Positions 1 through 44,818 of a DNA stretch of 44,818 nucleotides are shown in pieces. The notes below the pieces were generated by a model. It had not been told where the DNA came from. It ran no database searches and was given only the letters and a program-made list of their open reading frames with translations. The translations under genes were made by a program, and so were the position numbers. The stretch is from Deltaproteobacteria bacterium (lineage in GTDB: Bacteria > Desulfobacterota > Binatia > Binatales > Binataceae), in contig JAKAVN010000012.1 in NCBI GenBank assembly GCA_021827495.1, positions 1 through 44,818 of the forward strand, written 5' to 3'. Within the stretch, counting starts at the first letter, position 1. Every line of letters begins with the position of its first letter.

Positions 1-1
1 G

Positions 2-1378
<1,377 letters not shown>

Positions 1379-1402
1379 CGCGCGCGCAAGGAGCAATCGG
1401 GT

Positions 1403-5686
<4,284 letters not shown>

Positions 5687-5721
5687 CAGTTAAGCTGCAA
5701 TGCTTTAAATAAGTATGTTCA

Positions 5722-5756
5722 CCCCAAGGGCGGGTCCGCTCTTGGGGGGTTTATTT
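5722..5756 (+). terminator. Hairpin after rpoC, probable first terminator
   Basis: A 12-bp stem (5722-5733 with 5736-5747, including one G-U pair) with a very tight loop is followed by GG then TTTATTT. It lies 35 bases after the rpoC stop. The T-rich tail is interrupted, so termination may be partial. Confidence 0.6.
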
Positions 5757-5792
5757 GAAGAGCGGTTTCCCGTCTACGATGGCGGGTGGGGG

Positions 5793-5826
5793 CCGGCTCG
5801 GAGAGACGCTCCGGGCCGGGTTTTTC
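5793..5826 (+). terminator. Intrinsic terminator between rpoC and rpsL
   Basis: An 11-bp GC-rich stem (5793-5803 with 5809-5819, one G-U pair) has a 5-base loop and is followed by GTTTTTC. This is a textbook rho-independent form. It sits 68 bases before the rpsL start, so the rpoBC and str units are probably separated here, or read-through is attenuated. Confidence 0.8.
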
Positions 5827-5893
5827 TGAGAGGCTTGTGCGGGCCGGGGCGGAGAGGGACGCCACCCGGCGGGAAACAGTCCCGAGAGACGAC

Positions 5894-6265
5894 GTGCCGA
5901 CCATCAACCAGCTGATTCGCCAGGCGCGCATTAAGAAGCGCTATAAGATAAGCGCGCCGGCCCTGCAAGGCTCGCCGCAAAAGCGCGGCGTGTGCACGCA
6001 GGTCAAGACCACTACGCCCAAGAAGCCCAATTCGGCGCTGCGCAAGGTGGCGCGGGTGCGGTTGTCGAACGGCTACGAGGTCAACACCTATATCCCGGGC
6101 GTCGGACACAACTTGCAGGAGCACTCGGTGGTGTTGATCCGCGGCGGCAGGGTCAAGGATTTGCCCGGAGTGCGCTACCATGTAATCCGTGGCACGCTCG
6201 ATTCGATCGGCGTGCAAGAGCGGCGCAAGGGCCGTTCCAAGTACGGCTCCAAGAAGCCCAAGTAA
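5894..6265 (+). CDS. rpsL: 30S ribosomal protein S12
   Basis: S12 is a decoding-centre protein of the small subunit, 123 residues here and 124 in E. coli. The GTG at 5894 is chosen because it gives the canonical MPTINQLIR start; the open frame runs upstream through the terminator. The conserved [14 protein letters not shown] segment has K43, and [13 protein letters not shown] has K88. Both are the lysines whose replacement gives streptomycin resistance, so the visible sequence looks streptomycin-sensitive at these sites. It is the first gene of the str cluster, 9 bases ahead of rpsG. Confidence 0.98.
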
Positions 6266-6274
6266 CATATAACC

Positions 6275-6745
<471 letters not shown>

Positions 6746-6816
6746 AGCAAACAGATAGCTACTCCCCCGCGGGTGTTCAGAATTAGTTAGTTAGGCAGCA
6801 GACCCGGAAGCAATAA

Positions 6817-8907
<2,091 letters not shown>

Positions 8908-8946
8908 GCGGGCCAGCCAGGGAGGGTTCAAACCGGAGGACGGATC

Positions 8947-10146
<1,200 letters not shown>

Positions 10147-10223
10147 ACGCGATGGCGATGAAGTGCGGGGTTTGCGCGCGCGGAAGGGCCGGGAATGTGG
10201 CTGACGGGAAGCTGGCTTAGAGG

Positions 10224-10532
10224 ATGAACGATAAGATCCGCATACGCCTTAAGGCGTACGATTACCGGCTGCTCGACCAGTCGGTGCGCGAGATCGTGGA
10301 CACGATCCGGCGTACCGGCGGGCGCGTGGCGGGACCGATCCCGCTGCCTACGCGGATTGAGCGTTTCACCGTCAACCGCTCGCCGCACGTTGATAAGAAG
10401 TCGCGCGAGCACTTCGAGATCCGCACGCACAAGCGGCTCTTGGACGTGCTCGAACCGACCCAGCAAACCATCGACGCGCTCGGCAAGCTCGATCTTGCCG
10501 CCGGGGTCGATGTTGAAATCAAGCTCGAGTAG
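10224..10532 (+). CDS. rpsJ: 30S ribosomal protein S10
   Basis: First gene of the S10 cluster, 102 residues against 103 in E. coli. S10 sits in the 30S head and, in organisms with NusB, also joins the antitermination complex. Recognisable blocks are [37 protein letters not shown] and [17 protein letters not shown]. The ATG at 10224 follows an AGAGG element. It lies 77 bases after tuf, with no terminator seen between, so str and S10 transcription may be continuous. Confidence 0.98.
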
Positions 10533-10538
10533 CGCGCC

Positions 10539-11204
10539 GTGCTAAGCGGACTTATTGGAAAAAAGCTGGGCATGACCCAGGTGACCGAGGCTACCGGCAA
10601 GGTGCGGGCGGCGACTGTTATCGAGCTCGGGCCGTGCGCGGTGACCCAGATCAAGACCGCCGCGACCGACGGCTACGACGCGGTGCAGATAGGCTTCGGG
10701 CGCCGGCGGGCCTCGCGCGTGTCGTCCGCGGTGCGCGGCCACTATGCCAAGGCCGAGGTCGCGCCGGGGATCAAGCTTGGCGAGTTCGAGCGCCGCGGCG
10801 AGGCCGAGCTGAAGCCGGGCCAGAATATCGCGGCCGCCGACGTCTTCAAGGCGGGCGACTTGGTCGACGTGTGCGGAACTTCCAAGGGACGCGGCTACGC
10901 CGGCGTTATCCGGCGCCATCACTTCGCCGGCTTTCCCGGCTCGCACGGCACGCACGAGTATTTTCGCCATGGCGGCTCGATTGGCAACCGTTCCTATCCG
11001 GGCCGGGTGCGCAAGGGAATGAGGATGGCCGGACAGCTCGGCAACGAGAGCGCCACAGTGCTCAATCTGCGGGTGCTCGAGATTTTGCCCGACGACAACG
11101 CGATCGTGGTGGCGGGCGCCGTGCCGGGCGCCGACGGCACGGTGGTGGTCGTGTGCCACGCGGCCAAGGAACGCCGCCGCCAGATGGAGTCGGCCAATGG
11201 CTGA
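10539..11204 (+). CDS. rplC: 50S ribosomal protein L3
   Basis: L3 binds 23S rRNA near the peptidyl-transferase centre and is an early assembly protein. It has 221 residues, slightly longer than E. coli L3 (209). The GTG at 10539 gives the standard start [14 protein letters not shown]. The central extension [16 protein letters not shown] followed by [16 protein letters not shown] is diagnostic. It begins 6 bases after rpsJ and its last 8 bases overlap rplD, which indicates coupled translation. Confidence 0.98.
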
Positions 11205-11853
11205 GCGCGAGCATCCGGCGGCGGTCAAGGTGCCGTTGTTTTCGGCCGCGCGCGAGCGGGTTGGCGAAATCGAAGTCGCGGGCGCGGTCTTCGGCCGCAC
11301 CGGCGACAAGTCGATTTTGCACGAGGCGGTGAAGATGCAGATGGCTAATCGCCGCTCGGGAACCGCGTCGACCAAGACGCGCGGGTTTATCGCGGGCGGC
11401 GGCAAGAAGCCGTGGCGGCAAAAAGGCACCGGGCGGGCGCGCGCCGGCTCGATTCGTTCGCCGCTGTGGCGCCATGGCGGTACGATCTTCGGGCCGCAGC
11501 CGCGCGACTACTCCTACAAGATGCCCAAGCAGGCGTGGCGCCGCGCGCTCTGTCTGGCGCTCTCGGACCGCGCGGCCAACGGCAAGTTGGTGGTGGCGCA
11601 GTCGCTCGAGCTGGCGGAGCCCAAGACCAAGGCGGCCAAGGCGATGCTCGAGGCGCTGGGGCTTAAGCACGCGTTGATCGTGCTCGGCGAGGGCGAGGAG
11701 ACGTTTTTCCGCGCCGCGCGCAACCTGGCCGCGCACAAGGTGCTGTCGCTGGCGGGGCTCAACGTTTACGATGTGCTCAACTACGACGAAGTGCTGATGA
11801 GCGAGCCGGTGGCGCGCGCGATCGAAGCGCGGCTTGTGCGGGAGGCGCGATGA
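11197..11853 (+). CDS. rplD: 50S ribosomal protein L4
   Basis: L4 lines the peptide exit tunnel; in E. coli it also represses the S10 operon. It has 218 residues against 201. The tunnel-loop segment GGGKKPWRQKGTGRARAGS and the following SIRSPLWRHGGTIFGP are unmistakable. The N-terminus is about a dozen residues longer than usual and starts inside rplC (8-base overlap). The stop overlaps the rplW start as ATGA. I see no obvious L4-controlled leader hairpin ahead of rpsJ. Confidence 0.98.
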   Translation: MAEREHPAAVKVPLFSAARERVGEIEVAGAVFGRTGDKSILHEAVKMQMANRRSGTASTKTRGFIAGGGKKPWRQKGTGRARAGSIRSPLWRHGGTIFGPQPRDYSYKMPKQAWRRALCLALSDRAANGKLVVAQSLELAEPKTKAAKAMLEALGLKHALIVLGEGEETFFRAARNLAAHKVLSLAGLNVYDVLNYDEVLMSEPVARAIEARLVREAR

Positions 11854-12137
11854 CGGTCGAAAATCTGATCATCGCGCCGCTGATCACCGAGAAGGGCACG
11901 GCGGCCGGCGAGAAGGCCAACCAGGTGGTGTTCCGGGTGCGCTCGGGCGCGAGCAAGGATGCGATCCGGGGCGTGGTCGAGAGCATGTTCAAGGTTACGG
12001 TGCTCAAGGTGCGCACGCTGCGGGTGCTGGGCAAAAAGCGCCGGCGCGGGCGCATCATCGGCGCCCGTTCGGACTGGAAGAAGGCTTACGTGACGCTCAA
12101 GCAGGGCGACCGCATCGAATTCTTCGAGGGTGTCTAG
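11850..12137 (+). CDS. rplW: 50S ribosomal protein L23
   Basis: L23 sits at the exit of the peptide tunnel, where trigger factor and the signal recognition particle dock. At 95 residues it is typical. It opens [17 protein letters not shown] and carries [21 protein letters not shown], the rRNA-binding loop, and ends [12 protein letters not shown]. The start overlaps the rplD stop (ATGA), and rplB follows 19 bases after the stop. Confidence 0.97.
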
Positions 12138-12156
12138 GCAGACGGGTGATTTTGCG

Positions 12157-12987
12157 ATGGCGGTAATTCAACTCAATCCGCGTACCCCGGGCCAGCGCTT
12201 CATGCAGCTGGCGGATTTTTCGGGGCTCACCGCCAAGCCGCCCGAAAAGCGCTTGCTGGCGCCGCTCAAGCATTCGGGCGGTCGCAACAACCGCGGCCGC
12301 ATGACCATGCGCCATCGCGGCGGCGGCCATAAGCGGCGCCTGCGGCTGATCGATTTCACGCGCAACCATGACGGCGTGCCGGCCAAGGTCGCGGCGCTGG
12401 AGTACGATCCCAACCGTTCGGCCAACATCGCGCTGCTGCATTATGCCGACGGCGAAAAACGCTACATCCTGGCGCCCGCGGGACTCAACGCCGGCGACAA
12501 GGTCGAGTCGGGGCCGCAGGCCGATATCAAGCCGGGCAACGCGCTCGCGCTCAGGAACATTCCGCTCGGCACCATGGTGCATGCGGTGGAACTCAAGCCC
12601 GGCGCAGGCGCGCAACTGGTGCGCGGCGCGGGGACGGCGGCGCAGCTGATGGCCAAGGAGGGCAAGTTCGCGCTGCTCAAGTTGCCCTCGGGCGAGCAGC
12701 GGATGGTGCAGGCCGAGTGCCGCGCGACGATCGGGCAGGTCGGCAACCTGGACCATGAGAACATTTCGATCGGCAAGGCCGGCCGCAGCCGCCATCTGGG
12801 CAAACGGCCGCACGTGCGCGGGATGGCGATGAATCCGGTCGACCATCCGCATGGCGGCGGCGAAGGGCGCTCCAAGGGTAATCATCCGCAATCGCCGTGG
12901 GGACAGCCGGCCAAGGGCTACAAGACGCGGGGCAAGAAGCCCTCGGACCACTACATCGTGAGCCGCCGGCCCAAAGGTAAGCGTTAG
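12157..12987 (+). CDS. rplB: 50S ribosomal protein L2
   Basis: L2 is a core large-subunit protein at the peptidyl-transferase centre and the subunit interface; 276 residues (273 in E. coli). The ATG at 12157 ([16 protein letters not shown]) is preferred to an in-frame GTG 27 bases upstream that would overlap rplW and add unrelated residues. The near-invariant [19 protein letters not shown] block contains the functionally important histidine. The C-terminus is lysine- and arginine-rich ([17 protein letters not shown]). Confidence 0.98.
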
Positions 12988-13000
12988 GCAGAGCTAAAAA

Positions 13001-13348
13001 ATGAGGTCGCTCAAAAAGGGTCCGTTCATAGATGGCCATCTCGAACGTAAGGTCCAGGCCGCAGTCGCCTCGGGCGACAAGCGGATCATACGGACCTGGT
13101 CGCGGCGCTCGATGGTGGTGCCGGACATGGTGGGGCTGACGTTCGCGGTGCATAACGGCCACAAGTTCATTCCGGTTTACTGCACCGAGAACATGGTCGG
13201 CCACAAGCTGGGCGAGTTCTCTCCCACGCGCACCTTCCACGGCCATGCGGGCGACCGCAAGGGCGAGGTCAAGGGGGCTGGCGGAGCGTCGGCCGGGCCG
13301 CCGCCGGCGGCGGCAGCCGCTGCGGCGCCGAAGCCGGCGAAGGGCTGA
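13001..13348 (+). CDS. rpsS: 30S ribosomal protein S19 with Ala/Pro tail
   Basis: S19 binds the 30S head with S13 and contacts A-site tRNA. The core ([17 protein letters not shown], then [23 protein letters not shown] and [21 protein letters not shown]) is standard. The usual length is about 92 residues. Here the protein runs to 115, because residues about 87-115 form a Gly/Ala/Pro-rich low-complexity tail. Such tails are probably disordered and may reach toward the decoding site, but this is inference. The next gene, rplV, begins 13 bases after the stop. Confidence 0.97.
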
Positions 13349-13361
13349 GCGAGGGCTGTCG

Positions 13362-13700
13362 ATGGAGTCGGTTGCCAAGACCCGGTTCGTGCGCAGCTCG
13401 CCGCAAAAGCTGCGGCTGGTGTGCGATCTGATCGTGGGCAAGAAAGTTGACTTGGCGCTCTCGGTGCTCGAGTTCACGCCCAAGCGCAGCGCCAAGGTGG
13501 TGTCCAAAACCCTGCTGTCAGCGGTGGCCAATGCGCGCGACCAGCAGAACGTCGACGAGGACCGGCTGTACGTCAAGCGCGCGACCGCCGACACCGGGCC
13601 GACCTCGAAGCGGTCACTGGCGCGCGCGCACATGCATTCCACGCCGATCCTCAAGCGTAGCAGCCATCTGACGGTGGTAGTCGACGAGCGCGCCTCGTAG
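13362..13700 (+). CDS. rplV: 50S ribosomal protein L22
   Basis: L22 lines the nascent-chain tunnel with its long beta-hairpin; 112 residues, near the usual 110. The ATG at 13362 gives MESVAKTRFVRSSPQKLRLV. A longer in-frame reading begins inside rpsS and has no family resemblance, so it is rejected. Typical features are NARDQQNVDEDRLYV and the tunnel hairpin GPTSKRSLARAHMHSTPI. It lies between rpsS and rpsC in the S10 cluster. Confidence 0.97.
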   Translation: MESVAKTRFVRSSPQKLRLVCDLIVGKKVDLALSVLEFTPKRSAKVVSKTLLSAVANARDQQNVDEDRLYVKRATADTGPTSKRSLARAHMHSTPILKRSSHLTVVVDERAS

Positions 13701-13706
13701 GGAGTC

Positions 13707-14387
13707 ATGGGACAGAAATCGCATCCGCGCGGGCTGCGGCTCGGCATCATCGAGGGTTGGGACTCCAAGTGGTACGCGTCGCACAACTACGCGACGCTGC
13801 TGCACGAGGACTTGAAGCTGCGCGACTTCATCAAGCGCCGGCTTTACCATGCCGGCATTTCGCGGATCGAGATCGAACGGATGGCCAATAAGGCCAAGAT
13901 CAATATTTTTACTGCGCGGCCCGGAATTGTGATTGGTAAGAAGGGCGCCGAGATCGACAAGCTCAAGGGCGACATCCAGAAGCTGATGAAGGGCCGCGAG
14001 GCGTTCATCAATATCCACGAAGTGCGCCGCCCTGACCTTGACCCGCAACTGGTGGCCGAGAATATCGCGCTGCAGTTGGAGCGGCGCGTGGCCTTTCGCC
14101 GCGCGATGAAAGAGGCGGTGCTGCGGGCGATGCGGATGGGCGCGCAGGGCGTGAAGGTCCACGTCGCGGGGCGCTTGGGCGGCGCAGAAATCGCGCGGGT
14201 GGAGTGGTATCGCGAGGGGCGCGTGCCGCTGCAGACGCTGCGGGCGGACGTGGCCTACGGCTTCGCCGAGGCGCGCACGACCTACGGCATGATCGGCGTG
14301 AAAGTATGGATTTTCCGCGGCGAGGTGCTGACCCGCCGCGAGGAAGACAATCGGCGCTCCGGCCTTGCCGGAGCCCATCAGCAGTAG
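13707..14387 (+). CDS. rpsC: 30S ribosomal protein S3
   Basis: S3 forms part of the mRNA entry tunnel and has helicase-like activity with S4 and S5. It has 226 residues. The start [20 protein letters not shown] is canonical. The KH domain carries the [14 protein letters not shown] loop (GKKG as the GxxG motif), and the C-terminal domain has [20 protein letters not shown]. It starts 6 bases after rplV. A 41-base gap precedes rplP. Confidence 0.98.
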
Positions 14388-14428
14388 CGTGGAGAGAGTG
14401 CACGCATGGTAGGTAGCGGGACGGCCTA

Positions 14429-14854
14429 ATGCTTCAGCCCAAAAAAGTTAAGTATCGCAAGATCCAGAAGGGACGGGTGCGCGGCGCGGAGTCGCGCGGC
14501 GTGGAACTGGCGTTTGGCGACTACGGGCTCAAGAGCGTCGAGACCGCGCGCGTCGACACGCGGGCGCTGGAGGCGGCGCGTATCGCGCTCACCCGCCATA
14601 TCAAACGCGGCGGCCGCGTGTGGATCCGGGTCTTTCCCGACAAGCCGTTCACCAAGAAACCGGCCGAGACCCGGATGGGCAAGGGCAAGGGCGGCCCCGA
14701 GGGATGGACCGCGGTGGTGCGCCCGGGGCGCATCTTATTCGAGATGGAAGGGGTCGACCGGGCAACCGCCCACGAGGCGATGCGCCTGGCGGCGCACAAG
14801 CTGCCGGTCAAGACGATCATGGTCGAGCGGGAGGGCGAGAGCCTTGGAGCTTGA
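14429..14854 (+). CDS. rplP: 50S ribosomal protein L16
   Basis: L16 organises the A-site region of the 50S subunit. It has 141 residues, where the family norm is about 137. The start [19 protein letters not shown] and the block [17 protein letters not shown] (contact with the A-tRNA elbow region) identify it. There is no strong Shine-Dalgarno directly before the ATG at 14429, although purine-rich sequence lies 25-35 bases upstream. The last 11 bases overlap rpmC. Confidence 0.97.
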
Positions 14855-15080
14855 CGAACTCAGGCAGATGAATGCCGGCGACTTGAAGCTCAAGGAACGC
14901 GAGGCGCGCGAGCAAATCTTCCGCCTCAAGCTCAAGCTGCGCACCAATCAGCTCGACAACCCGTCGAGCTACCGGAGCGCGCGCAAGGAACTGGCGCGCA
15001 TCATGACCCTGCTTTGGCAGAAGAGCGCGGCGGCGGGCGGCCCCGCACGGACGAAGGCGAGCGATGCGGGAGCGAGTTAA
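14844..15080 (+). CDS. rpmC: 50S ribosomal protein L29 (TTG start)
   Basis: L29 is a small two-helix protein near the tunnel exit beside L23. The TTG at 14844 is chosen because it gives [15 protein letters not shown], which aligns with the usual KAxELR start. An in-frame ATG at 14868 would remove the first helix turn. The core [18 protein letters not shown] is typical. With 78 residues it is longer than the usual 63-70 because of an Ala/Gly-rich tail. It overlaps rplP by 11 bases and rpsQ by 17, the tightest packing in the cluster. Confidence 0.93.
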
Positions 15081-15318
15081 ACAGCGGGTGGGCGTCGTGG
15101 TCTCGGCCAAGGCGGCCAAGACCGTGGTGGTGCGGGTCGACCGGCTGGTCGAGCATCCGCTCTATGGCAAGCGGGTGCGTCAGCGCACGCGCTTCATGGC
15201 GCACGACGAGCGCGGCGAGTGCCATGAGGGCGACCGCGTGCTGATCCTCGAGTCGCCGCCGATTTCGCGACGCAAGCGCTGGCGCGTCAGCAAGGTGCTG
15301 ACGCGGGCGGCCGGCTAG
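15064..15318 (+). CDS. rpsQ: 30S ribosomal protein S17
   Basis: S17 is an OB-fold primary rRNA-binding protein of the 30S body, 84 residues as in E. coli. Motifs are [38 protein letters not shown] and GDRVLILESPPISRRKRW. Its start lies inside the end of rpmC (17-base overlap), and rplN follows after 15 bases. Translational coupling with rpmC is likely. Confidence 0.97.
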   Translation: MRERVKQRVGVVVSAKAAKTVVVRVDRLVEHPLYGKRVRQRTRFMAHDERGECHEGDRVLILESPPISRRKRWRVSKVLTRAAG

Positions 15319-15333
15319 GGGAGCGCGGGCGTC

Positions 15334-15702
15334 ATGGTGCAGATGCGAACGGTGCTGGACGTGGCCGACAATTCGGGCGCGCGCAAAGTGATGTGCATCA
15401 AGGTGCTCGGCGGCTCGCGTCGGCGTTACGCGACGGTGGGCGACGTCATCGTGGTGGCGATTCGCGAAGCGATTCCCAACGCCAAGGTCAAGAAGGGCGA
15501 TGTCGCGCGCGCGGTGATCGTGCGCACCAGCAAGGAAATAAACCGTGGCGACGGAAGCTATATCCGCTTCGATGACAACTCGGCGGTGCTGGTGGACAAC
15601 CAGCACGAGCCGATCGGCACGCGCATCTTCGGTCCGGTGGCCCGCGAATTGCGCGCCAAGCGGTTTCTCAAGATTATTTCGCTTGCTCCGGAGGTGCTGT
15701 GA
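15334..15702 (+). CDS. rplN: 50S ribosomal protein L14
   Basis: First gene of the spc part of the cluster; L14 forms an intersubunit bridge and is the binding platform for the silencing factor RsfS. It has 122 residues, the standard length. [21 protein letters not shown], the block [13 protein letters not shown] and [20 protein letters not shown] are family hallmarks. The stop overlaps the rplX start as TGATG. Confidence 0.98.
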
Positions 15703-16049
15703 TGGCTCCCGGGCGCGACCTGGCCAAGTATCCGGTCAAGAAGAACGATATGGTGATGGTGATCGCGGGGCGCGAGCGCGGCAAGACCGGCAAGGTGCTG
15801 AAAGTGCTGCCCGGCAAAGGCCGCGTGATCATCGAGCGGCTGAACATCGTGAAGCGCCATTCCAAGCCGCGCGGCGCGGCCAGCCCCGGCGGCATCGTCG
15901 AGAAGGAAGCGCCGATCGATATTTCCAACGTGATGGTGTTCTGCGAGCGCTGCAACGCGCCGGTGCGCGTGAGCATCAAGCAGGCCGAAGCTGGCGGCGA
16001 GCGCTCGCGCGCATGCCGCCGCTGCGGCGAGGCGCTGGGTAACGAGTGA
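15702..16049 (+). CDS. rplX: 50S ribosomal protein L24 with C-terminal four-cysteine motif
   Basis: L24 is an assembly initiator protein of the 50S subunit. The ATG at 15702 overlaps the rplN stop (TGATG) and gives 115 residues. The KOW-type core reads [20 protein letters not shown]. The C-terminal part holds C81, C84, C105 and C108 as two CxxC pairs, a zinc-ribbon-like arrangement found in some bacterial L24 proteins and absent from E. coli. The stop again overlaps the next start (TGATG with rplE). Confidence 0.96.
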
Positions 16050-16759
16050 TGGCGGACGAAAGCGACAAGTCCCAAAAGCCCAGGAAAGAGCCGAAGGTCG
16101 CGCGCCAGGGCAAAAAGGGCGCCGGCGCACCCGCGGCGGCGGAGCCCAAGGCCGAGGCCAAGCCGCGGGAGCCCGAGCCCAAGGTGCCGGCGCGCCTGAA
16201 GGTTCGCTACGAGCAGGAGATTCGGCCGGCGCTGATGCGCGATCTTAAGATCGACAACCCGATGCGCGCGCCGCGGCTGGAGAAGATCGTCATCAACATG
16301 GCGCTGAGTGAGGCGCGCGATAACGCCAAGATTCTCGACGCCGCGGTCGAGGAACTGAAGGTCGTGACGGGCCAGAAGCCGGTGATCACGCGCGCGCGCA
16401 AGGCGATCTCCAATTTCAAGCTGCGCGAGGGGATGCCGATCGGGGTGATGGTGACGCTGCGGCGTGAGCGGATGTACGAGTTTTTCGACCGGCTGGTGAA
16501 CGTGTCGCTGGCGCGCGTGCGCGACTTCCGCGGAGTGAGCGACAAGGCCTTCGACGGGCGCGGCAACTACTCGCTGGGGCTGCGCGAGCATACGATTTTC
16601 CCCGAGCTCAACCTGGATAAGGTGGAGCGCGTCAAGGGCCTGACGGTGACGATCAACACGACGGCGCGCAGCGATTTTGAGGGCTACACCCTGCTGCGCG
16701 CGCTCGGGATGCCGTTCCGCGGCGCGTTGGAGCGCGAGGCCGCGGCGCGGGCGGCGTAG
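16049..16759 (+). CDS. rplE: 50S ribosomal protein L5 with long N-terminal extension
   Basis: L5 binds 5S rRNA and contacts the P-site tRNA. The family is usually about 179 residues; this protein has 236. The core starts near residue 48 ([17 protein letters not shown]) and includes [35 protein letters not shown] and [17 protein letters not shown]. Residues 1-47 are Lys/Ala/Pro/Glu-rich low complexity. The ATG at 16049 overlaps the rplX stop. A start nearer the core is not favoured, because no good in-frame ATG or GTG with a ribosome-binding site lies between 16100 and 16200. An Ala-rich tail adds a few residues. Confidence 0.95.
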
Positions 16760-16770
16760 GGTTAAACGAG

Positions 16771-16956
16771 ATGGCGAAGACCTGTCTTCGAGTAAAGGCG
16801 CTGCGCGTGCCCAAGTTCACGACGCGTCAGCACAACCGCTGTCCGCTATGCGGGCGCTCGCGCGCGTACTATCGGCGTTTTCGGATGTGCCGGTTGTGCC
16901 TGCGTAAACTGGCGCTGCGCGGCCAATTGCCCGGAGTGATCAAGGCGAGCTGGTAG
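16771..16956 (+). CDS. rpsZ: 30S ribosomal protein S14, zinc-binding type
   Basis: Short 61-residue S14 of the zinc-containing class. C24, C27, C40 and C43 form two CxxC knuckles (CPLC and CRLC), and the protein ends [13 protein letters not shown], which is diagnostic. Many Proteobacteria instead have a longer cysteine-free S14 of about 100 residues. The gene lies in the standard place between rplE and rpsH. The alternative symbol is rpsN (type Z). Confidence 0.97.
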
Positions 16957-17017
16957 GGACGACCTGCCAGGCGACCCATCAAAGGATTGGCTGGCAAAAG
17001 GACCAAAAAGAGACTGA

Positions 17018-17416
17018 ATGTCGCAGACCGATCCCATCGCGGAGTTGTTGACCCGGATTCGCAACGCCATGCACGCGCGTTACAACCAGGTCGAAGTCCC
17101 TCATTCGCGCATGCGCGAGGCGATTTGCCGCACGCTGGCGGCCGAGGGTTTTTTGGGCGGAGTCGAGGTCGCCGGCGAGGTGCCCAAGAAAAAACTGGTC
17201 GTGGGCCTGCGCTACTCGGGCGAGCGCGAGCCGGTCATCCGGGGGATCGAACGGGTCAGCCGCCCCAGCCTGCGCCGCTACGGGGGGGCGAATTCGATGC
17301 CGCGCGTGGCGCACGGGATGGGCGTGCAGGTGGTGACGACGCCGCTCGGCGTGATGACCGATCGCGAGGCGCGGCGCAAAAAGGTCGGCGGCGAGATCCT
17401 GCTGAGGGTCTGGTAA
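17018..17416 (+). CDS. rpsH: 30S ribosomal protein S8
   Basis: S8 is a primary 16S-binding protein in the 30S body and, in E. coli, the repressor of the spc operon. It has 132 residues (130 in E. coli). The opening DPIAELLTRIRNAMHARYNQVEVPHSRMR and the C-terminal VMTDREARRKKVGGEILLRVW identify it. It lies 61 bases after rpsZ and 13 bases before rplF. Confidence 0.98.
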   Translation: MSQTDPIAELLTRIRNAMHARYNQVEVPHSRMREAICRTLAAEGFLGGVEVAGEVPKKKLVVGLRYSGEREPVIRGIERVSRPSLRRYGGANSMPRVAHGMGVQVVTTPLGVMTDREARRKKVGGEILLRVW

Positions 17417-17429
17417 GGGGAGCGAGCCG

Positions 17430-17981
17430 ATGTCGCGCATAGGCAGATTGCCGGTCATCCTGGAAAAGGGCGTGAAGGCCCAACTCGTGGGCGACCTGTT
17501 CAAGGTTGAGGGCCCCAAGGGCCAGCTCGAATTCAGGATTCCGCCGCGTTTCGTCGTTGAGATAGGCGACTCGCGGGTCGAGGTGAAGCGTCCCGGTGAT
17601 ACGCAGCAGGAGCGCGGATTGCACGGGCTGGTGCGCAAGCTCATCGCCAACATGGCCGAAGGCGTGGGCAAAGGCTTTACCCGGGTGCTCGAGATTAACG
17701 GCGTCGGCTACCGTGCCGAGGTTCGCGGCAGCAATATCCATTTCACACTGGGCTACTCGCATCCGATTGTTTATCAATTGCCGGCGGGCGTGACGGCCAA
17801 AATCGATCGGCAGGTGACCATAACGCTGGAGAGCGCCGACCGCCAGTTGCTCGGCTCGGTGGCCGCGCAGATCCGGGAGCTGAGGCCGCCCGAGCCATAC
17901 AAGGGCAAAGGCATCAAGTACGCAACCGAGACGATTCGGCGCAAGGCTGGCAAAGCGGCGGCCGGAGCGGCGGCGGGCTAG
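17430..17981 (+). CDS. rplF: 50S ribosomal protein L6
   Basis: L6 is a two-domain protein near the factor-binding site of the 50S subunit. It has 183 residues, about 177 in E. coli. MSRIGRLPVILEKGVKAQL is the usual start. Conserved blocks are GFTRVLEINGVGYRAEVRG and the C-terminal PPEPYKGKGIKYATETIRRK. It ends in an Ala/Gly-rich tail. A GGGGAGCG element just upstream of the ATG serves as ribosome-binding site. Confidence 0.98.
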   Translation: MSRIGRLPVILEKGVKAQLVGDLFKVEGPKGQLEFRIPPRFVVEIGDSRVEVKRPGDTQQERGLHGLVRKLIANMAEGVGKGFTRVLEINGVGYRAEVRGSNIHFTLGYSHPIVYQLPAGVTAKIDRQVTITLESADRQLLGSVAAQIRELRPPEPYKGKGIKYATETIRRKAGKAAAGAAAG

Positions 17982-17999
17982 CGTCGGGAGCGGAGCAAG

Positions 18000-18362
18000 A
18001 TGGCTGCGGAGCGATTTGAAAAGCGGATGGTGCGCCGGCATCGCGTGCGGCGCCGGGTCAAGGGCAGCGACGAGCGGCCGCGGCTGTCGGTCTATCGTTC
18101 GCTAAACCATATTTACGCACAGGTGGTGTCCGACGACTCGGGTCAGACGCTGGCCGCCGCTTCGACCCTGAGCGCCGAGCTGCGCGAGGGGCTCAAGAGC
18201 CGGCGCAATGTGCAGGCGGCCAAAGTGGTGGGTAAAACGATCGCCGAGCGCTGCCTGAGCAAGGGAATCAGCCAGGTCATCTTCGACCGCAACGGCTTTC
18301 TTTATCATGGCCGCGTCAAGGCGCTGGCCGAAGCGGCGCGCGCGGCGGGACTGAAATTCTAG
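18000..18362 (+). CDS. rplR: 50S ribosomal protein L18
   Basis: L18 binds 5S rRNA with L5 in the central protuberance. At 120 residues it is standard. Landmarks are [20 protein letters not shown], the [16 protein letters not shown] strand and the C-terminal [22 protein letters not shown] followed by GLKF. It starts 18 bases after rplF with a GGGAGCGGAG element upstream, and rpsE follows after 33 bases. Confidence 0.98.
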
Positions 18363-18395
18363 GGGCGCAACCCTTTTTCGCAAAACGGGAGCACC

Positions 18396-18902
18396 GTGGC
18401 ACAGCGGATAGAAACGCAAGGGCTCGACATCAAGGAAAAGGTCGTCCACATCAACCGGGTGGCCAAGGTCGTCAAGGGTGGCCGCCGCTTCAGCTTCAGT
18501 GCGCTGGTGGTGGCCGGCGATCAGAATGGCCTGGTCGGCTACGGCCTGGGCAAGGCCAACGAAGTGCCCGAGGCGATTCGCAAGGGCGTCGAGCGCGCCA
18601 AGAAAAGCCTGATGCGGGTGCCGCTGCGCGGGGGGACGATTCCGCACGAAGTGCTGGGCCGCTTCGGCGCGGGCAGGGTGATTCTCAAGCCGGCCTCCGA
18701 AGGTACCGGCGTTATCGCGGCGGGCGGCGTGCGTGCGGTGGTCGAGCTGGCCGGCATCCGCAACATCCTCACCAAGCGTCTGGGTTCGTCCAATCCGCAT
18801 AATCTGGTAAAAGCCACGCTGGAGGCGCTCGCCGAGCTGCGCAGTCCCGAAGAGATCGCGCGGGTACGCGAGCATGGCCTACCGCGGCCGGCCGCGGCCT
18901 GA
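18396..18902 (+). CDS. rpsE: 30S ribosomal protein S5
   Basis: S5 shapes the mRNA entry site and affects decoding fidelity. It has 168 residues (167 in E. coli). The GTG at 18396 gives [20 protein letters not shown]. The N-terminal [19 protein letters not shown] block contains the residues altered in spectinomycin-resistant mutants, and the C-terminal domain has [20 protein letters not shown]. The stop precedes rpmD by 40 bases. Confidence 0.98.
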
Positions 18903-18942
18903 GCGAATGGCGGAAGGTCTGAGCCAAGGAGAAGTGCGCACG

Positions 18943-19125
18943 ATGTCACAGCCGATCAAAATCAAGCTGGTGCGCAGCCCCATCGGGACTAACCAGCGGG
19001 TGCGCCAGACGCTCAAAGGACTGGGCCTCGGACGGGTGGGCAGCGAGCGCGAATTGGTACGCAGCCCCGCGGTCGAAGGCATGCTGCGCCGGGTGTCGCA
19101 CTTGGTCGCCGAAGTGAAGAAGTAA
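18943..19125 (+). CDS. rpmD: 50S ribosomal protein L30
   Basis: A 60-residue L30, one of the smallest large-subunit proteins. The ATG at 18943 is chosen because [20 protein letters not shown] matches the family start. The in-frame sequence upstream overlaps rpsE and is unrelated. [19 protein letters not shown] completes the fold. AAGGAGAAG about a dozen bases upstream acts as ribosome-binding site. The TAA stop overlaps the rplO start (TAATG). Confidence 0.97.
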
Positions 19126-19604
19126 TGGCTGTAGATTTACGCACACTCAAGCCGGCTGCGGGCTCCAAGCGCCGCCATGCGCGGGTCGGCCGGGGAATCG
19201 GCTCTGGCAGCGGCAAGACCGCGGGACGCGGCCACAAGGGCAAGGGCTCGCGCTCGGGCGGCAACACGCCGCCGGGCTACGAGGGCGGCCAGATGCCGCT
19301 CAAGCGGCGCGTGCCCAAGCGCGGATTTCGCCGCTTGCAGAAGGCTGAGGGCCGGCGTGAAGAGTTCGCCGTGGTCAACCTGAAGAGGCTGGCCGCGTTG
19401 GGCGTCGAGACGGTTGATCCGGCGCTGATGGCCGAGCGCGGAATCATCCGCGCAGCGGACAAGGTCAAGGTACTCGGCGATGGCCAGCTTGCGGGACGGA
19501 TGACCGTCCGCGCGCATGCGTTTTCGTCGAGCGCGAAAGAGAAGATCGCGGCGGCCGGAGGAGTTGCGGAGTTAATCGAGGATAACCCAAAGCTGAATGC
19601 TTGA
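19125..19604 (+). CDS. rplO: 50S ribosomal protein L15
   Basis: L15 is a late-assembly 50S protein; 159 residues against 144 in E. coli. The glycine- and basic-rich N-terminal part (GSGSGKTAGRGHKGKGSRSG, then PGYEGGQMPLKRRVPKRGF) is the long extension that penetrates the rRNA. The globular C-terminal domain follows. The start overlaps the rpmD stop and the end overlaps secY by 8 bases. Confidence 0.98.
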   Translation: MAVDLRTLKPAAGSKRRHARVGRGIGSGSGKTAGRGHKGKGSRSGGNTPPGYEGGQMPLKRRVPKRGFRRLQKAEGRREEFAVVNLKRLAALGVETVDPALMAERGIIRAADKVKVLGDGQLAGRMTVRAHAFSSSAKEKIAAAGGVAELIEDNPKLNA

Positions 19605-20904
19605 CGGGTTCTCAAACGCCTCGCGCATCCCCGAGTTGCGCCGCCGGCTGTGGTTTACGGCCGTCATGCTGGTCGTTTACCGCGTCGGCGTAGCCGTGCC
19701 GACGCCGGGAATCGACGGCCAGGCGCTGGCCTCGTTCTTCGACGCGGCTTCGAGCACGCTGTTCGGATGGGTCAACCTGTTCTCGGGCGGGGCGCTGGAG
19801 CGCTTTTCGGTCTTCGCACTGGGCATCATGCCCTACATTTCGGTCGCGATCATTCTCGACCTGCTCAAGGTCGCGTGGCCGTACCTCGATGAGTTGTACA
19901 AGGAAGGCGAGGCGGGGCGGCGCAAGATCAGCCAGTACACGCGCTACGGGACGGTCATGCTGTCGGTGGTGCAGGGCTTCATGATCGCCTACTCGCTCGA
20001 GCACATTCAGGCGCCCGGTGGCGGCTCGGTGGTCTACGCGCCGGGCTGGAACTTCCGCATCATGACCGTGCTCACGGTCACGGCGGGTGCGATGTTCGTG
20101 ATGTGGATCGGCGAACAGATAACCGAGCGCGGCATCGGCAACGGCATTTCGCTAATCATCATGGCCGGGATCGTCGCGCGCCTGCCAAGCGCGCTTTCGA
20201 CCACGTTCCAGTTCGTGCGCGAAGGTGAGATGAGCCTGTTCGTGCTGATTTTGATTCTGCTGATCGCGATCGGCGTGACTGCGGGCATCGTCTATGTCGA
20301 GACCGGCCAGCGCCGCATCCCGATCCAGTACGCGCGGCGTGTGGTGGGGCGGCGGGTCTACGGAGGACAGAGTTCGCATCTGCCGCTCAAGGTCAACACC
20401 GCGGGCGTCATTCCGCCCATCTTCGCCTCGTCGATCCTGGTCTTTCCGGCCACCGTGGCGACTTTTATTCCGGCGGCCAAGAACTATTCGGCGTTTCTGA
20501 CTCCGGGCGGATGGGTTTACAACGTCGTCTACGTCGCCTTAATCGTTTTTTTCTGCTATTTCTATACGGCCGTCACCTTCAATCCGGTGGACGTCGCCGA
20601 CAACCTCAAGAAGTACGGCGGCTTTGTCCCGGGCATCCGGCCCGGACGCTTCACCGCCGAGTACATCGACCGGATTCTTTCGCGGATAACCCTGGGCGGC
20701 GCCATCTACGTCAGTATCGTATGCATCCTGCCGACCATCCTGATCCAGCGCTTCAACGTGCCCTTTTACTTCGGCGGCACCGCGCTGTTGATCGTGGTCG
20801 GCGTCGCGCTGGACACGGTCGCCCAGATGGAAACCCATCTGCTGACCCGCAACTATGAGGGCTTCATGCGGCGCGGCCGCATCAAGTCCCGCAGGGGAGG
20901 ATAG
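19597..20904 (+). CDS. secY: Protein translocase subunit SecY
   Basis: SecY is the central channel of the Sec translocon in the cytoplasmic membrane. It has 435 residues and about ten membrane-spanning segments, as expected. The N-terminal RIPELRRRLWFTAVMLVVYR leads into the first transmembrane helix and is followed by the plug region. KISQYTRYGTVMLSVVQGF and the cytoplasmic C5 loop KKYGGFVPGIRPGRFTAEYI are family signatures. It ends LLTRNYEGFMRRGR. The start lies in the last 8 bases of rplO, so translation is coupled to the ribosomal genes. Confidence 0.98.
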   Translation: MLDGFSNASRIPELRRRLWFTAVMLVVYRVGVAVPTPGIDGQALASFFDAASSTLFGWVNLFSGGALERFSVFALGIMPYISVAIILDLLKVAWPYLDELYKEGEAGRRKISQYTRYGTVMLSVVQGFMIAYSLEHIQAPGGGSVVYAPGWNFRIMTVLTVTAGAMFVMWIGEQITERGIGNGISLIIMAGIVARLPSALSTTFQFVREGEMSLFVLILILLIAIGVTAGIVYVETGQRRIPIQYARRVVGRRVYGGQSSHLPLKVNTAGVIPPIFASSILVFPATVATFIPAAKNYSAFLTPGGWVYNVVYVALIVFFCYFYTAVTFNPVDVADNLKKYGGFVPGIRPGRFTAEYIDRILSRITLGGAIYVSIVCILPTILIQRFNVPFYFGGTALLIVVGVALDTVAQMETHLLTRNYEGFMRRGRIKSRRGG

Positions 20905-20910
20905 GCGCAA

Positions 20911-21579
20911 GTGCGGCTGGTTCTGCTGGGTCCGCCTGGGGCGGGCAAGGGCACACAGGCAAGGATGCTCGGGAAGCGCCTGAGCGCGCCGCAGGTGGCG
21001 AGCGGCGATCTCTTGCGCGCGGTCGTACGCAAGCGCGCCGCGCTGGGGCTGGAGGCCAAGCGCTACATGGACAAGGGCGCTCTGGTGCCCGACGACTTGG
21101 TGCTGAAGCTCATCGGCGAGCGGCTGAGCCAGCCCGACGCCGCGGCCGGCTTCATCCTGGACGGTTTTCCGCGCACGGTGGCGCAGGCCGAGACGCTGGA
21201 CAGGATGCTCCAGGAGCGTGGCGCGCGGCGGTTGGACAAGGCAGTTGCTATAATTGTCGCGGACAACGAAATCGTCAAGCGCATCTCCGGGCGGCGCACC
21301 TGCAAGAATTGCGGGGCGATGTATCATCTGATTTATGATCCGCCGCGCAATCACAACCTTTGCAATAACTGCAATGGCGAGCTTTACCAGCGCGACGACG
21401 ACGCCGAGGATACGGTGCGGATGCGCCTGGAAGTTTACGCCGCGGCCACGCGGCCATTGTTCGAATATTACGGACGGACGGGATTGCTGGTCCAGATCGA
21501 CGGCATCGGGCGGCCCGAGGAAATCCAGCAGCGCATCATCAACGCGCTGGGCGGCGCGGGCGCGGCGGTGAAGGGTTGA
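20911..21579 (+). CDS. adk: Adenylate kinase, zinc-lid type
   Basis: Adenylate kinase interconverts ATP plus AMP with two ADP in the cytoplasm. The GTG at 20911 gives MRLVLLGPPGAGKGTQARML with the P-loop GPPGAGKGT at residues 7-15. The LID domain holds C131, C134, C151 and C154, the structural zinc site of the long-form enzyme that is absent in E. coli. DGFPRTVAQAE is the NMP-binding motif. It lies 6 bases after secY, a common arrangement, and 222 residues is normal. Confidence 0.97.
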   Translation: MRLVLLGPPGAGKGTQARMLGKRLSAPQVASGDLLRAVVRKRAALGLEAKRYMDKGALVPDDLVLKLIGERLSQPDAAAGFILDGFPRTVAQAETLDRMLQERGARRLDKAVAIIVADNEIVKRISGRRTCKNCGAMYHLIYDPPRNHNLCNNCNGELYQRDDDAEDTVRMRLEVYAAATRPLFEYYGRTGLLVQIDGIGRPEEIQQRIINALGGAGAAVKG

Positions 21580-21584
21580 CCGGC

Positions 21585-22355
21585 GTGATCCTGCTCAAGA
21601 GTCCCGAAGAGCTCGCCTTGATGCATAAGGCGAACATGATCGTGGCCGAAATTCTCGAGGAACTGGCGGCCGCAGTGAAACCCGGCGTCACCACTGGCGA
21701 GCTGGACCGGCTCGCCGAGGATCTGACCTATCGCAAGGGCGCGCGGCCGGCGTTCAAGGGCTACAAGCCGCACGACGTGGCTTATCCCAAGACACTGTGC
21801 GTGTCGGTCAACGAAGAGATTGTCCATGGCATCCCCTCGGGACGCCGGCTAAAGCCGGGTGACATTGTGGGCTTGGATTTCGGCGTGGTTTACCAGGGCT
21901 TTTACGGCGACGCGGCGCGCACCGTCCCGGTGGGCAAGATCTCGGATCGTGCTGAGCGTTTGTTGCGCGTCACGCGCGCCGCGCTCTACGCCGGAATCGA
22001 GCGGGCGCAGGTCGGCGACCGGATAAGCGACATCGCCCACGCCGTGCAGCAGACCGCCGAGGGCGCGGGCTTCTCTGTGGTAACCGACTTTGCCGGCCAC
22101 GGCATCGGGCGTAGCCTGCATGAGGATCCGCAGGTGCCCAACTACGTGCGGCGCGGGATGCCGAATCCGCGCCTGCAAGAGGGAATGGCGCTCGCGATCG
22201 AGCCGATGATTAACGAGGGAGTGTCCGAACTGCGCATCCTCGACGACGGCTGGACGGCGGTTACCGCCGACGGCAAACTGTCGGCGCATTTCGAGCACTC
22301 GATTGCAATTACGGCCCGCGGGCCGTGGATTTTGAGCGAAGTGGCGAATGTCTAA
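21585..22355 (+). CDS. map: Methionine aminopeptidase, type I
   Basis: This enzyme removes the N-terminal methionine from nascent proteins. The metal-binding residues are D98, D109, H172, E206 and E237. The GTG at 21585 is preferred: it gives [13 protein letters not shown], which aligns with the family, and AAGGG lies nine bases upstream. A TTG at 21576 would sit directly against that AAGGG. The protein has 256 residues and no N-terminal zinc-finger extension. It lies between adk and infA, and its last 8 bases overlap infA. Confidence 0.96.
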
Positions 22356-22566
22356 GGGAGACGCCATAGAAGTAACCGGGACCGTGCTCGAGGCGCTCCC
22401 CAACGCGATGTTCCGGGTGTCGCTGGAGAACGGGCATCGGGTGCTGGCCCATATTTCGGGCAAGATGCGGATGCATTACATCAAGATCCTGCCGGGCGAC
22501 CGGGTCACGGTGGAATTGTCGCCATACGATCTGACCCGCGGCCGAATAACCTATCGGATGCGTTGA
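22348..22566 (+). CDS. infA: Translation initiation factor IF-1
   Basis: IF-1 binds the 30S A site during initiation; it is a 72-residue OB-fold protein. [40 protein letters not shown] and [15 protein letters not shown] are diagnostic. It starts inside map (8-base overlap), with TAAGGGAG falling at the junction. rpmJ follows after 50 bases. Confidence 0.98.
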
Positions 22567-22616
22567 GCGGGCCGGGCGGCGGCAGGGTACGACAGGACAC
22601 GAGTGGACAGGATGCG

Positions 22617-22730
22617 ATGAAGGTCAGGGCATCAGTAAAAAAGATCTGCAAGAATTGCAAGGTTGTGCGCCGCCAGGGCGTGGTGCGCATCCTGTGTTCC
22701 AACCCGCGCCACAAGCAGCGCCAGGGCTGA
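22617..22730 (+). CDS. rpmJ: 50S ribosomal protein L36, zinc type
   Basis: A 37-residue protein, the smallest in the cluster. Reading from the ATG at 22617 gives [19 protein letters not shown] and ends [10 protein letters not shown]11, C14, C27 and H32 form the CCCH zinc ribbon of the zinc-containing L36 type. ACAGGA shortly upstream can serve as ribosome-binding site. It is followed after 39 bases by rpsM, as in the usual spc/alpha junction. Confidence 0.97.
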
Positions 22731-22769
22731 GCCGGCGGGCAGGACGGAGAAGAAAAGGAGAGTCGCCGC

Positions 22770-23153
22770 ATGGCACGCATCGCCGGAGTCGAACTGCCGC
22801 ATCACAAGCGGATGGAGATCGCGCTGACCTATATTTACGGCATCGGCCGCAGCGCGGCGCAGAAGATCCTCGCCGAGGCCAAAGTGGACCCCGCGCGCAA
22901 CAGCGACGATCTGGGCGCCGACGAGCAGGTCCGCGTGCGCAACGTGATCGACGAGAAGTTCAAGGTCGAGGGCGACCTGCGGCGCGAGCTGCAGCAGTCG
23001 ATCAAACGGCTGATGGATCTCGGATGCTACCGCGGTATCCGCCATCGCCGCGGCCTGCCCGCGCGCGGCCAGCGCACGCATACCAACGCGCGGACGCGCA
23101 AGGGTCCACGCAAAGTCGTCGCGGGCAAAAAGCAGGCGCCGCCCAGGGGCTAG
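22770..23153 (+). CDS. rpsM: 30S ribosomal protein S13
   Basis: S13 sits in the 30S head, bridges to the 50S subunit and contacts the P-site tRNA through its basic tail. It has 127 residues. [20 protein letters not shown] and [14 protein letters not shown] (helix-two-turn-helix) open the protein. [20 protein letters not shown] and RTRKGPRK close it. The AAAAGGAG element just upstream is a strong ribosome-binding site. It is the first gene of the alpha section. Confidence 0.98.
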
Positions 23154-23177
23154 GGCGGTTTAGGCGCGGCATCGGAA

Positions 23178-23252
23178 TTGTCGATTGGAACTTATCAACC
23201 TGAAGTTCAGGCTCAAGTGCAGGCTGAAGTGCAGGAGAGAACGCAAGCTTAA
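23178..23252 (+). other. Possible short upstream frame (24 codons) before rpsK
   Basis: A frame with a possible TTG start at 23178 reads through the 12-base tandem repeats and ends in TAA at 23250-23252, overlapping the rpsK start as TAATG. It would encode a peptide with a repeated (Q/E)VQA pattern. There is no clear ribosome-binding site. The TAATG junction resembles the coupled junctions of real genes in this cluster, but chance is quite possible. Confidence 0.25.
23200..23235 (+). repeat. Three 12-base tandem repeats ahead of rpsK
   Basis: Three contiguous copies of CTSAAGTKCAGG: CTGAAGTTCAGG, CTCAAGTGCAGG and CTGAAGTGCAGG. They lie in the 98-base gap between rpsM and rpsK, the longest gap in this part of the cluster, and end 16 bases before the rpsK ATG. 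Confidence 0.85.
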
Positions 23253-23764
23253 TGGCTGACGAGAACAAGGAAACGAAACCTGCGGCGGGCAAGGCGCAGG
23301 GTGGCCAAGGCCCCTCCGGCGGCGGCGAAAAGTCCGCAGCCGCGGGCGGCGGCGCGCCCGCGGCGGCTGGAGCGGCCGGGGCGGCGCCCGCGCCGCGGCG
23401 CCGGCGCGTGCGGCGCACGGTGCCCGAGGGCATCGCGCACGTGCATGCGACCTTCAACAACACCATCGTCACCATCGCGGACCAGCAGGGCCTGGTGGTG
23501 GCCTGGGCGAGTGCCGGTTCGGTCGGCTTCAAGGGCTCGCGCAAGGGCACGCCGTTCGCCGCGCAGATGGCCGCGGAAGCCGTGGCGCGCAAGGTGAGCG
23601 ACGTCGGGATGCGCGCCGTGGTGGTGTACGTCAAGGGTCCGGGCGGAGGACGCGAGTCGGCGGTGCGCGCGCTGCAGGCGGCCGGGCTCTCGGTCATTTC
23701 GATCAAGGACGTGACGCCCATCCCGCACAACGGATGCCGGCCGCCCAAACGGCGCCGCGTTTAG
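23252..23764 (+). CDS. rpsK: 30S ribosomal protein S11 with long N-terminal extension
   Basis: S11 forms the 30S platform and contacts mRNA and the E site. The family norm is about 129 residues; this one has 170. The core begins near residue 50 ([23 protein letters not shown]) and includes [18 protein letters not shown] and the conserved end [14 protein letters not shown]. Residues 1-48 are Ala/Gly/Lys-rich low complexity. The ATG at 23252 lacks a strong Shine-Dalgarno (GGAGAGAA is 16 or more bases away). No internal start with a site near the core is evident, so the extension is probably real. Confidence 0.95.
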
Positions 23765-23778
23765 GGGAGCAGAACAAG

Positions 23779-24405
23779 GTGGCAAGGTATCTCGGTCCGG
23801 TATGCCGGCTGTGCCGGCGCGAAGGGCTCAAGCTCTTTTTGAAGGGTGAGCGATGCTACACCGACAAGTGCGCGATCGAGCGGCGCAACTATCCGCCCGG
23901 CGCGCACGGCCAGGCACGCACGCGCTTTTCAGAGTTTGCGATTCGCCTGCGCGAGAAGCAGAAGGTCAGGCGCATCTATGGTTTGATGGAGACGCAGTTC
24001 AAGCGCTACTTCGAGCTGGCCGAGCGGATGCCGGGGATCACCGGCGAGAATCTGCTGGTGCTGCTCGAGCGCCGGCTCGACAGCATGGTCTACCGGCTCG
24101 GCTTCGCCAGTTCGCTCGCCCAGGCGCGCCAGATCGTGCGCCACGGCCATATCGAAGTCGACAACCAGCCGGTGACGGTGCCCTCTTACCTGCTCGACGT
24201 GGGCGAAGTGGTGAGCGTGGCCAGCCGCAGCCGCACTAAGAAGGTGATCGCCGAGGCGATCGAGATGTCGCAGCGCCGCGGCGCGCCGTCGTGGATCGCG
24301 CTGGAGCGCGACCAGTTCCGCGGCTCGATGCGCGCGCTGCCGGCGCGCGCCGACCTGACGATGCCGGTCAGCGAGAAGCTGATCGTCGAGCATTACTCGC
24401 GTTGA
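23779..24405 (+). CDS. rpsD: 30S ribosomal protein S4, zinc type
   Basis: S4 nucleates 30S assembly and, in E. coli, regulates the alpha operon. The GTG at 23779 gives MARYLGPVCRLCRREG, with GGGGAGCAGAACAAG just before it. The 208 residues match the family. C9, C12, C26 and C31 form the N-terminal zinc site seen in Thermus-type S4, which E. coli lacks. The S4 domain reads NLLVLLERRLDSMVYRLGFA, then RQIVRHGHIEVDN. It starts 14 bases after rpsK. Confidence 0.97.
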   Translation: MARYLGPVCRLCRREGLKLFLKGERCYTDKCAIERRNYPPGAHGQARTRFSEFAIRLREKQKVRRIYGLMETQFKRYFELAERMPGITGENLLVLLERRLDSMVYRLGFASSLAQARQIVRHGHIEVDNQPVTVPSYLLDVGEVVSVASRSRTKKVIAEAIEMSQRRGAPSWIALERDQFRGSMRALPARADLTMPVSEKLIVEHYSR

Positions 24406-24472
24406 GTCGGCGACGCGGCGCGCGGGGTGGCGGAGCGGGGGCGAAAAAACTTCCGGAGAAGAGCGATCGGAT

Positions 24473-25498
24473 ATGCAGAATGATTGGCGCGATTTAATTA
24501 AGCCGAAGGCTGTCGAGTTCGACGAAAAGGAACTGACCCCGACCTACGGACGGTTCTTCGCCGAACCGCTCGAGCGCGGCTATGGCATCACGATCGGCAA
24601 TAGCCTGCGCCGTATCCTGCTGTCCTCGCTGCCCGGGTTTGCGATCACCGCGGTGCGGATCAACGGCGTGTTGCACGAGTTTTCCACCATGCCCGGGGTC
24701 AAGGAGGACGTGACCGATGTCGTCCTCAACTTGAAGGAGGTGCGCCTGCGCCTCCACGAGGGCGACCATCTGACCGCCACGCTCAAGGCGCGCGGCGAGG
24801 GCGCGGTCGCCGCGCGCGACATCACCGGCGGCCCCAGCCTCGAAGTGCTCACGCCTGACCAGCATCTCGCGACGCTCGAGAAGGGCGCCGAGTTGGAGAT
24901 GGAGCTGGTGATCCGGCGCGGGCGCGGCTATGCGCCGGCCGAGCGCACCGAGGAGGAAGAGCCGATCGGCACGATCCGGCTCGACGCGGTCTATTCGCCG
25001 ATCAAGAAAGTCAATTTCACCGTGACCAACGCGCGCGTCGGCCAGCGCACCGATTACGACCGCTTGGCGCTGGAAATTTGGACCGACGGCTCGATTTCGC
25101 CGCGCGACGCGCTGACTTACGCGGCGCGCGTGGCGCGCGACCAGATGACCATCTTCGCCGGCGTCGAGGAAGAGGCGGAGACGCCGATCTCGGCCGAGGG
25201 GGGCGAGCAACGCCCGCTGCTCAACGAGTATCTCTACCGTCCGGTCGAGGGGCTGCCGATTTCGGTGCGCGCCTTCAACGGGCTGCAAAACGCCGACATC
25301 AAGTACCTCGGGGAGCTGGTCCAGCGCACCGAGCAGGACATGCTTAAAATCAAGAACTTCGGCCGCAAGTCGCTCAACGAGATCAAAGAGGTCCTCACCG
25401 ACATGGGCCTCTCGCTCGGGATGCGCCTGGACAACCTGCCGCCGCGCAACGAGCTCGACCGCATGTGGGCCGAGCAGGAGCGGCGCGAGTCGGCCTGA
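24473..25498 (+). CDS. rpoA: RNA polymerase alpha subunit
   Basis: The alpha subunit dimerises to seed RNA polymerase assembly, and its C-terminal domain contacts UP elements and activators. It has 341 residues (329 in E. coli). The N-terminal domain has [21 protein letters not shown]. The C-terminal domain has [20 protein letters not shown] and [15 protein letters not shown], with the DNA-contacting arginine kept in the VRAFN motif. It lies between rpsD and rplQ, the normal alpha-operon position. Confidence 0.98.
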
Positions 25499-25529
25499 GC
25501 GGCGCGGCGTACCTCGGGAGTCAGCATCG

Positions 25530-25976
25530 ATGCGTCACCTCAATTCGGGCCGCAAGCTCAATCGCACCTCGGCCCATCGCAAAGCCCTGATGCGCAACCT
25601 GGTGTTGAGCCTTATCCAGTACGGCCGGCTCAAAACCACTGACGCCAAGGCCAAGGAGTTGCGGCGCTGGGCCGATCGGATGGTGACGCTGGGCAAGCGC
25701 GGCGATCTCGCCGCGCGCCGCCGCGCCTACGCTTTCGTCGGCTCCCACGGCGCGGTCAAGAAGCTGTTCGACGAGATCGCGCCGCGCTTCAAGGAGCGCC
25801 CGGGCGGCTACACGCGGATCATCAAGTACGGCGTGCGCCGCGGCGACGCCGCGCCGATCTCAATCATCGAATTCACCGGCGCTTCCGAGACCACCGCGCC
25901 ACGTAAGAAGCGGCGCAAGGCCGAGCCCCGCGAGCCTCAGCATCGTGAGCGCCGCGCCGCGGCGGCCGCCGGCTAG
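25530..25976 (+). CDS. rplQ: 50S ribosomal protein L17
   Basis: L17 surrounds the tunnel exit and is the last gene of the alpha section. It has 148 residues against 127 in E. coli. [20 protein letters not shown] and [23 protein letters not shown] open the protein, and [24 protein letters not shown] closes the core in two adjoining stretches. The extra 20 or so residues are a Lys/Arg/Ala-rich tail. No convincing intrinsic terminator follows. Several GC-rich hairpins occur between 25990 and 26060 but lack a T tract. Confidence 0.97.
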
Positions 25977-26163
25977 CATCGGGCGTTCCCCGGCGCGGGC
26001 CGCTTGCGCGGTTCACGGCGCCGCCGGCCGCAGCGCCGGCTGCCCGTGCGGCGCGGCGATTTTCGAGACGTTCGTTCCTCAGGCGCGGAGACGGCTCCTG
26101 GAGCCCTTGTGTGATCATCGCGGGGCGCTGGTAAGCTTGGATCGAACGCCGACGGAGATCCCG

Positions 26164-27612
26164 ATGGCCAATGAACTGATTCAACCTGACAAGTTCTTCC
26201 TGAGCCGTTTCGGGATGACCGAGGGCGCGCTCGAACGAATCCTGGGCGCCGCCCTGGAGCGCAAGGCGGATTATGCCGATCTTTACTTTGAGTATCGGAG
26301 CGCCGAGGGGCTCAGCCTCGAAGACTCGATTGTCAATCGCACCAGCAAGAGCTTGAGCCACGGCGTTGGCGTGCGGGTGTGCGCCGAAGACCGCACCGGC
26401 TATGCCTACTCGGACGAGGTCACGGTCGACCGGATGCGGCTGGCAGCGGAGGCCGCGCGCGCGATCGCGCACGGCGGCGGTGAAGCTTCTGTCGCGGTAC
26501 AGGTCGGGCGGCAGGTGCCGCGCCATGCGCTCTACGAATTGGAGAGTACGCCGCTGGAGGTCCCGCTGGAGCAGCGCGCGAAGCTGCTCAACGAGATCGA
26601 TCGTGTCGCGCGCGAGTTTGATCCGCGCGTCAAGAGCGTGATGGCGTCGTTCGCGGCCGAGCGCAAAATCGTGATGGTGGTCAACAGCGAGGGGCGAATC
26701 GCGGCCGACGTGCAGCCGCTCTGCCGCCTCAACGTCACCGTGATAGCCGCGGATGACAAGGGCCGCCAGGCCGGCAGCTCGGGCGGCGGCGGGCGCGTGG
26801 AGTGGAGCTTTTTCTTCGAGGACGAGCGATGGCGCGAGCACGCACTGACGGCGGCGCGCCAGGCAATTACCAACCTTGACGCGGTTGACGCGCCGGCGGG
26901 CGAGATGGTGGTGGTGCTGGGGCCGGGATGGCCGGGAATTCTGCTGCACGAGGCCATCGGCCACGGGCTGGAGGGCGACTTCAATCGCAAGGGCACTTCG
27001 GCCTTCTCCGGGCGTATCGGCCAGCGCGTGGCGAGCGAGTTCTGCACGGTGGTCGACGACGGCACGATTCCCAACCGCCGCGGCAGCCTCAATATCGACG
27101 ACGAGGGCACGCCGACTTCGCGCACGGTGCTGATTGAGAAGGGCATCCTGCGCGGCTACCTTCAGGACCGTCTCAACGCGAGGCTGATGAAGATGGCGCC
27201 GACCGGCAACGGGCGCCGCGAGAGCTTCGCGCACGCTCCGATGCCGCGCATGACCAACACTTTCATGCTGCCCGGCGGCTCGACCGCCGAGGAAATCCTT
27301 GGCTCGGTGCGCAACGGACTCTATGCGGTCAGCTTCGGCGGCGGCCAGGTCGATATCACTAACGGAAGATTCGTCTTTTCGGCCTCCGAGGCCTATCTGA
27401 TCGAGGACGGCAAGGTGACCCGCCCGGTAAAGGGCGCGACGCTGATCGGCAACGGTCCCGACGTGCTCACCCGGGTCACGATGGTGGGCAACGATCTCGC
27501 GCTCGACCCCGGCATCGGCACCTGCGGCAAGGACGGCCAGTCGGTGCCGGTCGGGGTCGGGCTGCCGACGATTCGAATCGACGGGATCACCGTCGGTGGC
27601 ACCCGCGCCTGA
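26164..27612 (+). CDS. tldD: TldD-type metallopeptidase
   Basis: TldD and its partner TldE form a heterodimeric zinc protease that degrades small unfolded peptides and, in some hosts, trims peptide natural products such as microcin B17. The HExxxH motif (HEAIGH, residues 262-267) and the downstream C457 are the zinc ligands, so this is the catalytic subunit. The ATG at 26164 follows GGAGATCCCG and gives 482 residues, the usual size. Reading further upstream in the same frame runs into rplQ and adds unrelated sequence. tldE lies 34 bases downstream. No peptide precursor gene is visible nearby. Confidence 0.95.
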   Translation: MANELIQPDKFFLSRFGMTEGALERILGAALERKADYADLYFEYRSAEGLSLEDSIVNRTSKSLSHGVGVRVCAEDRTGYAYSDEVTVDRMRLAAEAARAIAHGGGEASVAVQVGRQVPRHALYELESTPLEVPLEQRAKLLNEIDRVAREFDPRVKSVMASFAAERKIVMVVNSEGRIAADVQPLCRLNVTVIAADDKGRQAGSSGGGGRVEWSFFFEDERWREHALTAARQAITNLDAVDAPAGEMVVVLGPGWPGILLHEAIGHGLEGDFNRKGTSAFSGRIGQRVASEFCTVVDDGTIPNRRGSLNIDDEGTPTSRTVLIEKGILRGYLQDRLNARLMKMAPTGNGRRESFAHAPMPRMTNTFMLPGGSTAEEILGSVRNGLYAVSFGGGQVDITNGRFVFSASEAYLIEDGKVTRPVKGATLIGNGPDVLTRVTMVGNDLALDPGIGTCGKDGQSVPVGVGLPTIRIDGITVGGTRA

Positions 27613-27646
27613 CGCGGGCTTATCGCGGGCGGAGAAATAATCGCCG

Positions 27647-29011
27647 ATGGCATCAGTCGAAGCGGGCGAAGCGGGCGTGGATCTCGCTCAATGGGGGCTG
27701 GAGCAGGCGCGTGCCGCGGGCGCCGGCGCCGCCGAGGTTTTGATCGTGAGCGCCGAGTCGCTCAGCGCCGGCGTGCGCATGGGCGAGGTCGAGAAGCTCA
27801 AGAGTTCGCGCGAGCGGCGGCTCGGCGTGCGGGTCTTCGTGGGACAATCGTCGGCCACGGCGGCGACCGCCGAGTTCGAGCGCAAGGCGCTGGGCGAGTT
27901 CATCGCCGACACGGTGCGCCTGGCGCGCCTGACCGCGCCCGATCAATGGTCGGGGCTGCCCGATCCGGCGCTGCATCCGCGCCACCTGCCCGAACTTGAG
28001 CTCTCCGATCCTTCAAGCGGAATAATCGAAGCCGACCGCGCGCTGGAAATCGCGCGCACGGCCGAGCGCGCCGCGCTCGGCGCCGACCGCAGGATCAAAA
28101 ATTCCGAGGGCGCCGAGTTCGACTCGGGCCGCTATCGCGTGGTTTTCGCCAACAGCCAGGGCTTTGCCGGCGAATACGCGGGGACGACTTACAGCCTCGC
28201 CGTCGCGCCGATCGCCGAAGAGGACGGCGCGATGCAGCCCGGGCATTGGTACACGCAGAACCGCCGCTTCGACGGGCTTGAAGAAGCCGCCTCGGTGGGG
28301 CTGACCGCGGCCAAACGCGCACTTAGAAAGCTCGGCGCGCGCAAGATCAAAACCACGCGCGCGCCGATTGTGTTCGACCCCGAGATGGCGGCGAGCCTGC
28401 TGCGCGCGCTGGCGGGCGCGGCTTCGGGGCCGTCGCTCTATCGCGGCGCGTCGTTCCTGGCCGGCCGGCTGGGTTCGGAAATCGCCAGCTCCGGCGTGAC
28501 GATCATCGACGACGGCACGATACGCGGCGGTCTCGGATCGAAACCGTTCGACGGCGAGGGACTGCCGATTACGCGCAAGAGCGTGGTCGAGGGTGGGGTG
28601 CTCAAGACCTATCTGCTCGACTGCTACTCGGCGCGCCGGCTCGGCCTCGCGCCGACGGGCAACGCCGCGCGCGCGGTCGGCGAGGCGCCCTCGGTCAGCC
28701 CGGCCAATCTTTATCTGCAGCCAGACCGGTATTCACCCGCGGAGATAATCCGCAGCGTCAAGCATGGACTCTATCTCACCGAGCTAATTGGCTTCGGCGT
28801 CAATTCGGTCACCGGCGATTACTCGCGCGGCGCAAGCGGTATGTGGATCGAGGACGGCGAGCTGGCCTATCCGGTGCAGGAGATCACGATCGCCGGCAAC
28901 CTCAAGGAGATGTTCATGTCGATCGAGATGATCGGCAACGACCTGGTGTGGCGATCTTCGACGGCCGCGCCAACGCTCAAGATTGCCGAGATGATGATCG
29001 CGGGCGAATGA
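27647..29011 (+). CDS. tldE: TldE/PmbA-type partner subunit
   Basis: 454 residues of the PmbA/TldE family. This subunit lacks the HExxxH zinc site and acts as partner of TldD. Recognisable features are SRERRLGVRVFVGQSSATAA near the N-terminus and, near the end, ELIGFGVNSVTGDYSRGASG followed by MWIEDGELAYPVQEITIAGN. At the position matching the TldD active site it has FDPEMAASLLRAL in place of a histidine motif. The ATG at 27647 follows a GGCGGAGAAATAAT element. The 34-base spacing to tldD indicates one operon. The alternative symbol is pmbA. Confidence 0.94.
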   Translation: MASVEAGEAGVDLAQWGLEQARAAGAGAAEVLIVSAESLSAGVRMGEVEKLKSSRERRLGVRVFVGQSSATAATAEFERKALGEFIADTVRLARLTAPDQWSGLPDPALHPRHLPELELSDPSSGIIEADRALEIARTAERAALGADRRIKNSEGAEFDSGRYRVVFANSQGFAGEYAGTTYSLAVAPIAEEDGAMQPGHWYTQNRRFDGLEEAASVGLTAAKRALRKLGARKIKTTRAPIVFDPEMAASLLRALAGAASGPSLYRGASFLAGRLGSEIASSGVTIIDDGTIRGGLGSKPFDGEGLPITRKSVVEGGVLKTYLLDCYSARRLGLAPTGNAARAVGEAPSVSPANLYLQPDRYSPAEIIRSVKHGLYLTELIGFGVNSVTGDYSRGASGMWIEDGELAYPVQEITIAGNLKEMFMSIEMIGNDLVWRSSTAAPTLKIAEMMIAGE

Positions 29012-29362
29012 GTCCCGCGAGGCGGCGGCCGCCGCGCGATCGCGAGAGGGACGAGAAGCGCGAGGCCGGTTTACCTCGGCTATAGGTCACCGATGGGTAC
29101 GGCCAGCCCCATCGCAGACGACCTTCGGTAAATTGCAGTAAATTGGCGCTGGCTGGCCCGTCCCGCGGCTGGACGAAAAACACTGACCGTCCCCTCCGAC
29201 CGTTCCCCGCGCGGCCACGCCGCGCCTCGAACAGCAAGCCGATTGCGGCCAATCTCGCCGCCATCCGAAAAACTGGTTCCGCAACGGGTCGATGTCGCGC
29301 GCCGCGACAAGGCTCAAATCCCACGTCGCCCCCGATGCGCTTCGAGACGAAATCCATGGCTT
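29012..29362. other. Non-coding gap after tldE
   Basis: About 350 bases in which I find no gene with family resemblance. A 7-bp perfect hairpin (CGATGGG with CCCATCG, about 29091-29114) lies 80 bases after tldE and could be a weak 3' end structure, but no T tract follows. Open frames on the minus strand here have no recognisable content. Confidence 0.6.
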
Positions 29363-29494
29363 CTAGTGACGTGTCTCGTAAGATTCTGTAGCAAGGCGGA
29401 CGGATTCTCCTCCGGGTTTCGCTTAAGGAGCGCGGCGTTTCGCCAGTTTAAGGTCTTCTCGTTCGCTCCAGATATTTGCGAGCGACGACACTAG
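29363..29494. mobile_element. MITE-like element, copy A (CTAG-bounded, 132 bp)
   Basis: The segment starts with CTAGTGACGTGTCTCG and ends with CGACGACACTAG. Its terminal 22 bases form an imperfect inverted repeat (about 15 of 22). Its right end matches the right end of the element at 39769-39898 in about 18 of 22 positions, and the length (132 bp) is almost the same as that element (130 bp). It codes for nothing. CTAG at both borders is compatible with the TA or CTAG target preference of IS630-type transposases, but the parent is not present. Confidence 0.55.
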
Positions 29495-29566
29495 CACCAC
29501 GATTTTTTCGTGGCGCTCAGCGGGCGGGCGAGGGTAAATTGGCCCATGATTCTGAAGGAGCTGAAA

Positions 29567-30370
29567 ATGGACTACGAAACGATCCGATACTCGGTCGAGG
29601 ACCAGGTGGCCCTTCTGACCTACGACCGGCCCGCTCAGCGCAACGCGATCAACCGCCGGATGAACTCGGAGCTCCAGCACGCCTGGCAGCGCTTTCGGGA
29701 CGACGACGATGCGTTCGTACTGGTCATGACGGGAGCCGGAGAGGCCTTCTGCGCCGGCTGGGATCTCGCGGATGCCGCCGAGTGGCCACGCGAGGATTGG
29801 GATACTTACCGCAGGAACCTTCACAGCCTCGCCGGCGTATGTGGGTATACGCGCAAGGTGGACGTGTTCAAGCCCGTCATCGCGGCGGTGAACGGCTACG
29901 CGGTAGCGGCGGGCCTCGAGACCGCGCTGCTTGCCGACATCCGGATCGTTGCGGAGAGCGCCGTCTTCGGCGCCTTCGAGCGCCGCTGGAACATCGTTGC
30001 AGGAGACGGCCTGACCGTGCGCCTGCCGCTGGTGATCGGGTTCGGGCGCGCCATGGAACTCATCATCACGGGCCGGTCGGTCAGCGCCGAGGACGCGCTG
30101 CGCATCGGTCTGGCCAACGAGGTCGTGCCGCGAGAGCAGGTTCTCCCGCGCGCCCTTGAACTCGCGCGCGAGATCGCGAAGCTGCCGCAGGGAGCTATTC
30201 GCACTGACAAGGAAACGGTGATGCGCAATGTCGGCCGCACGCTCGAGGAGCAGCTGCGCAACGAGGCCGAGGCCGTTCTCTCGATGTGGCTCCGCAGGGA
30301 CTCGCATGCGATCGGAGCCCGCTCGTTCAAGGAGCGGCGAAAGCCCGAGTGGCCGAACCGCGGTCTCTGA
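29567..30370 (+). CDS. Enoyl-CoA hydratase/isomerase (crotonase) family protein
   Basis: A 267-residue crotonase-fold protein acting on a CoA thioester; the exact substrate cannot be told. The oxyanion-hole segments are GAGEAFCAGWDLADAA and NGYAVAAGLETALLADIRI, which lacks the usual double glycine but keeps the ADI(R) helix start. FGAFERRWNIVAGDGLTVRLP provides the region of the acidic catalytic residues. The ATG at 29567 follows GAAGGAGCTGAAA. It is isolated: no other beta-oxidation gene is next to it. It could be a carnitinyl-CoA or other short-chain acyl-CoA hydratase. A MITE-like element ends 72 bases upstream. Confidence 0.88.
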   Translation: MDYETIRYSVEDQVALLTYDRPAQRNAINRRMNSELQHAWQRFRDDDDAFVLVMTGAGEAFCAGWDLADAAEWPREDWDTYRRNLHSLAGVCGYTRKVDVFKPVIAAVNGYAVAAGLETALLADIRIVAESAVFGAFERRWNIVAGDGLTVRLPLVIGFGRAMELIITGRSVSAEDALRIGLANEVVPREQVLPRALELAREIAKLPQGAIRTDKETVMRNVGRTLEEQLRNEAEAVLSMWLRRDSHAIGARSFKERRKPEWPNRGL

Positions 30371-30420
30371 CTTCAGTCGGGCGCTGGCGCGCGACCGTTG
30401 CGCGGGTCATGCCAGGGCTT

Positions 30421-30735
30421 TTAGGCGGCTTGTGCGCGGCGAGCGCGGCCGGCGCTGGCAATTCGAAGCTGGACGCGCATGCCTGCTCGCGCGAGCATGT
30501 TGACGAGCGTGTCGAGGCTGAACAGGTCGATCTTGCCGCGCATAAGATCGCTTACCCGTGGCTGGGTGACTCCAAGGAGATTCGCTGCCGAGCGCTGGGT
30601 CAGTTTGCGCGCCTGGATGAGACGCCTGACTTCCACCATCAACTCCGCGCAAAGCCGCAAGCTCTCAGCCTCCTGCGCTCCGAAGCCCAGGTCTCGGAAC
30701 ACGTTCCCGGTAGACTGTTGAACCTTCATCGTCAT
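30421..30735 (-). CDS. HigA/XRE-type antitoxin-like regulator
   Basis: A 104-residue helix-turn-helix protein of the XRE group that is usually paired with a Gp49/HigB-type RNase toxin. EAESLRLCAELMVEVRRLI is followed by the HTH LTQRSAANLLGVTQPRVSDL and the typical RGKIDLFSLDTLVNMLARAG. In such modules the toxin gene comes first and overlaps by ATGA. That is what is seen here, except that only the toxin tail remains. A second ATG two codons in is an alternative start. It may now be an orphan regulator. Confidence 0.85.
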   Translation of the reverse strand: MTMKVQQSTGNVFRDLGFGAQEAESLRLCAELMVEVRRLIQARKLTQRSAANLLGVTQPRVSDLMRGKIDLFSLDTLVNMLARAGMRVQLRIASAGRARRAQAA

Positions 30736-30821
30736 GTCTTTTTTCTGCCCCGCGGTCTCTGGAGCAGCTCGCTCAATCGCGATTTGGCCAGCTCCAAATC
30801 ATACCTGGCTGGCTGACAAAT
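30732..30821 (-). pseudogene. Truncated tail of a HigB/Gp49-like toxin
   Basis: On the minus strand, immediately upstream of the XRE gene, a frame reads ARYDLELAKSRLSELLQRP and ends in TGA overlapping the antitoxin ATG as ATGA. The pattern resembles the C-terminal helix of Gp49-like toxins, in which a (K/R)xIxLAxxRxxxxL pattern is common. The frame is closed by a stop just upstream (near 30835), where a palindromic repeat begins, and there is no start codon. The toxin has therefore lost its catalytic part. Confidence 0.55.
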
Positions 30822-30836
30822 GGACCCTCACCCTCA

Positions 30837-30865
30837 CCCTCTCCCACATACGATGTGGGCGAGGG
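30837..30865. repeat. Palindromic repeat (CCCTC...GAGGG type)
   Basis: A 13-bp stem (30837-30849 with 30853-30865, one G-T pair) around an ACG loop, preceded by ACCCTCACCCTC. The same CCTCTCC/GGAGAGG theme appears at 34217-34273. It lies exactly where the toxin remnant stops. Confidence 0.7.
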
Positions 30866-30954
30866 CAAAAAATGCGCTGCGAACCAGTTACAGTTAACGT
30901 GACCCCGCATCCGACGGCCGGACGGACACGTTGAGCGGCTGAAATTTACGGGCT

Positions 30955-31121
30955 GCGCCGATAGCAACGGGTTCAGGCGCGCGCGAACAGCGAACGGACC
31001 AGGCGCAGCAGGTAGCGCCAGAAATTCAGAAAAACCCCTGGCGCGCGACCATGCCGGCGGTCTCAGCCTTGAGCTCGGCCTCGGCGGCGGCGAAGAACTG
31101 ACCGGTCATCATCCTGGCCGC
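30955..31121. repeat. Duplicated 3' fragment of the CoxG-like gene (direct repeat, copy 1)
   Basis: These 167 bases match 35635-35802 with about six differences, in the same orientation. The matching part of copy 2 is the C-terminal coding end of the CoxG-like gene. In copy 1 a run of six A is shortened to five, which breaks the frame, and there is no N-terminal part, so it is a gene fragment. Confidence 0.9.
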
Positions 31122-31141
31122 ACCTTGGTCCGCGGGTCATG

Positions 31142-31271
31142 CTAGGGAACCTCTGCACAAGGCAGGTCGTCATTCTGAACGGAGTCCGCGCAGTGAAGAA
31201 TCCCGGGATTCTTCGCTGCGCTCAGGATGACAGGCTCTTGGATGCAACTTATTAATGGGACGCCACCCTAG
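31142..31271. mobile_element. Possible degenerate MITE-like element (130 bp)
   Basis: A 130-base segment between two CTAG sites. Its right end (TTAATGGGACGCCACCCTAG) resembles the right end of the element at 39895-40016 (GGGACGCCACACTAG) in 14 of the last 15 positions. Its left end, CTAGGGAACCTCTGCACAAG, does not match the other copies and looks like a different IS end. The centre is a palindromic repeat (31169-31231). Confidence 0.3.
31169..31231. repeat. Large interspersed palindrome (GTCATCCTGA type)
   Basis: Imperfect palindrome running from GTCATTCTGAACGG to GCTCAGGATGAC with a perfect central AAGAATCCCGGGATTCTT. Left and right arms match with a 7-base bulge. A related half copy occurs at about 35528-35562. 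REP-like elements of this kind are interspersed in many genomes. Confidence 0.75.
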
Positions 31272-31711
31272 GCGAGTTCGATTACGGCCGCATGCAGGAA
31301 ACGGCTGAACAGCGCGCCGGTCGAGTCCAGCGCCACGTCGTAGAGCGACGGCGTGCGGTCAGGCACGAACATTTGATGGCCTTCGTCGAGGAAGGCGTAG
31401 AGCATGCACAGTCCTAAGGCGAGGTAAGGCCGCTCACGCATCGGTCCGCTCGCCAGCAGCCAGAACAGGATCGCGTAGTTGGTGAAGTGCGCGCTCTTGC
31501 GCACGAAATCATGGCCCAGCGAGATCGTTGCCGCCGAGGCTCCCGGCATCAGGAAGCGCAGGATCGGATCGACAATTTTCGACGTGTTCTCAGCCGAGAA
31601 ATACGAAGTCGAAAGGACGAAGATAACGATCGCCCAAGTCAGCACCGGCAGCCATTTGACCAGCGGCCGTTCGATGGATTCTCCTGACTTTACCGCTACC
31701 GCGCCGCTCAT
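31268..31711 (-). CDS. VanZ-like family membrane protein
   Basis: A 147-residue membrane protein of the VanZ-like family, named after a teicoplanin-resistance accessory protein; the general role is not settled. The first membrane segment is LPVLTWAIVIFVLSTSYF. The family core follows: HDFVRKSAHFTNYAILFWLL and ALGLCMLYAFLDEGHQMFVP, then RTPSLYDVALDSTGALF. The ATG at 31711 is preferred, with AAGGA seven bases upstream. Longer readings reach 31858 without an obvious site. zwf is divergently transcribed 169 bases away. There are no glycopeptide-resistance genes around it. Confidence 0.82.
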   Translation of the reverse strand: MSGAVAVKSGESIERPLVKWLPVLTWAIVIFVLSTSYFSAENTSKIVDPILRFLMPGASAATISLGHDFVRKSAHFTNYAILFWLLASGPMRERPYLALGLCMLYAFLDEGHQMFVPDRTPSLYDVALDSTGALFSRFLHAAVIELA

Positions 31712-31880
31712 GCCCTGATCCTTGCCATAAAAATAATCTCCCTGCGAAAGCGGGACGGCCACACCCCTGCGATGCGCCATTTTGTTGCGCCGCCACTCAA
31801 GGCTAGCATGGGTTGATGGAGGGGTTAAACGGGGAGAATTGGCGGCGCGCTTCGTCATTGATGAAAGGAATTAACCGCCG

Positions 31881-33398
31881 ATGAACCAGGTTTGGACCAT
31901 TGCGGAAACGCATCCCGTGCCGCCCTGCACGATCGTAATCTTCGGCGCCTCGGGCGACCTGGCGGCGCGCAAGCTGCTGCCCGCGCTCTACAACCTGGAA
32001 CATTGCGGCCAGGAGGCAATCCCGCCCAAGAGCGCAATCCTGGGCTTCGCGCGCCGCGAAATGTCGCTCGAGGCATTTCGCACCAAGGCGCGCGAGGCGG
32101 CCACGCGCTTCTCGCGCCTGCAAATCGACGAGGAACGCTGGGGCCGTTTCGCCCGGAGCCTCGATTACCTCTCGGGGCTGGACCGTCCCGACGGCTTCGC
32201 GCGCCTGAAGGGCCGCTTGGAGGAAATCGAGCAAGCGCGCGGCCTGCCGCCCAACCGCATCTTCTACCTCGCGCTGCCGCCCGAGGCGATCGCCGAGGCG
32301 GTCGAAAAACTTTACGGCGCCGGCCTTATCGCGCCGCCCCAAGCGCCCTACTTCAGCCGCATCGTGGTCGAGAAGCCGATCGGCCACGACCTGCATAGCG
32401 CGCTGCAAATCACCAACACGATACGCCAGTACTTCGACGAGACCCAGGTCTTCCGCATCGATCATTACCTTGGCAAGGAGACCGTGCAAAATCTGATGGT
32501 GCTGCGTTTCGCCAACAGCATCTTTGAGGATTTCTGGAACAACAAGCGCATCGATCATGTCCAGATAACCGTCTCCGAGGAGGAGGGGCTGGGCTCGCGC
32601 GCGATGTACTACGACGGGGCCGGCGCGCTGCGCGACATGGTGCAGAACCACATGCTGCAGGTGCTGGCGCTGACCGCGATGGAGCCGCCGGTGTCGCTGG
32701 CGGCCGGCGCGGTGCGCGACGCCAAGGTCAACGTCATCCGCTCGCTGCGGCCCATCGGCCCCGGTGACGCGCGCAAGCTCGTGGTGCGCGGCCAGTACGC
32801 CGCGGGCGAGCTCGGTGGCCAGCGGGTGCCCGGCTATCTCCAGGAAGAGGGCATCGGCGAGACCTCGCGCACGGAAACCTTCGTCGCGCTGAAGGCCCGG
32901 ATCGACAACTGGCGATGGTCGGGGGTGCCGTTCTACCTGCGCACGGGCAAGCGTCTGCCGCGGCGCGCGAGCGCGATTTTCGTGCAGTTCAAGCGGGTCC
33001 CGGAGATCCTGTTCAACCGCCGCGTCGCGTTGCCGCCCGGCGTGCTGGCGATTCGCCTCCAGCCCGACGAAGGCTCCTCGCTCGAAGTGCTGGCCAAGCG
33101 GCCCGGCCTCGACCTCTCGATCCAGCCGGTGCGGATGAACCTCCAGTACTCGGCGGAGTTCGACGGCGCCTCGCCCGACGCCTACGAGCGGCTGCTGCTC
33201 GACGTGATGGCGGGCGACCATACGCTGTTCCTCGGCGCGAGGTTCGTCCACCGCTCGTGGGAGTTCGTGCAGGGCATTCTCGATCAGTGGCAGGACGACC
33301 CCGCGATGCCGCTGGCGCCTTACGCGGCCGGAACATGGGGTCCCAAGGCGGCCGACGAGCTGATTCGGGCCGACGGCCGGGAATGGTTCACGCCGTAA
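31881..33398 (+). CDS. zwf: Glucose-6-phosphate 1-dehydrogenase
   Basis: Oxidises glucose 6-phosphate to 6-phosphogluconolactone with NAD(P)+, the entry step of the oxidative pentose phosphate and Entner-Doudoroff pathways. It has 505 residues, the usual length. The dinucleotide fold starts IVIFGASGDLAARKLLP (residues 18-34). The substrate-site signature RIDHYLGKE is at 192-200 and the likely catalytic histidine is H257 (QNHMLQ). The C-terminal domain ends TWGPKAADELI. No pgl, gnd, edd or tal is next to it, so it stands alone between the VanZ-like gene and a toxin-antitoxin pair. Confidence 0.97.
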   Translation: MNQVWTIAETHPVPPCTIVIFGASGDLAARKLLPALYNLEHCGQEAIPPKSAILGFARREMSLEAFRTKAREAATRFSRLQIDEERWGRFARSLDYLSGLDRPDGFARLKGRLEEIEQARGLPPNRIFYLALPPEAIAEAVEKLYGAGLIAPPQAPYFSRIVVEKPIGHDLHSALQITNTIRQYFDETQVFRIDHYLGKETVQNLMVLRFANSIFEDFWNNKRIDHVQITVSEEEGLGSRAMYYDGAGALRDMVQNHMLQVLALTAMEPPVSLAAGAVRDAKVNVIRSLRPIGPGDARKLVVRGQYAAGELGGQRVPGYLQEEGIGETSRTETFVALKARIDNWRWSGVPFYLRTGKRLPRRASAIFVQFKRVPEILFNRRVALPPGVLAIRLQPDEGSSLEVLAKRPGLDLSIQPVRMNLQYSAEFDGASPDAYERLLLDVMAGDHTLFLGARFVHRSWEFVQGILDQWQDDPAMPLAPYAAGTWGPKAADELIRADGREWFTP

Positions 33399-33432
33399 GA
33401 GAAAGGCGTCTGCCGTCCGGCAGTCGAATTTG

Positions 33433-33455
33433 GTATTAGTGTAAGGAGGTAATAC
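33433..33455 (+). promoter_or_regulatory. Palindromic operator candidate over the MazE ribosome-binding site
   Basis: GTATTA (33433-33438) and TAATAC (33450-33455) form an inverted repeat around GTGTAAGGAGG, so the strong Shine-Dalgarno lies inside it. Autorepression by the AbrB/MazE-type antitoxin through such a site is usual in these modules; this particular site is inferred. Confidence 0.45.
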
Positions 33456-33456
33456 T

Positions 33457-33726
33457 GTGAAGGGCAATAGGATGGTTTCCCGTTCGAGCACCGTTCGTCT
33501 GGCGATCAGCCGGCTGACCAGCAAGGGCCAGGCAACCATACCGGCGCCGGTGCGCGCGAAGCTTAATCTAAAGCCGGGCGATTCTGTGGTTTTCGAGGAA
33601 TCGAAGACGGGCGCGGTATGTGTTCGCAGAGCCGAGCCGCTCGATATCGCGTTCTTATCGGCGCTTGAAGGAACCCTATCCGAGTGGAATTCGGAAAACG
33701 ACGACAAGGCTTACGGTGATCTGTAA
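33457..33726 (+). CDS. AbrB/MazE-type antitoxin
   Basis: An 89-residue swapped-hairpin AbrB protein. The DNA-binding part reads ISRLTSKGQATIPAPVRAKL followed by NLKPGDSVVFEE. The C-terminal 30 residues (AFLSALEGTLSEWNSENDDK) are the toxin-neutralising tail. The GTG at 33457 has TAAGGAGGT at optimal spacing. The last 11 bases overlap the downstream toxin gene, a standard toxin-antitoxin layout with the antitoxin first. Confidence 0.88.
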   Translation: MKGNRMVSRSSTVRLAISRLTSKGQATIPAPVRAKLNLKPGDSVVFEESKTGAVCVRRAEPLDIAFLSALEGTLSEWNSENDDKAYGDL

Positions 33727-34063
33727 GCAGTACGACGTCGTTGTAGTACCTTTTCCCTTCACCGACCGCCGGGCAAGCAAACGTCGGCCCGCGGTTGCCC
33801 TATCCACCGAGAAATTCAGCGCCGAGGATGGTCATACGGTCCTGGCGATGATTACCAGCGCTAAGAATCCACCTTGGCCGTCCGACGTGATTATCGATTC
33901 CGGGCATGCGGGACTCCGCGCACCTTCGAAGGTTCGGATGAAGCTTTTCACTTTGGACAACCGGGTGATCCTGCGGAGGGTCGGAAGTCTTCACGACGTT
34001 GACCGAGGAGCGGTCGCGCAGGCTATGACACAACTGCTCGGCGCAGTCAGGTTACAGATTTAG
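33716..34063 (+). CDS. MazF/PemK-type mRNA interferase toxin
   Basis: A 115-residue toxin of the MazF/PemK superfamily, endoribonucleases that cut mRNA. The GTG at 33716 overlaps the antitoxin by 11 bases and gives MICKQYDVVVVPFPFTDRRA, then SKRRPAVALSTEKFS, the signature beginning (DVVxVPFPFTD, RPAVALS). The later ITSAKNPPWPSDVII contains the conserved TS. The frame is intact and full length, so the module is probably active. A longer upstream reading from 33620 lies inside the antitoxin gene and is not used. Confidence 0.88.
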   Translation: MICKQYDVVVVPFPFTDRRASKRRPAVALSTEKFSAEDGHTVLAMITSAKNPPWPSDVIIDSGHAGLRAPSKVRMKLFTLDNRVILRRVGSLHDVDRGAVAQAMTQLLGAVRLQI

Positions 34064-34370
34064 AGCCTGCCCATTTTGTTTGGAATTTCAAGGGCTTAAC
34101 CATTAGAAGGGCAGCTCATGAGGCAAAACCGCGAGTAAGCGGCGGCCCGAATGCCCGACCCGTATCGCAAGTGCGTATCCACAGACCATCGACAGGGTTA
34201 TCAACAGGCTCGATTCCACCTCTCCTCATCCTGGGAGCGGTCGCCGCGCGCATCGCGAGCGGCGGGAGAGGTGCGATCCCTGACCTCTCCCCGACCCTCT
34301 CCTTGGACAGAGGCTGTCGATAAATGCGGGGAAAAAGATTCATCGCTTCGCGGAGATCCTTGGCTGGCGT
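34064..34370. other. Non-coding gap with palindromes
   Basis: About 300 bases without a recognisable gene. It holds a 9-bp perfect inverted repeat CACCTCTCC/GGAGAGGTG (34217-34225 with 34265-34273) enclosing a GC-rich hairpin, and a CTCTCCCC/CCCTCTCC echo after it. Two sequences one base from a DnaA box (GTATCCACA at 34175, TTATCAACA at 34198) also lie here. Confidence 0.6.
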
Positions 34371-34560
34371 TCAGCGACTGTGTTGGAAGTCAAGGTAGCG
34401 AAGGGAGTTAAAGGGGAAGGCGTCGCGGGCGATGGCGTTGAGGATGACGAGGAGTTTGCGCATGCAGGCGACCAGGGCGAGTTTTTTGGCCTGGCCCCGC
34501 GCGCGCGGCGCCTGATAGTGCGCGCGCAAGGGCGGATTGTGGCGCGCGCCGGCTCGCGCC
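34371..34560 (-). pseudogene. IS110-type transposase, detached C-terminal piece
   Basis: On the minus strand this reads HNPPLRAHYQAPRARGQAKK, then LALVACMRKLLVILNAIARD, ending LRYLDFQHSR at a TGA (34371-34373). This is the well-known C-terminal end of IS110-family transposases. It is separated from the rest of the transposase by about 70-120 bases of unrelated sequence and by loss of the central Transposase_20 part. Confidence 0.8.
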
Positions 34561-34597
34561 GCCCTTGACCGCGACCGTCGCTCCGGCTGGAAGGTGA

Positions 34598-35305
34598 TTA
34601 TGCAGTCGCCGTTGGCGACTGCTGCGTTAAGCAGCCATTTACCACTAACTGCTCACACACGAAATTCCTGACGCTCCCCAGGGTCACCGTCAGCTGCGGC
34701 CCCACCCCGGGTACCGCTTCGAGCAGCCTGGCCTTGGCGTTTTGCGCCGGGGCGCTGGAAAGCGCCGCTTTGATTGGCTCTTCCACCTCGGCCAGTGCGC
34801 GCTTGAGTCCCTTGATGCTCTGCACGCTGCTCTTGCGCACCACCTTGGGCGCCCGCTCGCGGCGATTGCTCTCCGCCACCAGCATCCCGATCAACTGCCG
34901 CCGCCTGACCACCAGGGCCTTAAGCTCGGCCTCGGCCTCGGCGGCCAGGCGCATCGGCGCCAACCGCCCGTTGCTATGACTGGCTTGGGCGAACTGCGCC
35001 AGGACCACCGCGTCGAGCCGATCGGTCTTGCCCATCCGCCCCAGGCAACGCGCGAACTCACGCACCTGGCGCGGGTTCACCCCCGCCACCGCCAGACCCG
35101 CCGCGTGCAGTTCGCTGGCCGCCAACGTCTCCAGTCCGCCGCTCGCTTCCAGCCCCACCGCCCGTGGACTCGCCGCGCGCAGCCGCTCGACCAACTCCGC
35201 GACTGCGGTTGCGTGGTTGCGCACCCGCCAACCCTCCGCCCCCAGCCAGACGCCCACGTCCAGCCACTCCTTGGACACGTCGATCCCAACGTATAGCGCT
35301 TCCAT
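34598..35305 (-). pseudogene. IS110-type transposase (DEDD recombinase), truncated
   Basis: The N-terminal RuvC-like domain is complete: D9 (YVGIDVSK), E53 (GLEASGG), D95 and D98 (KTDRLDAVVLAQFA) form the DEDD set. A coiled region follows, then the start of the second domain at LLEAVPGVGPQLTVTL. After this the frame runs into unrelated residues (SVRNFVCEQLVVNG) and stops at 34598. The true C-terminus is found further on at 34371-34560. The ATG at 35305 gives the canonical start MEALYVGIDVS. IS110 elements use a bridge RNA encoded beside the gene. This copy is almost certainly inactive because its second domain, which carries the catalytic serine, is disrupted. Confidence 0.88.
34602..34622. 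repeat. Perfect hairpin inside the broken IS110 gene
   Basis: GCAGTCGCC and GGCGACTGC pair perfectly around GTT, followed by TGCGTTAAGCA, which can form a second small hairpin. The segment of about 60 bases has lower GC than the flanks and lies at the break in the transposase, so it may be inserted DNA. Confidence 0.6.
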
Positions 35306-35530
35306 CCGTCGCGCCCTCCGCCGCGGGGCTTCACCCATGCTTGCGCACGATTCGGGCCCTATACGCCCGCGCGACTGTTCGGGTTTTCTCACCCCTTGCT
35401 GGCCGAGGCGGAGAGCCTTGCTGAGCGCCGGTCTTCGACCACCCTGAATGACAACGGTCTTCCGCCTCGAGTCTTTCCTCACTATCCCATTCGACATACG
35501 AGAATGACAAAAAGACCGCCTTTTTGTTGT
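35306..35530 (-). other. Upstream flank of the IS110 gene (possible bridge-RNA region) and repeat
   Basis: No protein gene is visible. In IS110-group elements the non-coding left end of about 200 bases encodes the bridge RNA, so bases 35306 to about 35480 are where that RNA would be expected. No structure can be proven by eye. At 35511-35534 a second inverted pair (ATGACAAAAAG with CTTTTTGTTGTCAT) forms a palindrome. Confidence 0.3.
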
Positions 35531-35562
35531 CATCCTGAACGAGGGTTGCCGAAGTGAAGGAT
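35528..35562. repeat. Half copy of the GTCATCCTGA interspersed repeat
   Basis: GTCATCCTGAACGAGGG followed by CCGAAGTGAAGGATC resembles one arm of the palindrome at 31169-31231. It lies about 70 bases before the CoxG direct repeat. Confidence 0.55.
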
Positions 35563-35634
35563 CAACGCGGAGCGATTTTGGTGTTTATCGACTCCTTGGA
35601 CAAGGAGCGGGGATCAGAAAAGCAAGGAGAGCGC

Positions 35635-35802
35635 GCGCCGATAGCAACGGGTTCAGGCGCGCGCGAACAGCGCACGGACCAGGCGCAGCAGGTAGCGCCA
35701 GAAATTCAGAAAAAACCCCTGGCGCGCGACCATGCCGGCGGTCTCAGCCTTGAGCTCGGCCTCGGCGGCGGCAAAGAACTGCCCGATCATCATCTTGGCC
35801 GC
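35635..35802. repeat. Direct repeat, copy 2 (3' end of CoxG-like gene)
   Basis: The intact counterpart of 30955-31121: 168 bases, same orientation, about 96% identical by eye. It covers the last 50 codons of the CoxG-like gene and 18 bases downstream of it. Confidence 0.9.
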
Positions 35803-36183
35803 GCTATCGATCATGCGCTGGCCGACCTGCACCAGCGGCCCGCCGATCTGGATGTCGCCGCCGTAGGTGACCACGGTCTGGTTGCGGTCCTTGGCCACCA
35901 GATCGAGCGTACCCGCGCCGCGCATAAAGCCCTGCTTGCCCTTGCCGTCGACCGCCATCCTGTAATGCTCGGGCGGGCGGACCTCTTCGAGCTTAAGCTT
36001 GCCGGTGTAAACGCCCTTGACCGCGGCGACACCGACGTTGAGCGTGCCGGCGAACTCGGTGGGGCTGATGACCTCGAGCTTTTCGCATCCGGGAATCAGG
36101 CGCGAGAGCCGCGCGGGATCATTGAACAGGTCCCACACACGCTCGCGCGGCGCTGCCAGTGTTTGTTCTCCAGCGATCTTCAT
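35653..36183 (-). CDS. CoxG/SRPBCC-family protein
   Basis: A 176-residue START/SRPBCC-fold protein of the CoxG type (carbon monoxide dehydrogenase subunit G family). MKIAGEQTLAAPRERVWDLF, then DPARLSRLIPGCEKLE and VKGVYTGKLKLEEVRPPEHY, are typical, as is GGPLVQVGQRMIDSAAKMMI. The last 25 residues form a hydrophobic/basic helix (FFLNFWRYLLRLVRALFA) that could be a membrane anchor, as in CoxG proteins proposed to recruit the dehydrogenase to the membrane. No coxLMS genes are near, so the partner is unknown. It is divergent from clpB, 203 bases away. Confidence 0.87.
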   Translation of the reverse strand: MKIAGEQTLAAPRERVWDLFNDPARLSRLIPGCEKLEVISPTEFAGTLNVGVAAVKGVYTGKLKLEEVRPPEHYRMAVDGKGKQGFMRGAGTLDLVAKDRNQTVVTYGGDIQIGGPLVQVGQRMIDSAAKMMIGQFFAAAEAELKAETAGMVARQGFFLNFWRYLLRLVRALFARA

Positions 36184-36386
36184 ATCGAAGCGTAAGCTTG
36201 CGCGCCGCAGCCGCGCGGATCAACGCCTGGCGCGCGCGGCCGCGCTCTCCAACGCGCGGCGGACCAAATCGGGCGCGCCGGGGCCAAACTGAAGAGTCGG
36301 CTGGCGCAAAGGCCGCCCGTGAATATGCTTGTCGGCCAACAGAAAGTGGTTAATCTGGATGAGGAGCCCGAAAGGGTCGATTTTTT

Positions 36387-39005
<2,619 letters not shown>

Positions 39006-39040
39006 CCCCGCGCGGCCGCGGCGGCGCTGAATCGTCACGG

Positions 39041-39078
39041 AAGGGGGACGCGACTGAGTCGCGTCCCCTTTTCCTTTG
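39041..39078 (+). terminator. Intrinsic terminator after clpB
   Basis: An 11-bp perfect stem (GGGGACGCGAC 39044-39054 with GTCGCGTCCCC 39058-39068), extended by GAA/TTT pairs, has a TGA loop and is followed by TTTTCCTTT. It lies 36 bases after the clpB stop. Confidence 0.9.
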
Positions 39079-39115
39079 TGGCGTTGCGCGGCAAAGTTGC
39101 GCCACAACGGGTGCT

Positions 39116-39392
39116 TCAGACTCGTCGCCGTCGCTCAAAATAGTGCGACGGCCGCAGCACCGTGACGCCCGCGATTCGCTTTCCGTAAAGCGGTTCGAAA
39201 TGTCTTGCGTCGCCGGTCAGCAGGTAGTCGGCCTTCCCGTGAATCGCGGCCAAAAGGATTGGCTGGTCTTTCGGATCGAGCCGAACTGTCGACGAGCTCA
39301 ACATCCTCAAGCTTCCAAAGCCGACTCAGACCGGAACGCTCCAGCCAGGCAGCAGAATAAAGGACATTGGCGTCGAGGAAGACACGGTCCAA
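39116..39392 (-). pseudogene. PIN-domain (VapC-like) toxin, internally deleted and frameshifted
   Basis: The beginning, from an ATG at 39392, reads MDRVFLDANVLYSAAWLERS then GLSRLWKLEDVELV with the first acidic PIN residue (D7). The end, in another frame, reads RLDPKDQPILLAAIHGKADY, then LLTGDARHFEPLYGKRI, and stops at 39116. The central part of about 50-60 residues expected between them is missing, and the two halves are out of frame. The toxin should be inactive. It follows its AbrB-type antitoxin by 26 bases. Confidence 0.82.
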
Positions 39393-39418
39393 GGGGAAGT
39401 CAGCCGGGGCGTACCGCC

Positions 39419-39721
39419 CTACCCACGCCGCTTTGGGGGGCGACGGTGCTTGATCCGGCCTGGGTCGAGGCCCATCCGCTTCACCTCAGCGCGCGCCCGG
39501 CGATAGTCTTCGGCATCGACAGCATTATTTAGCAAAAATTCGGCCCGGCGTTCGGGAGTGTAGACCTCGACCGGCAGTACCGTTGCCGGACGGATCAGGA
39601 TTCCGTCTTCACGCGGCTCGGCAACGACGAACGATCCCTCTTCTATGCCGAGGCGGCGGCGGAGTTTGGCCGGCAGCACCACTGTGCCGCGCCGACCGAC
39701 CTTGCTGGCTAATGTTTCCAT
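39419..39721 (-). CDS. AbrB-family antitoxin
   Basis: A 100-residue AbrB/MazE-fold protein. METLASKVGRRGTVVLPAKL and RRRLGIEEGSFVVAEP form the DNA-binding swapped hairpin. The C-terminal half (PVEVYTPERRAEFLLNNAVD, then AEDYRRARAEVKRMGLDP) is the form usually found next to PIN-domain toxins. The ATG at 39721 is preferred; a longer reading would start inside the inverted-repeat element at 39769. The frame is intact although its partner toxin gene is broken. Confidence 0.85.
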   Translation of the reverse strand: METLASKVGRRGTVVLPAKLRRRLGIEEGSFVVAEPREDGILIRPATVLPVEVYTPERRAEFLLNNAVDAEDYRRARAEVKRMGLDPGRIKHRRPPKRRG

Positions 39722-39768
39722 CCCTTTGGCAGAATAGCTGAAGGTCAGGATGTCAAGCAAATGACCGC

Positions 39769-39898
39769 CTAGTGTCGTGTAACGCAAATATGTTTAGCAT
39801 CCGCGCGCCAGTTATGCCGGAAATAGGCGCGATTTCGCAAAGATTTAGGCAGTATCGCGACACCGGGGCCTATAATTATTTACGTTACACGACACTAG
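39769..39898. mobile_element. MITE-like element, copy B (130 bp, near-perfect terminal inverted repeats)
   Basis: The first 16 bases, CTAGTGTCGTGTAACG, are an exact reverse complement of the last 16, CGTTACACGACACTAG. The match extends to 21 of 22. The inside is lower in GC than the flanks and codes for nothing. CTAG forms both borders. The short length, long inverted ends and lack of a gene are those of a non-autonomous element. The border fits IS630/Tc1-type insertion at TA within CTAG, although the transposase is not seen. Confidence 0.75.
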
Positions 39899-40016
39899 TG
39901 TCCCCGTCCCCCAAACAACTTTACTATTTTGCGTGGCTCATCGGCCATTTTACCCTGAAAAACTGAGACTCAGACTCCACGGCTTTAAGAAAGATATTTG
40001 CGGGACGCCACACTAG
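39895..40016. mobile_element. MITE-like element, copy C, joined to copy B through a shared CTAG
   Basis: Begins at the CTAG that closes copy B (CTAGTGTCCCCGTCCCCC) and ends CGGGACGCCACACTAG. The two ends are imperfect inverted repeats (both have TTTG, GGGACG and ACACTAG when read inward). Its right end matches that of copy B in 17 of 22 positions. Length is 122 bp, and it is non-coding and AT-richer than the flanks. Confidence 0.55.
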
Positions 40017-40277
40017 ACCTTGTGACCGATGAGCGCGCTGCCGCCGGTGCCGGCGCGTGCAGGGATGGGCGCCATGCCCTTCGCGGCCTTACCGCGAGCG
40101 GCGCCATAGGACCGCCCGATCCGGAAGTGTCACCGCTGTATTGAACGAGCGAGTACACGCGCTTTGCAGGGGCGCAACCGGTGCGCCACAATCCGCGCGG
40201 TGCCAAGGCGCGGCGAATGTTTGCCACCTGCCAGGAGCGCCAAGAGCGCGTTGATCGCGCGCCGAGGAGAACCGGTG

Positions 40278-41522
40278 ATGACCAAGCAGGACCGCACGGC
40301 CTGGATACTCGCCGGCGCGCTCTTCGTCTCGCTCTTCTTCATCTGGGGAGCGGGCTACGACTGCTTTCCGATTCTTCTGCCCTCGGTGCTCAAGCAATTT
40401 CATCTGAGCAAGGAGCAAATCGGATGGGTGCCGGCGGCGCAGGCGCTAGCGGCGCTGGTGTTTGGCCCGCTGATCGGCTGGCTGCTCGATCGGATTCGAG
40501 CGCAAATCGTGATGGGCACCGGGGCTCTGTTGACGGCGATCGGGATCGTGATGATGGCACAGGCCGGCTCTTTCCAAAGCGTGATAGCCGGGTCGGTCGT
40601 CACGGGTATCGGGCTGAGCGCGTCGACCATCCTGCCGGCCACGATGGTCATCGCGAACTGGTTCGGCGAGCGGCGCGGCACCGCGATGGGCGTCACGACG
40701 GCGGGGATGGAGTTGGGCGGGATGGTGATGGCGATAGTGGCGGGGTCGCTCGTGGTAGCCCACGGTTGGCGCTTCGCTTATGCGATGCTGGCGATTCCGC
40801 TGGTCGTGATCGTCGTGCCGGTGTGTCTGATTTTCGTGCGCACGCGTCCCGCGCAACCGGCCGATACTTCGAGCGCGGGAACCTCCGACCGCGCCCAGGT
40901 CTCATCGGCGCTGCCGGGCCTGGAAGTGGCCGAGGCGCTGCGTACGAGGGCGTTCTGGATGCTGGTGGTGCTCCAGTTCTGCTACACGTTCGCGGTCGGC
41001 GGCAGCTTCATCCATCTTGTGCAGTACCTCATCGGTATCGGTTACACGCAGGCGGCCGGCAAATGGGTGGTCGGCTTTTCGCTGGGCCTGGCGCTGATTG
41101 GCAAGCCTGCGATGGGAGCCCTGGGTGACCGGATCGGGGGCAAGAACGCGCTTGCTCTCTGTTTGTTGATCGGCGCCATGAATACCGCTTTCCTCCTGTT
41201 CGCGCGGCTGTTCTGGGTCCTGGTGGTCTTTACCTTTGTCAGTGGCATCACGACCGCGGCGCCGATCGCGCTGGGTCCGATGGTCCAGGTCGAGACGTTG
41301 GGGCTCAGGCGCTATGGCTCGATCGCGGGCCTTCTCGGCATCGCCTTTACCATGGGCGCGGCGCTGGGTCCGCCGATCGTCGGCCGGCTCGCCGACGTGA
41401 CCCACAGCTATAGTGTGTCATTCGAGGTCTGCGCGATGGTCGGGCTGGTGGGCGCTGTCGCTTCATTTCTTTGCGTGGCGCCCGCGCGGGCGCGGGCCGG
41501 CGGACTGGTCCAGGCCAAGTAG
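40278..41522 (+). CDS. MFS transporter (OFA/monocarboxylate-like)
   Basis: A 414-residue major facilitator with about 12 membrane segments. WILAGALFVSLFFIWGAGYD is the first helix. The A-like motif GWLLDRIRAQIVMGTG lies between helices 2 and 3, and GALGDRIGGKNAL is its counterpart in the second half. ANWFGERRGTAMGVTTAGME resembles the oxalate/formate antiporter and monocarboxylate group. The substrate cannot be read. The ATG at 40278 follows GAGGAGAACCGGTG at good spacing. The gap 40017-40277 upstream holds no gene that I can recognise. Confidence 0.9.
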   Translation: MTKQDRTAWILAGALFVSLFFIWGAGYDCFPILLPSVLKQFHLSKEQIGWVPAAQALAALVFGPLIGWLLDRIRAQIVMGTGALLTAIGIVMMAQAGSFQSVIAGSVVTGIGLSASTILPATMVIANWFGERRGTAMGVTTAGMELGGMVMAIVAGSLVVAHGWRFAYAMLAIPLVVIVVPVCLIFVRTRPAQPADTSSAGTSDRAQVSSALPGLEVAEALRTRAFWMLVVLQFCYTFAVGGSFIHLVQYLIGIGYTQAAGKWVVGFSLGLALIGKPAMGALGDRIGGKNALALCLLIGAMNTAFLLFARLFWVLVVFTFVSGITTAAPIALGPMVQVETLGLRRYGSIAGLLGIAFTMGAALGPPIVGRLADVTHSYSVSFEVCAMVGLVGAVASFLCVAPARARAGGLVQAK

Positions 41523-41696
41523 AATCAGCACGCGCGCACACGTAGACAGACAGCCGCCGCAGCCTACTGGTCTCACACCAGGCTTGTGCCGGGGATTGGC
41601 CAACGGCGCGGGCGGCGGTAGACTGGCTAGCTGGACTTAATTGTTCGGATGCGCGAGATTAGCTCGAAATCCCGGTAAATCGGGCAAACAGAGGCA

Positions 41697-41717
41697 GTGG
41701 GCGGGCCCTGCGCCCAC
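41697..41717 (+). promoter_or_regulatory. Leader hairpin before the copper-protein gene
   Basis: GTGGGCG (41697-41703) pairs perfectly with CGCCCAC (41711-41717) around a 7-base loop, 5 bases before the TAAGGA ribosome-binding site. A smaller CCCG/CGGG pair precedes it at 41671-41684. It may affect translation of the cupredoxin; no known riboswitch class is recognised. Confidence 0.35.
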
Positions 41718-41736
41718 CCGTAAGGAACCGCAAGCC

Positions 41737-42141
41737 ATGTGTGAATCGATTTTCGGAACCACTTTCAAGCGCGTCAGCGCGGCACTGGCCGCGCTGCTGT
41801 TGGTCGCCATGGTCGTGCCGTCGATGGCGGCGGCCAAGACCGTCGAAGTCAAAATGTCGGACACGCCGCCCAAGTTCATTCCTTTGACGGTCACGATCCA
41901 GAAGGGCGACACGGTGGAATGGATCAACAACGCGGCCTCGCTTCATTCGGTAACCACCGACTCGGCATCGGCACAGAACCCCACGGATGTTTCGTCGCCC
42001 AAGGGCGTGAAGCCCTTCGACTCGGGCTTCATGGCGCCGGGGGCCAAGTGGAGCTATACGTTCACCGTGCCGGGGACTTACAAGTACCTCTGCCTGCCGC
42101 ACGAGAAGGAGGGCATGACCGGCGTCGTGGTGGTCAAGTAA
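41737..42141 (+). CDS. Exported type I copper protein (plastocyanin/cupredoxin)
   Basis: A 134-residue periplasmic blue-copper protein. A signal peptide (VSAALAALLLVAMVVPSMAA, cleavage likely after AAA) is followed by the cupredoxin fold. The copper ligands are H70 (LHSV), C119, H122 and M127, giving the CxxHxxxxM loop CLPHEKEGM. The ATG at 41737 has TAAGGA about ten bases upstream. It lies 78 bases before an exported cytochrome c and upstream of metal-efflux genes. It may serve as an electron carrier or periplasmic copper binder; the sequence cannot tell which. Confidence 0.93.
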   Translation: MCESIFGTTFKRVSAALAALLLVAMVVPSMAAAKTVEVKMSDTPPKFIPLTVTIQKGDTVEWINNAASLHSVTTDSASAQNPTDVSSPKGVKPFDSGFMAPGAKWSYTFTVPGTYKYLCLPHEKEGMTGVVVVK

Positions 42142-42219
42142 ACAGCGCGAAATTGTGACCGCAGGCGTTGCCGGACGTGGGCGGTTAAGCTAATGTGCCG
42201 TCGCGAAAAGGAGTTGAGT

Positions 42220-42828
42220 GTGATCGTGCCGAGCAAATGTGTCCGCGCTGCCCGCAGCTCGCGGCGGGTGGTGCGCGTTTCGCAGCCCGCCAAACTGTTA
42301 GCAGTGGTGGCCGGGATGGCGGCGTTCGTCGTAACAGGGGCGGGCGCGGCGTGGTGCTTCCCGTGGAGTATCGATATGTACCGCGGTCCAGCGATCCAGC
42401 CGCTGGAGGTTTCGCCGCGCGTGATGCCGGAAGGGACCCTGCCGGTCGACACCGGGTCGCCGCCACAGAGCCTCGAGCAGGCGACGGTCAAGGCGCATAA
42501 CCCGCTCAAGCCGACGCCGGAAAATCTCGCTCACGGCAAGGAGATGTTCGACAATGATTGCGCTCCGTGCCATGGCGAGAACGCCGACGGCAACGGCCCG
42601 GTGGCTCATCTGCAGCGTGCTCACGGCATCCAGCCGAAGAATCTCGTGACGGGAGTGACCAAGAACCTGCCCGACGGCTATATCTACGGGTACATCCGCG
42701 ACGGTGGGTTCCATATGCCCGCTTACGCGGACGCGATGGATTCCGACGAGCGCTGGGACGTGGTGATGTACCTGCGCCAGCTCGAGGCGCAAGCGTCGAA
42801 GGCGGCGCCCAAAACCGCCTCGAAGTAA
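42220..42828 (+). CDS. Exported monohaem cytochrome c
   Basis: A 202-residue class I c-type cytochrome. The GTG at 42220 has AAAAGGAG seven bases upstream; an ATG at 42193 is possible but has no good site. A signal or anchor helix (AKLLAVVAGMAAFVVTGAGA) is followed by CAPCH (C114, C117, H118) and the axial M166 in GGFHMPAY. The linker SIDMYRGPAIQPLEVSPR resembles the N-terminal part of the monohaem subunit ActE of alternative complex III and similar quinol-oxidoreductase cytochromes. No other subunit of that complex is in the window, so a role beside the copper protein is inferred. Confidence 0.9.
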   Translation: MIVPSKCVRAARSSRRVVRVSQPAKLLAVVAGMAAFVVTGAGAAWCFPWSIDMYRGPAIQPLEVSPRVMPEGTLPVDTGSPPQSLEQATVKAHNPLKPTPENLAHGKEMFDNDCAPCHGENADGNGPVAHLQRAHGIQPKNLVTGVTKNLPDGYIYGYIRDGGFHMPAYADAMDSDERWDVVMYLRQLEAQASKAAPKTASK

Positions 42829-42838
42829 GCCGTGTAGC

Positions 42839-42863
42839 GCTGCGCGCGCAAAGCGCGCGCAGC
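42839..42863 (+). terminator. Strong hairpin after the cytochrome gene
   Basis: An 11-bp perfect stem, GCTGCGCGCGC with GCGCGCGCAGC, around AAA, 11 bases after the stop and followed by CTCTTCC. The T tract is weak, so this may be a partial terminator or an RNA-stabilising end. Confidence 0.5.
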
Positions 42864-42917
42864 CTCTTCCGTGGGCTCGCCCGAGCCTGTCTAATTGATC
42901 CGCCGAGTTGCGCTCGC

Positions 42918-42957
42918 AGGAGGGATGCGGCGCCGAGGGTAGGGGCGCATCCCGCCT
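42918..42957 (+). promoter_or_regulatory. Second hairpin, upstream of the TolC-like gene
   Basis: GGGATGCG (42922-42929) pairs with CGCATCCC (42946-42953), extended by AGG/CCT outside one mismatch. It lies 52 bases before the start of the outer-membrane factor gene. Its function is unknown. Confidence 0.35.
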
Positions 42958-43008
42958 GTTCGGAGCGCGCTGATGTCAGCAACCTCGCGATGGAAGGGAG
43001 CCGGGAAA

Positions 43009-44301
43009 ATGCGGATTCAGGCGAGCAAGAGGGCCGCTGCCGCCTTTATGGCGTGCACGGCGCTGACGATACTCCTTCCCACGACGGCGCCCGCCGCGCC
43101 AGCTAACCAGGCGCTGGACATCACGCAGCTTGTCCAAGTTGCGATGGAGGTCAATCCGCAGGTGCGTGCAGCGCGCGCACGATGGGAGGCGGCGGAGCAT
43201 TCCATCAAGCAGAACTACGTCCCGAACGATCCGACTTTCACCTACGCCAACATCGACAGCCCCACCAACGGGTTCTCCCAGGCGGCCGCCCATAGCATCA
43301 TCGTCAGCGAGTCCTTCCAGTTTCCCGGCAAGGCGCTGCTTCAGGCGGACCAAGCCAAGCGGGCCGCCGGCATCGCGCGCCTGCAATACCAAGCGACCGT
43401 CCGCGACATCCGCGCCGCGGTCGAGACCAGCTACTACCAGGTGCTGCTCGATTCCGCGCTGGCCGCGGTCAACGCGCAGAACATCGACAACCTCGCGCAG
43501 GTGCTCAAGGTCACGCAGGTCGCCTACGCCGCCAGCCAGGTCACCCAGACCGACTTCATCTCGGCCGAGTTCGACCTCGCCACGGCGCGCCAGCAGCAAC
43601 AACAGTACCGGGTGAACGAGGAAAACGATCGCACTGCGCTCAACCAATTACTCTACCGGCAACCCGACGCGCCGCTCGCGATTGACGAGACGCTCAGCCT
43701 CAAGCGCCTCGCCGTGGCGCTCGATACGCTGGTGAGCCGGGCCGTCGCCGCGCGCCAGGAGATCCTCGGGGCCGCCCTGGCCGAGCGCAACAGCGAGACC
43801 GGCCTTAGGCTGGCGCGCCTGGAATATGCGCCCGACTACAACGTCAGCTATGTCTTCGACAACTACCTCATCCCGAGCGCCGGGCCGACGCCCAACGCGT
43901 TGCAGGATCACGGCTGGGCGTTCGGCTTCAACCTGCCGGTGTTCTTTTGGATCAAGCAAAAAGAGGATGTCCGGCGTGCCCGCTCCGACCTCGAAGCGGC
44001 GCGCGACGACCTCGGTTCTATCCGCAGCCAGACCGCAGCCAGTGTGACCACGCTCTTCCGCAACGCCCAGCTCGCCTATGACACGGCCGTGCTGTATCGC
44101 GACACCCTGGTGCCGCTGGCGCGTCAGGACTTCAAGGTCGCGCTGGTGGCCTACGAGTCGGGCAAGATCGACTTCGTGACACTGGCGGGCGCTCTGCAAC
44201 GCAGTTACCATGCTCGCGTAAGCTATCTACAGGCCGCCAATCAGTTGATGGCTAATCGGGTAGCGCTCGAGCAGGCGGTCGGCGAGCCACTGGGTGAATG
44301 A
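43009..44301 (+). CDS. TolC/CzcC-type outer-membrane efflux factor
   Basis: A 430-residue outer-membrane channel protein of the TolC superfamily, closest in look to CzcC/CusC. The signal peptide is AAAAFMACTALTILLPTTAP. The two OEP repeats start with LDITQLVQVAMEVNPQVRAA and HGWAFGFNLPVFFWIKQKED, each followed by a long alpha-helical hairpin. There is no lipobox cysteine. The ATG at 43009 follows GAAGGGAG. The stop overlaps the start of the adaptor gene, so the two are coupled parts of a tripartite RND pump. Heavy-metal export is inferred from the copper protein upstream. Confidence 0.9.
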   Translation: MRIQASKRAAAAFMACTALTILLPTTAPAAPANQALDITQLVQVAMEVNPQVRAARARWEAAEHSIKQNYVPNDPTFTYANIDSPTNGFSQAAAHSIIVSESFQFPGKALLQADQAKRAAGIARLQYQATVRDIRAAVETSYYQVLLDSALAAVNAQNIDNLAQVLKVTQVAYAASQVTQTDFISAEFDLATARQQQQQYRVNEENDRTALNQLLYRQPDAPLAIDETLSLKRLAVALDTLVSRAVAARQEILGAALAERNSETGLRLARLEYAPDYNVSYVFDNYLIPSAGPTPNALQDHGWAFGFNLPVFFWIKQKEDVRRARSDLEAARDDLGSIRSQTAASVTTLFRNAQLAYDTAVLYRDTLVPLARQDFKVALVAYESGKIDFVTLAGALQRSYHARVSYLQAANQLMANRVALEQAVGEPLGE

Positions 44302-44818
44302 TGAGGCTTTGGCAGGCCGCGATGTTGCTATGCGCGCTCGTGCCGCTGGCGCCGCTGTGCGGATGCGAGAGCTCGTCGCCCGGCCGTGCCGCGGTCGGCA
44401 CGCCGCCGCCGCCGATTCCGCAAATCATCCACCAGAGCAACGGCCAGGCGCTGCTCCGGCTGGACCCCTCGCGCTTACCGGGCGCGACGCTCGGTGAAGT
44501 GCGCGAGGTTGAGCTGCCCGCGATCCTCGAGGCCAACGGCCAGGTAACCTTCGATGACCGCCGCGTCTCGAGCATCGTCTCGCGCGTCGCCGGACGGATC
44601 GAACAGGTGCGCGCGTCGCAATGGGACAACGTGCGCCGCGGCGAGCCGATTGTGGCCCTTTACAGCCCCGATTTCATGACCGCCGAGGCCGAATACCTGC
44701 AGGCCAAACAGACCGCGCATCTGAGCGGCGCGCCCGGGATTGGCGGGATGGCTGGGCTTGCCGCCGCGATGGAGGATGCGGCCGCGCGCAAGCTGGAACT
44801 GCTCGGGATGGATCGGAA
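44298..44818 (+). CDS. RND efflux periplasmic adaptor lipoprotein (CusB/CzcB-like), 5' part
   Basis: The gene runs past the window end. The ATG at 44298 overlaps the TolC-like stop (ATGA), and a second ATG at 44301 follows. A short lipoprotein signal ends LAPLCGC, a lipobox. After a Pro-rich linker, VELPAILEANGQVTFDDRRV and RVAGRIEQVRASQWDNVRRG form the barrel/lipoyl part, followed by EPIVALYSPDFMTAEAEYLQ, which starts the helical hairpin and is strongly like CusB/CzcB adaptors. The metal-specific pump (CusA/CzcA) is expected downstream. Confidence 0.9.
   Translation, partial: MMRLWQAAMLLCALVPLAPLCGCESSSPGRAAVGTPPPPIPQIIHQSNGQALLRLDPSRLPGATLGEVREVELPAILEANGQVTFDDRRVSSIVSRVAGRIEQVRASQWDNVRRGEPIVALYSPDFMTAEAEYLQAKQTAHLSGAPGIGGMAGLAAAMEDAAARKLELLGMDR

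Follow-up and report, generated by a model that had tools for sequence, protein, structure and literature searches.

Stowaway and other eukaryotic Tc1/mariner MITEs are small elements with terminal repeats that target TA and need a transposase in trans. For IS630, experiments cited in PMC2170065 are described there as showing insertion at TA, duplication of TA and a preference for TA within CTAG; the CTAG preference also stands in the title of Tenzen and Ohtsubo 1991, as cited in the same paper. Adjoining MITEs have been described in corals, where tandem arrays of near-identical CMITE repeats were attributed to replication slippage (PMC2872659).

We analysed a 44,818-nucleotide stretch of bacterial DNA, hereafter the window, in which two elements of this general kind stand end to end. 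A preliminary description had placed the first of them at 39769-39898, with terminal inverted repeats that are perfect over 16 bases and identical at 21 of 22 positions when extended, and these values were exact. Element 1 (plus strand) is a 130-bp MITE including its CTAG boundaries. Its left terminal inverted repeat (39769-39790, plus strand) and its right one (39877-39898, minus strand) read CTAGTGTCGTGTAACGCAAATA and CTAGTGTCGTGTAACGTAAATA, respectively. The body of the element covers 39772-39895, between flanking TAs at 39770-39771 and 39896-39897. The closing CTAG of element 1 (39895-39898, not assigned to a strand) is indeed, as had been proposed, the opening CTAG of element 2 (39895-40016, plus strand; body 39898-40013), a degenerate 122-bp MITE with the same type of ends (CTAGTGTCCCCGTCCCCCAAACAACTTT and CTAGTGTGGCGTCCCGCAAATATCTTT, a good match with one gap). 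Both elements therefore have CTAG at each edge, and we interpret the TA of the common CTAG both as the duplicated target of element 1 and as the flank of element 2. Both are short, non-coding and without a transposase. The inverted repeat beyond the CTAG was equalled, for each element, in 0 of 2000 dinucleotide-preserving shuffles. The outer ends of the whole 248-bp block also pair, with 27-nt arms that are 81% complementary. A third element of the window (29363-29494, plus strand; 132 bp) has the same end type, with ends CTAGTGACGTGTCTCG and CTAGTGTCGTCGCTCG.

Element 1 represents a genuine mobile family. Counting the window copy, nine full and two partial copies are present in the genome, dispersed as in an IS630-family MITE. 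The eight further full copies lie on contigs C107, C220, C209, C154, C76, C136 and, twice, C258; one partial copy is ended by a contig end (C91) and the other is a 44-bp remnant (C112). Because several genomic copies exist, a chance origin of element 1 is excluded. The copies are 95-100% identical and stand at unrelated sites, with flanks that all differ; the C107 copy is 100% identical to element 1 of the window. CTAG is found at both edges of every full copy, apart from one of the C258 copies, in which a single base of one edge is changed. Two copies reside inside TAG stop codons, the stop being kept in both cases (C76:656-785, locus L056; C136:15696-15825, L053). With CTAG as the target, entry into a TAG stop codon would thus do almost no harm. 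The copy at C107:15360-15489 (L050) is inserted in frame in an apparent lipoprotein signal peptide, to which it adds 42 codons and no stop; the gene probably codes for an efflux adaptor. At C258:8368-9873 (L051), two inverted copies, separated by about 1.2 kb, stand on either side of a long reading frame in a composite-like arrangement. The repeat family deserves to be named, or masked, in this group of bacteria.

The expectation that element 2 would also be multicopy was not borne out. It is present once in its own genome and has relatives only in other genomes of the family. Its right end recurs on contig C105 and in genomes G012 and G010; in G012, the related element is complete, measures about 108 bp and has ends of the element 2 kind, and the interior of element 2 is 77% identical to a sequence of G072 over 88 bp. 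A further element with the same end type was found on contig C214. Element 2 is probably the older of the pair, and its ends are decayed.

Four DDE_3 (IS630-family) matches were detected in the genome. One belongs to a CTAG-bounded element of 1118 bp including both CTAGs (C88:7316-8433; DDE_3 domain, E 8.7e-18), which has CTAGTGTCCAGTAACT and CTAGTGTTCAGTACCG as its ends. Past the CTAG, they agree with those of element 1 at 21 of 32 and 22 of 32 positions, a level reached by 0 of 20,000 shuffles. The ends of element 1 and of this transposase element are thus similar, not identical. By eye, the DEK, DN and E motifs of the C88 transposase are conserved; its gene is frameshifted near the N-terminus, in the helix-turn-helix region. 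Eighty related transposase loci were taken from other genomes and an end pair was found for 55 of them, using an end-finder that gave a small bonus for CTAG boundaries; with this bonus, 48 of the 55 elements are bounded by CTAG on both sides and 44 begin with CTAGTGT. In G108, transposase remnants are 55-77% identical to the C88 transposase, and their end is CTAGTGTCGTGTA (CTAGTGTCGTGTACCC).

The preliminary description had named as support many genomic copies of about 120-135 bp at TA or CTAG, together with a full-length parent having the same ends. The eight further full copies bear out the first part, whereas no parent with identical ends was found. No intact IS630 parent ending in CTAGTGTCGTGTAACG, as element 1 does, was found in the assembly (92% complete, 264 contigs), which yielded the frameshifted C88 element, other IS630 types and fragments. 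A search of 148 genomes of the class with at most one mismatch gave no parent with identical ends either, the inspected matches outside the own genome being MITEs or isolated ends. Viral contigs gave no such parent, and a 20-base end pattern had no match in 85,000 species. An intact parent in the same genome is helpful, and is not required, for membership of the IS630-family MITEs.

The 248-bp block is located upstream of a minus-strand toxin-antitoxin operon; 48 bp separate it from 39721, where the antitoxin gene probably starts. The adjoining gene (39422-39721, minus strand) codes for an antitoxin of the MazE/AbrB type (Pfam MazE_antitoxin PF04014, E 2.4e-10). It is followed by the remnant of a PIN-type toxin gene (39116-39392, minus strand) with an internal deletion near 39284-39294: as compared to relatives in the family, about 130-150 bp are lost between two conserved halves. 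The position directly upstream of a toxin-antitoxin pair with a broken toxin, noted from the start, was thereby confirmed.

Comparison with relatives revealed empty sites. In G074, G005 and G017, the same antitoxin-toxin locus is continuous and lacks the 248-bp block. Past the locus, the G074 sequence is homologous to window 40023-40080. In G001, a genome of the same genus, the gap between clpB and a transporter gene measures about 190 bp versus 1253 in the window, and contains neither the toxin-antitoxin genes nor the elements. The region missing in G001 corresponds to window 39006-40258, that is the whole toxin-antitoxin and MITE region. For the copy on C76, the site is unoccupied in G001 (75% identity), where a single TAG stop codon stands at the precise point of insertion; in G002, the site can be aligned and lacks the element. 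The bare TAG of G001, together with the CTAG edges of nearly all copies, fits insertion at TA with TA duplication. Because the empty-site relatives are only about 75-80% identical to the window, the ancestral target in the window is not readable at the base level with certainty. The empty sites nevertheless support insertion. The opposite case, a block devoid of other copies and common to all relatives, did not hold.

The proximity of the operon raises the question of whether the repeats, instead of being transposons, are a retained functional structure, such as an RNA hairpin, a promoter or a regulator of the toxin-antitoxin genes. The 48-bp distance to the antitoxin would suit such a role, as would one weak promoter-like match reading toward the antitoxin and single-strand folds that are better than those of shuffled sequences (z scores of -5.4 and -3.2). 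However, the inverted repeats by themselves explain the folds, copies of element 1 occur in unrelated contexts that include stop codons and a signal peptide, and relatives carry the operon without the elements. We consider a functional structure extremely unlikely. Elements 1 and 2 gave no match in Rfam, and with the folding accounted for by the inverted repeats, a regulatory RNA was rejected.

Overall, the data favor, with a probability of about 0.88, a pair of non-autonomous IS630-type MITEs, element 1 having used as its target the TA within the CTAG that borders element 2. The number of copies, their CTAG boundaries, the empty sites and the similar ends of IS630 elements all speak for the insertion of one element into the target site of the other, which was one of the two origins first suggested. 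Both elements were probably moved by an IS630/Tc1-mariner-type transposase cutting at CTAG. Such a DDE transposase of the IS630 family (Tc1/mariner superfamily) would act in trans, cut a MITE at its ends, insert it at a TA, preferably inside CTAG, and duplicate this TA. Because G is the first and C the last base of the element body, insertion into C-TA-G gives CTAG at both edges. Element 2 would first have landed upstream of the toxin-antitoxin operon and then decayed; the younger element 1 would later have entered the CTAG that bounds element 2 on its left, at the TA, so that one CTAG joins both. The end-to-end arrangement would follow from the fact that the end of the older element is itself a CTAG target.

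The geometry is symmetrical, with CTAG at both edges of each element, and is as such compatible with the reverse order, in which element 1 came first and element 2 then entered its right-hand CTAG. We nevertheless regard this order as unlikely, since element 2 has decayed ends, a single copy and nearest relatives that are only about 77% identical, whereas element 1 is identical to another genomic copy. The order that we favor is deduced from divergence rather than from an observed intermediate. The matching outer ends, with their 27-nt arms, could also suggest that the 248 bp form one composite or dimeric unit moved as a whole. Against this, element 1 alone is present nine times and no other 248-bp copy was found; moreover, the two interiors are unrelated and of different age. 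A composite unit is thus even less probable than the reverse order, and the dimeric intermediate initially offered as the second origin was abandoned on the same grounds. Insertion of element 1 into the edge of element 2 remains the preferred reading.

Similar junctions occur elsewhere. Element 1 shares its CTAG with the ends of a second repeat family on C154, C209 and C220, and in the relatives G112 and G018 an IS630 element is adjoined by a small element with CTAG boundaries. The second family is larger, with mostly 127-bp members (for example C154:14453-14579) ending in YTARCAGGTTGCGGAAAAA; 101 end matches were counted in the own genome with at most two mismatches, and many contigs end in it. 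Altogether, four of the nine element 1 copies have a CTAG in common with another element. CTAG occurs 533 times per Mb, about six times more rarely than base composition predicts, and in a non-random contig sample element ends account for about 18% of the CTAGs outside long reading frames. Counting these non-coding CTAGs, about 1.7 shared sites are expected versus 4 seen (P about 0.07, non-random sample); with all CTAGs counted, P falls to 0.002 (same type of sample). Site scarcity may therefore suffice, as about 1.7 are expected among non-coding CTAGs. A special attraction to element ends was not retained, 4/9 being not clearly above expectation at P about 0.07. That element ends are preferred landing sites, building chains of CTAG-targeting elements in non-coding DNA beyond the effect of site scarcity while TAG stops are entered and kept, is a doubtful proposition.

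As compared to known systems, the family is new and unnamed, and its kind is already known: the IS630-type MITE. It resembles IS630-family MITEs in being short, non-coding and multicopy, with IS630-type terminal repeats, a TA target within CTAG and matching ends on DDE_3 transposase elements; it differs in that an intact parent with exact ends was not found and in the single, decayed state of element 2. With the Tc1/mariner MITEs of eukaryotes, Stowaway among them, it shares the TA target, small size, terminal repeats and a presumed transposase in trans, whereas the elements described here are bacterial, CTAG-preferring and low in copy number. The coral CMITE arrays (PMC2872659) also show MITEs adjoining one another; here, in contrast, two different elements are joined at the target site. 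Since each insertion of such an element re-creates the four-base target on both sides, one landing site becomes two, and joined elements can arise without a dimer. The pair is a clear-cut, though ordinary, example of a transposon landing on a transposon.
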